In this document: positions 1-64,000 of the stretch, piece by piece
Position numbering within the stretch: position 1 is the first letter of the stretch
Layout: the number at the start of each line of letters is the position of its first letter
Assembly (NCBI RefSeq): GCF_000429945.1
Contig: NZ_AUCV01000008.1
Span: forward strand, 62,001-126,000
DNA from: Desulfogranum japonicum DSM 18378
Lineage (GTDB): Bacteria; Desulfobacterota; Desulfobulbia; Desulfobulbales; Desulfobulbaceae
Direction of reading: 5' to 3'
Length of the DNA stretch: 64,000 nucleotides
Program-made: the position numbers and the translations under genes
The notes under the pieces: model-generated
What the model saw: the letters and a program-made list of their open reading frames with translations, nothing else
Told to the model about the DNA's origin: nothing
Databases searched by the model: none

Positions 1-1448
1 TGCTTGAACTGACTGTCTTCAGCAATCTGAATATCGTAACGACAATCATCTCCCATGCTGGGCCAGTTAAGGGTAATGACAGAGGACGACTCAAATGTTG
101 CTTGCTCTATTTCAGGCTTTTTCGCAATGGTCCAGTGTATAGGGGAAGAGTAGAAGGTGCGAAAACCATCATCGGCAATAGCCTGCACCTGAAAATAATA
201 GTTGCCGATATCAAGCACTGGTGACTGATACTTTGTTCCTGTGCAGTTTTTTTCCTCTATTATATCTGTAAACTTGCTGTTTTTAGCAAGCTGGCAATGG
301 TATTGGGCCACGGTTTTGTCCTCAAGCCACTGCACCGTGACTTGGGATTCCCAAGTGGTCATATGAGTTTCAGGAGTAGAAATTACCGGAGCAACAGGAA
401 TGGTCCGCAGCTGGAGTGGATATGGTCCTGAGGGGATGCTTTCGAATCCTTCATTATCGGTACCAGTAAGCAGTATGTTGTAGTGGCCGTCAGCAAGATC
501 AGGTATGACAAAGGTAGAGCCGGGCGGAGCGTTTATTTTGGCTAAGGTCCTGGCACCTTCCAGATCTGAACTCAACCGGAGGGTGTAGAACTTGGATTCG
601 TCCGATCTGGGGGCGGGCAACCGCACCGGCAGCGTTTTTTGAACAGCATCATATTGGCCTATTGCCGGTGGAGGAGGCAGAGGCTTCGGAGGGTCAGGTC
701 TTTTGCCTTTTGATATTTTTGTTCCTTGGCCGTCAGGCAAAAGTATTGAACTGTTGCCTGCTTGTACTGCAACCAGCCCGCTCAGTGTTTCTATACTGCT
801 GTCTGTCTCGCTTGTCTTAAGGCGATATTCTGTACCCCGTATGCCGGTTATGGCGGTTGGCGTTCTTGTTCGATGACTGTCATTGTTTTTAAGCCGCTTT
901 GTCACCGTATTTGTCACCGCCCCCTTTTCGACAGCGTAATCGATTTTAACACTGCCGTCCGTCAGCCGAATAAGGTAATTGAGTGTTACCCGGGAATTGG
1001 CATCAACTCGGGCTGATCTGTTATTAGGGAAGAGGAGATGTGCATAGCCGTCATCTCCGGTTATTAATGCGTCTCCTGCTTTTAAATGGTACGCGTTGAG
1101 GCTGTTCCCTTGAATTTGTTTATGTTGAATGGAAACTGTACCGACCTTGTGGGTAATTTGTGCCTGTAGTGGTTCGGCAATTAAGAGAGAAAGGGGAATT
1201 TGCAGAGAAGTATCCTTTTTGATGAGATAGGGAGGCTTGAGTTTGTTAATGCGGGCTATGATCTTCCAGGAATTTTTGGAATAACAATAATCTCTTGCCA
1301 TGTGGATCAGGTTTGTGCCTGCATGCACATATATTGGGATGAGCTGTTCCACTGCGTGACTGGTTTGACTCGCGGTAAGAAGCATGCACAACATAAAGGA
1401 AAAAACAATTATCTTTTTTCTTGACATTCGGGCATGAAAAACCTGCAT
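1..1448 (-). CDS. LysM/FecR-domain envelope protein (3' end outside window)
   Basis: The gene runs off the left edge, so about 482 N-terminal codons are visible. The ATG at 1448 follows a GGGGAG Shine-Dalgarno six bases upstream. A signal peptide (hydrophobic stretch ending near TSHA) precedes a LysM-like segment (about residues 33-80: YVHAGTNLIHMARDYC, then LINxPxL-like spacing), then a FecR domain (about 95-210) with typical HLLFPNNRSARVDANS and ITGIRGTEYR motifs, a proline-rich linker, and two fibronectin-type-III-like repeats at the visible C-terminus. LysM binds peptidoglycan; FecR domains outside iron transport are usually parts of envelope-sensing or scaffold proteins. It lies 35 bp after a response regulator on the same strand and is probably cotranscribed with it. 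In related genomes such proteins often neighbour CHASE2 cyclases or kinases, but here the next gene is out of view. Exact function unknown. Confidence 0.85.
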   Translation of the reverse strand, partial: MQVFHARMSRKKIIVFSFMLCMLLTASQTSHAVEQLIPIYVHAGTNLIHMARDYCYSKNSWKIIARINKLKPPYLIKKDTSLQIPLSLLIAEPLQAQITHKVGTVSIQHKQIQGNSLNAYHLKAGDALITGDDGYAHLLFPNNRSARVDANSRVTLNYLIRLTDGSVKIDYAVEKGAVTNTVTKRLKNNDSHRTRTPTAITGIRGTEYRLKTSETDSSIETLSGLVAVQAGNSSILLPDGQGTKISKGKRPDPPKPLPPPPAIGQYDAVQKTLPVRLPAPRSDESKFYTLRLSSDLEGARTLAKINAPPGSTFVIPDLADGHYNILLTGTDNEGFESIPSGPYPLQLRTIPVAPVISTPETHMTTWESQVTVQWLEDKTVAQYHCQLAKNSKFTDIIEEKNCTGTKYQSPVLDIGNYYFQVQAIADDGFRTFYSSPIHWTIAKKPEIEQATFESSSVITLNWPSMGDDCRYDIQIAEDSQFK

Positions 1449-1483
1449 TGTATTCTCCCCGGCAGATGGGATATGAGATGTAT

Positions 1484-2194
1484 TTAAGGCAATGGTGTCA
1501 GTTTATATCCAACTCCGACAACCGCTGCGATTTCAATCATACCTGGGCGTGCCTTTTCCAGTTTGCGCCGGATATTGGCAATATGCATAACCAGCGATTT
1601 GGTTTCCACCGTTGGTTCATATCCAAGCACCTCTTGCAGGAGTTCCCCGTGGCTGACAACGTGTGTTTGCCGTGCAGCAAGATAATAGAAAAGATCAAAT
1701 TCGGTTTTGGTTAATTTGAGAGGATTGTTTTCTGTGATAAAGATCTCTCGTGTTTCGGGGTCAATGGTAAGCGGGCCAACCTGCACCCTCTTTGTTTGGG
1801 ATGGCAAAGTAGTACGTTCCAGACGACGCAACTGAGCCTTAACTCTGGCATGTAATTCCCGCAGGCTGAATGGTTTGGGGATGTAGTCATCTGCACCCAG
1901 CTCTAGACCTTTTACCTTGTCATCGACCCTGCTTTTATCAGTGAGAAAAAGCACCGGTAGATCGTTATTTACCTCTCGCAACTCTTTTATAATAGTAAAG
2001 CCATCTTTGTATGGCATGATTATATCTAAAATAAGAATATCAGGCGCTGTATCTTCGATTATCTGTAAGGCGTTCTTTCCGCTGTCAGCATGTACCACCA
2101 TTGCTCCCTGTTTTTGGAAAAAGGTCTTCAGCATGGTGGAGGTGACGGGGTCGTCTTCAAAAAGGAGTATTGTACAATTGAGTTGTTCATTCAT
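1484..2194 (-). CDS. OmpR/PhoB-family response regulator
   Basis: A 236-residue protein. The receiver domain (about 8-122) has the acidic pair D14/D15, phosphoacceptor D57 in LILDIIMP, T85 and K107 in PKPF. The C-terminal half (about 135-235) is a winged-helix trans_reg_C DNA-binding domain, with LTKTEFDLFYYLA and the VxxHIxxIRRKLE recognition region. No histidine kinase is adjacent in the window; the downstream gene is the LysM/FecR protein, 35 bp away. The partner kinase may lie beyond the left edge or be encoded elsewhere. The Shine-Dalgarno is weak, but the domain boundaries fit the ATG at 2194. The family is a phosphorylation-dependent transcription factor; the target genes cannot be read from the sequence, though self-regulation of the operon is a common arrangement. 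Confidence 0.9.
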   Translation of the reverse strand: MNEQLNCTILLFEDDPVTSTMLKTFFQKQGAMVVHADSGKNALQIIEDTAPDILILDIIMPYKDGFTIIKELREVNNDLPVLFLTDKSRVDDKVKGLELGADDYIPKPFSLRELHARVKAQLRRLERTTLPSQTKRVQVGPLTIDPETREIFITENNPLKLTKTEFDLFYYLAARQTHVVSHGELLQEVLGYEPTVETKSLVMHIANIRRKLEKARPGMIEIAAVVGVGYKLTPLP

Positions 2195-2781
2195 ATTTGT
2201 TACCAGGTGCAGATGTATCTTGCCGTGGTCGCCTGCGCATCAAATTCTGGAGATTGAAAGGTCAGGCAGATGCTATCAATAACCAAATGAAGCTAATGAT
2301 ATCAGGATCCTGTGGATATATCGGTGCACTTTTAGGCGCATAACCCGAAAATGGGGCCGCACAGGCATTATCTCCTGTACTTGTTTAAATACAATGTTAC
2401 AAACAGAACAGTATCACAAAAAATGAACTGTCGGTTTCGCTACGATCAATATTCTGGCAACCTCAATTAAGGCTGTACTACATGGTGGCGAGGCTTGAGA
2501 CACATTGGCAAATGAAGAGCCTTTTCATAAACGAGTATACTTGATTTCTGTTGCTCTCTACAAAAAAAACAGAATTTTTTGTTTTTTTTCAATGAAATAA
2601 ACATCCGAAATCTGCCAGGGAAAGGGTGGGGTGGCATCTGGATGAGGGGGATTATTCTGTGGAGTTCTTGGGATTTACTCCTTTTTTTTGGGGGGGGAGT
2701 TTTCACATGCAAAAATGTTTAAGGGCGTGAGAATTGTGGTTGTTTGAGAAAAATTGAACATATATCCACTTGCAAACAGAG
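2195..2781. other. gene-free interval with A/T and G tracts
   Basis: No convincing gene on either strand. The interval holds the promoter side of the response regulator and the 3' side of the diguanylate cyclase. Near 2560-2600 there is an A8...T8 self-complementary stretch that could act as a terminator in either direction. At 2682-2697 eight T residues run directly into eight G residues, flanked by complementary ACTCC and GGAGT. Short reading frames here are low-complexity and look spurious. Confidence 0.5.
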
Positions 2782-3936
2782 TCAATACTGGCCCGAATTG
2801 AAAGTCGGTAAAATAGATGGTCCTGAGAACTCTTCTGGGCAGCATTCGTTGTTACAGTACCTGTCTCGTCCCATTTGCTTGGCTTTATACAGAGCCTGAT
2901 CCACCTCTTTGAAAAAAGCATTGCGATCATGGCTGCTATCGAATTCTCCTATTCCCATACTAACCGTCAACTTGCCGGCTCCTGAGAATCTAAAATTACG
3001 CACTTGCTGTATCAGAGACATCGCGAATTTTTCTGCATCTGCCAACTCCGTATTGGGCAAAATAAGCATAAATTCTTCTCCGCCCCATCTTGAAAAATGA
3101 TCAACAGACCGTTTGCGTTGCTTTATTATGGATACAAATTCCTGCAGTACCTTATCGCCTGTTTGATGACCATAAAGATCATTCACTCTTTTGAAATGGT
3201 CGAGATCACACATGATAAGCGTAAATGGTCGATGATAACGCCGGCAATGCTCAATTTCCCTATCTAGAAGTTCTTCAAACATGGTTCGGTTCCAGATTCC
3301 CGTTAAAGGATCACACATGGATACATCATGGGCTTTTTGGACAGCCTCCTCTTTCACAATTTCATTATAGAGAATTATGCCGCCACCCATGAGAAGTACG
3401 ACAAGCATATTAAAAAGGGAGGATGACGCGGACACAAACGGCCAGTGCAGGGTGCCGTAAAGAATTGTGCCAATAACTATCAAGAGATACAAAGCATATG
3501 CCAGGCTGCCTTTTCTAACACCATGAATGGGATATGCAATGAGTGGATAGATAATGGTCAGGGCATAGCTGTCCCTCTGTCCTTGCGTATAGAGGAGTAG
3601 CATGATGGTAATGAAGCCTGTAATTGTGGAGACCGTCCAACCTGGAATGACAGGATCCAGCGTCTTTCTGAACCAGAACCAGGCAACCAGGGAAATTATA
3701 CCTAAGCCAGCTTCTATGCAGGCAACCATATAGAAGCGAAATGTCACAACATTAAAGTAACTTGCAATGAGAAGGACAGCTGCCATCAAAGGTAAAAAGA
3801 AATTAAGTAATTGAGCCCGCCGATATTCTTGCAAATCGCTAATTTCATCTGATGAAAGGTAAAAAATACATTGTACACTATCAATGCACTTCTTATACGA
3901 CAAAGAGAACCATTTAGTCGAAATTAGTGGAGACAT
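2782..3936 (-). CDS. membrane-bound diguanylate cyclase (GGDEF)
   Basis: Synthesises the second messenger c-di-GMP from two GTP. From the ATG at 3936 the protein is 384 residues: about five or six hydrophobic segments (residues ~45-190), then a GGDEF domain (~205-365) with the DPLTGIWNR entry motif, metal-binding DLDHFKRVND and a GGEEF active site (285-289). An RSVD sequence lies five residues before GGEEF, which is the inhibitory I-site (RxxD), so product feedback control is expected. The frame is open further upstream to a TTG at 4029, but neither start has a good Shine-Dalgarno and the extra residues look unlike a signal or domain. The sensor part has no recognised ligand-binding domain; it may sense through the membrane helices. 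Flanked by long spacers, so probably a single-gene transcript. Confidence 0.9.
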   Translation of the reverse strand: MSPLISTKWFSLSYKKCIDSVQCIFYLSSDEISDLQEYRRAQLLNFFLPLMAAVLLIASYFNVVTFRFYMVACIEAGLGIISLVAWFWFRKTLDPVIPGWTVSTITGFITIMLLLYTQGQRDSYALTIIYPLIAYPIHGVRKGSLAYALYLLIVIGTILYGTLHWPFVSASSSLFNMLVVLLMGGGIILYNEIVKEEAVQKAHDVSMCDPLTGIWNRTMFEELLDREIEHCRRYHRPFTLIMCDLDHFKRVNDLYGHQTGDKVLQEFVSIIKQRKRSVDHFSRWGGEEFMLILPNTELADAEKFAMSLIQQVRNFRFSGAGKLTVSMGIGEFDSSHDRNAFFKEVDQALYKAKQMGRDRYCNNECCPEEFSGPSILPTFNSGQY

Positions 3937-4092
3937 AGACAAATTATTGCATTTGATATTTTGTGATTTGGCTATACCGGAAATGACTTTTGTCAATCTT
4001 GACAGGGATATAAAGAACTCTGTGCACAAAACACAAAAAATAGCACGCTAAGACATTGCGATTATACACTAGGTCTTTTATCTTTTTTCCAA

Positions 4093-4453
4093 TTACCGGA
4101 TAGCGGGCAATACCTTGGGTTCCGTTATGAGGAGTCTGCAGAAGTGGCTAAAATAATACCTTGATTTAGTATAACATCGCTTGTCTCTCTCATCAGGTAT
4201 CAAATCCCAATTATCAACTGCTTTTGTACAATTGAACCTGAACAAGATCCTGCGAGGCTCATTGGTTATAGCCGCGGGATGGTTATCAATCCACTTCCAC
4301 CCAAACTCCTGCGCTGTTAAAGATGACTGAATTAAATTTGTCTCTTCAAAGTTTTCACCACCCCCACTCTTCGAGGGATGATTGCAAAAACATTTCATGC
4401 CATTCTTCCTCGGTTGCCACTGTACCAGTCTGCGGATTAAATAACATCGTCAT
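4093..4453 (-). pseudogene. small unknown gene interrupted by a +1 frameshift
   Basis: Not recognised. A strong Shine-Dalgarno (GGGGAGG, seven bases before ATG at 4453) starts a frame that reads MTMLFNPQTGTVATEEEW and continues for 32 codons, but it hits TGA at 4355-4357 just after a run of five Gs. The neighbouring frame is open from there to a TAA at 4093 and reads like protein (for example EFGWKWIDNHPAAI and DLIPDERDKRCY). Removing one base in the G run fuses the two into a product of about 119 residues. A sequencing or assembly indel, a recent mutation, or a programmed shift would all look like this. The ATG at 4398, which starts the second frame alone, has no Shine-Dalgarno, which favours one broken gene over two. 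Confidence 0.5.
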
Positions 4454-4772
4454 GCTTATGCCTCCCCTTCAGATTATCTGCTCATCTTCATTCGATATTA
4501 CATCGAAAGTCTTCCTTCTGGTATAATAAGTTGAAATATTTCCTAAACACTATTTTCGAACTGGAGAAAATTTTAATTTGAGGTAGGTAATGTAAAAGAT
4601 GGGAGAAATAATAAATTCAGACGATCAGGATGGATATTAATATTTTTAATGGCAATCTTAAAGTTTGTATAATCTACTCCTTGTTGCTGACGACACAACT
4701 TCAACGACGTATATATTTTTCGTTAGGATAGGCCAGGCTTGTCCAAACAACGATAAGACTGTGGTTCGTTTC
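4454..4772. other. gene-free interval
   Basis: A/T-rich spacer upstream of the frameshifted small gene. It carries that gene's Shine-Dalgarno at its left edge; no other gene, RNA or convincing hairpin is seen. Confidence 0.4.
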
Positions 4773-5102
4773 TTACTTATAGTATTTTTTAATAGGTACA
4801 CCTTCAATTCCACAGGCTGAACACTTCGAATCGATATTCTTTTTATACGAGTCGAAAGGCCTTTCGCATTGAGGACAAATTAACGTCTTTCTTGAAGACA
4901 ATGAGTCGTAAAAATAAACAGCTAGAAAAATAATTATAAATAATCCAATAAATTGTGGCGCCAGATCCCTCATTTCTGTCCATGTATGTGGATCCGAATA
5001 CCTTCCACCTGATGCATGCCCACCAATTTTCTTATGAAGGACGTTAAAAATTGTTCCTGTGGTTGCAAAAACTAAAGCTTTTCCTGGGGCTACGGTTTTC
5101 AT
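4773..5102 (-). CDS. small membrane protein with C-terminal zinc ribbon
   Basis: A 109-residue protein, not assigned to a family. Residues 1-45 are soluble, ~50-68 form one transmembrane helix (FIGLFIIIFLAVYFYDS), and the C-terminus has two CxxC pairs, CPQC and CSAC, about 19 residues apart, a typical rubredoxin-like or zinc-ribbon knuckle. A cytosolic zinc-binding tail is the likely arrangement, but topology is inferred. No strong Shine-Dalgarno precedes the ATG at 5102. It lies 85 bp after the kptA gene on the same strand, so both may share a transcript. The intact CxxC pairs argue for a real gene; the function is unknown. Confidence 0.6.
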   Translation of the reverse strand: MKTVAPGKALVFATTGTIFNVLHKKIGGHASGGRYSDPHTWTEMRDLAPQFIGLFIIIFLAVYFYDSLSSRKTLICPQCERPFDSYKKNIDSKCSACGIEGVPIKKYYK

Positions 5103-5187
5103 TTTTAGATCAGAGAGGTGATTTCATTTATCCTGGACATAAAAATGCGGAGTTTCTGGCTGTTTGCTACAGGCAGTAAGTTAGACC

Positions 5188-5733
5188 TTATGGTAATGCC
5201 GTTAAAAATTTGGTTGGGACATGCTCGGTAAGCCATATGCCATTGGCTGAAAGGAAGAAAACAAAACCAGAAACATGCATCTCTTGTGCTGCAATGCTCA
5301 AAATGACAGGCTTGCCATGACGCTGGCCAACTTTCAGGGCAGTATTTCTATCTGGCGAAAGGTGCACATACTGCCGATTTTCTTTTATAAGACCTTGCTG
5401 CAAAATCGAATCAAGGAATCTGGTTGCTGTTCCGTGGAAAAGTATCTCCGGAGGATTCTTAGGCCTGAGGTTAAGATCCACCGTAATAGAATGACCTTGA
5501 TTTGCTCTTATCCTGGTACCATCATCACTGATAATAAAGCGTTTTTTGTCGCTTGTAGCAGTGATTTTTTCTATAAGCTTCTTGGTTAGCGATGTACCAT
5601 TCTGATTTGTGAGACGTACAATATCCTCGATTTTGGCCCATCCCTCTAGGTCAAGCGAAAGGCCGATTATCTCTGGCTTATGCCGAAGCAAAAGGCTTAA
5701 ATATTTGCTTGCTTTTACAATATTGTCATTCAT
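5188..5733 (-). CDS. kptA: RNA 2'-phosphotransferase Tpt1/KptA
   Basis: Removes an internal 2'-phosphate from RNA in two steps with NAD+, giving ADP-ribose 1'',2''-cyclic phosphate. From the ATG at 5733 the product is 181 residues, the family's normal length. The N-terminal lobe has LLLRHKPE (R17, H18), followed by the RANQGHS motif (76-82) that binds the phosphorylated splice junction. The C-terminal ADP-ribosyltransferase-like lobe has FHGT (99-102) and VHLSPD, which contact NAD+. The frame is open another 31 codons upstream to 5826, but that extension is not conserved family sequence and the ATG at 5733 has an AGGA eight bases away. In fungi and plants the enzyme finishes tRNA splicing; bacteria lack that pathway, so its substrate here is unknown, perhaps 2'-phosphates left by RNA repair. 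No RNA ligase is encoded nearby. Confidence 0.93.
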   Translation of the reverse strand: MNDNIVKASKYLSLLLRHKPEIIGLSLDLEGWAKIEDIVRLTNQNGTSLTKKLIEKITATSDKKRFIISDDGTRIRANQGHSITVDLNLRPKNPPEILFHGTATRFLDSILQQGLIKENRQYVHLSPDRNTALKVGQRHGKPVILSIAAQEMHVSGFVFFLSANGIWLTEHVPTKFLTALP

Positions 5734-6016
5734 AAATTGGTCCTGCTGGCTCGATGGATAGTCTTCGCAAGTGCATGGTGTCCTATTTTTTACGACCCCA
5801 AAATTATTTTTTGCTCTATTGTACATATGAGATTGGCTGTATGAAAAAGTTTAACCTGTTGTAATTGTGGTGATTATTAGTTCAACTTTCGAAGTGGGCA
5901 AAACAAGCTAACTCAGAGGCTTGAGATTTAATAAATAACGTAGCACATTGTTTGAATCCACAGAAGAGGATGCGCAAGGGGGCACCCTCCTGTTGAGTTA
6001 TTTATCTGCAAATACA

Positions 6017-7819
6017 CTACTGTACAGAAACTGTGAAAGGTCCAGCGGTTGAAGAGGAATAGGTTGTCGCTTCAATAGTGTATGTCCCTGCTGAGAGTGT
6101 ACGGGTGATTTGTGAGTTATAACCTGTTGTTCCGCCATCATCATCTGATTCAATAACAGAGCCGGTCTTTCCTTCTCCGTTGAGCAGATAGAGGTAAGTA
6201 TCTATTGATGAGGTAAGGTCAATTTGTACACTAGTAGAAGAAGAGACGGAAAATGTGAAATATTTTGCATAGCTACCGCTCCTGTGCGTTGAGAAACATG
6301 TGGCATTCCAAGAGTCGCTTTCTGAATCACCGACAGCTATTGTGCTCAGGCAGGAATTTCCTGTTGAAGGTGTGTCTGCGTTTTTTAACAGAAGTGAGGT
6401 GATGTGGGAAAAAGATACCTGACTGGTGCCGCCAATGGTTGGGTGGCGGACCCATGAGGTCCCTTCACCAACTCTGGAGGTGGTCCCCAGGGAGTCCCAA
6501 CGTATATTCATGTATCCTTTGACCCCCCAGTTTGGCCCCCAACTGTTACGAAGAATCCAGCTTTGGGTGGAGTCGTTCCAGCCTACCAATATGATCTGAT
6601 GATTTGTGTAACCATAACAAGCATTATAGTACGGGATATATACTCCTCCAGTATAACTGTACCATCCATTGTCAACACATACCCCAGCTGTGACAGGCCC
6701 ATATGTATAAATGGCATTTTTTATCTGTGTAACGGTAGGCATTGTCTGTTCAGACCCGGTGACGAATTGCCAGTTGTTCAGTTTGTAGGGGTGAGGATAG
6801 GAGACATTACAGGATTGCTTTGCTGCCGCATATGGCAAGATCGATTCCATGACAGCTCCAGCTGCATTTTGATTGCTTCCCAGTACATTGTAATGATATT
6901 TATTGGCCGTCCAACCTCCATCGCACCCCCAGTCGTCGCGGTTGCAGTTTATGAGAAATTGCTCAGAAAGATCAGTTAATGGTCCCCCGGCCTTACGTAC
7001 AGCTGATTCCATGATACCAACTGTACCAAAGCTCCAGCAGCTGCCGCATGAGCCTTGATCCCTGACTGGTGGGACAATTCCGTTGGTGCGCCAATCCCAG
7101 GAGGAAGGGAGTGATTTTTTTGTGTCAAGCTCGGAGTAGCTGTGTTGTTTTGTATCGACCAGGTCAGCAGAACTTCGCTGCTCTGGTGTTGAGGGCGTCG
7201 GGTCACTGATCTCCACTGTTTCCATACCGGCATCTACCTTGAGTGACAAGGTTGACTTGAATTGAGAGCCCTTTTCGAAAGGTCGGTGGTAGATGAGTTG
7301 GATCTCCTGTTCATCAATGCTGTTTGGCTGAAAAACAAACGTCTGGATAGAGGGCGATCCATATGCCTGGTATCGTGGTTTAAAGCGAACTGTGCTATTG
7401 TCCTTCTGGCGAAGTGTTCCGCTGTTCAAAACTTCCCATTTGTATCCTGTAGTGTTTCTTGCTTCTAATTGCAGAGTAAATTCTTTGGCTGATTGTGGCA
7501 GTGTTAAACGCAAATTTACAGGGCCTCCTAGAAAAGTTGCCATTTTCGAAGAGTTGTCAAAAAGAGCGGTGCGTAGCTGTGTGAGACTGTCACTACCTGA
7601 CATTGTGAGTCTGTTGTCTTGTATTGCTGCTAACACGTTATCTTGATTAATTTCATTAATAACCTGTTCTTTGTACTGTTGATTTCGTGTCTTGACACTA
7701 GATCGTATTTCCATATTGACCTCCCATTCCAAAGCATTGGCAGAGCTCAAGAATCCGAAAATACAGATAAAGAGGATGGGGATGAGGTATGCAAGGTGAT
7801 TGTTTGGGGCCGATTTCAC
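6017..7819 (-). CDS. secreted papain-family (C1) protease with chagasin-like inhibitor domain and PPC domain
   Basis: A 600-residue exported cysteine protease. GTG at 7819 follows AGGAG six bases away. Residues 1-29 are a signal peptide ending SSANA. Residues ~95-196 match the I42 chagasin fold by its three inhibitory loops: NTTGYKW (122-128), an AYGS turn (152-155) and HRPF (178-181). The C1A peptidase domain follows (~235-470) with oxyanion Q255, catalytic C261 in GSCGSCW, H407 in YTNHQI and N425 in RNSWG. The C-terminus (~485-600) is a beta-rich PPC domain, usual in secreted bacterial peptidases. Chagasins are free-standing inhibitors of papain-like enzymes, so here the domain probably replaces the normal helical propeptide and keeps the enzyme latent until it is removed; that is inference. 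Single gene, 283 bp after (upstream of) kptA's start, with a long leader on its 5' side. Confidence 0.93.
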   Translation of the reverse strand: MKSAPNNHLAYLIPILFICIFGFLSSANALEWEVNMEIRSSVKTRNQQYKEQVINEINQDNVLAAIQDNRLTMSGSDSLTQLRTALFDNSSKMATFLGGPVNLRLTLPQSAKEFTLQLEARNTTGYKWEVLNSGTLRQKDNSTVRFKPRYQAYGSPSIQTFVFQPNSIDEQEIQLIYHRPFEKGSQFKSTLSLKVDAGMETVEISDPTPSTPEQRSSADLVDTKQHSYSELDTKKSLPSSWDWRTNGIVPPVRDQGSCGSCWSFGTVGIMESAVRKAGGPLTDLSEQFLINCNRDDWGCDGGWTANKYHYNVLGSNQNAAGAVMESILPYAAAKQSCNVSYPHPYKLNNWQFVTGSEQTMPTVTQIKNAIYTYGPVTAGVCVDNGWYSYTGGVYIPYYNACYGYTNHQIILVGWNDSTQSWILRNSWGPNWGVKGYMNIRWDSLGTTSRVGEGTSWVRHPTIGGTSQVSFSHITSLLLKNADTPSTGNSCLSTIAVGDSESDSWNATCFSTHRSGSYAKYFTFSVSSSTSVQIDLTSSIDTYLYLLNGEGKTGSVIESDDDGGTTGYNSQITRTLSAGTYTIEATTYSSSTAGPFTVSVQ

Positions 7820-8451
7820 TTTTTTACTCCTAACGGGGTTATTCGACTACAGTCTCGACATCCCAAGATCCTATTCGGGCCTGGCAGCAGGAACCCTATG
7901 TAAAAAACTATAGGTTGAATCTGGTCTGTGCTGATTGAAGAATGTTTAATAACAAAGCAGGGGTGTGACTTTGATATAGTTCTCAACTTCTCACTTCAGG
8001 GCAAGATCTGTAATTGACGAGCATGCCCTGTAAGCGTTGGTATCAAAGGATAATTGCTCTTTACTGCGGTTTTCTTAGAGGAATACAACAGGAAGGTAAC
8101 AATTTATAACAGTCGTCTATACCATAAACAGTATCCAACTGCCAATATCTTATGCGAAGAAGTTTCATGCATTGGTAAACGGTCTTGTATTGGTAAATTG
8201 TATGATGATTTTATGCAGTTGTGTTGATATTTTGATTGCAGTTGTGTTTTTGTGTTATATGTAAGAATTGCTATTATTGCTCTTGGGTAAATAAACAAAT
8301 TGTTTTTAGGCGATCATTGTATTCTATTGTATTAATTCAGTGGGAATTGATTTTTTTTATTTGACTACTTATATCTGAAGTTTCCTGAAAATTGTGCACA
8401 AGGTTAAAAGCTGGGCAGTCAATATGGGAAGTGTTCCTAAATGAGAATGAC
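7820..8451. other. gene-free leader region of the papain-like protease
   Basis: No gene is seen. It lies between the structured element at 8452-8600 and the protease start, and is A/T-rich towards 8200-8400. The long distance suggests an extended 5' leader for the protease or a remote promoter. Short reading frames here have no ribosome binding sites or protein-like composition. Confidence 0.4.
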
Positions 8452-8600
8452 GTAACTGATAACAGGTACTCCACGAAGTCTCCCGCTGGTCGCTTATATC
8501 TTTGCACGACCGCGGTTTCCCGCATAGATAGTCACCGGAGTTTTCGCTTGCCTGCGAAAAATCGGGTTTGCCCAAATTTGAAGCACCTGTGACCAGTTAC
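8452..8600. ncRNA. candidate structured RNA or cis-regulatory element, family unknown
   Basis: The ends pair: GTAACTG (8452-8458) with CAGTTAC (8594-8600), a 3/3 internal loop, then ACAGGT (8462-8467) with ACCTGT (8585-8590). Inside, four more local helices can be drawn: GGTCG/CGACC (about 8488-8511), GCGG/CCGC around a four-base loop (8512-8523, GAAA on the minus strand), TTTTCGC/GCGAAAA around 8541-8560, and GGG/CCC around 8564-8573. ACTCC (8468-8472) can also pair with GGAGT (8537-8541) to enclose the middle helices. Such nested pairing over 149 nt is unlikely by chance. The minus-strand reading (with GNRA-like GAAA loop) would place it in the long leader of the papain-like protease; the plus-strand reading lies upstream of the glycosyltransferase. 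It does not match the c-di-GMP, cobalamin, TPP, glycine or SAM riboswitch cores known to me. Confidence 0.5.
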
Positions 8601-9022
8601 AACTCAGAACTAATTGAAATGTTAATGTTGTTAACCCCGTAATCAGTTACGCTAATGATTATTCTGGAGATCCTTTTCACGAGCAGGTAAGCTATAGCGT
8701 AGAAGGGACTAAAGTATGCCTTTGTCTGAAAAGCGTAAATTACGCATTTGGGGATTTGTGATAAAATGGGATTTTGGGGGGAAGATGAGAGGTTCAGTGC
8801 CAGGCAGGCATCGTATACATCGAACTGGAAATATTTTTTATATAGAGTTTGGACTTCTTTAGCCTGATGATGTGTACTGTCCCTTTGTGATATGCGGGCC
8901 TAAAAGTCTGTCGAAGGAAGCTCTTTTTTCCATATTTGTGGTATTATTAGAAAAATAATGTTTGCAATGTCAACTATATGGGTTTGCAGAGATTTTCTGA
9001 AAATACCTTAACCTGAGAAATA

Positions 9023-9163
9023 ATGTTTAATCGTGTTGGTCTATCAATTCATTCCCGTAATTGTTTATGGATCAAATATTGACGTATGGCATCACTGAAA
9101 GAGGTTATGAGAAGAAGCCAATGTCCCATGCAATTTTTGGAGAGTTATACGTTTCCGAACCTT
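9023..9163 (+). repeat. intergenic repeat, subfamily II, copy 1
   Basis: About 141 bp. The left end (TTTAATCGTGTTGGTC) and the segment TTCATTCCCGTAATTGTTT match copy 2 at 10705-10847. The right end (ATGCAATTTTTGGA, then TTTCCGAACCTTA) matches the right end of subfamily I copies (GCAATTTTTGGA, TTTTCCGCGACCCT). It ends 47 bp before the glycosyltransferase start, in the same orientation. The most diverged of the five copies. Confidence 0.6.
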
Positions 9164-9210
9164 ACGCTGTATAAACTCGCACACAATTATTTATAGGGGG
9201 AGCTATACCA

Positions 9211-10686
9211 TTGGGGGATAAATCAGACCTGCGTGTTGCCCTGGTACATTATCATCTGCAAAAAGGTGGTGTTACCCGAATAATTGAGCATTGTGTCAAT
9301 AGTCTTGTCAATGCCTCTGTTTCCGTAGTCGTGGTGACGGGTAAAGCTCCCGATATACCATTTCCATGTAAAACCGTCGTTGTTCCAGGGTTGCAGTATG
9401 AACTTCATCGTCCCAAGGTGTCATCTGATATTCTGGCAGATGAGATGGTCAGGGCTGCATCAGCTGCATTGGGAGGTCCGCCGGATATCTGGCATACCCA
9501 TAATCATAGTTTGGGAAAAAATCTTGCTCTGCCCGGAGCGCTTTGTAAACTGGCCGAGGAGGGCTATCCTCTTTTACTGCACATCCACGATTTTGCCGAA
9601 GACGGACGGCCAGGAAATTACCGTGCAATGCTTGCTGAAATAGGCAGTGGGAGGGTCGCAAATCTTTCTGCATCTTTGTATCCCTGGTCTGATCACATCC
9701 ATTATGCGGTCCTTAATACCCGTGATTATTGTTATCTGCAGGCAGCTGGTGCCGATGAGGCGCATATCCATTTGCTTGCCAATCCAGTACACATTGATGC
9801 CAGGTGCTGTGATGAAGACATATCACCTTGTTCTGATGTTTCTTTGTGGGTTTATCCCACCAGGGCGATACGCAGGAAAAATATTGGCGAGTTCCTTTTG
9901 TGGGCTACTGTAGCTGAAAAAGGAAATAGCTTTGCCACAACCTTGGGTCCAGAGAATCCCACAGAAAGGACACGTTATGAGAAATGGGTGAAAATCGCCA
10001 GGGAACTTGACCTGCCTGTAGAGTTTGAAAAGGGTGTATTGGAAGGCTGTCCTTTTTATGACGTCCTCAGACAATCCAGGGGACTTGTTACCACCAGTGT
10101 TGCAGAGGGCTTTGGTATGGCATTTCTTGAGCCCTGGCTTGTGGACCGACCAGTTTATGGCCGAAATCTTGCTGAGATCACGTACGAATTTGTGGAAAAA
10201 GGACTGGAATTGCCCCACGTATATCATCGCCTTGATGTACCTTTAGAATGGATAGGGAAAAAAGAGTTGCATGCTGCGGCCTGGAAGGGATTAACACAAT
10301 ATATGGCTGCTTACGGACGCTCCCCGGGCAAGGAGGATTGCCAAAGAACACTTGCTGCCTGGGTTCATAATGATTGTGTGGATTTTGGTAGATTAGATGA
10401 ACTACTTCAGGAGCAAATAATTCGGCATCTTGCAGCATCACCGCAGGATTGCAGCCAATTACTTCCTGAAAAATTAACTCCTGAACCCTGCAAATCTCAG
10501 ATTGTTGTTAAAAATCGAGATGTTATCCTTGATAAATTTAGTCTGGAGAGTTACGGTAAGCAACTTTATTGTCTTTACAGCGAACTAGCTGGTACAGCTC
10601 CCGGCCGAATTGAATGTCTTGACGGTCGTGTTCTTCTGGAAGATTTTCTCGCCCCGGAACGTCTGCACCTTTTGCGCGTAGACTAA
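9211..10686 (+). CDS. GT4-like glycosyltransferase (GT-B fold)
   Basis: A 491-residue protein that probably transfers a sugar from a nucleotide-sugar donor. The start is TTG at 9211, preceded by AGGGGGAG seven to eight bases away; no upstream ATG fits. The N-terminal Rossmann domain has the glycine-rich HYHLQKGGVTRIIEH motif (15-29), usual for GT4 acceptor domains, plus WHTHNH. The donor domain has a PTRAIRRKNIGEF segment and SVAEGFGMAFLEP (~299-311), which holds the E-x7-E donor-binding pattern. About 130 residues after the catalytic core (DRPVYGRNLAEI) form an extra C-terminal part without known match. It stands alone and is bracketed by two direct copies of the same intergenic repeat (9023-9163 and 10705-10847). 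Acceptor unknown; no polysaccharide cluster surrounds it. Confidence 0.85.
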   Translation: MGDKSDLRVALVHYHLQKGGVTRIIEHCVNSLVNASVSVVVVTGKAPDIPFPCKTVVVPGLQYELHRPKVSSDILADEMVRAASAALGGPPDIWHTHNHSLGKNLALPGALCKLAEEGYPLLLHIHDFAEDGRPGNYRAMLAEIGSGRVANLSASLYPWSDHIHYAVLNTRDYCYLQAAGADEAHIHLLANPVHIDARCCDEDISPCSDVSLWVYPTRAIRRKNIGEFLLWATVAEKGNSFATTLGPENPTERTRYEKWVKIARELDLPVEFEKGVLEGCPFYDVLRQSRGLVTTSVAEGFGMAFLEPWLVDRPVYGRNLAEITYEFVEKGLELPHVYHRLDVPLEWIGKKELHAAAWKGLTQYMAAYGRSPGKEDCQRTLAAWVHNDCVDFGRLDELLQEQIIRHLAASPQDCSQLLPEKLTPEPCKSQIVVKNRDVILDKFSLESYGKQLYCLYSELAGTAPGRIECLDGRVLLEDFLAPERLHLLRVD

Positions 10687-10704
10687 GGGCCGCTTAAAAA
10701 AAAT

Positions 10705-10847
10705 ATCCAATCTTGTTGGTCCCTCAAGTCATTCCCATACCTGTTTCAAGGGAATCTATACGGCAAGCATTGAAATATTGAAACTGGCATGAGAACGGAC
10801 CGATACCCTGGGTAATATTGGATAGTCATTATGTTCAGCGACCCTGA
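10705..10847 (+). repeat. intergenic repeat, subfamily II, copy 2
   Basis: About 143 bp starting 19 bp after the glycosyltransferase stop. Left end ATCCAATCTTGTTGGTCCCT resembles subfamily I (GTCCAATCTTGCTTGTCTCT). The right part, CGATACCCTGGGTAATAT then TTGGATAGTCATTATG and CAGCGACCCT, follows subfamily I base by base with substitutions. The centre differs: ATTCCC...GGGAAT forms a short hairpin in place of the GTAACGTCGTCGCG hairpin. Confidence 0.75.
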
Positions 10848-10910
10848 TTTTTTAGTATTCTTTCTTCATCTGTTAACATTTCAACATCCACAGGTTGTTA
10901 GTTTACACCT

Positions 10911-11516
10911 GTGCTCATTGAGTCATTCATGAAAGCATATCTGGAATCAAGTAAATATATAGATTGGCATCATCCTGAGATTGTTCAGCAGGCTCAGGAT
11001 TTGGCTGTTCAATGTAGCTCAAATGAAGAAATTGCCGAATCATGCTTTGTTTTTGTTCGTGACCACATTCAACATAGCAAGGATTATGAACGTAATCCTG
11101 TAACCGTTAAAGCCTCTGAAGTCTTGCAACATAGAACAGGGTATTGTTATGCCAAAAGTCATTTACTGGCAGCATTGTTGCGAGCTAATCATATCCCGGC
11201 AGGTTTATGCTATCAGAGATTGACAGTTGAGCCAGATGGATCTTTGTTTTGTCTGCACGGTCTAAATGGTGTGTTTCTAGAACAGTACGGCTGGTACCGA
11301 GTTGATGCCCGTGGCAACAAACCAGGAGTTGATGCCCAGTTTTGTCCGCCTCGAGAACAGCTGGCATTTTCACTCGATTCGGTAGGGGAATGCAATATTC
11401 AGGGTGTTTGGCCGCAACCTCTTCCTGTGGTTATAGAGGTTCTCGAACAATCTGAAACATACCTTGAAGTTTTTCACAATCTTCCTGATGTAGCAATAGG
11501 AGAATGGGGTGAGTAA
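10911..11516 (+). CDS. transglutaminase-like cysteine protease/isomerase-fold protein
   Basis: A 201-residue protein of the bacterial transglutaminase-like superfamily. The Cys-His-Asp triad is visible: C in RTGYCYAKSHLLAALLR, H in FCLHGLNGVF, and D in YRVDARGN. The preceding VRDHIQHSKDYE segment is the usual helix before the catalytic loop. There is no signal peptide, so it is probably cytoplasmic. In the family such proteins act as proteases, amidases or acyl transferases on peptides; the substrate here is unknown. Start may be GTG 10911 or ATG 10929; neither has a strong Shine-Dalgarno. The next gene (VanX-like) begins eight bases before this stop, so the two are translationally coupled, suggesting a shared peptide-related role. 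Confidence 0.8.
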   Translation: MLIESFMKAYLESSKYIDWHHPEIVQQAQDLAVQCSSNEEIAESCFVFVRDHIQHSKDYERNPVTVKASEVLQHRTGYCYAKSHLLAALLRANHIPAGLCYQRLTVEPDGSLFCLHGLNGVFLEQYGWYRVDARGNKPGVDAQFCPPREQLAFSLDSVGECNIQGVWPQPLPVVIEVLEQSETYLEVFHNLPDVAIGEWGE

Positions 11517-12186
11517 ATACCCAATAGGACTCCTGTCGTGTGTATTGTTACTACTCTTTCAAGTGAACAGTGTGCTGGGAAATGAGATTGAAGAGAAGTT
11601 CATTATGGCAGGGCTTGTAAATGTGGCAGATATTGATTCGAGTATTCAAGTCGACCTTGTTAACTCGGACCCTGGGAAAAACTTTTTTCACGAAGATTAT
11701 TATAACGGATTGCAAAAAGCTTATCTGCGAAAAGAGGTCGCTGAAAAACTCTCCATGGCTCAAAAATTGGTAAAGGCAAAATATCCGGGCTACTCGCTGC
11801 AGATATTGGATGCCGCCAGACCAAGATCTGTATCTCAGGCTATGTATGACAAAATGAAGGGGACACCATTTGAACGATATGTCGCTCATCCGCAAAAGGG
11901 ATCCATGCACAATTATGGTATTGCAGTTGATATTACCGTTGTTGATGAACGAGGTGTTGAACTGGACATGGGACCAACCCCTTTTAAAAAAACAAGAGTT
12001 GAGCTGTATTGGCAATATGCAAAGAAAAAAATAGGAATCGAGATCTCTGCCAAGCAAAGCACTAACAGGAAGTTACTAGCAGAGATCATGCAGCAGGCCG
12101 GGTTTATCCCCTTGGGCTTTGAATGGTGGCTTTTCAATGGGCTCGACAAGCAAACAACTCGTCGTACATACCCAATAATTGAATAG
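11509..12186 (+). CDS. exported VanX/DdpX-like (M15D) D-Ala-D-Ala dipeptidase homologue, one zinc ligand missing
   Basis: A 225-residue protein. GTG at 11509 follows AGGAG six bases away and overlaps the previous stop by eight bases. A signal peptide (1-24, ending SVLG) sends it to the periplasm. The M15D fold is clear: DAARPRS with substrate-binding R104, the zinc motif SMHNYGIAVD (H134, D141), DMGxxPF, and EWW with general base E205. VanX and its relatives have EWWH, with His as the third zinc ligand; here residue 208 is Leu (codon CTT, one base from CAT). The enzyme may be inactive, may bind zinc differently, or may be a pseudoenzyme. With the upstream transglutaminase-like gene it forms a small operon, possibly in peptide or cell-wall turnover rather than glycopeptide resistance. 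It converges on the cytochrome b gene with 19 bp between stops. Confidence 0.85.
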   Translation: MSKYPIGLLSCVLLLLFQVNSVLGNEIEEKFIMAGLVNVADIDSSIQVDLVNSDPGKNFFHEDYYNGLQKAYLRKEVAEKLSMAQKLVKAKYPGYSLQILDAARPRSVSQAMYDKMKGTPFERYVAHPQKGSMHNYGIAVDITVVDERGVELDMGPTPFKKTRVELYWQYAKKKIGIEISAKQSTNRKLLAEIMQQAGFIPLGFEWWLFNGLDKQTTRRTYPIIE

Positions 12187-12205
12187 GAACTATCTTCCGT
12201 ATCGC

Positions 12206-13069
12206 TCAAATTCTCTGGTAGCTGATCCAGGTCAATATGCAATAGGCGATGAGCCAGAGGGCAAGAAAGATGTACGCCCATTGCCTTTTTTCTGTTTTCT
12301 GGGGGAGAAAGAACAGCAGAACGACTGGAATACAGGGGGCGATTACTCCGGCAACAAAGGTCGAGAGATAGCGGAGCAACTCTTGAAGACCAAGAAAAAA
12401 CCAGGGACCTGCAATATGGAGAAGTCCAAAACGTTCAGGCTCCATTGGTGTTTTGAGAAAAACAGAAATAGCTAAAATAGCCAGCACAAGAACACTGTGA
12501 TTACGCCAGAAAGCGGGATAACGCCGAAGGTGTGGCCAAAGGGAAAAAGCTCCCAAAGCCACGAATCCTATAAGATGGTGCAGGTAGACTTTCCGTACAC
12601 CGCTTTCTGTTATATCGAATAGTAGGTCATTGAGCCAGGTGCCGACAACGGGAATGGAAAGGCATATATTTTCTGCTATCAGGCCAGCTGCCTCGCCTGT
12701 GGCATCTCCCCGTAGTACGTATCCGGTAAAGAGTAGAAGTACTGCTATGGGGAAAGATGCGCAAAGCCTGATCCAGCTGGCGCGGGGAAGCATTTCTTCT
12801 TTTTTCCAGAGAACAACGACTATATGGCCCAGGAGCAGCAAAAAAAACGCCTGGCTAGAGTAATAATGCAAAGCTCTCCAGAATCTTCCAAAAGGAGCGA
12901 TGAGTTCTATAGTTGCCGTAGAATAATATGGAGAGTGTGCATCATACTGTATGGCAAGCAGGATTCCCGATATCAGTGAGATGTACAGGCTGATCAAAGT
13001 CTGGCCGCCCCAGCGGTTATTTAGCAGGAGCTGTTTAACGTAACGTAGCAGGTCTGGAAACCTATTCAT
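12206..13069 (-). CDS. cytochrome b/b6-type diheme subunit of a Rieske/cytochrome b complex
   Basis: A 287-residue membrane protein oxidising quinol with its Rieske partner. The N-terminal half is like cytochrome b6: two helices carry histidine pairs with bc-type spacing (H in RALHYY and LLGHIV, 14 apart; H in LHHLIG and LWPHLR), binding two b hemes across the membrane. RGDATGEAAGLIAE replaces the usual helix C-D loop sequence. The C-terminal part has three further hydrophobic helices and PMEPERFGLLH, like a shortened subunit IV. The ATG overlaps the Rieske stop by four bases (ATGA). No cytochrome c1 or other electron acceptor gene is adjacent; the oxidising partner must be elsewhere. Confidence 0.88.
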   Translation of the reverse strand: MNRFPDLLRYVKQLLLNNRWGGQTLISLYISLISGILLAIQYDAHSPYYSTATIELIAPFGRFWRALHYYSSQAFFLLLLGHIVVVLWKKEEMLPRASWIRLCASFPIAVLLLFTGYVLRGDATGEAAGLIAENICLSIPVVGTWLNDLLFDITESGVRKVYLHHLIGFVALGAFSLWPHLRRYPAFWRNHSVLVLAILAISVFLKTPMEPERFGLLHIAGPWFFLGLQELLRYLSTFVAGVIAPCIPVVLLFFLPQKTEKRQWAYIFLALWLIAYCILTWISYQRI

Positions 13070-13512
13070 ACCAGTTCTACCACATAGGCCTGTGCTTTTC
13101 CGTTGTCGTTGTTCTGAACCTCAACCTTGTAGATAGGCAGATTACGCTCAGCCGGGCCGGCAAGCCTTTCACCACTTTGTGAGAACCTGCTTTGGTGACA
13201 GGGGCATTCAATGTATTCCTTATCTTCAAGATAATTAACCCGGCACCCCAAATGGGTACATGTCCTTGAAACCGCATGCGTACCCTTTTGGTTCGCAAAA
13301 AGAATAAAATCTTTTTCCTGGCGATAACCACTGAGAGGCAGAGGGCCGGGAACTGTCACATATCTGGGTTTTGGCTTTGGCTGGTAACGGGTAAAGCGAA
13401 AGAACGGGTAAAGCAGGGCTAGCAAGGCACCGCTGACTGACCAGCCAAATAAACGTTTTAGAAGAGCTCTTCGAGATTTTGCAGAAGAGTGTGGTAGTGT
13501 CTTTCCGGACAT
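13066..13512 (-). CDS. Rieske [2Fe-2S] protein of the cytochrome b complex
   Basis: A 148-residue membrane-anchored Rieske protein. Residues 12-40 combine a twin-arginine-like SRRALLKRLF with a hydrophobic helix, the usual uncleaved Tat anchor. The cluster ligands are complete: CTHLGC (Cys and His) and CPCHQSRF (Cys and His), with the two extra cysteines that make the disulfide in high-potential Rieske proteins. The fold ends in LPIYKVEV. It passes electrons from quinol to a periplasmic acceptor while cytochrome b takes the second electron. Its ATG shares one base with the coaD stop (TGATG) and its stop overlaps the cytochrome b start, so all three are translationally coupled. Confidence 0.95.
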   Translation of the reverse strand: MSGKTLPHSSAKSRRALLKRLFGWSVSGALLALLYPFFRFTRYQPKPKPRYVTVPGPLPLSGYRQEKDFILFANQKGTHAVSRTCTHLGCRVNYLEDKEYIECPCHQSRFSQSGERLAGPAERNLPIYKVEVQNNDNGKAQAYVVELV

Positions 13513-14045
13513 CAGGCAAACTTTTCCTTCAGAGCTTTTGCAACGTGGTCGGGTACCAACCCTGCGATGTTACCGCCACATTTTGCAGCTTCTTTGATAC
13601 TGGTTGAGCTGATGTAAATCCAGCGGAATCCAGTCATTAAAAATATGGTTTCTACTTTTCGTTCCAGGCGACGATTCATCAATGCCAGTTGAAACTCATA
13701 GTCAAAGTCAGATAGCGCCCGCAAGCCCCTGATAATGGTACCTGCTTTGTGTCGCAGGGCAAAATCGACAATAAGGCCTTCTGTAAAACTGACCTGGAGC
13801 CGATCATCAACAGAATCAAAACATTGCTGTATAAATGCAATGCGATTCTCCAGAGAAAAAAGCGGGGCTTTGTTTGGGTTGACTGCAATAACCACTATCA
13901 CTTTGTCAAACAGACACATGGCACGTTTAATGATATCCAAATGTCCGTTTGTGATCGGGTCAAAGGTTCCTGGGTAGACTGCTATGGATGGCCTCGCTGC
14001 TTGTTGGTGAGCCAAATTAAGGCTCTTGGGGTTTTCTGTAGGCAT
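13512..14045 (-). CDS. coaD: phosphopantetheine adenylyltransferase
   Basis: Joins 4'-phosphopantetheine and ATP to dephospho-CoA, the fourth step of CoA synthesis. The 177-residue protein has the nucleotidyltransferase motif GTFDPITNGHLDII (26-39), RGLRALSDFDYEFQLA, and the ISSTSIKEAAKCGG C-terminal signature. The conserved fold begins near residue 20, leaving a longer N-terminus than usual; since no better Shine-Dalgarno is seen the ATG at 14045 is kept. It overlaps the end of rsmD by 29 bases, the common rsmD-coaD pairing. Coupling to the downstream Rieske/cytochrome b genes is unusual and probably only transcriptional. The last CoA enzyme, coaE, is at 60.5 kb. Confidence 0.95.
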   Translation of the reverse strand: MPTENPKSLNLAHQQAARPSIAVYPGTFDPITNGHLDIIKRAMCLFDKVIVVIAVNPNKAPLFSLENRIAFIQQCFDSVDDRLQVSFTEGLIVDFALRHKAGTIIRGLRALSDFDYEFQLALMNRRLERKVETIFLMTGFRWIYISSTSIKEAAKCGGNIAGLVPDHVAKALKEKFA

Positions 14046-14628
14046 AATTATTTATTGAAGCTACGGCAGTATATAGCCATATGCCGGTTTCTCCGTATAC
14101 GCGTTGGTCAACCAGCCGCATTTGTGAGGTTGTTGCAGGAAGTTGTACCTCCCGATGTTCTTCTACCAGTATTATTCCCTTGTCTGCCAATAGATTTCCC
14201 TGTTCAATCAGTGAAAGAGCTGGGAGGACCAATTCCATTCCATATGGAGGGTCCATGAAGATAAGATCAAAGGATATTCCCGGTGGAAGATGTTTGCACA
14301 GACTTTTGACTTTTATTTTGTCGTTAAGACTGTGCTGAATACATTTTGCCCGTGGCTGCTTAAAGCATGTAAGTAGATTTTGAGTAATGAGTTCCAATGA
14401 TTTGCGGGACTGATCTATGAAAATGGCGAAATCTGCACCCCGGCTGAGGGCTTCTATCCCCAAAGCACCGGTCCCGGCAAAACAATCCAACACGCCAGCT
14501 CCCTCTACTTTAGAACCTACTATATTAAATATTGCTTCCCTGACTCGATCACTGGTAGGACGAATGTGGGACAAGTTTTTCGGGGTGGCAAGCTTGCGTC
14601 CCCTACACTGACCTCCTGTAATACGCAC
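14017..14628 (-). CDS. rsmD: 16S rRNA (guanine-966-N2)-methyltransferase
   Basis: Methylates G966 in the 30S subunit using S-adenosylmethionine. The 203-residue protein has the family opening MRITGGQCRGRKL, RPTSDRVREAIFNI, the SAM-binding loop LDCFAGTGALGIEALSRGA and the catalytic DPPYGME. Its start lies four bases after the pssA stop, and its end overlaps coaD. No oddity is seen. Confidence 0.95.
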   Translation of the reverse strand: MRITGGQCRGRKLATPKNLSHIRPTSDRVREAIFNIVGSKVEGAGVLDCFAGTGALGIEALSRGADFAIFIDQSRKSLELITQNLLTCFKQPRAKCIQHSLNDKIKVKSLCKHLPPGISFDLIFMDPPYGMELVLPALSLIEQGNLLADKGIILVEEHREVQLPATTSQMRLVDQRVYGETGIWLYTAVASINNYAYRKPQEP

Positions 14629-14631
14629 GTT

Positions 14632-15417
14632 CTACATTTCGTTACTTTTATGGGAAATGCGTTTTTGCCTCTTCTTTTTTCTGTGGGAAATGAAATCTTT
14701 GAATGCCATGATCGGACCATGGAGAATGTAAAACAGGGTGGCAAAAAACAATGTAATGGGTGGTTCAGTGGCCAATAGGATAAACAGCAACAGCATGGCA
14801 ACGATCAATTGAAATTTTCGTTCCTTGCCTATATTGGTCTGTTTGAAGCTCAGATAGCGATGAGTTGAAACCATGAGATAGGATAGAAGATAGACCAGCA
14901 GCAGAAGTGAAACGTGTTTGACTGTATCTGTTGCGCCCAGAAAGCGACTGAACATTACAGCCGTGGCAATCATGCCTGCTGCAGCAGGGCAGGGAAGCCC
15001 AACAAAGTCATGACCAGGGAGGTCGTCTGTCTGGGAATTGAATCTGGCCAGCCGAAGGGCCGTTGTTGCAACGTATAAAAAGGCTGCGAGCCAACCATAT
15101 CTACCATAAGGTGTCAATGCCCAGAGATAAGCAAGGACAGCCGGTGCAACACCGAAGGAGACCATATCGCATAGAGAGTCGAGTTCCATCCCGAATTGGG
15201 AAGTGGAATTGGTCATTCGGGCAACTCGTCCGTCAAGGCAGTCAAAAACCCCTGCTATTAAAATGGCCACGGCGGCTGCAAAAAAATGACCGTTAAAAGA
15301 GGCCACAATGGAATAAAAGCCGCTAAAGAGGCTTGCACAGGTAATCAGGCAGGGAAGTGGATAAAATTTGTTGGATTGACCGCTCTCAAGAGATTGATCA
15401 GATTCATCTGTATGCAT
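14632..15417 (-). CDS. pssA: CDP-diacylglycerol-serine O-phosphatidyltransferase
   Basis: Makes phosphatidylserine from CDP-diacylglycerol and L-serine at the inner membrane. A 261-residue integral protein with six to eight hydrophobic segments. The CDP-alcohol phosphotransferase signature D-G-x2-A-R-x8-G-x3-D-x3-D is visible in DCLDGRVARMTNSTSQFG followed by MELDSLCD. The C-terminus (HRKKKRQKRISHK) is basic and cytoplasmic. It follows psd by 60 bp; the two enzymes act in series to give phosphatidylethanolamine. Confidence 0.95.
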   Translation of the reverse strand: MHTDESDQSLESGQSNKFYPLPCLITCASLFSGFYSIVASFNGHFFAAAVAILIAGVFDCLDGRVARMTNSTSQFGMELDSLCDMVSFGVAPAVLAYLWALTPYGRYGWLAAFLYVATTALRLARFNSQTDDLPGHDFVGLPCPAAAGMIATAVMFSRFLGATDTVKHVSLLLLVYLLSYLMVSTHRYLSFKQTNIGKERKFQLIVAMLLLFILLATEPPITLFFATLFYILHGPIMAFKDFISHRKKKRQKRISHKSNEM

Positions 15418-15477
15418 AGCTGCGTTTCTCGTTAAATAATCATGGTGCGATGTCTAGTTGAAGCACTGGATTGCATT

Positions 15478-16134
15478 TTAGCCAATGCTTCCCAGGATTG
15501 TTTCGCCGGCTTTCACTTTTTGTCCCACCTTGACGGTAATTTCACTTGTCTCTGGCAGGTAGAGGTCAACCCTGGATCCAAATCGAATCAGGCCATAGCG
15601 CTGTCCGGATTCAAGTGTGTCACCAGGCCTGGCAAAACAGACGATTCGACGGGCAATAAGTCCTGCAATCTGTACTACACAATAGCGGACGTTACCTTCA
15701 CTTTGTACTATCATAGCACAATATTCATTGTGCAAAACAGCCTTGTCCTTGTCTGCCGCATAAAATCTGCCCGGCTGGAGATGAACGGCTTCTATGGTAC
15801 CGCGTACAGGAAGTCTGTTCACATGCACATTGAACACATTCATGAAGATGGATATTTTTTGTACTTTTTGATTGAGGAAGCGGTTGTCGTCCACTTCCTC
15901 AATACGAATGACTTTGCCATCAGCCGGACTGATGATACCACCCTGTTTATCAGGAACAATTCTGCTGGGATCGCGAAAAAAGTAGGTGGCAAAAAAGGTC
16001 GATGCCAGGGCAAGGAGCGCCATGGCAGAGCAACCCACCAGGGCAAAAATCAGAGATGTGAATGCAAAAAGTCCAATAAAGGGTAAGCCCTCTTTATGAA
16101 CCGGAATATGTGGTTGTTCCATGTGAACGCTCAT
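15478..16134 (-). CDS. psd: phosphatidylserine decarboxylase proenzyme, short type
   Basis: Decarboxylates phosphatidylserine to phosphatidylethanolamine. The 218-residue length matches the short archaeal-type PSD. Two membrane helices (about 19-60) precede the catalytic part, with SPADGKV, FMNVFNVHVNRLPVRG and the self-cleavage site RFGSR: cleavage between G186 and S187 turns the serine into the pyruvoyl group, leaving a 32-residue alpha chain. Starts 12 bases after ilvN, so it is in the ilvBN operon with pssA directly after it. Confidence 0.95.
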   Translation of the reverse strand: MSVHMEQPHIPVHKEGLPFIGLFAFTSLIFALVGCSAMALLALASTFFATYFFRDPSRIVPDKQGGIISPADGKVIRIEEVDDNRFLNQKVQKISIFMNVFNVHVNRLPVRGTIEAVHLQPGRFYAADKDKAVLHNEYCAMIVQSEGNVRYCVVQIAGLIARRIVCFARPGDTLESGQRYGLIRFGSRVDLYLPETSEITVKVGQKVKAGETILGSIG

Positions 16135-16146
16135 AGTTTAAGGGGA

Positions 16147-16635
16147 TTATCTGTTTTTGGGTGCCCGTGCCATGGCAATGGTGCCTGTGCGGATAATTTC
16201 CTTAATCCCAAGTGGTTTTAATATATCTATGACGGCTTTGATCTTGGATTCCGACCCTGTTACCTCAACGGCATAGGAGTTGGCGCTAACGTCGACCACT
16301 TTGCCTCGGAAAATATCAATAATCCGTAAAACTTCAGCTCTGGTGCCTGCATCTGCTTTAACCCGGATAAGCACCATTTCACGCTCAACATATTCGTTTT
16401 CGCAGATATCTGTGACTTTGACCACATCAATGAGCTTGTGCAACTGTTTCATAACCTGCTCAATCACACTTTCTTCCCCGCGTGTCACAAGGGTGAGACA
16501 AGAAATTGATGGATCCATGGTTTCAGCCACACAGAGGCTTTCAATGTTGAAGCAGCGACCGCTGAATAATCCTGTAACCCGGGAAAGTGCTCCGGGTTTG
16601 TTTTGCAGAAGAACCGATAGGGTATGTTTCATCAT
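16147..16635 (-). CDS. ilvN: acetolactate synthase regulatory (small) subunit
   Basis: A 162-residue regulatory subunit of the ilvB enzyme; it raises activity and gives valine feedback inhibition. The N-terminal ACT domain (about 4-75) shows KHTLSVLLQNKPGALSRVTGLFS split across NPGxLxRV-type contacts and RGFNIESL-like RCFNIESLCV. The C-terminal ALS_ss_C part is complete. It sits 211 bp after ilvB; this spacer is filled by an intergenic repeat, which is atypical since ilvB and ilvN usually touch. No ilvC follows; the next gene is psd. Confidence 0.95.
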   Translation of the reverse strand: MMKHTLSVLLQNKPGALSRVTGLFSGRCFNIESLCVAETMDPSISCLTLVTRGEESVIEQVMKQLHKLIDVVKVTDICENEYVEREMVLIRVKADAGTRAEVLRIIDIFRGKVVDVSANSYAVEVTGSESKIKAVIDILKPLGIKEIIRTGTIAMARAPKNR

Positions 16636-16685
16636 ACGTAATCCTTATTTGATAGACTTGCCAGACACTGCAACCATGTAATGTA

Positions 16686-16823
16686 GGGTCGCGGAAAATA
16701 ATAGATATCCAAAAATTGCGTAGGATATCGGTTTGGTAACGTCGTCGCGTTAATGGTTCCATACTGGTTGTATTGAGCCATTGACGCGACGACGTTACCG
16801 AGTTGAGAGACAAGCAAGATCGG
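16686..16823 (-). repeat. intergenic repeat, subfamily I, copy A (between ilvB and ilvN)
   Basis: About 138 bp. Read on the minus strand it starts ATCTTGCTTGTCTCTCAAC, has a hairpin with GGTAACGTCGTCGCG perfectly repeated in inverse (22-base arms with one mismatch, 21-base loop), then a second hairpin GATATCC...GGATATC, and ends TTTTCCGCGACCCT. It matches copies B and C without gaps. It is oriented with ilvB-ilvN transcription and would be part of their mRNA. Confidence 0.9.
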
Positions 16824-16846
16824 ATAATTTATTTTTTCCGTGCCCC

Positions 16847-18547
16847 TTATACGAGGAGCATCTCTGTAGTAGCTTTGCCCGCCGGCACCATGGGAAAAAC
16901 GCCTTCTTCCCGGCTTATGGCAAAATCCATAATCACGACATTGTCGGTGGCAAGGGCTTCTTTGATGACAGGTTCCACTTCGTCTTTAGTTTTTGCGCGT
17001 AATCCTACAGCTCCGTATGCTTGAGCAAGGGCAACAAAATCCGGCGTGTGTTCCATGACCGTTGAGGCGTAATGTCGATTATAGAAAAGTTCCTGCCATT
17101 GACGCACCATGCCCAGGTAGTTGTTGTTCAAAATAGCTACCTTTACATTGGCTCCCCATTGTTTAGCTGTTGCCAACTCCTGAATATTCATCTGAATGGA
17201 ACCATCACCGGCGATATCTATAACGTCCAGTTGCGGATAGGCCAGTTTTGCCCCGATGGCCGCAGGGAGCCCATACCCCATGGTTCCCAATCCTCCTGAT
17301 GTGAGGAAACGGCGAGGCTGGTTAAACTTGTAAAATTGGGCCGTCCACATTTGATTTTGCCCTACCTCTGTAGTGATGAGGGCGTCCCCCCTTGTCAGTT
17401 CATTAATTTTTTCAATAACGTACTGGGGTTTGATGATATCACCTTCTTCCTGGTAGGCGAGGGGGTGTTTGTTCTCCCACTCATTTACCTGCTCCACCCA
17501 GGCATTATGTCGGGAGGCAATCTCTTGTGGAGAAAATGAAGGGTTGGCTTCTAAGCATGCGTTTATGGCCTGCAGAGCCAGTTTGCAGTCAGCTACAATG
17601 GGAACATCAACATCCACGTTTTTACTGATGGAGGTGGGGTCAATATCTATATGGATAATTTTTGCATCGGGAGCAAAGGCATCCAGCTTGCCGGTTACAC
17701 GGTCATCAAACCTGGAGCCTACGGCGATGAGGAGGTCACTTTTGGCAACCGCCATGTTGGCTGCATATGTTCCATGCATGCCGAGCATACCAAGAGAAAG
17801 TGAATCCGTTCCCGGAAACCCGCCCAGTCCCATCAGGGTCATTGTAACGGGAATATTGAGTGTGCGAGCAAGATGGGTCAATTCTTCATGGGCATCGGAA
17901 AGAATAACTCCACCGCCAACGTACAGGACTGGCTTTTGCGATTGAAGCAGTGCCTTGCAGGCCTTTTCAATTTGTCCAGGATGTGGTTTTACATTGGGCT
18001 GGTAGGTCTGCATTCTGGTTTCTTTCTGCTCGGGATAAGCAATAAAGGAGGCAATGACGTCTTTAGGCAGATCAATCAGAACAGGCCCCGGACGCCCGGA
18101 AGCAGCAATGTAGAACGCCTCTCTGAGGGTGGGAACAAGTTGTTCAGGGTCGTTTACAAGGTAATTATGTTTGGTACATGGTCTGGTTATACCTACAATA
18201 TCAACTTCCTGAAACGCGTCATTCCCGATGAGTGCACGGGGAACCTGCCCAGTCAATACGACCAGCGGGATGGAATCGCAATACGCGGTGGCAATAGCTG
18301 TAACACCGTTGGTAGCGCCTGGACCGGAAGTGAGGACAGCAACACCCACCTTGCCGGTTGCTCTGGCATAGCCATCGGCAGCGTGGACCGCACCTTGTTC
18401 ATGTCTGACCAAGATGTGTTTGATGTCTGTTTTGCAGAGCTCATCGTATAGCTCAATGACAGCACCACCCGGGTACCCAAAAATTATGTCAACACCCTCT
18501 TCTTTCAAGCAGCGGATAATTGCCTGGGAGCCTACCATTGTACTCAT
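16847..18547 (-). CDS. ilvB: acetolactate synthase catalytic (large) subunit
   Basis: Thiamine-diphosphate enzyme that condenses two pyruvates (or pyruvate plus 2-oxobutyrate) at the start of valine, leucine and isoleucine synthesis. At 566 residues it is full length. Visible motifs: GYPGGAVIELYDEL, the catalytic glutamate in RHEQGAVHAADGYAR, GPGATN, the FAD-domain GSRFDDRVTGK, and the ThDP/Mg motif GDGSIQMNIQELATA with NNNYLGMVRQWQ. First gene of the minus-strand run ilvB-ilvN-psd-pssA-rsmD-coaD-Rieske-cyt b. The Shine-Dalgarno region AGAGAGGAC lies just upstream of ATG 18547. Confidence 0.97.
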   Translation of the reverse strand: MSTMVGSQAIIRCLKEEGVDIIFGYPGGAVIELYDELCKTDIKHILVRHEQGAVHAADGYARATGKVGVAVLTSGPGATNGVTAIATAYCDSIPLVVLTGQVPRALIGNDAFQEVDIVGITRPCTKHNYLVNDPEQLVPTLREAFYIAASGRPGPVLIDLPKDVIASFIAYPEQKETRMQTYQPNVKPHPGQIEKACKALLQSQKPVLYVGGGVILSDAHEELTHLARTLNIPVTMTLMGLGGFPGTDSLSLGMLGMHGTYAANMAVAKSDLLIAVGSRFDDRVTGKLDAFAPDAKIIHIDIDPTSISKNVDVDVPIVADCKLALQAINACLEANPSFSPQEIASRHNAWVEQVNEWENKHPLAYQEEGDIIKPQYVIEKINELTRGDALITTEVGQNQMWTAQFYKFNQPRRFLTSGGLGTMGYGLPAAIGAKLAYPQLDVIDIAGDGSIQMNIQELATAKQWGANVKVAILNNNYLGMVRQWQELFYNRHYASTVMEHTPDFVALAQAYGAVGLRAKTKDEVEPVIKEALATDNVVIMDFAISREEGVFPMVPAGKATTEMLLV

Positions 18548-19227
18548 TGCATGTCCTCTCTATCTCCCTTTCGGGGTTTTCGGGTGGGTCGTTGCTCGAA
18601 CGATTCTCATTTTTTGTGCATCAGTATATGTTCTTCCTGCATGAGCATGGCCGCCTTATCCTGTGAAAGTGTTCGCGCTATATGTTGTAAAAACAACAGG
18701 GGGGCGTGATTACGTTTCTCGGGCATACATTCTTAAGATTGTACATCATCATCTTCGATGAAATAGACGTGCGCACCTGTGCAGGCAAATGTTGCGATAT
18801 ACGAATTATATAATCCTTCTCAGGTTTCCATTTGTAGGTCGTCAGATGCTCCCATCCCTCTCTCTGATGGGTTTGCATCATATAACTGACCAGAAAAAAT
18901 TGTCTGCCTTGTACCGCACAAGAAGATGATTTCACCCTCTGGCTGGTTTACCATTATACGTGTTTTTCCAAAGTAAATATTGTGCGTATAACGCAAAAAG
19001 GAAAGAGCAAAAAGACCGTTTCTGGATGGGCACTGCCTCGTTGATCCTACACTATGGAGTGAACGCAACCAAGAAATATATAAATGATAAAATAGGCTGT
19101 CAAGCAGGAAACCAGCTCTTTCACATCATGTGCTACGGAATCAGCTTCGAGAGCCAGTTTTACCTCGCGAAGCTGATAATACGTGATACGATGATTGGAA
19201 AAAATCGGGATGAGATTGCAGGAATAT
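18548..19227. other. gene-free interval upstream of ilvB
   Basis: Leader and promoter region of ilvB. No gene is recognised. A 13-codon frame (about 18,605-18,645, minus strand, MLMQEEHILMHKK) is not rich in Ile, Val or Leu codons and lacks a good Shine-Dalgarno, so it does not look like an attenuator peptide. No clear hairpin plus T-run is seen. Confidence 0.4.
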
Positions 19228-19800
19228 TTATTGACCTTCTTTTTCCATTCGGTCGACGAGATCTGAAAGCATTTCTCCGGAGGGCGTTGCTGCCAACGGG
19301 TTGATTGCAAGCAGTTCTTTCCAAGTCTCAAGAGCTGCTTCCTTATTGTGCATGTCTGAAAGCAAGACGACGCCTTTGTTAAAACGCGCCTGTTGATGGT
19401 TGGAATCCATGGCAATGACAGCATCAAAAGTTTCAATGGCTTTCTGCGGCTGTCCGTTGCGTCGATACATTATACCCATGTCAGTCATGACATCCACCTG
19501 ACCTGGAAGAATTTTCAGGGCTTCTTGATAGCTTTTAATGGCGTTGTTGAACTGATTGTCATCAAAATAGGCGTGACCCAGTTGTACCCACGCCTGCCCA
19601 TCCTGGGGGTTGCTTTGAGTAGCGGTTTGGAGTTGTTCGATAACAGCCGCGAGCTGGTTTGTCTGCTGGCTTTGTTGCTCGTTGATTGCCGGAAGTCTAT
19701 ACGAACTATAGCCGACGCCAAGAAGGAACCCTGCAAGCAGAGCAATTGCTATGCTGAGGTACAATGTTTGATGTCTGACCATTTTTTGATGGGAGGCCAT
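19228..19800 (-). CDS. membrane-anchored TPR protein
   Basis: A 190-residue protein with one N-terminal transmembrane helix (about 14-32, LYLSIAIALLAGFLLGVGY), a short coiled region (INEQQSQQTNQL), then three to four tetratricopeptide repeats (NPQDGQAWVQLGHAYF, LPGQVDVMTDMGIMYRR, DSNHQQARFNKGVVLL). The ATG at 19800 has AGGAG six bases before it, better than the open frame extending to 20001. It resembles CcmH/NrfG-like TPR anchors by architecture, a scaffold for protein contacts in the periplasm, but no cytochrome maturation gene is nearby. It follows the Trm5-like gene by 232 bp on the same strand. Confidence 0.8.
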   Translation of the reverse strand: MASHQKMVRHQTLYLSIAIALLAGFLLGVGYSSYRLPAINEQQSQQTNQLAAVIEQLQTATQSNPQDGQAWVQLGHAYFDDNQFNNAIKSYQEALKILPGQVDVMTDMGIMYRRNGQPQKAIETFDAVIAMDSNHQQARFNKGVVLLSDMHNKEAALETWKELLAINPLAATPSGEMLSDLVDRMEKEGQ

Positions 19801-20032
19801 GGTATTCTCCTGACTAACAAGGAATGTGGGAATGAATACTTTGGGCAGCTGGGGGCTACCACAGGGTGTTCTCATACCATATTGGTATGCGGCATGCAAA
19901 TGAAACAGAAAGTCACTGTCAACAGTGCCAGGCACCTTGGTGATGATGTTTGTCTCTATATAAAGATGTATTTTTGATGGGAGCAGATTCCCGTCAGGCA
20001 TAACCCTTTGGTATCATCGTTGTAAGTGATCG

Positions 20033-20869
20033 TTATCCAATGTTAGCGGTGAAACAGAATCGATACGTTCTTGGCGCACAGTGACCACATTTATGATACT
20101 CCAGGTTGTGAGCTGTCCGGCCTGCCTGGGCGCATTTTGCCAGAATGGCTGCTATAATATCGCTGTGATTGTTTCGATGAACCATGGCGTAATGATGGAG
20201 AATACCTCCTGCACGAAGCATGCGTATGGCGGAGATGAGTAGCTTGTTGTGATCTGTGGGGAGCATGGTGACAACTCGATCACAGGACAGGCTTTCTTGG
20301 CCTGGGACATTTGTCGCATCGCCGCAGATGAGAGTTATTTTGTGATTCATTTTATTCAGGATGAGGTTCTCTTTTGCCAGTGCGTGTGCATGAGGATTTA
20401 TTTCAATGCCCACAATAGAGTCTACCTCACTATTTTTTGCTATCACAAGGGGGAGGGGGGCAATACCAGAGCAAAGGACCGCGATCTTTTCTCCAGGATT
20501 GATCAGTTGGCTTATACGTAAACGTTCCGGCCCCATCCGTGGTGAAAAATAGACGGTAGATGGGTTTACCCGGAGATCAACGTCATTCTCACGGTGAATG
20601 GTATCCAAGGTGCCTCTGCCGGCAATGATCTGGAGTGGTTTCGTGCGATATATACCTTCGCATTGTCCGGCCAGAGAAGCCACAATGCGTATCTTCTGCA
20701 TACTATCAAGATATGCATTGCCGATCAGGATTTTACCCATATCTGTCTGAGAGCTAAGGTCTGTAATGAGAATATCTCCGACTATATCATAACTACGTGG
20801 AATCAAAGATAACGCAGTCTCAGAGAGAGAGGGACGAAGTATGTTCAACAGTTGTTCGTGGGGCGTCAT
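20033..20869 (-). CDS. archaeal-type Trm5/Tyw2-like tRNA methyltransferase
   Basis: A 278-residue class I methyltransferase. The order of motifs follows archaeal and eukaryotic Trm5 (tRNA m1G37): an N-terminal DILIT region, RTKPLQIIAGRG, DTIHRENDVDLRVN, the diagnostic VYFSPRMGPERLR, SAM loop VLCSGIAPLPLVIAK, GIEINPHAHALAKENLILN, a catalytic-loop VVTMLPTDH where Trm5 has NLP, and GGILHHYAMV. Bacteria normally use the unrelated TrmD for m1G37, so a Trm5-like enzyme is unusual; it might act on another tRNA position or be an acquired enzyme. The altered N-L-P loop leaves the exact activity open. A TATAAT box lies about 20 bases before the ATG, but no good -35. The neighbour downstream is a TPR protein. 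Confidence 0.75.
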   Translation of the reverse strand: MTPHEQLLNILRPSLSETALSLIPRSYDIVGDILITDLSSQTDMGKILIGNAYLDSMQKIRIVASLAGQCEGIYRTKPLQIIAGRGTLDTIHRENDVDLRVNPSTVYFSPRMGPERLRISQLINPGEKIAVLCSGIAPLPLVIAKNSEVDSIVGIEINPHAHALAKENLILNKMNHKITLICGDATNVPGQESLSCDRVVTMLPTDHNKLLISAIRMLRAGGILHHYAMVHRNNHSDIIAAILAKCAQAGRTAHNLEYHKCGHCAPRTYRFCFTANIG

Positions 20870-20933
20870 TGTTTATTATTATACACAAGGATTGCGATAG
20901 AATATTGAAGGATTGTATGAAGCGTATACTGTC

Positions 20934-21320
20934 ATGGAAGTTTTTTATACAGGTATAGCAGGCAATGTGAGAGAGCGCGGTGCTATGATAATACAGTATA
21001 AAAATGTTCGGCAGTTTTTTTACCTTAAACCACGCTGGCAGGTGAACTAATTCTGACGGATCCGAGTCAAAAATGTCGTAATTCCTTGAAACACTTGAAT
21101 CTGTCGGTCGATTATGTGGTAATTTTTTCCTTTCAGGATAGTCCTCCTGCTCTGGTGGGGGGGGGAGTGGAAGGCATTAAGACAGGAATTCGTTGCGAAG
21201 AAGAAGGCTCTGAACGGTTCCGGTTGTACCGATGATCGCTTGGTCGATAAATTTCTGAATGCTCCCAAAAACGTTTCAAATAAAATTCGCGAAGTATTTG
21301 AAGACAATCGAAATCAGTGA
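20934..21320 (+). pseudogene. decayed small gene with frameshifts, one at a G9 tract
   Basis: Not recognised. Three open stretches in two frames read like one broken protein. ATG 20934 opens FYTGIAGNVRERGAM...QFFYLKPRWQ to TAA at 21048. From 21029 another frame reads ELILTDPSQKCRNSLKHLN and DYVVIFSFQDSPPALVGG up to nine consecutive Gs (21157-21165). After the tract, removing one G joins EWKALRQEFVAKKKALNG, CTDDRLVDKFL and NVSNKIREVFEDNRNQ to the TGA at 21318. Composition of each part is protein-like (balanced charges, lysine-rich helix). It is divergent to the Trm5-like gene and ends 30 bp before a repeat copy. Could be a pseudogene, a sequencing indel in the homopolymer, or phase-variable. 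Confidence 0.4.
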
Positions 21321-21350
21321 ACAAGGCCCGCAGCTATGACACCGTAAAGT

Positions 21351-21492
21351 GTCCAATCTTGCTTGTCTCTCAACTTGATAACGTCGTCGCGTCAATGGCT
21401 CAATACAGCCAGTATGGAACCATTGACGCAATGACGTTACCACGCCGATATCCTACCTTATTTTTGGATATCTATTATTTTCCGCGACCCTT
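21351..21492 (+). repeat. intergenic repeat, subfamily I, copy B
   Basis: About 142 bp: GTCCAATCTTGCTTGTCTC at the left, the AACGTCGTCGCGTCAATGG arm with its inverse CCATTGACGC...GACGTT, the GATATCC...GGATAT second hairpin, and TTTTCCGCGACCCTT at the right. No gaps against copies A and C. Lies upstream of rpmB, oriented with it. Confidence 0.9.
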
Positions 21493-21674
21493 GATTCCAT
21501 GAGGTGTCTTGATTTTTTTCAAGGCATCAGATACATGTCTTTAGGGTATCCCCTTGTAACTTTTTAAAAAGAAATTTCAGACAGAGTGGGTAATGAAAAT
21601 GCTTGCATTTATAGTTTGTTTTAGGTAGAAAAGATAGCTTGTGAAAAAAAATGTCTGTCTGAGGAGATAATACA

Positions 21675-21869
21675 ATGGCACGTAAATGTGAAATTTGTGG
21701 CAAAGGTCCAGCGACTGGCAATAACGTCAGCCATGCCCATAATAAAACCAGACGTCGCTGGTTGCCAAACCTGCAGCGCGTCAGAACCGTTGATGCTGGC
21801 GGAAGAACAGTACGCATGAATGTGTGCACCCGTTGTATCCGTTCCGGTGCGGTTGTAAAGCCTGCATAA
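21675..21869 (+). CDS. rpmB: 50S ribosomal protein L28
   Basis: A 64-residue L28 of the short, zinc-binding type: CEIC (5-8) and CTRC near the C-terminus make the four-cysteine ribbon. Family signatures [19 protein letters not shown] and RVRTVDAGG are complete. The Shine-Dalgarno GAGGAG precedes ATG 21675. Located alone with a small gene, not next to rpmG as in many bacteria. Confidence 0.96.
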
Positions 21870-21945
21870 TATCCCGGTAATATTTGTCAACGTGGTGTCT
21901 TGATATGTTTTTATACGTTCATTCAACTTGTAAAAGAGGTGAGCA

Positions 21946-22200
21946 ATGAGCGAAGAGGTTCAGTTTCTGTCCCCTGAGGCTGCTGGGAAAATTGTTGCTG
22001 CTATTCAGGAGGAGGAAGATGTACATCGCCCTGACCATCGTATTTTGACTGTATATAATTACGACGATAAAGAAATATGTTGGTTTGATTACGAAGAAGT
22101 TATGCGAGATGCCGGAGTTGATAAAAAAGACGCTGAAGCGCAGCAGAAAGTGACGGATTACATTCTTCAGCGTATACCGGATTGGGCATTGGATATATGA
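21946..22200 (+). CDS. small acidic hypothetical protein
   Basis: 84 residues, not recognised. GAGGTG lies five bases before the ATG at 21946, 76 bp after rpmB, so it may be cotranscribed. The sequence is acidic, without signal peptide or membrane helix; SPEAAGKIVAAIQEEED and DKKDAEAQQKVTDYILQRI should be helices around a central ILTVYNYDDKEICWFDYEE strand pair. A strong terminator begins five bases after its stop, which supports it as a real, expressed gene. Confidence 0.65.
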   Translation: MSEEVQFLSPEAAGKIVAAIQEEEDVHRPDHRILTVYNYDDKEICWFDYEEVMRDAGVDKKDAEAQQKVTDYILQRIPDWALDI

Positions 22201-22204
22201 GTAT

Positions 22205-22239
22205 AAAAAGGTGGCGGAATTTCTGTCACCTTTTTTTTT
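22205..22239 (+). terminator. intrinsic terminator after rpmB-hypothetical unit
   Basis: AAAAAGGTG (22205-22213) pairs with CACCTTTTT, leaving a 13-base loop region, and runs into nine Ts (22231-22239). Confidence 0.9.
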
Positions 22240-22812
22240 ATATCAGTAGTACTGGCTGTTGCTGGGTGGAGTTGCTCGGTTTCTCCTTGATTTAATTCAT
22301 GTTTCCTGTCTCTGTGCAGGAGTCTTCTTATGCTATGGAATGCCTTGTCTTTTTCATAGTTTTCCCTCTCTTCGGTTTGTCTCGTCTGTACCCGTTTTCT
22401 GGGTGTTCATCTAAAAGGTGCCGCTATCTGGATTTTTCCCTGTTGAATTCTGTAATAGATGTGGGGCTGCAGCTGCTGTGAAATGGCAGATTCTGGGTTT
22501 TGCTGAAAACACACTGTTTTCAAGTTCTGTTGGACAGAAACAATAGTATTGAAAATCCAGCTGGTGTGTAAAAAATCCTGAGAAGTGTGTGGTAGCTGGG
22601 TTGTGGTGCAATGCTCGCTGTTTATTCCTGAAAAGAACTGTAACTTGCTTTTTTTCTGCTGTTCTCTCTCTTAGTGTTTTTCCCTCCTGTCATGGATATG
22701 GTTATTCCTGCGCTGTAAAAGTTATCAGGAAATTATTGTATTCGTGCCAGTCTGCAATTCTGTATACCCGTTGACGCTGTGCTGATATGTAGGGCTACAA
22801 AAAAATACATTA
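22240..22812. other. gene-free interval between rpmB unit and repeat copy C
   Basis: No gene or RNA recognised. Base composition is T-rich on the plus strand; short frames lack ribosome binding sites and are Cys/Leu/Phe-rich in a way that looks non-coding. Confidence 0.4.
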
Positions 22813-22954
22813 TTCAATCTTGCTCGTCTCTCAACTCGGTAACGTCATCGCGTTAATGACTCAATGCGGCCAGTATGGAATCGTTGACGTGACGACCTTG
22901 CCAAGCCGATATCCTACGCAATTTCTGGATATGTATTATTTTCCGCGACCCTTA
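22813..22954 (+). repeat. intergenic repeat, subfamily I, copy C
   Basis: About 142 bp: TTCAATCTTGCTCGTCTCTC, GGTAACGTCATCGCG with a more degraded inverse arm (GTGACGACCTTGCC), GATATCC...GGATAT, and TTTTCCGCGACCCTTA. Gap-free against A and B. Lies about 630 bp upstream of hybO, in the same direction. Confidence 0.9.
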
Positions 22955-23170
22955 GTCGGATCCTTGCTGCGGTTTTGTGCCTGTTGTGCATGGGGTGAGA
23001 GGAGGCTCCGTGATTTGCGTTGGTACACTTTGTCTGCCCAAATAAGTCTTGCTGCTAATATCCTGAAAAGACATGCTTTATTTTACTGCGAAGAAAATTG
23101 TCTTAAGCCTGCCTGACTGTTCGTCAAGAAAAAATGTCAAAATAATATTAAAACGTGTGCAAATTGTGCA

Positions 23171-23195
23171 AATTGCGCTATTGTCGTGCGCAATT
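23171..23195. promoter_or_regulatory. inverted repeat upstream of the hydrogenase operon
   Basis: AATTGCGC (23171-23178) and GCGCAATT (23188-23195) are perfect inverted arms with a nine-base spacer, preceded by two direct TGTGCAAAT-type repeats (about 23158-23175). It is about 390 bp before hybO and could be an operator for a dimeric regulator. No regulator gene is adjacent, and no sigma-54 promoter is seen. Confidence 0.35.
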
Positions 23196-23587
23196 ATTAT
23201 CGAGATAGATGCGGTGATATTCATCTTGAGCAATGCGATGCACATCAGTTTCGCAGTTATGTCCCGAAAATAAATGGTTTTTTTGTGTGCTTCCGTATCG
23301 TTCTGCTCAAGAGATGCATGCCGTTTCGGTTGTTGATGAAGATATAATGCTATGTTGTTGCAGTGCATGTTGTGCAAACTATAACCTTGAGAGGTTGGTA
23401 GGCAGCTGTACTGTGAACAGGCAGGGATTCCTCTCAGCGTAACTAAGCTACTTGGTTATTCTGGCAACGCCGAATGTCTCCGGCACAATATGTGGTCTGA
23501 ACAATGTTCAAGCCGGCGGAGCTTGCAGTCTTGATTTCAGGCCAACAAAAGGTTGTAAGGTCCATGCCGTAATCACAAGGAGGGTTT

Positions 23588-24715
23588 ATGAAAGAAAACC
23601 AATTTGAACAAGTTCGACAGCGTCTCGGAGGAGTGTCACGAAGAGATTTTATGAAATTCTGCTCAGCTCTAGCTGCTGGTATGGCACTGCCCGAAGCTGT
23701 AGCACCAAAGATAGCTCAAGCAATTACAGCTGATGATCGCCCGCCCGTGGTTTGGCTCCATGGATCAGAGTGCACCGGGTGTAGTATGTCGCTGCTGCGG
23801 TCTGAGCATCCAAGTATTGAAAAATTGATATTTGATCTCATTTCCCTGGATTTTCATGAGACTTTAGCAGCAGGTGCCGGTGAACAGGCAGAAGCTGCTT
23901 TGCATCACGCCGTTGAACAAAATTATGGCAAATTCATTCTGGTTGTTGAAGGTGCTGTTCCGCTTAAAGAGAGTGGAATTTATTGCCGTATAGCAGGGAA
24001 AAATTTTGCAGATACAGTACGTGAAATAGGTTCCCATGCGGGTGCTGTGATCTCTGTCGGCTCCTGTGCAAGCTGGGGCGGAGTTGCAGCCATGGACCCA
24101 AATCCAACAGGGTGTGTTGGTGTTCAGGAAGTTCTGCCGGAAAAACAGGTTATTTCAATCCCTGGATGTCCTCCCAATCCATACAATCTGCTTTCCACCA
24201 TTATTCATTTTCTCACATTCAAGAAGATGCCTACTTTGGATGATAAGAACCGTCCAAAATTTGCTTATGGCCGCCTGATTCATGAACATTGTGAACGTCG
24301 ACCTCATTTTGATAATGGCCGGTTTGCCCGTCAGTTTGGTGACGAAGGGCATCGCAATGGACATTGCCTCTACTATTTGGGTTGCAAAGGACCCGTTACC
24401 TATGCCAACTGCTCAACATCACAATTTGGTGATGCAGGCTCCGGCTGCTGGCCAGTTGGAACCGGCCACCCTTGCTACGGCTGTACCGAGCAGGGTGTCG
24501 GCTTTAATATGCCGCAGTTCAATACCAGTCCTGTCCTCCACACTGCCACACCAGCCGCAAGCCATGCTCCTATAACCGTTGAGCGAGGTGAAGGCGTTAC
24601 TGCTGAAACCGCTGCCCTCATGGCTGGGTTTGGTGGTGCTGCCCTTGGTGCAGGTGCTGTATTTGCTGCAAAATTAGGCGGTAAGGAGAAAACAGATGAA
24701 AATGAAAAGGCGTGA
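23588..24715 (+). CDS. hybO: [NiFe] hydrogenase small subunit (Hyb type)
   Basis: Electron-transfer subunit carrying three Fe-S clusters, partner of HybC. 375 residues, ATG preceded by AAGGAGG. Tat signal SRRDFMKFC (18-25) with a hydrophobic stretch ending IAQA directs the folded dimer to the periplasm. Proximal cluster ligands start at ECTGC (C62, C65), then GSCASWGG and PGCPPNP; medial and distal cluster ligands are in the HYLYYLGCKGP-like CLYYLGCKGP, GCWPVGTGHPCYGCTE region. The C-terminal helix (about 340-365, alanine/glycine-rich) anchors it to the membrane. First gene of hybOABC, the group 1c layout. Confidence 0.97.
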   Translation: MKENQFEQVRQRLGGVSRRDFMKFCSALAAGMALPEAVAPKIAQAITADDRPPVVWLHGSECTGCSMSLLRSEHPSIEKLIFDLISLDFHETLAAGAGEQAEAALHHAVEQNYGKFILVVEGAVPLKESGIYCRIAGKNFADTVREIGSHAGAVISVGSCASWGGVAAMDPNPTGCVGVQEVLPEKQVISIPGCPPNPYNLLSTIIHFLTFKKMPTLDDKNRPKFAYGRLIHEHCERRPHFDNGRFARQFGDEGHRNGHCLYYLGCKGPVTYANCSTSQFGDAGSGCWPVGTGHPCYGCTEQGVGFNMPQFNTSPVLHTATPAASHAPITVERGEGVTAETAALMAGFGGAALGAGAVFAAKLGGKEKTDENEKA

Positions 24716-25691
24716 GTTCATTAAAGGAGCTGTTGGGAGCCTGGCCCTTGCTTCCGCATCTGGAGCAGGGATAGCCAACGCGCGCACAGTGCAGGCTCTG
24801 CCTCCTGGAGCTGTCGGCATATTGTACGATTCAACATTATGTGTCGGGTGTAATGCCTGTATGGCGGCCTGTAAGAAGGCTAATGATAAGAATCCTGAAC
24901 CAGTGAATAATCCAGGAACCTGGGATAATCCCCAGGATCTTTCTGCATCCACCCTCAATGTGATCAAAAAAGCCAGCGTGGGTACGGGTGAGGTCAAAGA
25001 TTCTCCCTCCGATGGATATGCGTTTATTAAACGGCAGTGTCTGCATTGCATAGACCCTTCCTGTGTCACCGCATGTCCGGTTTCCGCTCTGACCAAAGAC
25101 GAAGAGACCGGTATTGTTGAGTATAATAAAAATGCCTGTATTGGTTGCCGTTATTGCCAGGTAGCCTGTCCATATAACATTCCCAAATTTGAATGGGATG
25201 ATATGTATCCAGAGATTGTCAAATGTCAACTGTGTTCACATTTGATAGAGAAGGGTGGTATTTCTGCCTGCTGTTCCGTATGCCCTACCGGTGCATCCCT
25301 TTTTGGTCCTGTTGAATCGCTGATTGAGGAGAGTCGGCGTAGATTACAGATGAAGCCCGGGAAAGCCTATGAGTATCCTGTTGGATCTATTGATTCAGGG
25401 GAGACCCATTCTTTCGCTGCTCCACACTACATTCGTCACGTGTATGGTTTGGAAGAGCTCGGTGGAACGCAGGTGATGTACATGTCCGCAATGCCATATA
25501 AGGAATTTGGCTTACCAGCTTTCCCCAAGGAGAGTTTTGTCTCCATGGCCAGTGGTATCCAATACGCCATTTATAAGGGTATGGTGTATCCTCTGGTAGT
25601 ATTAGCCGGCTTGGTGGTCATGGTGAAGAAGAATAAAAAGTCGGAAGAGGCTGAGGGCCATGACCAGCAACAAGGAGGTGATCATGAGTGA
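24696..25691 (+). CDS. hybA: HybA, 4Fe-4S ferredoxin subunit of the hydrogenase
   Basis: 331 residues; relays electrons between HybO and the membrane subunit HybB. Starts 20 bases inside the end of hybO. The Tat signal MKRREFIKGAVGSLAL targets it to the periplasm. Four cysteine clusters are visible: CVGCNACMAACKK, CLHCIDPSCVTACPV, CIGCRYCQVACPY and CQLCSHLIEKGGISACCSVCP, giving up to four [4Fe-4S] centres. A C-terminal hydrophobic helix (about 288-308) followed by a charged tail anchors it. Belongs to the DmsB/NrfC-like ferredoxin family. Confidence 0.96.
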   Translation: MKMKRREFIKGAVGSLALASASGAGIANARTVQALPPGAVGILYDSTLCVGCNACMAACKKANDKNPEPVNNPGTWDNPQDLSASTLNVIKKASVGTGEVKDSPSDGYAFIKRQCLHCIDPSCVTACPVSALTKDEETGIVEYNKNACIGCRYCQVACPYNIPKFEWDDMYPEIVKCQLCSHLIEKGGISACCSVCPTGASLFGPVESLIEESRRRLQMKPGKAYEYPVGSIDSGETHSFAAPHYIRHVYGLEELGGTQVMYMSAMPYKEFGLPAFPKESFVSMASGIQYAIYKGMVYPLVVLAGLVVMVKKNKKSEEAEGHDQQQGGDHE

Positions 25692-26832
25692 TGCGAAGCC
25701 GCTTGGTGGCAGAATTATTACACCAACCTTTGTCATTTGTCTGATAATTGTTGGCATAGCCGGATTTTACGCAGTTAAACGATTGATTTTTGGTATTGGA
25801 TCCATCTCCAATATGAATGACGGGTTCCCCTGGGGAATTTGGATTGCGTACGATGTCGTTGTCGGGACCGCTTTTGCCTGTGGCGGGTATGTTATGGCGC
25901 TGCTGGTGTATATACTCAATCGCGGTGAGTTCCATCCTTTGGTACGCCCTGCCTTACTTGCTTCCATGTTTGGTTACACGTTGGCAGGTGTTTCGGTATT
26001 TCTTGATATCGGGCGGTATCTCAATGTCTATAATCTGTACTTACCCTGGCAGATGAATTATCACAGCGTCATGTTTGAGGTTGCCATGTGTATCGGTACC
26101 TACATCTTTGTCCTGTGGCTTGAGTTTACCCCTGCTTTCGTTGAAAAATATAAGCTGACCAAGTTTGGTGAACGACTCAACAAGGTGATTTTTATCCTCA
26201 TTGCCATGGGTGTGCTGTTGCCGACCATGCATCAGTCCTCTCTGGGGACCATGATGCTTATGGCAGGATTTAAGCTTTCTCCTCTCTGGCATACTCAGGC
26301 ACTGCCACTCCTCTTTTTGCTCACAGCAGTGTTTATGGGGTTTGCCATTGTCGTGTTTGAGGCAAGTATTTCCTCCAGGGTCTATAAGCTCGGTGATGAG
26401 ACCCCGATGCTGTCCAAGATTGCCCGCATTATGGTTTGGGTGATTGGCTTCTATCTTATCATCAGATTCCAGAATGTATTTATGCGTGGTGAAATGGCAT
26501 TGGCATTCTCTGGAACCTTCCTTGGAAATATGTTCCTGCTCGAAAACCTGATGCTTCTCACTGGTCTGATAATTTTGGCATATCCAAACAATCGAACCAG
26601 TCCACGGCTCCTGTTTATTGCCGCAGTGTGTATTTTAATCGGTGGCTCTCTGTTCCGTTTCAATACCTATATCATCGGTTTTGATCCCGGCACAGGGTGG
26701 AAATATTTTCCATCCATTGGTGAACAGATGATCACCTACGGATTGATCGCCTTTGAAATCGCTGCATATACTCTGTTTGTTAAAATTTTTCCGGTATTCA
26801 GCAGTCACGAGCACACTGCATCAAATAGTTAA
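25684..26832 (+). CDS. hybB: HybB, NrfD-family membrane subunit of the hydrogenase
   Basis: Integral membrane subunit linking the periplasmic hydrogenase to the menaquinone pool. From ATG 25684, which has a perfect AGGAGGTGATC before it, the protein is 382 residues; the frame also opens at 25660 but without Shine-Dalgarno. About ten hydrophobic helices. Typical features include PWGIWIAYDVVVGTA and the LNRGEFHPLVRPA loop. Its start overlaps the hybA stop by eight bases. Confidence 0.95.
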   Translation: MSDAKPLGGRIITPTFVICLIIVGIAGFYAVKRLIFGIGSISNMNDGFPWGIWIAYDVVVGTAFACGGYVMALLVYILNRGEFHPLVRPALLASMFGYTLAGVSVFLDIGRYLNVYNLYLPWQMNYHSVMFEVAMCIGTYIFVLWLEFTPAFVEKYKLTKFGERLNKVIFILIAMGVLLPTMHQSSLGTMMLMAGFKLSPLWHTQALPLLFLLTAVFMGFAIVVFEASISSRVYKLGDETPMLSKIARIMVWVIGFYLIIRFQNVFMRGEMALAFSGTFLGNMFLLENLMLLTGLIILAYPNNRTSPRLLFIAAVCILIGGSLFRFNTYIIGFDPGTGWKYFPSIGEQMITYGLIAFEIAAYTLFVKIFPVFSSHEHTASNS

Positions 26833-26843
26833 GGAGACACATC

Positions 26844-28550
26844 ATGTCTGAACAAATTGTTATCGATCCGATTACCCGTATTGAGGGCCATCTGCGCATC
26901 GAATGCGAGATTGAAGGCAACGAGGTGCAGGATGCCCGGTCTGTGGGTACCATGTGGCGTGGTATTGAGACCATTCTTAAAGGCAGGGATCCTCGAGAGG
27001 CTTGGATAATTGTACAGCGTATATGTGGTGTTTGCACCACTGTTCACGCTATGGCATCTGTACGTGCGGTTGAGAACGCGTTGGAACTCGAAGTTCCTCT
27101 CAATGCCCAATATATAAGAAATATGATTGTCGGCGCCCATTGTCTTGCTGATAATATCATTCATTTTTATGTGCTTTCAGCCGTTGACTGGGTTGATATT
27201 GCCTCTGCTGCATTGAAGGCAGATCCCAAATCAGCATCACAGCTGGCTCAGAAACTCTCTCCCTGGAAACGAAATAGTTATCAGGAGTTTAAGCAGGTCC
27301 AGGAAAAATTGAAAAAGCTGATCGGCTCAGGTCAGCTCGGACCTTTTTCTTCAGGATATTGGGGGCATCCAGCCATGACCCTTGATCCTGATGTGAACCT
27401 GGTGGCCGCTGTACACTATTTTCAGGCTTTGGAGTTTCAGCGCAAACTCAATAAAATCGTAACTATTCTTGGCTCCAAGACTCCTCATATTCAGAATCTT
27501 GCAGTTGGTGGTGTTGCCAACCCTATCAATCTGGACAGCCCTGCAACTCTGACCCTGGAAAAACTGTACTACATTAAAACATTGATGGATGAAGTACGGG
27601 ATTTTGTCCATCAGGTATATATGGTGGATGCTGCAACCCTTGGCGCCAGCTATCCGGAGTGGTGCAGCTATGGGAAAGGCAACGGTACCTATCTTTCCGT
27701 ACCTGAAATGCCTCTTGATCCCAAAGGCATGACTTTTGCGATGCCTGGTGGGTATATCAAAGGCGATGACCTGAGCACCTTCCGCCGGATCAGTTCTTCT
27801 CAAGATCCTTATTTTGAGGATAATGTAAAAGAGAGCATCAAGCATTCTTTTTACAATGGTGATTGGAATCGTCATCCATACGTTGAAGAGACAGAGCCAA
27901 AGTACGCTGCAGGCGAAACCAAAGGGGCTTACTCCTGGGTTAAATCACCTTCTTTCCTCAATGAGCCAGCGGAAGTTGGCCCAGTTGCTTCTGTGCTGGC
28001 AATGCATGCCGCCAGATTTGAGCCGGCGTTGAAATATAGCCGGGCTATCTTTGATCAGATGGCAGCTCTTGGTAGTAGTCAGGTTGGTATCGATATCCTG
28101 CCTTCCACCATGGGACGTCATATCTCTCGTTGTATTCGTGCCGCCGTCGTACAGGATGCCATGGCAGATCAGTGGGATAAATTGATCAATAATATCAACA
28201 GTGGTGATTTTACCACCTTTAATGCTCCACATTTTCCAGAAGGTGAGCAACGAGGAGTTGGAATTCATGAGGCTCCACGTGGTACTCTTTCCCATTGGGT
28301 TGTTATTGAGAGTGGTAAAATCAGAAACTACCAGGCCGTTGTTCCATCAACCTGGTTATCCTGTCCTCGCGGTGCAAATGATGAACCTGGTTACTATGAG
28401 CGATGTTTAATCGGTAATCCGGTAGTTGATCCGGAGAGACCTCTGGAAGTTTTGAGAACCATTCATTCTTTTGACCCTTGCATGGCTTGTGCAATTCATA
28501 TGGTCAATCCCCAGGGGAGAAAGCTCTCTTCCATGAAAGTACTTGCCTAA
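26844..28550 (+). CDS. hybC: [NiFe] hydrogenase large subunit
   Basis: Catalytic subunit with the Ni-Fe(CN)2CO site; oxidises H2 in the periplasm. 568 residues. L1 motif RIEGHLR (12-18) and RICGVC (59-64: Ni ligands C61, C64) at the N-terminus; DPCMACAIH (544-552) at the C-terminus, with C546 and C549 as the other ligands. The 16 residues after H552 (MVNPQGRK...) should be removed by a HybD-type endopeptidase after nickel insertion. No hybD or hyp maturation gene follows, so maturation proteins are encoded elsewhere. The operon ends with a strong terminator at 28613-28648. Confidence 0.97.
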   Translation: MSEQIVIDPITRIEGHLRIECEIEGNEVQDARSVGTMWRGIETILKGRDPREAWIIVQRICGVCTTVHAMASVRAVENALELEVPLNAQYIRNMIVGAHCLADNIIHFYVLSAVDWVDIASAALKADPKSASQLAQKLSPWKRNSYQEFKQVQEKLKKLIGSGQLGPFSSGYWGHPAMTLDPDVNLVAAVHYFQALEFQRKLNKIVTILGSKTPHIQNLAVGGVANPINLDSPATLTLEKLYYIKTLMDEVRDFVHQVYMVDAATLGASYPEWCSYGKGNGTYLSVPEMPLDPKGMTFAMPGGYIKGDDLSTFRRISSSQDPYFEDNVKESIKHSFYNGDWNRHPYVEETEPKYAAGETKGAYSWVKSPSFLNEPAEVGPVASVLAMHAARFEPALKYSRAIFDQMAALGSSQVGIDILPSTMGRHISRCIRAAVVQDAMADQWDKLINNINSGDFTTFNAPHFPEGEQRGVGIHEAPRGTLSHWVVIESGKIRNYQAVVPSTWLSCPRGANDEPGYYERCLIGNPVVDPERPLEVLRTIHSFDPCMACAIHMVNPQGRKLSSMKVLA

Positions 28551-28612
28551 TCGAACAGTTTAGGTCGTATTTATATATAGTCGCGATATCCTGATCGCGG
28601 CGCAGGTACTTG

Positions 28613-28648
28613 AGCAGCCGTTCCGGGCAACCGGAGCGGCTGCTTTTT
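28613..28648 (+). terminator. intrinsic terminator of hybOABC
   Basis: AGCAGCCGTTCCG pairs with CGGAGCGGCTGCT around a short loop and is followed by six Ts. A separate small palindrome CGCGAT...ATCGCG (28582-28599) precedes it. Confidence 0.93.
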
Positions 28649-28663
28649 TGTGGGGAGTATCAG

Positions 28664-28684
28664 TAGTATTTTCCGCGACCCTAA
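28664..28684 (+). repeat. fragment of the intergenic repeat (right end only)
   Basis: AGTATTTTCCGCGACCCTA equals the right end of subfamily I (TTATTTTCCGCGACCCTT/A) over about 17 bases, just after the hybC terminator. The rest of the element is absent. Confidence 0.5.
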
Positions 28685-28928
28685 GGGTTGTCACATATCT
28701 CTTCCACTTGATAGACACGAAATGTGGAAATATTGTGCAAAGTGAAAAAGCATTTGTAGAAAGATATATTACCTCGTAAATAACTCTTAAGATGCGTGAT
28801 AAACTACGAAACATTTGTCATGTAGAGTTTTTTCGGAACGAATCTTTTCTCAGTATTTTTCTCATATGTACATGTGAAACTCTTTTTTATATATAGATAG
28901 CAGATTGTTGTCAGGTATTCCCCCGTCC

Positions 28929-30389
28929 ATGAAAATTTCCATCCAATATAAATTATTTGCCATTATGTTATTGGCAATTCTTAGTGTGGTAGCGTTTATG
29001 ACTCTGGTTTTCCAATGGAGTTTTGACCGCGGCTTTCTTGACTACGTCAATGTTGAAGAGCAGGCTGAAATTGTTTTATTGGAAAAACAATTGGAGAACT
29101 ATTATAACACCCATCAAACGTGGGCAGAGTTAAAAGGCAATCCTCTCCTTGTGTTTGCTATGTGGGCAGAGGTGATGCCCAATGGGAAAGGCAAGCATCG
29201 GCTTATGGAAATTGTAGCCAAAGGTAGAATGCCTGATTCGCACCATTCAGATAATGAACGAAGAGATGACCATCCTCGTTATCCGATTCAAAGAACCGTT
29301 ATACTTGATGAAGCTGGTGAAATAGTTTTTGGCCGGATTACAGAAGGGAAACTACCAGCCTTACGTGCCTTGGAATACCAGGGCAAAGAAGTTGGACGTA
29401 TCGGCATATACCCCCCGCAAAAACTCATGGAAGTCAACCAGCTGCTTTTCGTACAAAAACAACAGGAAGTTATTGTACTGACTTGTCTTGCAGCAATACT
29501 GATTACCATCGTCCTGTCCCTGGTATTGGCCTGGCATTGGACAAAGCCCATACGTCTTCTTTCCGTTGCAGTTCAGAAGTTAGCTCTGGGTGATTATAGC
29601 ACCAGAGTCAATAACAGGTCAGGGGATGAGCTGGAACGGTTGTCCCATGATGTGAATACACTGGCTAAAACTTTGGAAGAGAATGAACAGCAACGCCAAC
29701 AATGGGTAAGTGATATAGCCCATGAACTTCGAACTCCGCTTACCGGGTTAAAAGGTGAGATTGAAGGATTACAGGACGGTATCAGAAAACCAGGACCGCA
29801 AACATATACCAACCTGTATAATGGTGTAACCAGGCTGGAAAGGCTTGTTAATGATCTTTACGACCTTACTCGTGGTGATATGGGCAATTTTGCCATGATG
29901 AATAAGCAGCTGGACCTTTGCGCTCTGGTTGAATCGTCCCTGGCTGCGCATCAGTTTGAAGCTGATTTGGCAGGCTTGGAGCTGTCATGTAAAAGACCTG
30001 ATACGTCTCTGTATATCCTTGGCGATGGACAACGTATCCAGCAGCTTATGAGCAATTTGCTGATTAACAGTATTCGCTATACTGATTCGGGTGGAAAAGT
30101 GATAGTCACCCTTGCAGGGGTAGAACGTTCAGCGGTCCTGACGTTGGATGATTCCAAACCGGGTGTGCCAGACCAGGCGCTTTCCAGATTGTTTGACAGA
30201 TTATACCGTGTTGAACAGAGCCGTAATCGCTCTTTTGGGGGATCTGGACTTGGGCTAGCAATAAGTAGGCAAATTGTTATGGCACATAACGGTCAGATAC
30301 ATGCTTCCGTATCTCCATTGGGCGGACTACAGATATGTGTACGATTTCCTTTGCTGGATGAGGCTGTTTCATGTCCCATAAAATTTTAA
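28929..30389 (+). CDS. BaeS-like sensor histidine kinase
   Basis: 486 residues from ATG 28929; the frame opens at TTG 28905 but the extra residues add nothing and neither start has a clear Shine-Dalgarno. Two transmembrane helices (about 10-30 and 180-202) flank a periplasmic sensor of about 145 residues with a His/Asp-rich patch (SHHSDNERRDDHPRY) that might bind metal. HAMP follows, then HisKA with H265 in DIAHELRTPLTG and HATPase_c with NLLINSIRYTDSGG, a BaeS-style DDSKPGVPDQAL and SGLGLAISRQIV. BaeS senses envelope stress in E. coli. The response regulator gene overlaps its end by 19 bases, so the two form a cognate pair. Confidence 0.92.
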   Translation: MKISIQYKLFAIMLLAILSVVAFMTLVFQWSFDRGFLDYVNVEEQAEIVLLEKQLENYYNTHQTWAELKGNPLLVFAMWAEVMPNGKGKHRLMEIVAKGRMPDSHHSDNERRDDHPRYPIQRTVILDEAGEIVFGRITEGKLPALRALEYQGKEVGRIGIYPPQKLMEVNQLLFVQKQQEVIVLTCLAAILITIVLSLVLAWHWTKPIRLLSVAVQKLALGDYSTRVNNRSGDELERLSHDVNTLAKTLEENEQQRQQWVSDIAHELRTPLTGLKGEIEGLQDGIRKPGPQTYTNLYNGVTRLERLVNDLYDLTRGDMGNFAMMNKQLDLCALVESSLAAHQFEADLAGLELSCKRPDTSLYILGDGQRIQQLMSNLLINSIRYTDSGGKVIVTLAGVERSAVLTLDDSKPGVPDQALSRLFDRLYRVEQSRNRSFGGSGLGLAISRQIVMAHNGQIHASVSPLGGLQICVRFPLLDEAVSCPIKF

Positions 30390-31039
30390 TTGTTGAAGAT
30401 GAGCCGGTGGTTGCTGAATTGCTTCGTGATTACCTGCTGAATGCAGGATTTACTGCATATATCCTTGACAGTGGCCTTGAAGTTGAAGAGTGGGTGAGGG
30501 GACACTTGCCTGATCTGATCCTGCTGGACCTGATGCTCCCCGGAAAAGACGGGATTGCCCTGTGTAAAGATATTCGGTATTTTTCAGAGGTGCCCATCAT
30601 TATGGTCACAGCCAGAGTAGATGAGATTGATCGTCTCCTCGGACTCGAGCTCGGTGCAGATGACTATATCTGTAAACCCTTCAGCCCAAGAGAGGTCGTT
30701 GCGAGGGTGAAGGCGGTACTCAAACGTTCTGTGATGGGAGACCACAATATAGAGCAATTTGTTCAGGTTGATCGGGAAGGATTCAGAGTATTGGTCCAGG
30801 GAAAAGATTTAGGCCTGACAGGGGTGGAATATAAACTCTTTGTGACTTTACATCGGCATCCCGGGCGAATATTCTCACGCACCCAACTGATGGAACATAT
30901 TTACGAAGATAATAGAATTGTCAACGATCGCACTGTAGATAGCCATGTCAAGAAGCTTCGCCTGAAGATTTCCAAGTTGAATGTTGGCGTCGAACTGATC
31001 CATTCCGTATATGGTATCGGCTACAAGTATGAATGCTGA
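30371..31039 (+). CDS. BaeR-like OmpR-family response regulator
   Basis: 222 residues. Receiver domain with E9/D10/E11, phosphoacceptor D53 (LILLDLMLPGKDG), T80 and K102 (CKPF), then a winged-helix domain with LTGVEYKLF and DRTVDSHVKKLRLKI. Translation starts inside the kinase gene with GGATGAGG upstream, so the two are coupled. Likely targets are envelope genes, perhaps the ElyC-like gene 44 bp downstream; this is inference from position. Confidence 0.93.
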   Translation: MSHKILIVEDEPVVAELLRDYLLNAGFTAYILDSGLEVEEWVRGHLPDLILLDLMLPGKDGIALCKDIRYFSEVPIIMVTARVDEIDRLLGLELGADDYICKPFSPREVVARVKAVLKRSVMGDHNIEQFVQVDREGFRVLVQGKDLGLTGVEYKLFVTLHRHPGRIFSRTQLMEHIYEDNRIVNDRTVDSHVKKLRLKISKLNVGVELIHSVYGIGYKYEC

Positions 31040-31083
31040 ACTGTGCAGAGCTGGAGAAAATACCGTAGATAAAACGTGCAAGT

Positions 31084-31845
31084 ATGCTTTTTGGTATTAA
31101 AAAAATAGTCACTCCGTTTCTTCTTCCCCCAGGGCTTTTTATTGTGCTGCTGGCAGGGATGGCTGTAAAGGGATTCTTCCAAAGGCAGAATAGGGCTCAC
31201 CGTTCATTTTGGGCCATGGCCATACTCCTCTGGCTCTTTTCAACAGGACCTTTTGCAGATATGCTTGCCGCACCATTGGAGAGAGCGTATCCTGTGCCTG
31301 CTGATCCTGGAGGTGATGTAATTATACTGCTTACCGGAGGGGCATATGATGACGTCCCGGATATGAGCGGGATCGGGGCTCCGGCTCCGAATACCATTGA
31401 ACGATTGGTTACTGCTGCCCGCTTGCACAGAAAGTTGCAGATACCCATCCTGATTTCAGGAGGTAGGGTAGATTCTCAGCGAATTCCTCTCAGTCACGTG
31501 ACCCGCAGGTTTCTTCTTGATCTTGGAATTGCTTCCCAGGATATTCTTGTGGAGGATCGCAGCCGTGATACTTATGAAAATGGATTGTACAGTAAGCAGG
31601 TTTGTGTACAGCATGGATTTACACGTCCGCTGCTGGTAACTTCAGCGATACATATGCAACGTGCCATGTTTGTCTCTGAAGCAATTGGCCTGCATGCAAT
31701 CCCTTTTCCGTGTGGACTGACTACCTGGCAGAATAAAAAGTATACATGGCTTGCTTTTCTCCCGAGTGCCGCATCATTCAAAAAAACAGCCGCAGCCATG
31801 CACGAATGGATGGGGCTTCTCTACTATCAGATTGTTAATCCTTGA
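31084..31845 (+). CDS. YdcF/ElyC/SanA-like DUF218 membrane protein
   Basis: 253 residues. Two N-terminal transmembrane helices (about 8-28 and 38-58), then a DUF218 domain with IILLTGGAYDD, ERLVTAARLHRK, PILISGGRVDS, VEDRSRDTYENGLYSK and LLVTSAIHMQRAMFV. E. coli ElyC of this family supports envelope biogenesis; the biochemical activity is not settled. It follows the BaeSR-like pair with 44 bp spacing, so it may be part of that envelope-stress operon. A bidirectional hairpin lies just after its stop. Confidence 0.85.
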   Translation: MLFGIKKIVTPFLLPPGLFIVLLAGMAVKGFFQRQNRAHRSFWAMAILLWLFSTGPFADMLAAPLERAYPVPADPGGDVIILLTGGAYDDVPDMSGIGAPAPNTIERLVTAARLHRKLQIPILISGGRVDSQRIPLSHVTRRFLLDLGIASQDILVEDRSRDTYENGLYSKQVCVQHGFTRPLLVTSAIHMQRAMFVSEAIGLHAIPFPCGLTTWQNKKYTWLAFLPSAASFKKTAAAMHEWMGLLYYQIVNP

Positions 31846-31857
31846 AAATAGTGCAAA

Positions 31858-31878
31858 AGGCTGGACGTAGACCAGCCT
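31858..31878. terminator. bidirectional hairpin between converging genes
   Basis: AGGCTGG and CCAGCCT with a seven-base loop. On the minus strand it is followed by TTTTGC and on the plus strand by ATTTGAG, so it serves best for the short-chain dehydrogenase gene. Confidence 0.7.
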
Positions 31879-31890
31879 ATTTGAGAGTTA

Positions 31891-32715
31891 CTATATAATT
31901 CCCGGGGGCATGGGGAGTATTTCTTCTCCTCCCAGAGTGTACCCTCCATCCAGTGTTATGGATGCACCTGTCAGGAAATCTGAATGCAGGATAAATTCTA
32001 CTGCTTTGACAACATCCTCTACAGAACCGGTACGTTTGAGAAGTGTATGTTCTATTATGGCTTGTCGTTGTTCGGTGCTCAATTCTTCCCAACCTCTGGT
32101 TCCGGGTCCATGACGCTGGTCAATGATGCCCAGAACCAGTTCATTGACCCTGATAGCTGGTGCGCATTTTCTTGCCCAGGTTTCCGTTAAGGAACGTATG
32201 CCTCTATTGGCTGCACTATATCCATCATTAAAAAGGACGCTCGTGGGTCCCGATCGTCCCACAATGCCAGCAATGGAAGAAATATTAATCACGTTGGCTG
32301 AATCACTCTTCTGCAGCAGGGGGAGACACTGCTCAAATACCTGCCATTTCGCATGCAAGGTGGTCTCTATCTCCAGTTGCCATTGCCCTACGTTCACCCG
32401 TCGTTGATAGGAACCATGGATAATGGGCATACCTCCTCTTTCAATATTGTTGATCAGAATATCAAGCCGGCCAAATGCTTTTTCCATATTTTTAACCAGC
32501 TTACCGATTTCTTCGGGGTTGCAGAGATCGGCATGCATGCATACATGTAAGTGGGATTTCTCTGCAAATTGGTCGATCATGGCTGCACTGTCCTCTGGCC
32601 AGTCATACCAGGGCAGGGCCAGGATAACTCCCTGATCTGCCAATGTGTGTGCGATGGCCCGTCCTATGCTCCTGCTGGCCCCAAGGACCAGACCATATTT
32701 TCTGGAGGTAGTCAT
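31891..32715 (-). CDS. short-chain dehydrogenase/reductase-fold protein lacking the catalytic lysine
   Basis: 274 residues with a Rossmann fold: LVLGASRSIGRA (NAD(P)-binding, 9-20), HADLCNPEE, LINNIERGG where the family has NNAG, NISSIAG and the active-site tyrosine Y166. The position four residues after it should be lysine (YxxxK); here the sequence is YSAAN, with Asn at 170. The lysine lowers the tyrosine pKa and holds the cofactor, so classic reductase activity is doubtful. The C-terminal LTGASITLDGGYTL is as in active FabG-like enzymes. It stands divergent to the M16 protease, with no pathway neighbours. It may be a degenerate enzyme or a binding protein. Confidence 0.85.
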   Translation of the reverse strand: MTTSRKYGLVLGASRSIGRAIAHTLADQGVILALPWYDWPEDSAAMIDQFAEKSHLHVCMHADLCNPEEIGKLVKNMEKAFGRLDILINNIERGGMPIIHGSYQRRVNVGQWQLEIETTLHAKWQVFEQCLPLLQKSDSANVINISSIAGIVGRSGPTSVLFNDGYSAANRGIRSLTETWARKCAPAIRVNELVLGIIDQRHGPGTRGWEELSTEQRQAIIEHTLLKRTGSVEDVVKAVEFILHSDFLTGASITLDGGYTLGGEEILPMPPGII

Positions 32716-32784
32716 TGTGCTTGTCTTCCTTTTATAAGTGAGAAATCCATTGGCTTGTTATGTATAAAAATAAAGAGATACACC

Positions 32785-35658
32785 ATGAAATCTGTAATGC
32801 ATACTTTTTTTCGAATTTGCGTCTACCTAGCGATCGTAGTGGGATGCTGGCTGCCGGTTTCCAGTTACACCCAGCAGAACGTGAGCTACGCATCCTTGAC
32901 CAAGGACTGCCTGTCCATTACCTGGCCCCACGAAGAGAGTGACCTGCAACCTGATGATACACTTCATTTTGGACGTCTGCAAAACGGGTTGCGCTATGTT
33001 TTGATGCGTAATGCTGAGCCAAAGGATCGTGTCGGTCTGTATCTTAATGTCCAGGCCGGGTCGCTATATGAAGATGATTCCCAGCAGGGGCTTGCGCATT
33101 TTTTGGAGCATATGCTCTTTAATGGAACAACCCATTATCCCCCTGGTAAATTGATTAAATATTTTCAATCCATCGGTATGGGATTTGGTGGTGATACCAA
33201 TGCCTATACAGGATACGACGAAACCGTGTACAACCTGTTGCTTCCTTCCGCCAGTGAAAAAGCCCTTGATGAGGGATTTCTGGTACTTGCAGATTACGCC
33301 AGAGGAGCATTGCTCCTCGAGGAAGAGGTCAATCGGGAACGGGGCGTTATTTTAGCAGAAAAACGAGCCAGGGATACAGCTGCAAGCAGGGTGAGAAAAG
33401 AACAGCTGGCCTTTGATTTTTCCGGTACCAAGATATCCAAGCGAAATCCGATTGGTAAGGAAGAGGTGATAAAAACAGCAGATGCTGCTTTGTTACGTTC
33501 TTTTTACGATACGTGGTATAGACCGGAAAACATTGTAGTAGTGGCTGTAGGGGATATGGACGTAACACAGGCCGAAGCCTTGTTGAAAAAGCATTTTGCT
33601 CCTTTACAGGGTACACCTCACCAGATCACATGCCCTGAGCTTGGTAACGTTGCGAAAAAAGGTAAGGATACCTTTTACTTGTATGAACCTGAATTAGGCT
33701 ATACGGAACTTTCCATTGGAACGGTATATAATATACAGCCCCATGCTGATACCAGGGCATGGGAAAAATTACAGCTGCAGGAATATATAGCTGTTTCCAT
33801 TCTCAATAATCGACTGGAAAAAATCAGTAGAAAGGCCGGCAGTCCCTTTACTGAAGCAAATGTATACAAGGGTATCTTTTCAGGGCAATTTGCCTACATT
33901 AATCTGGTGGTGCAAACAGGAAAAGATACATGGCAGGAAAGTATGGCGTTGCTGAAAAACAGTCTGGAAGAGATGTTGAGCCAGGGCACCAGCCAAGCAG
34001 AACTTGATCGAGTGAAAAAAGAATTGACAGCGCATCTGAAGAAACAGGTACAGACTGCTGAAACCAGAGACAGTCGGGCGCTGGCCAAAGATATTATTCG
34101 GAAGATTAACAGCAACGAGGTGATGCTTTCCCCTGAACAGGAGTTGGAACTGTATTTACCTATGTTGGAGAATATGACTTTGGATCAGGTCGATAGGGCG
34201 ATGCAGGCAATCTGGGGCAGAGAGCGTCGTCTTTATGAAGTGGTAGGCACGGCAGATTTGCGCGACAAAGAGCAATCCCCTGAAGATATTATACTGAAAT
34301 CTGTGGAGCATCCCGTTGCCGTTGATGGTTTCACATGGAAAGATGACCATTCTGTAAAATTTCCATATCTGGAGATAAATACTCCTCCAGCGGCTATCGT
34401 TTCCCGGGAATTTGACAAAGATATTAAGGTACAGCGTGTAACATTAGATAATAATGTTGTATTGCAGATCAAGTCGACTCCTTTTCAAAAGAATCAAGTC
34501 AACGTAGCCATCCATTTTGGGCATGGAAAAGCAGGAGAACCTGAACCTGGTATGGCCATGGTTGCTGAGCCTTTTGTTCTTGAAAGCGGAGTGGGACGAT
34601 TGACTGCCGAGCAGCTTAAGGAAGCCCTGGCTGGTACCAACATCGAATATAGATTTAACGTACGTCCGGAAAGTTTTGTCTATACCGGTTCATGCCTCAA
34701 CAGTGAACTGGAACAGTTACTGCAACTTCTGTATACCGCTCTGCATGATCCTGGATTTCGTGACAATGCCTGGAAAACAACTCAGCAAAGACTGGGCCAG
34801 CTTTACGACCGACTGGAATCGAGCGTTGAAGGGATGATGCAAATCAAAGGGGAAACATTCCTGGAGGGTGGAGGTCGTCTCTATGGGCTTGCGGAGCATC
34901 AGCAGGTAGCTTCACTTTCCATGGAACAGGTTGTCTCTTGGCTGGAAACGGCTTTTCAGAGCGCTCCCCTGGAGATTAATATCGTGGGAGATGTGGATGA
35001 GGAACAGGCTATTACGCTTGTAAGGAAGTACTTTGCCGGACATGAGCGTAAACCTGCAAAATCTTCACCAGCACATCAGGTATCTTTTCCAACAGGAAAA
35101 CAGGAAAATATTACCGTGCATTCCTCCATTGATAAAGCTCTGGTTACTGTGGCCTGGAAAACCAATGATTTCTGGGATATTTCCAGAACACGAAGACTTA
35201 ATATTCTGGCTTCAGTACTTGATGATCGATTGCGAATGACCATTCGGGAGGAGCTTGGTGCAACATATTCTCCCGTGGTGTACAATCGGTCCAGCAGAGT
35301 CTACCCCGGTTATGGAGTTCTCCGGGCACAACTGATAGTTGCCTCTGGTCAGGCAGAAACAATTGCGGAAATAGTCAAGCGGGTGGCAAAGGAGCTGACA
35401 AACACTTCGATTCCTGAGAGTGAGCTGCACAGGGCTCTGGAGCCTACCCTGACATCTATCCGCGATTACAAACGCGACAATCGTTACTGGCTTGATTCAG
35501 TCCTTTCCCTGGCTACCCGTCATCCTGAGCAACTGCAATGGCCTTTATCTATACTTCCGGATTTTCAATCCATTTCTGTAGATGATATCCGCCAGATTGC
35601 CCTTGAATATCTGCAGCCAGAAAAGGCTGCGATGGTGATAATTTCCTCTCCTCAATAA
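32785..35658 (+). CDS. M16-family zinc protease, exported
   Basis: 957 residues from ATG 32785, with a full two-half pitrilysin-like/PqqL-like layout. The N-terminus is a signal sequence whose VVGC (18-21) could be a lipobox, so a periplasmic lipoprotein is possible. The active half carries the inverted zinc motif HFLEH (105-109) with a downstream glutamate in REREGVIL-like ERGVILAEKRA; the C-terminal half repeats the fold without the motif, as normal for M16. The frame extends upstream to 32551 over the SDR promoter but that part is not protein-like. It probably degrades peptides in the periplasm. Single gene. Confidence 0.92.
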   Translation: MKSVMHTFFRICVYLAIVVGCWLPVSSYTQQNVSYASLTKDCLSITWPHEESDLQPDDTLHFGRLQNGLRYVLMRNAEPKDRVGLYLNVQAGSLYEDDSQQGLAHFLEHMLFNGTTHYPPGKLIKYFQSIGMGFGGDTNAYTGYDETVYNLLLPSASEKALDEGFLVLADYARGALLLEEEVNRERGVILAEKRARDTAASRVRKEQLAFDFSGTKISKRNPIGKEEVIKTADAALLRSFYDTWYRPENIVVVAVGDMDVTQAEALLKKHFAPLQGTPHQITCPELGNVAKKGKDTFYLYEPELGYTELSIGTVYNIQPHADTRAWEKLQLQEYIAVSILNNRLEKISRKAGSPFTEANVYKGIFSGQFAYINLVVQTGKDTWQESMALLKNSLEEMLSQGTSQAELDRVKKELTAHLKKQVQTAETRDSRALAKDIIRKINSNEVMLSPEQELELYLPMLENMTLDQVDRAMQAIWGRERRLYEVVGTADLRDKEQSPEDIILKSVEHPVAVDGFTWKDDHSVKFPYLEINTPPAAIVSREFDKDIKVQRVTLDNNVVLQIKSTPFQKNQVNVAIHFGHGKAGEPEPGMAMVAEPFVLESGVGRLTAEQLKEALAGTNIEYRFNVRPESFVYTGSCLNSELEQLLQLLYTALHDPGFRDNAWKTTQQRLGQLYDRLESSVEGMMQIKGETFLEGGGRLYGLAEHQQVASLSMEQVVSWLETAFQSAPLEINIVGDVDEEQAITLVRKYFAGHERKPAKSSPAHQVSFPTGKQENITVHSSIDKALVTVAWKTNDFWDISRTRRLNILASVLDDRLRMTIREELGATYSPVVYNRSSRVYPGYGVLRAQLIVASGQAETIAEIVKRVAKELTNTSIPESELHRALEPTLTSIRDYKRDNRYWLDSVLSLATRHPEQLQWPLSILPDFQSISVDDIRQIALEYLQPEKAAMVIISSPQ

Positions 35659-35813
35659 ATGTCGTCCTGAGGGGATGATTTACTCGTACGTTGTTAAGGC
35701 GCTACTCCGGATTTCTTACGGGCATATTTTTCAGTAGATACCTGGTTCCGGGCATGCAGCCACTGTAAACTACTGCAAATTTGCTCGCCCCCTGGGGTGA
35801 TTTTTGTGAATGT

Positions 35814-35840
35814 CCCTGAAAAACACTTTGTTTTTCAGGG
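35814..35840. terminator. perfect hairpin between the M16 protease and the UspA gene
   Basis: CCCTGAAAAAC and GTTTTTCAGGG are exact 11-base complements around ACTTT, in the 247-bp gap between two converging genes. No T-run follows on the plus strand beyond those in the stem. Probably a bidirectional terminator. Confidence 0.6.
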
Positions 35841-35905
35841 ATTCCTGGTAAACAATATGATTTCAATCAGTTAAATGTTTACGTTGAAATAATGAAATAT
35901 CCGGA

Positions 35906-36832
35906 TTAGCCCACCAACCATACCGCCACATTCTGCGCTTTCTGTACTGTCCGATCGGAAACACCTTTGAGTAACCCTTTGTCTGTACCGCGTCCTCTAC
36001 GACCAATTACAATTGTTCCACAGTTATATTTTTTTGCCTGGCGCAAAAGATCAAAGCCCGGATCGACATGCATTTGTGCTGGGAGCTGGGTAATGCGCGA
36101 AGGAGATATTCCGTTGTCTTTGAGTATTTGGGCATGGGCATAAAAAAGAAAATTTTCCAGATCAAGGTACTGGTCACACCATTCTTTACCCCATTGCCCG
36201 TGAAAATGTTCTTTTGGAGATGGTTCCTGTTGCCCGAACATGGAGTTGGAATGATACAGGCAGATCTCCACCTCAGGATGATCGTTAAGAATAAAGGCGA
36301 GATGATCTGCAGCCATCAGGGACTCGGGTTTGCTTTGGACTGCCAGCAGAAAACGGTTGGAATTGACCTCGCCGTCTGTGATCCAGAGAGGCACTTCATG
36401 GCATTTTTCTATCAGTTCCATGGATGTACTGCCAAAGAGCATGGTTCCCATTGCTCCTATTCCCCTGCGCCCAAGCAGAAGGGCGTCGTAGTTGCCATGG
36501 TTGGCTTCATGGTGAATAGCAGTTGTGATGCCGGAAACAGATGTTTTGACACTGTAATCAACATCCTCTTTACTAAAGCCGTTTCTGAGGAGCCTGGCTT
36601 TGGCGTCTTTAAGGTATCGGTGGGCAAGATGTGTTTTTTTCTCTGCCAGAGGTGTCTTTTCCCGTAAAGGATCAACTTCAAACATCCAGTCCTGCCCGCT
36701 ACTGCCAGCTTGTACAACACTGAAGAGATGGATATTCAGATTAGCCAGAGGGCCAAAAATTTTGATGAGGTAATCAAGACTGTTGGAGCTGTAAACAGAT
36801 CCGTCTATGGCAACCAAGATTGATTTTTTCAT
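35906..36832 (-). CDS. tandem UspA universal stress protein
   Basis: 308 residues made of two UspA domains. The N-terminal one begins ILVAIDGSVYSSNSLDYL and has LLGRRGIGAMGTMLFGSTSMEL; the C-terminal one ends IVIGRRGRGTDKGLLKGVSD. The G-x2-G-x9-G(S/T) ATP-binding loop is intact in both, though the second has RGRG-(8)-GVSD. Cytoplasmic; the family supports survival under stress. It precedes a Gate-domain membrane protein by 132 bp on the same strand, perhaps one transcript. Confidence 0.93.
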   Translation of the reverse strand: MKKSILVAIDGSVYSSNSLDYLIKIFGPLANLNIHLFSVVQAGSSGQDWMFEVDPLREKTPLAEKKTHLAHRYLKDAKARLLRNGFSKEDVDYSVKTSVSGITTAIHHEANHGNYDALLLGRRGIGAMGTMLFGSTSMELIEKCHEVPLWITDGEVNSNRFLLAVQSKPESLMAADHLAFILNDHPEVEICLYHSNSMFGQQEPSPKEHFHGQWGKEWCDQYLDLENFLFYAHAQILKDNGISPSRITQLPAQMHVDPGFDLLRQAKKYNCGTIVIGRRGRGTDKGLLKGVSDRTVQKAQNVAVWLVG

Positions 36833-36964
36833 GAGGGACTCCTGTATCGAGTGAAACAGATGGAGAGGAAACCATATGACCCGGACTTCTCACCGTTGAA
36901 AAGAATCATGAGAAGTCCAAACCAAGGGTTACGGTCTATTATATACTGTATTTGATGGAAAAAT

Positions 36965-37927
36965 CTACAAGGTGATGATGAAATACAACAATGTCATGAC
37001 CGCAATACTTATTGTCCGAAAGGATTGACTAAACAGAATAAGTTGCGAGGCCAGGGCTGGTTTGAATATGCCGGCATAATAGGGAAACTGGTGGCGAATG
37101 GCCCGGACAGGAGAGGAAAGTATATTGCCGACCAGCAAAGCTAAAATGACTTCCCGTGTACTCATAGAACCATCCGCAAGCATTGCACCAGCTGCAGCTA
37201 ATCCGGCGGAAAATTCCGCTGCTACGTGAAGCACCACTATGGAAATAGCTTTAGGAGAAAGCCAGGATAACCAGGTAAAGTGCATGCTGATGAATTGTTC
37301 GATGTAATCGAATAATCCAAATTTATTGAGGAAATAAAAGAGAATGTAAATGGGAACTGTAAATCGGGCAATTTTTTGTATTCGCTTGGTGAAACGCTTC
37401 CAGGTGTTCATCAAGGCCTGCTGCATGGTCGTCGTTCTTTTCTCCTGTAAGGCCTTGGGCTGTTCAACAGGGATGGGCAACAGGAAATGGGCGAGCAACG
37501 TAATGGCAAGGGTGCGTAATATGGCAGCTCCAAAAGTCAGCCCCACATAAATTACAGCTGCCCCTTTTATCAGTGGGGCTGTTATAAAAAAAGTTGTCGG
37601 TAAATGGAGAAAATAGGTGGGCAGACTGTTGAACAGGTTTGCGAGAACAAGTTCCTTTTTACTGAGTTTATTTTGTTCATATCCTTCAGAAAGCATGGTG
37701 TTGGCCGCTACACCTGAAAAAAAAGCCATGGAAAATGAGGCTCCGGTAATGGCAGAGAGGTGACCAAAGCGTGTTAATGGTTTTGCCACCACAGCAATTT
37801 TTCTTGTCCAGTTGAGAGCCTCAATGAAGTTGGCCACTAACAGGCCAACGGATATGAATAACAGGAGACGGAGGAGCGGATGCACCAAACCGTCCCAAAG
37901 AGAAAGCAGTAATGAAGGCTCGTTCAT
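36965..37927 (-). CDS. nucleoside-recognition (Gate) domain membrane protein
   Basis: 320 residues with about eight hydrophobic segments. It has the Gate-like NSLPTYFLHLPTTFF and the VLHVAAEFSAGLAAAGAML region typical of nucleoside-recognition/SpmA-SpmB-like permeases, the same fold found in the FeoB membrane part. The transported compound is unknown. Located between the UspA protein and sppA, which end and begin within 60 to 140 bp on the same strand. Confidence 0.75.
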   Translation of the reverse strand: MNEPSLLLSLWDGLVHPLLRLLLFISVGLLVANFIEALNWTRKIAVVAKPLTRFGHLSAITGASFSMAFFSGVAANTMLSEGYEQNKLSKKELVLANLFNSLPTYFLHLPTTFFITAPLIKGAAVIYVGLTFGAAILRTLAITLLAHFLLPIPVEQPKALQEKRTTTMQQALMNTWKRFTKRIQKIARFTVPIYILFYFLNKFGLFDYIEQFISMHFTWLSWLSPKAISIVVLHVAAEFSAGLAAAGAMLADGSMSTREVILALLVGNILSSPVRAIRHQFPYYAGIFKPALASQLILFSQSFRTISIAVMTLLYFIITL

Positions 37928-37985
37928 GACAGAGCCTCCATACTACTACCTTCTATAAAGTGCAGAAATGTTAGTCGGCTACGCA

Positions 37986-39842
37986 TTAGAACTGATCCAC
38001 ATTTGTCGGCAGCCATGCATGGGCGTACATGTCATTGGGATCTGAGCCGAGCACAGAGATACTTTGGCCTGTAAAGATCCTGGCCAGATTTGAAAAGGGG
38101 GAACCAAGGGTTTTTAAGAGTCCACTGGACGCAGACGAACTCAATTGTTCAACCATATTCTGCAATCCATTGCCCTTTGGCGTTATGTAGACAGCATTCT
38201 CTTCAGGAACCTTAGTCAGGTGAGCTGCCTGGGCAACTGCATCTTGCAGATCACCAAGCTCGTCTACCAGGCCGAGTGCCTGAGCTGTGCCTCCATCCCA
38301 GACATGCCCCTCGGCAATTTTTTCGACTTCTGGTATGGTCATGTTTCTTCCCTGGGCCACAATTTCCAAAAACTGCTTGTATCCGCTTTCTACGCTCAAC
38401 TGGAAGTACTGCTTCTCACTATCAGACATGGGGGTTATAGGGTTGCCGTAATAGGTGTTTCTTGTTGTGGATGTGCCATCTCCGTGGATGCCCAGTGTGC
38501 GCATTGCCCTGTCAACAGTTGGAATAGCTCCAAAAATACCGATAGAGCCTGTGAGGGTTGTTGGCGAAGCATAGATCGCATTAGCATTGGCGGCCAGCCA
38601 ATATCCTCCAGATGCTGCAACGGCACCCATGGAAACGATAACAGGACGCCCAGATTCCTTAAAAGTGAGGAGTTCCTGGCGAATGCGCTCCGAAGCAAAA
38701 GCACTTCCTCCACCCGTGGTAATACGAAGCACGAGTGCTTTTATACTTGAATCTTGTTCAGCCTGCCGAATTTGTTTGATAAGGTCTTCTGAGCCGATCT
38801 GGTCCATAACGTTCTCACCATACAGTATGTTTCCTGAAACAGAAATAATACCAATGGCGTTTCCGCTAGCCGGTTTAGCACTGTAGGATGGTTGGAAGGT
38901 CTGGCGGTATTTGTCCAGATTGACATATTGGAAACCAACCTGGTTGGAGGCAGTCTGTGCCCCCTGTTCGATAATGCGTTGCCTAAATTGCTGATCGTTT
39001 TCGATGTGATCAACCAGACCATTGATCAGTGCCATTTGACTGTGATCACCATGTGCTTCATCAAGTTTAGCAGTCAGGTTGTCCGCATATGTTTGCAGTT
39101 TTCTTATTGGAATATCTCGGTGTTTTGCAACTGTTCCACAATAAATAAGCCATAATTTATCCAACCAGAGCTGGTTGGCCTCTTTAGCGGCCTCGGACAT
39201 GTCGTTGCGTAGAAGTGGCTCTACCGCAGATTTGTATGTTCCCACCCTGAATACATGGAAATCAATGTTGGTCTTGTTGAGGAAATCTGCCATATAGAGC
39301 TGAAACACACCAAATCCTTTGACATCGACTCGACCCATGGGGTGCAAACTTATATCGTCTGCCCATGATGCAAGATAGTACTGGCCCTGGCTCAAGGCGC
39401 TGCCCCGGGCAAAGACTTTTTTTCCGCTTTGTTGAAAGTGTTCCAGGGATTTTCCTATGGACTGAGCCTGATCCATGGTGATTCGTTCGAGCCTGTCAGT
39501 ATCAAGGACCATCGCCTGTATACGCGTATCATCTGCTGCTGCTTCAATGGAGTCGATAATATCTTGCAGAAAAGTATCCTTTTCAAGGGGAAAACCTGCC
39601 ATGGAGTTGATCATCCGGGTAAAAGGATCCATAACTGAACGCTGTTCAACAATACTTCCCTGGGGAGCAAGGAGAAAGATACTGTCTTCAGGAATAGTGA
39701 CAGTGGGCTTGTAAAAAAGGGCAGTACATATGAAGACGACAACAGCAATAAAGGCTGCAGCCGCGAAGATTGAGGTTCCAATGGTAAAGAATTTCCAGAG
39801 TAACCAGAAGGGAAAACCAATGATTTTGAAGAATTTTTTCAC
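37986..39842 (-). CDS. sppA: signal peptide peptidase SppA, 67K type
   Basis: Inner-membrane serine protease that degrades cleaved signal peptides. Choosing GTG 39842, with AAAGGAG eight bases before it, gives 618 residues, the length of the E. coli enzyme; the frame opens further to 39938 but that part is not conserved. One transmembrane helix (about 24-44). Catalytic K204 in GTYKSAVEPL and nucleophile S411 in AVAASGGYW lie at almost the same positions as K209/S409 of E. coli SppA, with TTGGGSAFASE and TLTGSIGIFG. The two tandem protease-like domains are complete. Confidence 0.95.
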   Translation of the reverse strand: MKKFFKIIGFPFWLLWKFFTIGTSIFAAAAFIAVVVFICTALFYKPTVTIPEDSIFLLAPQGSIVEQRSVMDPFTRMINSMAGFPLEKDTFLQDIIDSIEAAADDTRIQAMVLDTDRLERITMDQAQSIGKSLEHFQQSGKKVFARGSALSQGQYYLASWADDISLHPMGRVDVKGFGVFQLYMADFLNKTNIDFHVFRVGTYKSAVEPLLRNDMSEAAKEANQLWLDKLWLIYCGTVAKHRDIPIRKLQTYADNLTAKLDEAHGDHSQMALINGLVDHIENDQQFRQRIIEQGAQTASNQVGFQYVNLDKYRQTFQPSYSAKPASGNAIGIISVSGNILYGENVMDQIGSEDLIKQIRQAEQDSSIKALVLRITTGGGSAFASERIRQELLTFKESGRPVIVSMGAVAASGGYWLAANANAIYASPTTLTGSIGIFGAIPTVDRAMRTLGIHGDGTSTTRNTYYGNPITPMSDSEKQYFQLSVESGYKQFLEIVAQGRNMTIPEVEKIAEGHVWDGGTAQALGLVDELGDLQDAVAQAAHLTKVPEENAVYITPKGNGLQNMVEQLSSSASSGLLKTLGSPFSNLARIFTGQSISVLGSDPNDMYAHAWLPTNVDQF

Positions 39843-40290
39843 TGTTGCGGCTCCTTTCGTATGAGAGGATGTTTTTTTACTGTCCCAAAAGGGCAGGGTA
39901 CGTATGGTAGCAGACCTGGGAGGCTGTCTGAAAATCATTTAGTATTATTCTCAAAAGCCTTGAGTTGAAAAAATGCCTCTTCTCGGACAATCTCCCAGGG
40001 AAGTAACGAAGTTGAACTGATTCAGGTATACAGCCCGGCTGGGGCATAGAGAGTCTGAACGGCAAGCTTTACCCGTATGTTGAATTTTCTGTTGTCGTAA
40101 TGCCTGGAAATTTTTCTGCTCAGTTATTGTTTTTTACATCAGATAAATATGGCTTTCACCCTGTATTTCACTGCTGCAAAATGCAAGCGCGAGAAACTCG
40201 GAATAAAACCTCATCTGAAATTCAGGTAAGGGTATTGTGTCATAGGGTTAAAGTCAATGATTTGCGCGTAAGAAAGAGGTCGAGAATAGC
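39843..40290. other. gene-free interval upstream of sppA
   Basis: Carries the sppA Shine-Dalgarno (39,850-39,856) and presumably its promoter. No gene, repeat or clear hairpin is seen. Confidence 0.4.
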
Positions 40291-42225
40291 TCAAACATTG
40301 AGTTCGTTTTGAATTACCAGACCCAATTCCTGAAGCGTGAACGGTTTTTTGACAAACTGGGAAATCCCAAGCCTTTTTGCTCTTTGCACATCTTTAGTAG
40401 GAGCATACCCGCTTGTGATAACTGCTTTCTGGTTAGGAATGTATTCCTGAATCATCCGGAAAGTTTCATATCCATTCATACCAGGGTCCATCAACATATC
40501 AAGCAGGACCAGTTCCACAGAGTTCTTTTTTAGGAATTCAAGGGCATCCTCTCCTGAGGAAACGGCAAAAGGAGTATATCCTAAACGATTGAGTAGCCTC
40601 AATGCAATTTCTCTTTGGTTTTTCTGGTCGTCGACAATCAGGATACGTTCTCCATTGCCGCGTATGGTTTCAGGAAGAGGGGTGAGCTGAATATCCTGTG
40701 AAGGGCTTTTTTCCGCAGGAAAGTAGAGGAAAAAAGTAGTTCCATTGGTACTGCTTTCCACATTGATATAGCCATTGTGATCCCGCATAGTGTTCCATAC
40801 AACGGCCAGCCCCAGACCTGTGCCGCTGCGACCAAGAACTTTGGTGCTGTAAAAAGGGCTGAAAATTTTTTTTATGTCAGTATCTGAAATTCCAGGGCCA
40901 TTATCAGATACGGAGATCACGACATACTGACCAGGTTCTATGGTTTCGTAATACCCCTGTATAGCTGCCTTCACCTGTATGTTTTGAGTGGAAACCATTA
41001 TTATACCAGTATGTTGGATGGCTTCTGCGGCATTAATGACAAGGTTCATGATGGATTTGGACACATGCATGGAGGAGCAACTGCTATTATGCAGATGTGT
41101 ATCCAGGATATAATCACAGGTTATATATGGGAATCGTTTGCACATTTCCATGTGTTCCATGGAATTGAAATAGGTGGAAACAATAGGGTTCATATTTTGT
41201 ACGATTTTTTTACTCGTGGCTCCCCTGGCAACCGTGAGAAGATCATCCACCAGTGCGGCAGCTCGCTTACCGGCATCTCTGATCATTCGAATTTCCTCTC
41301 GATATTGAAAGGTTTCATCCAGATCAAGGAGAAGTAACTCCGGATAAGTTATAATCCCGGCAAGGATGTTATTCAGGTCATGGGCAACCGAGCCTGCCAT
41401 GAGCCCCAAAGCCTCCATCCGTTTAGCTTCTGCCAGTTTTTCTTGAAGGAGCAGATGTTGCTGCATGGTTCTCTCTTGATCAGTCACGTCACGGAGAGTT
41501 GCAACCTTAACCGGCCTTCCCTGATAATTGATGTGTTTGATCCGTATTTCCACCGGAAAGCGACGACCGTCCCGTTTTATCCCCAGAGCTTTAAACGGCT
41601 GCGAAGCAATTGCTTCACTGTCTGGCTGAAGAACTTGAATACAATTTTTTTCCAGCAGTAAATTAAAATTGTGCAGGGCAAGGAGTTCGTGCTCACTGTA
41701 CTCAAACATTTCGCAGAACTGATTATTGATAAGCAGCAAGCCTTTGTCATCGTAAATGGCAATACCTTCCCAGGTACACTCACTCAGTTGTTGAAATTGA
41801 TCTTTGGTTTCCTTTAGTTCTTTTTGAAGTCGCTTGTGCTGAATACCGCGTGCCAGGGTTCGAAGAATGGCGTCTGGAGTGCAGGGTTTTCGAAGAAAAT
41901 CATAGACACCTTGTTGAAAAGCTGCGACAGCGTTGTCAAGACAAGCTTTTCCGGTGAGTATGATAACTGCTGTGTCCGGGAAACGTTTGACTGTTTCTGC
42001 AGCGATATCAATCCCGTACAGGTCCGGCAGGCCAATGTCTATGACGACAGCGTCAAAGGTGTGGCATTCAAGATAAAATAACCCCTCTTTTCCCGAGTAG
42101 GCGGAAGTAATCTCATACCCTTCTTCTTGCAAGAGACTTTTCAGGCTGGTACAGAAAAAAGGATCGTCATCCACTATAAGAATTGATTGCTTCATTGCGC
42201 TTTGTAAAGAATGCATTACTGACAC
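40291..42225 (-). CDS. hybrid histidine kinase: receiver-PAS-kinase-receiver
   Basis: 644 residues, soluble, no membrane helix. Order: receiver 1 (about 12-128, phosphoacceptor D63 in VVIDIGLPD, RKPC), PAS (about 145-262, WEGIAIYDDKGLLLINN), a PAC tail (VATLRDVTDQE), HisKA with the histidine in AGSVAHDLNNILAG, HATPase_c (NLVINAAEAIQ, SDNGPGISDTD, SGTGLGLAVV), receiver 2 (about 528-642, aspartate in LVLLDMLMDPGMNG). The phosphotransfer may run in either direction between the receivers. Start is GTG 42225 or ATG 42195 (MKQSILIVDDD); no Shine-Dalgarno decides. It follows the HDOD kinase by 226 bp, so both may belong to one signalling unit. Confidence 0.9.
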   Translation of the reverse strand: MSVMHSLQSAMKQSILIVDDDPFFCTSLKSLLQEEGYEITSAYSGKEGLFYLECHTFDAVVIDIGLPDLYGIDIAAETVKRFPDTAVIILTGKACLDNAVAAFQQGVYDFLRKPCTPDAILRTLARGIQHKRLQKELKETKDQFQQLSECTWEGIAIYDDKGLLLINNQFCEMFEYSEHELLALHNFNLLLEKNCIQVLQPDSEAIASQPFKALGIKRDGRRFPVEIRIKHINYQGRPVKVATLRDVTDQERTMQQHLLLQEKLAEAKRMEALGLMAGSVAHDLNNILAGIITYPELLLLDLDETFQYREEIRMIRDAGKRAAALVDDLLTVARGATSKKIVQNMNPIVSTYFNSMEHMEMCKRFPYITCDYILDTHLHNSSCSSMHVSKSIMNLVINAAEAIQHTGIIMVSTQNIQVKAAIQGYYETIEPGQYVVISVSDNGPGISDTDIKKIFSPFYSTKVLGRSGTGLGLAVVWNTMRDHNGYINVESSTNGTTFFLYFPAEKSPSQDIQLTPLPETIRGNGERILIVDDQKNQREIALRLLNRLGYTPFAVSSGEDALEFLKKNSVELVLLDMLMDPGMNGYETFRMIQEYIPNQKAVITSGYAPTKDVQRAKRLGISQFVKKPFTLQELGLVIQNELNV

Positions 42226-42451
42226 TGTTCAGTTGTAACCGTTCACCAAGGTGTGAATATATGGCATGCCCCATGACTGCAAGCGATTGTCAGTGCTTCA
42301 TGTATGTGCACGTTGGCTGCCAAATCGTGTATGCGGATGTAAGCGCCTCCGGGGCGACTCCCTGGAGTGCCGGTGAACAATTAAGTCCCGTAATATACGG
42401 TGGTGTTTATTGGCTTAAGAACGCAATGAGAGCTTTCGTGATAAGGATTGT

Positions 42452-44590
42452 TCACGGTATTGCCGCAGGCAATGTAAAGGTAAAATGCGTCTGGCCTTTG
42501 GAACTGTTGTATTTGATAGTACCATTTAAGTCTAATAGTATTTTTTTGGTGATTGCAAGGCCTAAACCGGGGTGGTTGTTTTTTTTACTACTTACTCCCG
42601 GCATGAAAATATTGCTCATTGTCTCCGGAGGTATACCTATACCAGTATCAGACACTGTAACTGAGATCTGGTTGTTATGATGTTCGGTGGTTATCCGGAT
42701 CTTTCCATCCTGTTCGATGGCATCAATGGCATTGGTAATGAGATTTAGTAATATCTGGCTGATGGCGGCATCTGTTGCTATAACAGGAGAGGAGTTTGAA
42801 CAGGGCTGAAAAGTAATAGCTATATTCTTATGGGGTGGGATAGATGCCTTGCAAAGCAGAACGATTTTTTCAATAATTCTATTGAGGTTTACTTCGTGTA
42901 ATTCGCTGTATTCTTTTTCTTTTGGAAAATTTTGTAATTTGTGAATGAGATGGCTGACACGCTCAAGTTCATCATTGATAATATTTAATTCAGACTGAAA
43001 TCTTTCTCCTTTTGCCTCTTTGAGAAGTACCACCTGCATATAGTTTCGTAATGCACCTATGGGGTTGCTTATTTCATGCCCTATCTTTTGTGCAAAGAGC
43101 GAGGCTGAATCCAGCTGTTTTTGCAGTATGATTTCCTGTTTGTTCCTTCTGTTTTTTTCCATATTCAGCTGGAGTGCCGTGTGCCTGGCAAGGAGTTCGA
43201 GAATTGACGTTTGGTTGAGTACTCCGTCATGATCAGCATGATGTACTCCCATTACCATAAATCCCTCAATTTCATTCAGGTGCAAGAGTGGCAGGATGAC
43301 AAGCAATGCCGGCTGATTAAGGGTTTCAATTATTTGGGTGAGGAAGATGTCTGTTTGCTGAGAACTGATTTCTTTTACTGATATACAGGCAAGTTTTCCT
43401 GTTGTATAAGGTTTGTAGAATATACAGGTTTTATCCTTATGCAGGGAAAACACGTCTATATGGGCCGCACTGTGCTGTCTGCAGCTTTCAGAGTGAACTA
43501 TTCGATAATGGTTGGGCTGCTGGGTGGGTAATACAAACAGTACCTGGTCCTGATGCACAAGGAGAGACAGCGCCCGCCTTACTGTTAACAAGGTATCCTG
43601 CCATGTTATACAGCTGAGAAGTTCTTCGAGAATTCCTGCCAGCGAGGCCGCACTTTGAGTTGTTTCAGCCAGTTGAGCCATCACTCGTTCATCTGATTGC
43701 GGAGAATTATTTTTTCCCAAATAGTCAGAAGGAGGTTCTGGCGGGATCTGTATGGCAAACGCATCAGCCATCTCAATCAGGTTTTGGGTGGTCTGCTGAT
43801 GAAGTTGACCAAGTTTATCCATGGAGAGTCCGGTAAACTTCAGCACTGTCCGTAGCTGGTCTGTCTGGAGCGGAAGGGCCGCGTGGGCAAGCAAATTTGT
43901 GGCTGCAATAATGCCTGGAAGTGTGTCGGATGGCATACTGGCGGGCAGCGGATGATGGTGTTGTCCTATCGCCTTACCTATGGTGTCGGGAAGGTGCCAT
44001 TTTTTACATAACCAACTTCCGGCCTCTGTATGGTCTACCCCTAACAGTTCTTGTTCTGTTTGCCTTAATGTGGGATTCCAGCAGGATTCATTACCATGCA
44101 GAATCTGTTCATATTTTTCAGGAAACACTACCCAGAGAACCAGCTTGCCAATGTCGTGGAGAAGAGCTGCAAGGTAGGCGTCCTGTGATTGTCGTGGGGA
44201 AAGAGTTTCGGCAATTTTTTCAGCTAGAACAGCGCAAAAAAGACTGTGGTACCAAAAATATTGTATTGAGACTTGCTTTTCAGTTTGAATACCTTTGAAA
44301 ATCTGCCTGATTGACGTTGTTATGGCCAGATTTTTAATAGTATCTGCCCCAAGGTAGACAACTGCCTGCCCTATATCGGTAAAAGTTCTTTTTGCTCCCA
44401 CATAGGCGGAGTTGGACAGGTGCAGGGTTTTTGCACAAAGGGCCGCGTCTTTATTCACAATGGAGGTTATGTATGCGAGATCAAGGGCCGGGTCGCGACA
44501 GGCCTTGATAAGTTGCAGAAGAATGGGCGGCATACTGGGTAATTGTTTTGAAAGCGAGAGACGCTGCAACACCTTGGAGGAAGAGCTCAT
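42452..44590 (-). CDS. HDOD-GAF-histidine kinase
   Basis: 712 residues. N-terminal HDOD domain (about 15-215) with LPSMPPILLQLIKA, HLSNSAYVGAKR and an HD-like ALLHDIGKLVLWVVFPE; a GAF-like sensor (about 305-460); HisKA with KIGHEISNPIGALRNYMQ; HATPase_c with LITNAIDAIEQDG, VSDTGIGIPPE and GLGLAITKKI. HDOD proteins are often tied to motility, c-di-GMP or redox signalling, and HDOD-GAF pairs occur in gliding and chemotaxis systems of Deltaproteobacteria. No motility gene is nearby. The divergent neighbour is the lipoprotein pair. Confidence 0.88.
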   Translation of the reverse strand: MSSSSKVLQRLSLSKQLPSMPPILLQLIKACRDPALDLAYITSIVNKDAALCAKTLHLSNSAYVGAKRTFTDIGQAVVYLGADTIKNLAITTSIRQIFKGIQTEKQVSIQYFWYHSLFCAVLAEKIAETLSPRQSQDAYLAALLHDIGKLVLWVVFPEKYEQILHGNESCWNPTLRQTEQELLGVDHTEAGSWLCKKWHLPDTIGKAIGQHHHPLPASMPSDTLPGIIAATNLLAHAALPLQTDQLRTVLKFTGLSMDKLGQLHQQTTQNLIEMADAFAIQIPPEPPSDYLGKNNSPQSDERVMAQLAETTQSAASLAGILEELLSCITWQDTLLTVRRALSLLVHQDQVLFVLPTQQPNHYRIVHSESCRQHSAAHIDVFSLHKDKTCIFYKPYTTGKLACISVKEISSQQTDIFLTQIIETLNQPALLVILPLLHLNEIEGFMVMGVHHADHDGVLNQTSILELLARHTALQLNMEKNRRNKQEIILQKQLDSASLFAQKIGHEISNPIGALRNYMQVVLLKEAKGERFQSELNIINDELERVSHLIHKLQNFPKEKEYSELHEVNLNRIIEKIVLLCKASIPPHKNIAITFQPCSNSSPVIATDAAISQILLNLITNAIDAIEQDGKIRITTEHHNNQISVTVSDTGIGIPPETMSNIFMPGVSSKKNNHPGLGLAITKKILLDLNGTIKYNSSKGQTHFTFTLPAAIP

Positions 44591-44877
44591 AAAAGGGTAT
44601 GGTCTATGTGGTTAATGCGTATGCAGATTTTTGCTACGTTAAACAGAGAATTCGATAAACAGAACGGGCTTTTTTATGTTCTGATGTGTATCTGTAATAT
44701 TTCTACATAGTGGCGGATGATGTTTGCAAGGAGTTTTTAAGAAATCTTTTCCAGGAGATACGTTTTCCTGTAAATTTACCTTGACCCCGTAGCTTTTACT
44801 TAGGTAGTCTTCCTGGAACAAATTATGAATAATTTATCCCCTGTTTTACCGTCTTTGGGGAATACAAGAGGAGAATC

Positions 44878-45231
44878 ATGCGTACAAAAAACTGGAAACT
44901 GACCATTGCTTCCATCGCTTTGGCGGGGTGTCTTGCAGCTTTGACCGGTTGCGCCAAGCAGAAGACCTACGGTGCTGTGAAATTTACCACAGAACCACCC
45001 GGTGCCGAAGTTGTAAATTTAAAAGACGATGCCTCGTTATGTACCACCCCTTGTGTGGGATTTTGGGAAGGTGAGGACGGCAAACCAGAGTATGTTACCG
45101 TTGAAATGCGTAAAACAGGGTATAAAGAAGAGATTACCTCTTTTTGGGTGAATACTCGCCATGATACTCGTGAACAGGCTGAGAAAGATGCCCAGCCTAT
45201 TAAAGCAGACCTCATTAAAAGGGGGAATTAA
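44878..45231 (+). CDS. small lipoprotein 1 with PEGA-like domain
   Basis: 117 residues. The lipobox LTGC makes C25 the lipidated cysteine (a second candidate LAGC is at 15-18). The mature part starts GAVKFTTEPPGAEVVNL and continues to TTPCVGFW, the strand-turn pattern of PEGA domains (surface beta sandwich). AGAGGAG-type Shine-Dalgarno (AGAGGAG) precedes ATG 44878. It sits two bases before lipoprotein 2, with which it shares the EPPGAxV-like and TPCxGF-like segments, so they look like diverged duplicates. Function unknown. Confidence 0.8.
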   Translation: MRTKNWKLTIASIALAGCLAALTGCAKQKTYGAVKFTTEPPGAEVVNLKDDASLCTTPCVGFWEGEDGKPEYVTVEMRKTGYKEEITSFWVNTRHDTREQAEKDAQPIKADLIKRGN

Positions 45232-45233
45232 TC

Positions 45234-45629
45234 ATGCTGCGTCCAACATACAGTACTCTTTTGAGAAAGAGTGCATCCATGGCAATTCTCGGATGTTGCG
45301 TCTGCCTGCTGGGTGCCTGCTCATCCAAAACAGTCAGTGTCAGATTTAAAGTGAATTCTGAGCCAGAGGGGTCTCAGGTGCTATATAAGCTTTCAGGTAC
45401 CGAGTTGCCATGTGGTGAAAGGTGGATATATCTCGGAAACACGCCTCTTCGCGGTATTCACCAATTCAAGGAAGAAGAACTGGAGAACACAGACAAGATA
45501 ACCATGAAAGTCATGCATAACGGCTATCACGACCAGCAGATGGAATGGGATGGTGAAAGCTTCTGGGAAGAAGCTGAGGGAAAAGGGGTTATTTTTTGGA
45601 CCCCTGAACTTGTCCCTTCAGATAAATAG
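45234..45629 (+). CDS. small lipoprotein 2 with PEGA-like domain
   Basis: 131 residues. Lipobox LGAC gives C29. The mature part resembles lipoprotein 1: VSVRFKVNSEPEGSQVLYKL and LGNTPLRGIHQF. ATG at 45234 is two bases after the previous stop, with GGGGGAAT upstream. Both likely sit in the outer or inner leaflet on the periplasmic side. Aligning them by eye gives the same order of strands but little identity, consistent with an old tandem duplication. Confidence 0.78.
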   Translation: MLRPTYSTLLRKSASMAILGCCVCLLGACSSKTVSVRFKVNSEPEGSQVLYKLSGTELPCGERWIYLGNTPLRGIHQFKEEELENTDKITMKVMHNGYHDQQMEWDGESFWEEAEGKGVIFWTPELVPSDK

Positions 45630-45661
45630 GCGTAAGGCAACAGGATAAAAAGGATAGTAAT

Positions 45662-46756
45662 ATGCAGGTTCAAGGAAAACCGTACCGTTCCCTCTGGCTG
45701 GCTGCCAATGGGCGAGATGTGGAGTGTATTGATCAGACCCGCCTTCCCCACAATTTCGTTGTTGCCGAAATTTCCACTGCGGAAGATGCCATGGAGGCCA
45801 TTCGTGATATGTGGGTGCGTGGTGCGCCGCTCATCGGAGCCATGGCTGCCTACGGGGTTTGCCTTGGCCTGCATGAGTCCTGCACGGAAGAACATTTGCA
45901 TCAGATCTGCGAAAAGTTAATAGCGTGTCGGCCAACTGCTGTCAATCTGCAGTGGGCAGTAGATCGTATGCAGAGAAAATTGTTGTCCGTCGAGACCTCT
46001 CAGTGGTTGGAGGTTGGGTATAAGGAAGCAGCCAACATTTGCGACGAAGATGTGGAAGCCAATGAATCTCTGGGTAGTCATGGTGCTGCAGTGATTCAGG
46101 AAATATGGGAAAAAAAAGGGAAATCTGAACCTGTTCATATCCTGACCCATTGTAATGCCGGCTGGCTGGCGACTGTGGATTGGGGAACTGCACTGGCACC
46201 TGTTTACAAAGCACAACAGTTGGGAATCCCTGTGCACGTATGGGTTGATGAAACCCGTCCACGAAATCAGGGCGCGCATCTCACTGCCTGGGAGCTATGT
46301 ATGGCAGGCATCGACCATCATCTGATCGTAGATAATGTGGGTGGGCACCTGATGCAGCATGGCAAGGTGGACATGTGCATTGTCGGAACGGATAGAACTG
46401 CTGCCAATGGGGATGTCTGTAATAAGATCGGAACCTATCTTAAGGCTCTGGCTGCAAAAGATAACAATATCCCATTTTATGTTGCTCTCCCCGGATCTAC
46501 CATTGACTGGCAGATGCAGGAAGGGCTCTCTATTCCCATAGAGATCCGCGATGAAGAGGAAGTGCTCTTTGTTCAGGGACAATTCTGCGACGGCCGTGTA
46601 GATACCATATGCATTGCTCCGGAAGGCACCCCCGCAGCGAATTATGCTTTTGATGTTACCCCTGCAAGGTTGGTGACAGGTTTGATTACAGAACGAGGGA
46701 TATGCTCAGCATCGAAAGAAGGTCTGTTGGGCCTTTACCCGGAACATCTGGAATGA
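45662..46756 (+). CDS. mtnA: 5-methylthioribose-1-phosphate isomerase (or 5-deoxyribose-1-phosphate isomerase)
   Basis: 364 residues of the eIF2B-like MtnA family; converts the aldose 1-phosphate from methylthioadenosine or 5'-deoxyadenosine into the ketose. Signature AIRDMWVRGAPLIGAMAAYG, catalytic C164 in LTHCNAGWLAT and D244 in VGTDRTAANGDVCNKIGTY, then FYVALPGSTIDW. Its stop overlaps the next start (ATGA). The rest of the methionine salvage pathway (mtnW, mtnX, mtnD, mtnP) is not adjacent; instead a class II aldolase follows, which points to the shorter DHAP shunt. Confidence 0.93.
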   Translation: MQVQGKPYRSLWLAANGRDVECIDQTRLPHNFVVAEISTAEDAMEAIRDMWVRGAPLIGAMAAYGVCLGLHESCTEEHLHQICEKLIACRPTAVNLQWAVDRMQRKLLSVETSQWLEVGYKEAANICDEDVEANESLGSHGAAVIQEIWEKKGKSEPVHILTHCNAGWLATVDWGTALAPVYKAQQLGIPVHVWVDETRPRNQGAHLTAWELCMAGIDHHLIVDNVGGHLMQHGKVDMCIVGTDRTAANGDVCNKIGTYLKALAAKDNNIPFYVALPGSTIDWQMQEGLSIPIEIRDEEEVLFVQGQFCDGRVDTICIAPEGTPAANYAFDVTPARLVTGLITERGICSASKEGLLGLYPEHLE

Positions 46757-47388
46757 AAACACAGAAAATGCGCAAATTTTTGCTGCATACGGCCCGTGAG
46801 ATGAATGCCTGTGGTCTCAATCAGGGAACTGCGGGCAATATCAGCGTCTGGGTGGAGAACGGGTTCCTTATCACTCCGTCGGCACTGCCTTATGTAGAGT
46901 GTACGGAAGAAGATATGGTACTGGTTAAAGCAGACGGTACCTTTGAGGGTATAAGGAAACCTTCATCGGAATGGCGGTTGCATCGGGATCTGTATCTCAA
47001 CCATCCGCAAAGCAGAGCTGTGTTACACGCCCATTCTCCCTGGTGTACTACTTTGGCCTGCCTGGAAAGAGATATCCCGGCCTTTCACTATATGGTCGCC
47101 ATGGCCGGAGGGGACCATATTCCCTGTACTGCTTACCGGCCTTTTGGTTCGCAGGAACTATCTGATTCCATTGTCAAAACTATGGGGCCACTGCGAGCCT
47201 GTCTCATGGGGCATCATGGAATGATTTGCCACACTGTTTCTCCTGACGCCCTTCTTCCCCTTGCCATTGAAGTGGAATCCCTTGCCAGGATATATGTTCA
47301 GATGCTGCAGATCAATCCTGAGCCACCTCTTCTAAGCCCAGAAGACATGAGGGAGGTGTTGGAGCGTTTTGCAACCTATAAGCCCTGA
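46753..47388 (+). CDS. class II (fuculose-type) aldolase, probable DHAP-shunt aldolase
   Basis: 211 residues from ATG 46753, overlapping the mtnA stop by four bases; the frame extends further left inside mtnA but that is shadow. Zinc-aldolase motifs: GLNQGTAGNIS, FLITPSALPY, catalytic E73 in PSSEWRLH, metal ligands H92 and H94 in HAHSPW, H155 in GHHGMI. The AFHYMVAMAGGD signature resembles Ald2, which in Rhodospirillum rubrum and some E. coli splits methylthioribulose 1-phosphate (or 5-deoxyribulose 1-phosphate) into DHAP and an aldehyde. MtnB dehydratase shares the fold, so that role cannot be excluded from sequence alone, but the FucA-like length and the absence of mtnW/X/D favour the aldolase. 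Confidence 0.8.
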   Translation: MKTQKMRKFLLHTAREMNACGLNQGTAGNISVWVENGFLITPSALPYVECTEEDMVLVKADGTFEGIRKPSSEWRLHRDLYLNHPQSRAVLHAHSPWCTTLACLERDIPAFHYMVAMAGGDHIPCTAYRPFGSQELSDSIVKTMGPLRACLMGHHGMICHTVSPDALLPLAIEVESLARIYVQMLQINPEPPLLSPEDMREVLERFATYKP

Positions 47389-47449
47389 AGCTTGGTGAGC
47401 GTTCACCAGCAACCCGCTGAGTCTCCCTTTTTTGATTTACCTCTACGAA

Positions 47450-47490
47450 CGATTTGACAGGCGTACATATATAGTTCGCCTGTCAAATCG
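47450..47490. terminator. long perfect hairpin between converging genes
   Basis: CGATTTGACAGGCG and CGCCTGTCAAATCG are exact 14-base inverse repeats around a 13-base A/T-rich loop, between the aldolase and feoB. No T-run follows on either side, so it may be a terminator stem, an mRNA stabiliser, or an operator. Confidence 0.55.
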
Positions 47491-47528
47491 GACATATCTA
47501 TAGTGCTTTTAACCGCATACAATCATGG

Positions 47529-49709
47529 TCATGCCAACATGGTACCCAGCTGAAAGATTCCCACGGCCATGAGAAAAGCCAGTGTCGTGTTGAAGCCAAT
47601 GGAGAAAAAAGCCCATTTCCAGGAGCCTGATTCTTTGGCAATGCAGACGACAGTGACAAAACAAGGTGCATAAAACATGATAAAAACAAGGACGGCCAAG
47701 GCCACCACAGGATTCCAGTTAGGATCTTCAGCCAACCTCACTTTCAGTGGTGTTGATTCTTCCGGGTCAACCTCTCCCAGGGAATATGCTGTCCCAAGTG
47801 TGGAGATGATAACCTCTTTGGCTGCAAAACCTCCCAGAAGGGCAATGTTGGTTCTCCAGTCGATACCCGCGAGTTGGGTAAGGTTTTCCATCGCGAGTCC
47901 TATACGACCTGCCAGGGAGTGACGCAATCTGGTCATTGCTTCCTGACTCTGTAGCTCCTGCAGGGCCATTTCATATGCTTGTTCTGATTGTTCTCCGTCA
48001 GTCTTTTGATAACTTGTCGCTATTTCCTGATGTTGCTGTTCAAATTTTGCAACTTGCGATTCTGGAAGCGAAGGATACGTCATCATGGCCCAGAGAAGTA
48101 TGGAAATGCCAAGAATAACTGTACCGGCCTTTTTCATATACTGCCAGGTACGTTCCCAGGTATGAATAAGTAAGCCGCGAAAGGTTGGAAAGCGATATGG
48201 GGGCAGTTCCATGACAAAAGGGGTCGATTCTCCCCTTAATACCGTCAGACGAAGAAATTTTGCTGCGCACAGGGCGACCATCCATGCAAGGAGTGTTGCA
48301 AAAAACATATATACGGCTTGATGATCGGCAAAAAAAGCTCCAATTATCAGGGTAAGTACCGGCAATTTGGCCCCACAATTCATAAAAGGTACTGTCAATA
48401 ACGTAGCTAATCGTTCTCTGGGGCTTCGCAGAGTACGGGTAGCCATTACACCCGGCACAGCGCAACCTCCTGCAATACCCCCAGAAACAATGAAAGGCAT
48501 CACCGATGAGCCATGCAGGCCAAAAGTATGAAAAATGCGGTCCATCATGAAGGCAACTCTAGCCAGGTAGCCACTGTCTTCAAGGATGGCAATGCCAAAA
48601 AACATGAACATGATGATGGGTACGAAACCCATGACACCACCTACTCCGTCAATAATACCCGAAATCACCATAGATTTAATGGGGCCGTCAGGTAACAGGT
48701 TATTAGCCGTTGAAGAAAGAAATGCAAATGTAGACTCAAAAGCCCCGACCAGGGAACCGCTGAATGTGAAGGTAAAATAATAGAGACCAAAAAGTACGGC
48801 TGCCATGATAAGTGGCCCGAGGAAGCGGTGGGTTACTATTTTATCGATACGATCAGATGTGTAGAGTCTGTCCCCAACAAATTTTTGGGTGACCACGTTT
48901 TGTCGCAGAATGGACTTGATGAAGCCATATCTGTGATCTGCGACAACCGATTCCGGATAAACTCCGGCTGTCGTTTTCAGGTGTGTGGCAACCTTTTCAC
49001 ACTGATCAAGAAGCTGTTGGGTTATTTCAGGCTGTTCTTCCTGTGCAATGGAAATAATCTGCTTATCGTTTTCAAGGAGTTTAACTCCGACCCATCGAGC
49101 AGGATAGGTACTCGTTAAAAGACCATGTTCTGTAATAACTGGTGTGATTTGTGTTAGGACCTGATCAATGTCAGAACCATAGCGCAGCAGTATTGGCTCT
49201 GTCTGTTTCTTATCCCTGACCATGGTAACCACCTGGTCAAGCAGGGCATTCACTCCCTTGCCTGAACGGGCTACAATGGGAACAACGGGCACTCCTATCA
49301 ACTCGCTGAGTTTTTCTGCATCAATAACAAAACCACGCGATTCGGCAACATCGACCATGTTAAGGGCAATGATCAGCGGAGTGCCTAGTTCCAGAAATTG
49401 GCTGGTGAGATAGAGGTTTCGTTCAAGATTGGATGCATCAACAACGTTGATGACAACATCAGGATTATTGTTGACGAGGTAATCTCGAGCCACCAATTCT
49501 TCGGCTGAATATGCGGTGAGTGAGTAGGTGCCTGGGAGGTCGACAATGGAAAGCCCAAAGTCATCGTGGATGCAGCAGCCTTCTTTTTGTTCTACAGTAA
49601 TACCTGGATAATTACCGACATGTTGCCTGGCTCCTGTTAGAAAGTTAAACAGGGTGGTTTTACCGGCATTGGGATTTCCCGCCAGGGCGAGATGAATAAC
49701 GTTTTCCAT
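47529..49709 (-). CDS. feoB: ferrous iron transporter FeoB
   Basis: GTP-driven Fe(II) uptake across the inner membrane. From ATG 49709 the product is 726 residues. N-terminal G domain: G1 GNPNAGKTT (11-19), G3 DLPGTYSLT, G4 NMVD; then the GDI helical region and two Gate domains with FMNCGAKLPVL, GGIAGGCAVPGVMATR and SGGIAGGC. An in-frame extension to 49784 has no Shine-Dalgarno. In the C-terminal cytoplasmic part there is a Q/E-rich segment (AKFEQQHQEIATSYQ). Last gene of feoA-feoA2-Cys protein-feoB. Confidence 0.95.
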   Translation of the reverse strand: MENVIHLALAGNPNAGKTTLFNFLTGARQHVGNYPGITVEQKEGCCIHDDFGLSIVDLPGTYSLTAYSAEELVARDYLVNNNPDVVINVVDASNLERNLYLTSQFLELGTPLIIALNMVDVAESRGFVIDAEKLSELIGVPVVPIVARSGKGVNALLDQVVTMVRDKKQTEPILLRYGSDIDQVLTQITPVITEHGLLTSTYPARWVGVKLLENDKQIISIAQEEQPEITQQLLDQCEKVATHLKTTAGVYPESVVADHRYGFIKSILRQNVVTQKFVGDRLYTSDRIDKIVTHRFLGPLIMAAVLFGLYYFTFTFSGSLVGAFESTFAFLSSTANNLLPDGPIKSMVISGIIDGVGGVMGFVPIIMFMFFGIAILEDSGYLARVAFMMDRIFHTFGLHGSSVMPFIVSGGIAGGCAVPGVMATRTLRSPRERLATLLTVPFMNCGAKLPVLTLIIGAFFADHQAVYMFFATLLAWMVALCAAKFLRLTVLRGESTPFVMELPPYRFPTFRGLLIHTWERTWQYMKKAGTVILGISILLWAMMTYPSLPESQVAKFEQQHQEIATSYQKTDGEQSEQAYEMALQELQSQEAMTRLRHSLAGRIGLAMENLTQLAGIDWRTNIALLGGFAAKEVIISTLGTAYSLGEVDPEESTPLKVRLAEDPNWNPVVALAVLVFIMFYAPCFVTVVCIAKESGSWKWAFFSIGFNTTLAFLMAVGIFQLGTMLA

Positions 49710-49814
49710 GGATGAAATGACAGCAGATATTTTTCTTGGAAATGCTACGAAAGGTTCATGGTTGCTGCAGGCGGGGAGACCCAAAGAAAGTCCAGCAACA
49801 TGATGTTGTAACAG

Positions 49815-50006
49815 TTATTGTTTGCAAGGACGTTTTTTATCCATACTTTTTTTCAGGTCATCAAATGTGCAGGTGATTTCATTGCTGCATTGACAACCAC
49901 AGCCTCCACAACCTCCTCGGAGCGTAGTTTTTATGGATATCATGATATGACGGACCAGGTAGACTATGGTTACGGCTACCAGGGAAAAAATGATGAGATT
50001 CTGCAT
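49815..50006 (-). CDS. FeoB-associated Cys-rich small membrane protein
   Basis: 63 residues from ATG 50006. One membrane helix (LIIFSLVAVTIVYLV) then a cysteine cluster GGCGGCGCQCSN plus C in ITCTF and PCKQ. This arrangement, a single helix followed by a CxxCxCxC patch directly before or after feoB, is a family known as FeoB-associated Cys-rich membrane protein. It likely takes part in iron delivery or sensing; the function is not established. It lies 105 bp upstream of the feoB ATG. Confidence 0.85.
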   Translation of the reverse strand: MQNLIIFSLVAVTIVYLVRHIMISIKTTLRGGCGGCGCQCSNEITCTFDDLKKSMDKKRPCKQ

Positions 50007-50036
50007 TGAAAATGTTTCCACCAAAAAACGTTTCTT

Positions 50037-50360
50037 TTACCCCTGCTCGCTGGCCGTAACCATAATGTTGGTTGCAGCAATGTGGTCAAGGCTTAACGTG
50101 CTGCCATTAATTTTCACCATACATTGACTCCCGGTGTTGGGGCAGACGAGTTCCAGTTCTGAACCTGGCAAAACTCCCATATGAGCCATGCGGGCGCAGG
50201 TCTCTCGATCACCTTGTACAGAACATACTTTTAACCTGCCGCAACAACAGGTATCGGAAAGAGGGCGAATGCCAACATGCCGCTTTTTCTTTCCTTGTAC
50301 ACACCGTTTTCCAATTTTTTTAAAAAGGTGGCAGGATTTTGCGAACTGCTTGTCACTCAT
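50037..50360 (-). CDS. feoA: FeoA-like protein with Cys-rich N-terminus
   Basis: 107 residues. The FeoA SH3-like domain covers about residues 33-105 (RPLSDTCCCGRLKVCSV, ARMAHMGVLPGSELELV, VKINGSTLSLDHIAATNIMV). Unlike ordinary FeoA, eight or nine cysteines are present: C10 and C20 in a basic N-terminal extension, CCC at 38-40, C46, C55 and two more. FeoA binds FeoB at the membrane and supports uptake; the cysteines may bind iron or a cluster. It starts the block feoA2-Cys protein-feoB, with the first feoA 560 bp upstream. Confidence 0.85.
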   Translation of the reverse strand: MSDKQFAKSCHLFKKIGKRCVQGKKKRHVGIRPLSDTCCCGRLKVCSVQGDRETCARMAHMGVLPGSELELVCPNTGSQCMVKINGSTLSLDHIAATNIMVTASEQG

Positions 50361-50923
50361 GTGTTTCTACCGCTTATGTCCATTGGTGTTTAAAAAAACA
50401 GGATGATCACCTGTAAATTTATAGTTGCGAATCAATGTTAGGTACACCAAAACTATGGGTACTGTCAATAGCTTTGAAAAGGGGAAAAGTGAAAAAGAGA
50501 CAATACCAAGAGTAATTTTTGAGCGGGAGCTTACAGGGCTGTCTTTCTGTGGAGTTTATCCAGGGAGAGTTGTGCGAAAACAGGCATTGCCGTTCAGGTC
50601 GAGGCAAATTTGGAAAAAACAGGTGTATATCTGCAGTCTCCTTTCAAGTCTTCAAATATTGTTCAAAAAGTAGGAGAATTTTATGGCCTGGAACTTTTTC
50701 TTGCTTGATCTGGCAGGGGGGGGGAGCAACTGGCTGGTCAAGTTTTTTAACGGACTCAGCGGTTTTATCTCCAGGTGGGCACCACTGTTTTTTATCTGTA
50801 TGAAATCTACAGAAATGAAGCTGAGCGTAGGAACTGTCAGCAACTCTGCGCCGGGTGAAAGAAGCATCGAGCAGAAAAACAACAGGTTACCTGAAGAAAC
50901 TGTTGTCTTCTGCTCGTCATTAT
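50361..50923. other. gap between the two feoA genes
   Basis: 563 bp without a convincing gene on the minus strand. On the plus strand a frame 50683-50943 has AGGAG before its ATG and crosses nine Gs (50716-50724) but shows no recognisable domain and overlaps the feoA end, so it is not called. No obvious Fur-type inverted repeat was found. Confidence 0.4.
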
Positions 50924-51154
50924 TCAGATTTCCACTTCAATAAAGTCTGCTTCATTATTACGTAGAGTCAAAGTGCCGCCCATCACACGCAGGGCAACAG
51001 GATCATTAAGTGGAGCTCTCTGTTGGACGGTAATTGAAGTTCCTGGTACCAGTCCCATTTCGCGGATTCGCCTACCTAGTTCCCCGGTCGCTTTTACCGA
51101 GATAATGGTTCCGCTTTGGTTGATTGCCATTTGGCGTAAATTTATTATTGCCAT
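50924..51154 (-). CDS. feoA: FeoA family protein
   Basis: 76 residues from ATG 51154, with AAGGAG just upstream, the normal FeoA length. The SH3-like fold shows INQSGTIISVKATGELGRRIREMGLVPGTSITV and LRVMGGTLTLRNNEADFIEV. No extra cysteines, in contrast to the second feoA. It is a cytoplasmic partner of FeoB. It follows glnS by 138 bp, with a hairpin between. Confidence 0.9.
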   Translation of the reverse strand: MAIINLRQMAINQSGTIISVKATGELGRRIREMGLVPGTSITVQQRAPLNDPVALRVMGGTLTLRNNEADFIEVEI

Positions 51155-51193
51155 ATGCTCCTTGATAAAAAGTGAGGAGTAAAAATAATCCCA

Positions 51194-51224
51194 GTTTGCC
51201 CGGGACCAGAGGTCCCAGGTAAAC
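51194..51224 (-). terminator. hairpin between glnS and feoA
   Basis: GTTTACCTGGGACC and GGTCCCGGGCAAAC (minus strand) pair over 14 positions with two imperfect pairs around a three-base loop; a T-rich stretch (ATTATTTTTAC) follows six bases later. Probably ends glnS transcription. Confidence 0.5.
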
Positions 51225-51292
51225 ATTTTGCAATTTTCTGACAGTGGAGTAACAGAGAAAAACTTCTAGGACAAACCTGCACGGCAAAGCCG

Positions 51293-52981
51293 TCATCCCT
51301 TTCCAGCCAGTTTGGCCCATGAATCTCTTAATGTCACAATACGGTTAAAAACAAGTTTTTCAGAATTATTGTCTTTGCTGTCAAGACAAAAATAACCTTG
51401 CCGCTCAAATTGATACCTGTCATCCGGGTTGGCATTGAGTAGGCTCGGCTCCACCTTGCATCCTGACAATACCTGCAGGGATTCGGGGTTTAAAAAATCT
51501 TTGAAATTTTTTTCTTTGTCCGCGTCGGGGTACTCTACACTGAAAAGTCTGTCATAGAGTCGGATTTCAGCCGTAACGGCTTCTGCCGCGCTCAACCAGT
51601 GAATGGTACCTTTCACTTTACGTCCATCCGGTGCGTTGCCCCCCCGGCTTTCAGGATCGTAAGTGCAGTGGAGTTCGACTACTTCCCCCTCGCTGTTTTT
51701 AATAGCTTTGTTACAGGTGACAAGATAGGCATACCGTAACCGTACCTCCCGTCCTTCTGTGAAGCGGAAGAATTTCTTTGGTGCGTTTTCCATATAATCT
51801 GATCGTTCTATGAACAATTCCCTGGAAAAAGGAACCAGGCGGGTGCCCATATCAGCATTCTGGGGATGATTTTGAGCCTCCAGCATTTCAGATTCGTTTT
51901 CAGGGTAGTTGGTAATGATCACTTTTATGGGGTCTAGTATACCAAATACGCGAGGTGCTGTGACATTGAGATCATCGCGTATGGAGTTTTCAAGAACCCC
52001 CATGTCGATCCATGATTCTTTTTTGCCAATACCTACACCTTCACAGAAGCTTCTGATGGATTTTGGAGTATACCCCCTTCTGCGAAGGCCGGAAATTGTA
52101 AGCATGCGAGGGTCATCCCAGCCTGATACGTGACCTTCGTTGACGAGTTGAAGCAGCTTCCTCTTGCTTGTAACTGTAAAGTTGATATTCAGACGGGCAA
52201 ATTCAATCTGCCTGGGGTGACATGGAGTGGCCAGAGTATCCAGTACCCAGTCGTAAAGAGGGCGGTTATTTTCAAATTCCAGGGTGCACAGAGAGTGGGT
52301 AATACCCTCAAGCATATCCGAAAGGCAGTGGGTGAAATCATACATGGGGTAAATACACCAGGTATCACCTGTGCGGTGATGGTGTGTCTTCATGATGCGA
52401 TACAGAACCGGATCCCGCAATAGTATGTTGGGTGAGTTCATGTCTATTTTAGCACGCAGCGCACAACTCCCTTCTTCCAGCTCGCCTGCCTTCATCTGGG
52501 AGAAGAGTTCCAGGTTTTCTTCCACAGATCTGTTGCGATAAGGGCTGTCTTTACCGGTTTCTGTCAATGTCCCCCTGTATTCACGCATTTGTTCGCTGGA
52601 GAGATGACAGACATAGGCTTTACCCATTTTAATAAGTTCCACTGCAAAATCATGCAACTTGTCAAAGTAATCTGAAGCATAATACAGGTGCTCGCCCCAA
52701 TCGTAGCCGAGCCAGTGGACATCATTTTTTATTGCTTCTACATATTCAGATGATTCCTTGCCTGGATTGGTATCATCAAAACGAAGATGACAACATGCGT
52801 TGTTTTCCCGGGCCACCCCAAAGTTCAGGCATATTGATTTGGCATGGCCAATATGGAGGAATCCATTGGGTTCCGGCGGAAAACGTGTAACTATGGTATC
52901 ATGCTTACCCGATGAGAGATCATCTGCGATAATCTGGCGAATGAAATCCAGCGGGCGTTTGGTTTTGTTCTCTTCATTCAT
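51293..52981 (-). CDS. glnS: glutaminyl-tRNA synthetase
   Basis: Charges tRNA-Gln directly. 562 residues from ATG 52981 (GGTGG upstream; ATG 52996 is an alternative). Class I motifs [15 protein letters not shown] and VTSKRKL in place of the KMSKS loop (E. coli GlnRS has VMSKRKL). The GlnRS-specific TRFPPEPNG and DDTNPGKE are present. Presence of GlnRS means the organism does not need GatCAB for glutamine. A tRNA-Gln(TTG) gene lies at 56.5 kb. The gene follows gltX by 17 bp. Confidence 0.96.
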
Positions 52982-52998
52982 GGTATCCACCGGCACGT

Positions 52999-54483
52999 TT
53001 AATTATTAGGATAAAGGTGACTGATGTCTTCCATTCGTTTCACCACTGTCTCTTTTCCGAGTGTTTCGACAATATCGAACATTGAAGGACCGGCAAGCTG
53101 ACCTGTGAGCACCGTACGCATCCCGTTAATAAGGATGCCGGGTTTGATATCAAGTTCTGTAGCGAGTGATCGAGTGGCGGCTTCAGCTGTTTCCTTGTCA
53201 AATTCGTCCAGAGAGCGAAGCCTGTCAGCAAGCATGGGCATCCAGGTGACGAGATCTGGGTACTTGAGAATGTTTTTTTTCAGAGGTTTTTCTTCCACTG
53301 CGTATTCATCGGAAAAATAGGCTCGCCCTGTTGTCGTGAAATCTTCAAGCGTATGGAATCTTTCACGGATCATGTCCAGAGTTTGCAGGAACCATTGTTT
53401 GTTTTCAGCAAAATACTCCTCTTTCCACAAGCCTTCAGCCTCCAGGCGCTTGGCGACCATAGCCGCCAATTCTTCAATGTCCATGGTTCGCAGGTAGACT
53501 TCATTAATGGAAATCAGCTTGGGGTCGGTGAAAAATTTTGGATCACCTGGACGGAAGTTGAATACAGAGTTGACCTTACTGATTCTGTTAAGGGTAAAAG
53601 TTTCAATAAGTTCTTCTCTTGAAAATATTTCCTGATCAGTTCCGGGATTCCAGCCAAGAAGACAGAGAAAATTGCAGAGTGCCCAGGGGATAAAGCCCTT
53701 ATCTTCGTAAAATTGGACAGCAACGACTTCCCCATGACTGCGTTTTGAGATTTTACGCTTCTGAAGGTCCAATGTAAGTGGCATGTGGGCAAAAACAGGA
53801 AGTGGCGAGCCCAGAGCTTCATAAAGCAATACCTGTCTGGTGGTATTTGTCATGTGATCCTGTCCTCTGATCACATGGGAAATACGATCGCGGATATCAT
53901 CAACGACATTACAGAGGAGGTAGAGGGGCTTTCCATTGGAGCGGACAATGACGAAGTCTTCCATTTCGCTGTATTTCCGTTCAATTCTGCCTAGTACCTC
54001 GTCGTCGTAGAAGAGGGTCCCGGTACGTTCAGGCACCTTGAAGCGGATCACGTAGGGAAGTCCCTGGGCTTCCTTGGTGGCTACTTCTTCTGGAGAGAGA
54101 TGTCGACACGTGCCGTCATACCCGACCTGAAGCTTATTCGCCATGGCATGCTCACGTTTTTGATCCAGTTCTTCCTTGGTGCAGAAACATTTGTAGGCAT
54201 GACCTTCTGTCAGTAATTGTTGGGCAGCCTTAACGTGATCCTCTTCGAATTCGGTTTGAAAATATGGTCCTTCATCCCAGTCCAGGTCCAGCCACTTCAG
54301 ACCATCAATAATACCGGCGATGGATTCCTGGGTGGAACGTTCGGTGTCTGTATCCTCGATACGCAAAATTAGCTTGCCATTGTGTTTTTTTGCAAAAAGC
54401 CAGTTGACAAGAGCTGTACGTGCACCGCCTATGTGCAAATATCCTGTAGGGCTGGGGGGGAAACGAACTCGAACGTCTACCAT
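52999..54483 (-). CDS. gltX: glutamyl-tRNA synthetase
   Basis: 494 residues, discriminating-type GluRS. HIGH motif as [23 protein letters not shown], then [18 protein letters not shown], and the KMSKS loop as KISKRSHG. The C-terminal anticodon-binding domain is complete. ATG 54483 is the family's start. Forms an operon gltX-glnS, two closely related synthetases in tandem, which is not common outside a few lineages. Confidence 0.97.
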
Positions 54484-55239
54484 GGGAATTCCTCAATATG
54501 TAGTGTGTGGATGGCAGAAAGTACAATATGACTTCTGGAATCAAATATATACGGTTTTATGAATTGATTGAAGATGTTGTTTGTTGAAAAAAGCAAAAAT
54601 TATATTCCTGAGTAGTTAATTTAATAGGATTGTTATCATCCGGAGTTTCCTAATATATACACAGTGAAACTGGATAAGTTGCTGTGCCAACGTGAAAATT
54701 CTGTTGCCTGCGGTAGGCGTCCTAGGTAATGTCAAAAAACGGTTACTGCCGCACAAGGAAATCTCACAATCTGTTATCTCGAGCAAGGTCACAACGGTTA
54801 TGTGTCGGGTGTACCTCTGTGCGATAAAAAAATCTCCGGGCAAAATGAAATAAACGTGATACCTTTTCTCCATAAGAAAAAAATATTCAGTTATTGATGT
54901 CGGGAAAAACAGTGGTTATAGCCTGAAGATGAGATATCTTCAAGGTTTTGATTCTTGCAGAAACCAGGAAATAATCTTTTGTGGGTGGGGATAAAAGAGT
55001 TGTGTGGCAAGGGTGTTCTCGTTATAGTTATTAGCTTTTGCCGTTGAATTTGAGATATGCGTGCTTTTATAATTTCATCTGTGGGCTATGGTCATATTTT
55101 CAACGAGATATAGGGCGTTTTCTCTGTAACCGGTACCATGGGGCCAGAAGAAGAGTACAAAGTTATACGTATTGCTCTGCCCCTGTGAATAAGTTGGAAC
55201 GATTTAATCTGTATATATAGAAAATGAGAGAAAGTAACA
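54484..55239. other. gene-free interval between gltX and the DUF1844 gene
   Basis: 756 bp divergent spacer holding the promoters of both units. No gene, tRNA or known RNA is recognised. A minus-strand frame at 54616-54873 has no Shine-Dalgarno and is not called. Confidence 0.4.
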
Positions 55240-55557
55240 ATGGAGAATCAGACAGGTTGTGGTGAATGTCCCGAGGGAATGGTGAAGGATGAATATGGGC
55301 AATGTGTCATGCCCTGTGTAACTTTTGCATCTTTTGTGCTCTCCTTGAACACGTCAGCTCTTTTTCATATGGGGGAATTGCCTCACCCGGAGAGTGGGCA
55401 GCGAGTTATTGATCGCGCCTTGGCAAAACATACCATTGATACTCTGTCCATGCTTGAAGAGAAAACCAAAGGTAACTTGGAAAGCGATGAGAAAGAACTG
55501 CTCAGCCGGATTGTATATGAGTTGAAGATGAAGTTCGTCAAAATAGAAAAAGGCTAG
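55240..55557 (+). CDS. DUF1844 domain protein
   Basis: 105 residues. An N-terminal Cys motif (CGECPEGMVKDEYGQC) is followed by the DUF1844 core: VTFASFVLSLNTSALFHMGELPHPESG, then DTLSMLEEKTKGNL and LLSRIVYELKMKFV, a helical domain found mostly in Desulfobacterota and relatives. Function unknown. It is six bases before ispE and probably cotranscribed, a pairing that suggests only housekeeping transcription. Confidence 0.9.
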   Translation: MENQTGCGECPEGMVKDEYGQCVMPCVTFASFVLSLNTSALFHMGELPHPESGQRVIDRALAKHTIDTLSMLEEKTKGNLESDEKELLSRIVYELKMKFVKIEKG

Positions 55558-55563
55558 ATTTGT

Positions 55564-56472
55564 TTGGAAAAAAGTAAATCTATCACCATCAACGCGCCAG
55601 CAAAGGTCAACCTCTATTTGAAAATAACAGGTAAGCGTTCCGATGGCTATCACACCCTGGAAACGGTCATGCAGAAGATTAATCTGTATGATACAGTTGA
55701 GCTGACATTGACCGAACATCAGGGGATCAGCTTAACATGTCCTGATAGTTCCCTCCCGGAAGATCAGTCGAACTTGGCGTATCGAGCTGCAGAAAAATTC
55801 TATTCCGTGTTGATAGCCAGGGGAGTGTCCGTCTACGGGGTTGGCATAACGTTACAAAAAGGGATTCCGATAGCAGCTGGCCTCGGTGGCGGAAGCAGTG
55901 ATGCCGCTGCTGTATTATCAGGGCTTAATGCGTTGTATGGTAGTCCTCTGGGAGTCCGTGAAATGGCTGAAGTCGGAGTTTCCCTTGGTGCTGATGTCCC
56001 TTTTTTCCTGCAGTCTGGATCTATTTGTATTGCAACAGGAATTGGTGAAATATTGAAACCTGTATGTTCCGACGCATCTTACTGGTTTGTCGTTGTCAAT
56101 CCTGGTTTTTCCGTTTCGACAAAATGGGTGTATGAAAATTTTGTATTGACAGAGGATGAAAAAAAGATTAACCTAGATCGTTCACGTATCAAGAAATGGT
56201 GGCGGTCCTGTGGGCAAGGAAGTAGTTGTCCTTTTCCCATGGATTGTCTCTATAACGATTTGGAACAGGTTACGGCTGCTCGCTACGGGCAAATTAAACA
56301 GATAAAGCATTCATTGATACAGTGTGGAGCTGCTCATGCGCTCATGTCGGGTTCAGGTCCTACGGTATTTGGTGTATTTGCAAGCGAGCATCAGGCTGCA
56401 CATTGCGTGCAGCGTATTAAAGGGAGCGAAAGTTTTGTGAGTCTGGCTCAGGTCGTTGGTGGCCAAGGCTAG
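55564..56472 (+). CDS. ispE: 4-diphosphocytidyl-2-C-methyl-D-erythritol kinase
   Basis: GHMP kinase of the non-mevalonate isoprenoid pathway. 302 residues. TTG at 55564 with AAGG upstream; APAKVNLYLKITGKRSDGYH opens the fold, the ATP-binding loop is PIAAGLGGGSSDAAA, and the third motif is HALMSGSGPTVFG. Ends 22 bp before tRNA-Gln, followed by prs; ispE-prs-rplY-pth is a familiar order. Confidence 0.96.
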   Translation: MEKSKSITINAPAKVNLYLKITGKRSDGYHTLETVMQKINLYDTVELTLTEHQGISLTCPDSSLPEDQSNLAYRAAEKFYSVLIARGVSVYGVGITLQKGIPIAAGLGGGSSDAAAVLSGLNALYGSPLGVREMAEVGVSLGADVPFFLQSGSICIATGIGEILKPVCSDASYWFVVVNPGFSVSTKWVYENFVLTEDEKKINLDRSRIKKWWRSCGQGSSCPFPMDCLYNDLEQVTAARYGQIKQIKHSLIQCGAAHALMSGSGPTVFGVFASEHQAAHCVQRIKGSESFVSLAQVVGGQG

Positions 56473-56494
56473 GAAGTGCAAAATGAAGATAAGC

Positions 56495-56569
56495 TGGGGC
56501 GTCGTCAAGCGGTAAGACACAAGGTTTTGATCCTTGCATTCGGGGGTTCGAATCCCTCCGCCCCAGCCA
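56495..56569 (+). tRNA. tRNA-Gln (anticodon TTG)
   Basis: 75 bases. Acceptor stem TGGGGCG/CGCCCCA closes exactly; D-arm GTC...AAGCGGTAAGAC; anticodon stem CAAGG/CCTTG with loop TTTTGAT, so anticodon TTG (Gln, codon CAA and by wobble CAG); T-arm GGGGGTTCGAATCCCTC; G73 and an encoded CCA at 56567-56569. Substrate for the glnS product. Confidence 0.98.
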
Positions 56570-56658
56570 TTTGTTGTCCCCTGTGGTATGTTAGTCTCTC
56601 GTCAATCCTGCCTGCAGTAGCAACCGATATGTGAATAAGAGATGCACGGGGATGCGTT

Positions 56659-57597
56659 ATGCCCAAAGTGATGAAAGTTTTTACAGGTAATGCCAATCCG
56701 CAGATAGCCAAAGAAATTTGTGATTACCTGGGGGTGCCCCTGGGGGCTGCCGAAGTGAAGCAATTCTCTGATGGAGAAATATCCGTCGATATCGGGGAAA
56801 ATGTTCGAGGAGCTGACGTGTTTGTGATACAGCCGACATGTCCTCCCGTAAACGACAACCTTATGGAATTGCTTATAATGGTTGATGCGCTGAGAAGGGC
56901 GTCAGCTCGCAGGATCACTGCTGTAATGCCTTATTATGGGTATGCGCGTCAAGATCGAAAGGTCCGCCCACGTGTTCCCATTACAGCCAAGGCAGTAGCA
57001 GAAATGCTGATGGTCGTTGGAACTCGACGTGTACTGAGTATGGATCTGCACGCCGGGCAGATACAGGGCTTTTTTAATATCCCGGTCGATCATCTGTATG
57101 CAGCTCCAATTCTGCTGGAGTTTATCAGGAATAATTTCAATGATGTTATTCTGGTGTCTCCAGATGCAGGCGGAGTTGAACGGACCCGCGCATTCGCAAA
57201 AAGGCTCAATGCAGGTCTCGCCATTGTAGATAAACGGAGAGATCAGGCAAATGAGTGCGAAGCGGAAAATGTTATCGGTGATGTCAGAGGAAAGACTGCC
57301 ATCCTACTTGATGATATGGTCGACACCGCCGGTACTCTCTGCAACGGAGCAGAAATACTGATGCAGAAGGGAGCCCGCGAAGTACATGCCTGTTGTTCCC
57401 ACGCCGTGCTTTCTGGTCCTGCTATTGAACGTTTGAACAAATCAGTAATCAAATCGTTGTTGGTAACCAACTCGATCCCCTTAAGGGAAGAGGCAAAGCA
57501 GTGTGAAAAGATAACCGTGCTGTCGGTTGGGAAATTGCTTGGAGAGGCAATTAAAAGAATCCATAACGAAGACTCCGTCAGCTATCTTTTTGTGTAA
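56659..57597 (+). CDS. prs: ribose-phosphate pyrophosphokinase
   Basis: Makes PRPP from ribose 5-phosphate and ATP. 312 residues, class I PRPP synthetase: [30 protein letters not shown], the flexible loop [14 protein letters not shown]-binding [14 protein letters not shown] and TNSIPL near the end. Complete. Confidence 0.97.
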
Positions 57598-57643
57598 CAC
57601 AAATACAGTATTTATTCGTAACCCGGAATAGGGGAGGCTTTTT

Positions 57644-58201
57644 ATGTTACAAGTCGATTTGGCGTCCAAAGTGCGCACCGTATTCGGTAAAGGGCCGATG
57701 CGCCAGATGAGGATGCAGAAAGTTACGCCGGCAGTGGTTTATAGCGGTGGTGATGAGGCTGTAGCCTTGCAGTTTGATGCAGGACAGCTCTATAAAAAAA
57801 TGCTTTATATTCACGGTCGCAATGCTGTTGTCACTTTACAGGTTGAAGGTGACAAAAAAGAAAAGCGCCACGCAGTCGTACAGGAAATCCAAAAGGATCC
57901 TGTCACCGGCAGTTTGATTCACGTGGATTTTCGTGAGATCGATCTGGAAAAAGAACTCGAATTTGTAGTACCTCTTGAGTATACAGGCACTGCCAAAGGT
58001 GTTGATTTAGGTGGTGAGCTTGTCGTGAATCGTACAAGTGTAAAGCTGCGAGGTTGCCCTTTGGATATACCTGATAGTATTTCAACGGATATAACCAGCT
58101 TGGAGCAGGGCGGTGCTGGCCTTAAGTACAGCGATCTCGAATTGCCTGAAAAGGTAACCATGCTTGACAAGCCAGAGGTAACCTGCGTTTTTGTTCAGTG
58201 A
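57644..58201 (+). CDS. rplY: 50S ribosomal protein L25/general stress protein Ctc
   Basis: 185 residues: N-terminal 5S-rRNA-binding L25 domain (KVRTVFGKGPMRQMR, VVQEIQKDPVTGSLIHVDFREI) and the C-terminal TL5/Ctc beta domain (VPLEYTGTAKGV, LRGCPLDIPDSISTDIT). The long two-domain form. Its terminator overlaps the space before pth. Confidence 0.96.
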   Translation: MLQVDLASKVRTVFGKGPMRQMRMQKVTPAVVYSGGDEAVALQFDAGQLYKKMLYIHGRNAVVTLQVEGDKKEKRHAVVQEIQKDPVTGSLIHVDFREIDLEKELEFVVPLEYTGTAKGVDLGGELVVNRTSVKLRGCPLDIPDSISTDITSLEQGGAGLKYSDLELPEKVTMLDKPEVTCVFVQ

Positions 58202-58233
58202 GATTAAGCATTTTTAATGCGTATTTTTATGAA

Positions 58234-58265
58234 TGGGCCGGTTTAATAACCGGCTCATTTTTTTT
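58234..58265 (+). terminator. intrinsic terminator after rplY
   Basis: GGGCCGGTT and AACCGGCTC pair around TAAT, followed by ATTT and a run of Ts to 58265. It ends 12 bases before the pth ATG, so pth is either read through or uses a promoter in the terminator region. Confidence 0.9.
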
Positions 58266-58276
58266 ATAATGTATTC

Positions 58277-58870
58277 ATGGATTATCTGTTCGTCGGACTT
58301 GGCAATCCTGGTAGCCAGTATACGGCAACCCGTCACAATATCGGCTTTATGGCCATTGAATCACTTCTAGGCGTGTACAACTGTTCTGCTCCAAAACTGA
58401 AGATGCAGGGCCTGTTTACCCGGATAAAGCTTCCCCATTGCGGGCTGATTTTTTTACAGCCACAAACATATATGAATCGATCAGGTGAAGCTGTCGTCAG
58501 ATTTATGGAGTATTACCAGGTGGATCTTGATCATCTTGTCGTTTTACATGATGATATAGACCTTTCTTTTGGTCGAGTTAAAATTGTGGCAAACGGCGGT
58601 GCCGGTGGTCATAATGGTATTCGCTCGATTATCCAGCACGTAGGGGGAAAAACATTTTCCCGAATGAAGATCGGTGTAGGACGACCATCGTCAAAGGGGA
58701 ACCAGAAAGACATCCCTGTCGATAAATATGTCCTTTCACGTTTTACTGCCCAAGAGCAGGTATTGTTGGAAAAGATATATTGGCGAATCGGTGATGCCGT
58801 GGACATATTGCTAACACAAGGTGTTGCGGCCTGCATGAATGAAATAAACGGATTGCCCATAGTCGATTGA
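58277..58870 (+). CDS. pth: peptidyl-tRNA hydrolase
   Basis: Recycles peptidyl-tRNA released early from ribosomes. 197 residues with FVGLGNPGSQYTATRHNIGF (catalytic His20-type), LQPQTYMNRSGEAV, HDDIDLSFGRVKI and GGAGGHNGIRSI. Complete. The start follows the rplY terminator closely. Confidence 0.96.
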   Translation: MDYLFVGLGNPGSQYTATRHNIGFMAIESLLGVYNCSAPKLKMQGLFTRIKLPHCGLIFLQPQTYMNRSGEAVVRFMEYYQVDLDHLVVLHDDIDLSFGRVKIVANGGAGGHNGIRSIIQHVGGKTFSRMKIGVGRPSSKGNQKDIPVDKYVLSRFTAQEQVLLEKIYWRIGDAVDILLTQGVAACMNEINGLPIVD

Positions 58871-59047
58871 TAAGACTGGAAATTAACCGTTTGTGTGTTG
58901 CATATTCGTCAATATCAAACAAAACTTGCTGCTACTCTTTGCTATTCCGGAAAAATATGGTATTGTATGAATTCGTGAAAACCTTTTCGGGATTAAAATA
59001 TTGTACGTGCATTATGCAGAATTTTTAAATGTTTTCCGGAGGATCTC

Positions 59048-59527
59048 GTGTTTTCAGAAGGTGATATGGCTGTGTATCCTGCCCATGGTGTAGGACTCAT
59101 AGAAGCCATTGAAACACAAACCATTGGTGGCATTGATCAGAGTTTTTATGTAATGAAAATTCTGGACAATGACATGACTATAATGATTCCAACCGCCAAT
59201 AGCGAAAATGTTGGGCTTCGGGCTATTATTTCCAGTGACGAGGTGACAAGAGTTATTGATATTCTAAAGGAGCGTGATATCAAAATCAACGCTCAGACTT
59301 GGAATAGAAGATACCGCGATTACATGGAAAAAATTAAAACCGGATCCGTTTTTGAGGTGGCTGTTGTTCTCAGGGACCTGTTTTTGCTCAAAGAAGATAA
59401 AGAGCTTTCTTATGGGGAGCGGAAGATGCTTGATACAGCGAAAAGCCTTCTCGTTAAAGAACTTTCTTTAGCTCAAGAGCTAGAAGAGACATCTATTGAA
59501 CAGCAGATTGAGCAGTTGTTTTGCTGA
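59048..59527 (+). CDS. CarD/CdnL-family transcriptional regulator
   Basis: 159 residues; GTG start with GGAGG six bases before it. The N-terminal RNAP-interacting domain (MAVYPAHGVGLIEAIE, YVMKILDNDMTIMIPT) binds the RNA polymerase beta subunit, and the helical C-terminal domain (LSYGERKMLDTAKSLLVKEL) contacts upstream DNA. In this family it stabilises open complexes at rRNA and housekeeping promoters. Preceded by a 178-bp spacer after pth. Confidence 0.93.
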   Translation: MFSEGDMAVYPAHGVGLIEAIETQTIGGIDQSFYVMKILDNDMTIMIPTANSENVGLRAIISSDEVTRVIDILKERDIKINAQTWNRRYRDYMEKIKTGSVFEVAVVLRDLFLLKEDKELSYGERKMLDTAKSLLVKELSLAQELEETSIEQQIEQLFC

Positions 59528-59566
59528 TATATAAATATTGGTATAATTAGTATAAAGTTTTCTCAA

Positions 59567-60523
59567 GTGTTTTGTGAGGATGATACCGACCGCGTTTTGA
59601 CGCACAACGTGCAATCAAATGAAGCCAGACAACGTCTGGATCACTGCATTGTTCGTTTACATCCTGATCTTTCCAGATCGTATATCAACAGATTAATTGC
59701 AGCCAAGCACATTTTTGTTAACGGTCAGTCTGTAAAAGCTGGTCATAAACTCAGACCAGGCGATCAGATTACTGTACATTTCCCTCCTGTCGAGCCTAGC
59801 GAGTTGGAGCCTGAGGCCATTGATTTTGAGTCGATTTTTGAAGACGACCATCTTCTCATAATCAATAAACCTCCTGGATTAGTTGTACATCCCGCTGCTG
59901 GTCATAGGCATGGAACTCTGGTGAATGGCCTGCTGCACAGATTTGGCAACTTGCCAAGTCTGGAAAATTCCAGACCTGGGATAGTACACAGGCTGGATAA
60001 AGATACTTCTGGTATCATGCTTGTTGCCAAATCTGATACAGCTTTGAAAAATCTTGCTGATGCTTTCAGGAACCGAGCGGTGAGCAAAACCTATTATGCT
60101 TTGCTGGAGCATTGTCCCGTCAAGGATTCTGGGAGCATCGTTGCCCCCATAGGACGACATCCTGTTAACAGAAAAAAAATGGCCATTGTTGAGAGGGGGC
60201 GTCATGCTATTTCCCACTATGAGGTCATGGCTTCATATGTTAATGGTATGTGCCTGGTTAAAGTCCGTATTGAGACTGGCCGAACCCATCAGATCAGAGT
60301 ACATATGGCCTCCATTAATACTCCGATAGTTGGTGATCTACTGTATGGTGGTAAAAAGCACATTTTAGGTGGCCAACATGTTGAGCGACAGATGCTTCAT
60401 GCACACACACTCGTTTTTCCTCACCCGGTGAGTGGCAAAACGATGAACTATTTCGCTGAATTGTGGTCAGATTTTAGCCAATCCCTAGATTATCTTGATC
60501 AGCTGGACAGTTCTCATGGGTAG
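59567..60523 (+). CDS. rluD: 23S rRNA pseudouridine synthase, RluD family
   Basis: 318 residues; the start is GTG 59567 (MFCEDD). S4 RNA-binding domain (about 25-85: LHPDLSRSYINRLI, KAGHKLRPGD) and PseudoU_synth_2 domain with catalytic Asp in HRLDKDTSGIMLVAKSD, GRTHQIRVHM and FPHPVSGK. RluD makes pseudouridines 1911/1915/1917 in helix 69. The coaE ATG overlaps its end by eight bases. A TATAAT at 59542 lies 25 bp before the start but the -35 spacing is short. Confidence 0.92.
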   Translation: MFCEDDTDRVLTHNVQSNEARQRLDHCIVRLHPDLSRSYINRLIAAKHIFVNGQSVKAGHKLRPGDQITVHFPPVEPSELEPEAIDFESIFEDDHLLIINKPPGLVVHPAAGHRHGTLVNGLLHRFGNLPSLENSRPGIVHRLDKDTSGIMLVAKSDTALKNLADAFRNRAVSKTYYALLEHCPVKDSGSIVAPIGRHPVNRKKMAIVERGRHAISHYEVMASYVNGMCLVKVRIETGRTHQIRVHMASINTPIVGDLLYGGKKHILGGQHVERQMLHAHTLVFPHPVSGKTMNYFAELWSDFSQSLDYLDQLDSSHG

Positions 60524-61142
60524 GGTAATTTGCATTACAGGTGGTATTGGCAGTGGGAAAAGTTCTGTTGCCCGGCTCATGTCTGCTTATTGTAACGTGC
60601 CATGTATAGATATTGATGAGTGTTGTAAAGAGTTACTCTGTAAAGGGCACAGAGGATGGCATGCTCTCCAAAATACATATGGGAATGTCTATTTCAATGA
60701 ATCTGGGCATGTAGATCGCAAGCGGTTACGTGAAGCTCTTTTCTCCGATCCCGAACTGAGGGAGCAACTCGACAGCCTTCTTCATCCCATTGCGCGCAGA
60801 ACGTTGCTTGACGCAATCGAGCAATATGATGATCAGTTTTTACTTGTGGAAGTACCGCTTGTATATGAAGCTGGGTGGGACAAAGACTTTGACGCTATTG
60901 TTGTTGTTGCCGTAGATCGTGAAAAACAAATTCAACGCACAATCACCCGTGATGGAGTAGATGAGGAGCAGGCTCGCCAATCTGTCGATGCACAGATGGA
61001 ACTCGAGAAAAAGGTAAATTTGGCAGATTATATTGTTGACAATAACGGTGCATGGGCTGATACTAGAAATAAGGTGGTGGATCTCTGTCTTCTGTTGGAA
61101 CGAGAAATAGGGCTGTTCAAGAAAAAAAACTTGACAGTATGA
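60516..61142 (+). CDS. coaE: dephospho-CoA kinase
   Basis: Last step of CoA synthesis. 208 residues from ATG 60516, which overlaps rluD (ATGGGTAG). P-loop GGIGSGKSSVARL, DIDECCKELL, VEVPLVYEAGWDKDFDAIVVV and QRTITRDGVDEEQARQ are typical. Complete. A rho promoter candidate begins inside its last codons. Confidence 0.95.
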   Translation: MGRVICITGGIGSGKSSVARLMSAYCNVPCIDIDECCKELLCKGHRGWHALQNTYGNVYFNESGHVDRKRLREALFSDPELREQLDSLLHPIARRTLLDAIEQYDDQFLLVEVPLVYEAGWDKDFDAIVVVAVDREKQIQRTITRDGVDEEQARQSVDAQMELEKKVNLADYIVDNNGAWADTRNKVVDLCLLLEREIGLFKKKNLTV

Positions 61143-61540
61143 GCTTTACCAAATATTTAGCTGTATACACCTCAACAATTCTTCCAATGACTGTTGATTT
61201 CTTGTTCTGATATTTCATATAAAAAACAATAACGAATAGAAAGCCTAGAGAGGGTCAGGGAGGCACATCTTTAACCTCTGATCTGCTGTTCAGGCAATAT
61301 AACATACCATCAAAACGACCCTGCCATATTTTTTCAACTAGCTGTACGTATCCTCTTACAGGAACTTCGCGTCTCTCTACCAGTCGAAGGATTTCTAGGC
61401 AGTATATAGTGGCTATCCGGTTATGTATTCGTTCATTGTTGATAACAAAATATTCTGTAATAGCGCTGTTTATTCCCCTTGAGCTGCATGGGTGTCGCTC
61501 ATGGACGCTTTGAAAGACCATACGGAGGAAAGACCGGTCG
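61131..61540 (+). promoter_or_regulatory. candidate rho promoter and long leader
   Basis: TTGACA at 61131-61136, a 17-base spacer and a weak -10 (TATTTA at 61154) suggest a promoter at the end of coaE, giving rho a leader of about 370 nt. Rho genes are commonly autoregulated through a long leader, so a Rho-sensitive region here is plausible. No plus-strand gene is seen; a 23-codon frame starting at the coaE stop (ATGA, 61139) lacks a Shine-Dalgarno. Confidence 0.4.
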
Positions 61541-62788
61541 ATGAATCCTACTGAGTTGAAAAATAAAAAAATTAAAGAGCTTGTCGCCTTAGCTGCTTCG
61601 CTAAACATTGAAGATTATAGCAATATGCGTAAGCAGGAGCTTATTTTTGCCATTCTCAAGTCCCAGGCAGATGAAGATGGAAAACTCAGGGGGAGCGGTG
61701 TTCTTGAGGTACTCCAGGATGGATTTGGTTTCCTTCGCGCTCCAGATTACAATTACCTTCCCGGTCCGGACGATATTTATGTAAGTCCGTCTCAGATACG
61801 GAGATTGAACCTCCGTACCGGTGATACTATTGAGGGAGAAGTCAGAGCTCCTAAGGACAATGAGCGATATTTTGCCCTGTTGAAAATTGACAAAATCAAT
61901 TACGAGCCTCCCGAAGCTGCCAAAAATAAGACCGCATTCGTCAATCTGACGCCACTCCATCCCGAAGAACTCATCAACCTTGAGACTTCTCCAGATAATT
62001 ATTCCATGAGGGTAATGAACATTACCGCGCCCTTGGGGAAAGGACAAAGAGGCCTGATTGTAGCTCCACCTAGAACAGGTAAAACTGTTCTCATGCAAAA
62101 AATTGCCAATTCTATCGTGAAAAACCATAAGGAGGCCCATCTTATTGTTCTCCTTATTGATGAACGTCCTGAAGAAGTCACCGATATGAAGCGCAATGTA
62201 GATGCAGAGGTCGTCAGTTCTACATTTGACGAACCGCCCCAGCGCCATATTCAGGTCGCTGAAATGGTAATTCAAAAGGCTAAACGGTTGGTTGAGCATA
62301 AAAAAGATGTTGTTATTCTTCTTGACTCCATTACTAGGTTGGCGAGAGCTTATAACACCGTTACACCTGCTTCCGGCAAAATTCTCTCTGGTGGTGTCGA
62401 AGCCAATGCACTGCACAGGCCAAAGTTGTTTTTCGGAGCAGCTAGAAACGTCGAAGAAGGCGGGAGCTTGACTATTCTTGCCACTGCGCTCATCGATACC
62501 GGCAGCCGCATGGATGAGGTGATTTTTGAAGAATTCAAAGGTACCGGTAATATGGAGATCGTTCTTGACCGTAAAATGGCTAATCGCAGAATTTATCCTG
62601 CCATCGATATCCAAAAGAGCGGTACACGTAAAGAGGACCTTTTACTTCCACCAGATGATCTCAATCGAATTTGGATTTTGCGCAAACTCCTTTCTTCCAT
62701 GAATCCTGCAGATGCTATGGAATTTCTCCTGGATAAAATGTCTCAGACGAAAAACAATCAGGAATTTTTTGCCTCCATGAATCGGTAA
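61541..62788 (+). CDS. rho: transcription termination factor Rho
   Basis: Hexameric RNA helicase ending transcription. 415 residues: N-terminal Rho_N helical domain ([18 protein letters not shown]), RNA-binding cold-shock domain ([34 protein letters not shown]), Walker [13 protein letters not shown], Walker [18 protein letters not shown]-loop [21 protein letters not shown] and arginine finger region [10 protein letters not shown]. No insertion domain. GGAGG lies 12 bases before ATG 61541. Confidence 0.97.
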
Positions 62789-62884
62789 ATGTGATTTTTA
62801 CTTTAAAAAAACTGGGAAAAAAGGTATATTATTATTTTTTTGTGCAAAAAAAGCGCGAAGAAATTTTACAAGGAGTAATGAGCA

Positions 62885-63094
62885 ATGAAATCAGATATAC
62901 ATCCAGAATATAATAAAATTAAAGCTGTATGTGCTTGCGGAAACGAGGTAGAACTCGGAACAGTGATGTCCGAAATGAAAGTTGAGATTTGTTCAGCCTG
63001 CCACCCGTTTTTCACTGGTAAACAAAAATTGGTGGATACTGCTGGCCGTATCGAGAAATTCAAGAAAAAATATGCGCATCTCAACAAAAAGTAA
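62885..63094 (+). CDS. rpmE: 50S ribosomal protein L31
   Basis: 69 residues, zinc-binding type with CACG and [12 protein letters not shown] (C16, C18, C37, C40). AAGGAG lies nine bases before ATG 62885. rho-rpmE-prfA is a conserved order. A terminator follows. Confidence 0.96.
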
Positions 63095-63107
63095 TATTTT
63101 TTCTCTA

Positions 63108-63148
63108 ATCCACATGGCCCATTCTTCTTGTGTCATGTGGATTTTTTT
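63108..63148 (+). terminator. intrinsic terminator after rpmE
   Basis: ATCCACATG pairs with CATGTGGAT around a loop of about 17 bases, followed by seven Ts. It lies 24 bases before the prfA start, so prfA depends on read-through or its own promoter. Confidence 0.9.
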
Positions 63149-63171
63149 GTCTTTAGCCCAGGATAAACTGC

Positions 63172-64000
63172 ATGTTTGACAACCTTCGTGACATTGATGA
63201 AAAGCTTGCTGTGCTTGAGCACCAGCTCTCAGATCCGGCACTTGTTCAAGATCAGAAAAAGTTCCAGAAAGTTGTTCGCGAGCATTCTACTGTGTCTAAG
63301 CTTGCTTCTTTGTATGGAAAGTATCTGGCTCTTTGTCAGGAAATGGATGACAATAAAGCTTTGATCAAGGATGAAGGGGAAGATCCGGAGCTGGTTGAAC
63401 TTGCTAAAGCTGAGTTGGGTGAAATGGCTGAGGACAAGGTCAAACTCGAGCAGGATATCAGCGTTCTCCTGTTACCTAAAGACCCCAATGACGAGAAGAA
63501 TATTTTCCTTGAGATTCGGGCAGGAACAGGCGGTGATGAGGCCGCTCTGTTTGTAGCCGATCTTTTCCGCATGTACAGCCGTTATGCAGAGAGTCAAAGC
63601 TGGAAAGTTGAGGTTATGAGTTCCAACCCGATTGGAATCGGCGGCTTCAAAGAAATTATTGCTTTAATCAGTGGTAAAAGTGTGTACTCAAAGCTTAAGT
63701 TTGAGTCGGGGGTGCATAGAGTCCAACGGGTTCCCGATACCGAGACACAGGGACGCATACACACTTCGGCTGTAACGGTTGCCATCATTCCTGAGGCTGA
63801 AGAAGTAGATCTGCACATAGAACCCAATGAATTAAAATTCGATGTTTACCGTTCATCAGGACCAGGCGGTCAGTCTGTAAACACCACTGATTCTGCTGTT
63901 CGCGTTACGCACCTGCCCACAGGACTGGTAGTCACCTGCCAGGACGAAAAATCACAGCATAAGAATAAGGCAAAGGCCTTACAGGTTCTACGGGCTCGTT
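63172..64000 (+). CDS. prfA: peptide chain release factor 1 (3' end outside window)
   Basis: Releases completed peptides at UAA and UAG. About 276 codons are visible from ATG 63172 (AGGAT upstream); the normal length is near 357, so the last quarter is cut off by the window. [21 protein letters not shown] opening, the codon-recognition region with [19 protein letters not shown], and the catalytic [17 protein letters not shown] (GGQ) are present. The PxT tripeptide region (VPDTE) is normal for RF1. No oddity is seen. Confidence 0.97.

Follow-up and report, generated by a model that had tools for sequence, protein, structure and literature searches.

Domain Organization of the Fused Protease

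A gene for a predicted secreted papain-like protease lies in the window, the 64,000-nt stretch of the Desulfogranum japonicum DSM 18378 genome that was analyzed here (contig NZ_AUCV01000008.1, positions 62,001 to 126,000; Table 1). An earlier model-made reading of the DNA letters (the sequence-only reading) had given the coordinates of the gene correctly, without its strand, which is minus. It had also described a chagasin domain ahead of a C1A protease domain and then a PPC domain, and all three scored over their Pfam cut-offs: Inhibitor_I42 (chagasin) at residues 112-195 (54 bits, cut-off 27.2, E 2.1e-14), Peptidase_C1 at residues 237-441 (159.8 bits, cut-off 20.7) and a C-terminal PPC at residues 519-584 (34.6 bits, cut-off 25.9). 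The full Q-C-H-N set reported for the C1A domain is likewise present, with Gln255, Cys261, His407 and Asn425 invariant in 41 of the 41 rows of alignment A3. This alignment consisted of the window protein and 40 of the 43 N-terminal fusions found in our scan of genomes (see below); L118 was left out, as were L120 and L125, two ORFs that contain multiple I42 stretches.

The small alpha/beta domain of 65 residues ahead of I42 is common to part of the fusions and had no Pfam match over a cut-off. The linker between I42 and C1 is variable, rich in Pro, Ala, Ser and Thr, and of low confidence in the structure model. No cathepsin propeptide (I29) was among the five Pfam families found for the protease at a max_evalue of 10, in a search whose filters drop most matches above 0.1. 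Upstream of the gene, no known RNA element was detected apart from two chance-level matches under the gathering score, and the RNA search of the 64-kb window found one tRNA, located elsewhere.

A dispersed intergenic repeat was also observed at window positions 8451-8640, with at least 39 other copies in the same genome at 79-89% identity (best 40 of 175 candidates). The element is MITE-like: its two ends (8451-8466 and 8636-8651) form a 16-nt inverted repeat and are 88% complementary. It had no Rfam match. One copy lies ~90 bp upstream of the paralogue described below.

Table 1. Positions in the window of the protease gene, its domains and its functional residues.
Feature	Position	Strand	Basis
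Secreted I42-C1A-PPC protease gene, 600 aa, GTG start	6017..7819	minus	ORF and Pfam
Shine-Dalgarno-like AGGAG, 7 nt ahead of GTG	7827..7831	minus	Read from sequence
Signal peptide (predicted), residues 1-29	7733..7819	minus	Judged by eye
N-terminal beta-alpha-beta-beta-alpha domain, residues 30-94	7538..7732	minus	pLDDT, DSSP, alignment
Inhibitor_I42 (chagasin) domain, residues 95-196	7232..7537	minus	Pfam, PDB search, AlphaFold2 model
Loop L2, residues 121-126 (RNTTGY)	7442..7459	minus	Sequence and alignment
Loop L4, residues 150-156 (YQAYGSP)	7352..7372	minus	Sequence and alignment
Loop L6, residues 177-182 (YHRPFE)	7274..7291	minus	Sequence and alignment
Linker, residues 197-236 (40 residues)	7112..7231	minus	Low-pLDDT blocks
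Peptidase_C1 (C1A) domain, residues 237-445	6485..7111	minus	Pfam and structure alignment
Gln255, oxyanion hole	7055..7057	minus	Sequence and alignment
Catalytic Cys261	7037..7039	minus	Sequence and alignment
Catalytic His407	6599..6601	minus	Sequence and alignment
Catalytic Asn425	6545..6547	minus	Sequence and alignment
PPC domain, residues 519-584; none found in paralogue	6068..6265	minus	Pfam

Loops of the I42 Domain

In addition to the Pfam match, the I42 stretch alone matched amoebiasin-2 (3m86; E 3.3e-5) and an "inhibitor of cysteine peptidase" (2wgn_B; E 4.2e-4) in a PDB search, and strands of the domain were predicted between residues 72 and 165 of the AlphaFold2 model described below. 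The motifs of the chagasin family are NPTTG in L2, GxGG in L4 and RPW/F in L6, as given in the available part of PMC2607524. All three loops named in the sequence-only reading were found, but L2 and L4 are less canonical than it had implied: L2 of the window protein (R-N-T-T-G-Y) keeps both Thr residues and the Gly of NPTTG but not the Asn and Pro, L4 (Y-G-S-P) departs from G-x-G-G, and L6 (R-P-F) matches RPW/F. On speculation, the altered L2 and L4 may loosen binding enough for release.

The 21 loop columns of A3 (121-128, 150-156 and 177-182) had a mean of 2.80 bits, compared with 1.53 for the rest of I42 (Mann-Whitney p 1.5e-6). In 39 of 41 rows, Arg179 of L6 occurred where position 254, which is papain residue 18 when counted from Gln255, was D or N. 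In chagasin, Arg91 contacts residue 18, according to the portion of PMC2607524 at hand.

Structure Models

An AlphaFold2 model of residues 30-460, made with A3 and with the first residue read as M, had a mean pLDDT of 91.1 and a pTM of 0.89, and a model of a Chloroflexota fusion that is 36% identical to the window protein had values of 92.6 and 0.90, respectively. With C1 occupying roughly half to three fifths of the modeled chains, a pTM of ~0.9 indicates that the domains are confidently placed relative to each other. Confidence in the window model was lowest at the linker (block pLDDT 54-75 over residues 210-239), with smaller dips elsewhere. The C1 domain of this model matched papain-family chains with Z 28.1-29.0 in the 50 rows listed (1ppn: Z 28.3, rmsd 1.8, 205 residues aligned). 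No chagasin chain was among the VIA-align matches listed for either model, which says nothing about the I42 fold because the C1 domain fills the lists. When a profile of ten fusions was compared with the PDB, the best 60 of 196 matches all began from profile position 120 on, and no solved structure spanning both domains was among them.

In procathepsins, the propeptide from about residue 70P onward runs into the active-site cleft. Nearly all other rows of the structural alignments begin near the mature N terminus, and those of procathepsin K begin far upstream. The alignment of the window model with procathepsin K (7pck_A) starts on 70P at model residue 91 (A120, before R121 of L2) and extends over 234 residues; the remaining 49 rows of the list have 203-217. 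In the second model, procathepsin K (7pck_D) starts on 70P at residue 35, before N36 of L2 (214 aligned), pro-Der p 1 (1xkg) starts on residue 55 at residue 34 (224 aligned), and cathepsin C (1jqp, 3pdf) starts on residue 1 at residue 71, within L4. Read indirectly, from the first aligned residues, these starts are what chagasin-type docking in cis predicts. Structure prediction had been proposed in the sequence-only reading as a check on whether the loops reach Cys261; the two models partly favor the auto-inhibition that it suggested, by their confident domain placement and by an L2 region that aligns with the procathepsin propeptide.

Distribution of I42-C1 Fusions

The same domain order, which the sequence-only reading had suggested looking for, was found in a paralogue and in a set of 46 distinct N-terminal I42-C1 fusions, mostly from Chloroflexota. 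The paralogue lies on another contig of the same genome, is 69% identical to the window protein over the alignment and has no PPC match. Its L2 and L6 stretches are unchanged, and L4 has one substitution, S to A. Identity between the two was 58% in the N-terminal domain, 73% in I42, 50% in the linker and 80% in C1, with synonymous sites near or past saturation.

A scan of genomes with the ten-sequence profile returned at least 79 loci, among them 40 with 43 N-terminal fusions; the scan was aimed at fusions, so these counts are not a prevalence. By title or taxonomy, Chloroflexota accounted for 28 of the 40 fusion loci, and the others came from Thermodesulfobacteriota or "Deltaproteobacteria," Pseudomonadota, Myxococcota, Acidobacteriota, Bacteroidota and one genome labelled Synechococcaceae. 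Levilinea saccharolytica strain KIBI-1 carries one of the fusions (L092). The Levilinea saccharolytica frame (L092:3623-8680) encodes 1686 aa with I42 and C1, and a downstream clostripain match in it was far under the cut-off.

Among 395 genomes of the phylum of D. japonicum, 60 had an I42 match, at 71 places in total, of which 10 were in frame with C1, seven were within ~1 kb of C1 and 54 were neither. Eight fusions from six genomes of the phylum other than that of D. japonicum were confirmed with Pfam, and no I42 match was found in the other genomes of the genus (n = 6, 68-100% complete). The 301 genomes of Levilinea's phylum that served as the Chloroflexota sample held 80 I42 places. Judged from positions and frame lengths, eight of the 11 C1 places with E <1e-20 in these genomes share an open frame with an upstream I42 (four of the eight in one genome), five further I42 places lie near C1, and 67 of the 80 are neither fused nor close. 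Most I42 domains are thus not tied to C1 in either sample, a point against the latency in cis proposed below. Several I42 domains per open frame were observed in G456:C229, G503:C17, G737:C39 and G584:C25, with four in 504 aa in G456. Viral contigs and a viral structure library contained C1 proteins, and an in-frame I42 was present in 0 of 55 deduplicated viral C1 rows.

A Pro-Region in Close Non-Fused Relatives

Alignment of 36 non-fused C1 proteins (L131, L117 and 34 others, from Zixiibacteriota, Planctomycetota, Thermoplasmatota and other groups) revealed a conserved region of ~45 residues directly before the mature domain (consensus, 31 of 36: EGWTFTVGxNPATxYPLxxLCGLVxP). Its W...LCG pattern presumably resembles that of the cathepsin B propeptide. 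The region had no Pfam match over the cut-off in the seven proteins tried, and no convincing relative was found for it in the PDB (best E 0.088, ribosomal L10).

A profile of this pro-region, trained on 32 non-fused sequences, matched 36 of 38 close non-fused relatives, 31 of the 36 by construction because the training set overlaps the test set, compared with 0 of the 46 N-terminal fusions (window protein included), none of which matched even at E 10. The five matches outside the training set were L128, L138, L156 and two C1 proteins of L139. In L128, L138 and L156, which have a separate I42 gene, the pro-region is kept (E 2e-13, 1e-14 and 9e-8, respectively), as it is in the Singulisphaera protein of L139 (L139:3515-5068), in which I42 follows C1 on the C-terminal side (E 5e-7). 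The close non-fused rows without a match were L126 (E 0.028) and L129 (E 2.1). Among more distant non-fused C1 proteins from the phylum, only five of 28 matched, so absence of the pro-region is informative among close relatives only. The number of independent pairs behind the contrast is one on starred branches and five on all branches.

The cross table was made without L091, in which 40 residues separate the contig start from C1, and without L151, which is not in the scored table though its aligned region looks similar; seven duplicate-locus fusions were entered as "no pro-region" from the scoring of the 46 distinct ones. L125, with its short C1 match, was excluded from the tree and from the pro-region test. 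Taken together, the pro-region is missing where I42 takes its place and is present where I42 lies elsewhere, which suggests that I42 has probably replaced an older pro-region in the N-terminal fusions.

Gene Neighbors and Descent

I42 frames were found directly upstream of C1 frames, overlapping them in L039, L072 and L231 and 9 nt apart in L232, with spacing taken from stop-to-stop frames. In L086, L087 and L090 a free I42 gene lies beside a fusion, and the built-in domain may therefore not be the whole control. I42 and C1 also adjoin on opposite strands, tail to tail, in G606:C139, G561:C19, G654:C89, G638:C58 and G351:C11.

Among the fusions, I42 and C1 distances were correlated (r 0.60; highest of 2000 permutations, 0.24), which indicates common descent of both parts rather than contact between them. 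In a C1 tree obtained by quick search, the neighboring pairs of L128, L138 and L156 lie next to the main group of fusions (support 87). The window protein and its paralogue group (95*) with an Anaerolineae protein and a protein from the phylum of D. japonicum. Most of the set around them is Chloroflexota, a placement suggestive of transfer between phyla. L039 and L072, which have long branches, were left out of a second tree.

As a tentative history, which we would not put at even odds, a free inhibitor gene may have fused to a neighboring protease gene and displaced its pro-region, so that a member of an independent family of tight-binding inhibitors would now serve as a zymogen domain that may act diffusibly once released. 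On the same tentative reading, intermediates would still exist as neighboring genes with the old pro-region and as a C-terminal fusion that has the pro-region.

Proposed Latency in Cis and Its Alternatives

The protein is, in our view, quite likely a secreted papain-like zymogen in which a captured chagasin domain acts as the pro-region and inhibits the protease in cis until the linker is cleaved; the inhibition, the cut and the release are what we infer. In the newly exported chain, I42 would dock against the catalytic domain of the same chain in the manner of free chagasins: L2 would enter the active-site cleft, flanked by L4 and L6, and the enzyme would stay latent. A cut near the start of C1 (LPSSWDWR), made by the same enzyme in trans or by another protease, would then sever the flexible linker of ~40 residues, after which I42 would dissociate or be degraded to leave the active protease. 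In this role I42 would have taken over from the older short pro-region. The auto-inhibition put forward in the sequence-only reading survives the placement of the domains in the models, the conservation of the loops, the absence of the pro-region and the occurrence of I42 and C1 as neighbors, although its loops proved less canonical than described.

The main rival is that I42 is a true inhibitor acting mainly in trans, which, once freed by linker cleavage, restrains this enzyme, its paralogue or other extracellular C1 proteases. Free I42 genes do adjoin some C1 genes or fusions, and Cip1, a free secreted bacterial chagasin-like inhibitor, has a Ki of 3.98 nM for papain according to the available part of PMC5014320. 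Action in trans alone needs neither a confident placement in cis nor a missing pro-region, and we consider it unlikely as the chief role, though action in trans by the released domain is compatible with inhibition in cis. Many pro-regions serve as folding helpers, and it is also conceivable, with a still lower probability, that I42 chiefly helps the catalytic domain to fold and that latency is secondary. Such a role would fit a domain that occupies the pro-region place in proteins that lack the pro-region of their relatives, but it does not require inhibitory loops to persist, and conservation is higher in the loops than elsewhere in I42.

We consider it very unlikely that I42 lacks an inhibitory role and is no more than a spent Ig-like spacer or adhesive module. 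The non-canonical L2 and L4 of the window protein and the BACON, PPC and FG-GAP modules that related fusions collect would be in keeping with a spacer; the loop conservation in excess of the rest of I42, the 73% identity of I42 to that of the paralogue when the linker has 50%, and the fixed position before C1 in the 43 scan fusions, with one reversed case (L139), argue against it. Chance adjacency or an assembly artefact, which might be feared because the titles of most genomes mark them as metagenome assemblies, is hardly credible given recurrence in 46 distinct fusions, including that of Levilinea saccharolytica KIBI-1 (L092), and in a D. japonicum paralogue from a different contig.

Comparison with Known Systems

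I42-C1 architectures are probably listed in domain databases already, which would mean that the order of the domains is not in itself new to them. The new argument for latency in cis is evolutionary, namely a pro-region in close non-fused relatives compared with none in the N-terminal fusions. In the literature searched, no I42-C1 fusion was found, including in the available parts of PMC2784779, PMC5014320, PMC3901451, PMC7863939, PMC2607524 and PMC10380794; the term "I42" is absent from the main text of the last of these, on the origin of the papain family, as far as that text was available. The role of bacterial chagasins had not been elucidated before a case of 2016, as stated in the portion of PMC5014320 consulted. 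With an inhibitor and its likely target in one chain, a partner of a bacterial chagasin can be named. If latency in cis is true, the fusion would clearly exemplify an inhibitor turned pro-region, and living genomes would seem to retain the steps in between. It would also provide a latent protease that lends itself to direct activation assays.

Like free chagasin/ICP (MEROPS I42), the protein has the Pfam match, T-T-G in L2, RPF in L6 and a papain-type partner; unlike it, I42 is joined upstream of C1A, and L2 and L4 are partly altered. A fused chagasin domain also occurs in the stefin-chagasin gene fusion of Bacteroides fragilis (PMC2784779, seen in part), in which the partner is an inhibitor, whereas here it is a C1 protease. 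Procathepsins with I29, such as procathepsin K, likewise have an N-terminal region and a linker before the mature enzyme, and both models begin to align on the procathepsin K propeptide just before L2; in contrast, the putative pro-region here comes from an independent inhibitor family and has no I29 match. The exclusion domain of cathepsin C, which was among the alignment matches of the second model, is likewise an extra domain at the catalytic domain, but it shapes specificity and remains on the mature enzyme. Cathepsin F is also a C1A protease with a domain from a family of cysteine-protease inhibitors, but its N-terminal cystatin-like domain is followed by a normal propeptide, whereas here I42 occupies the propeptide place.
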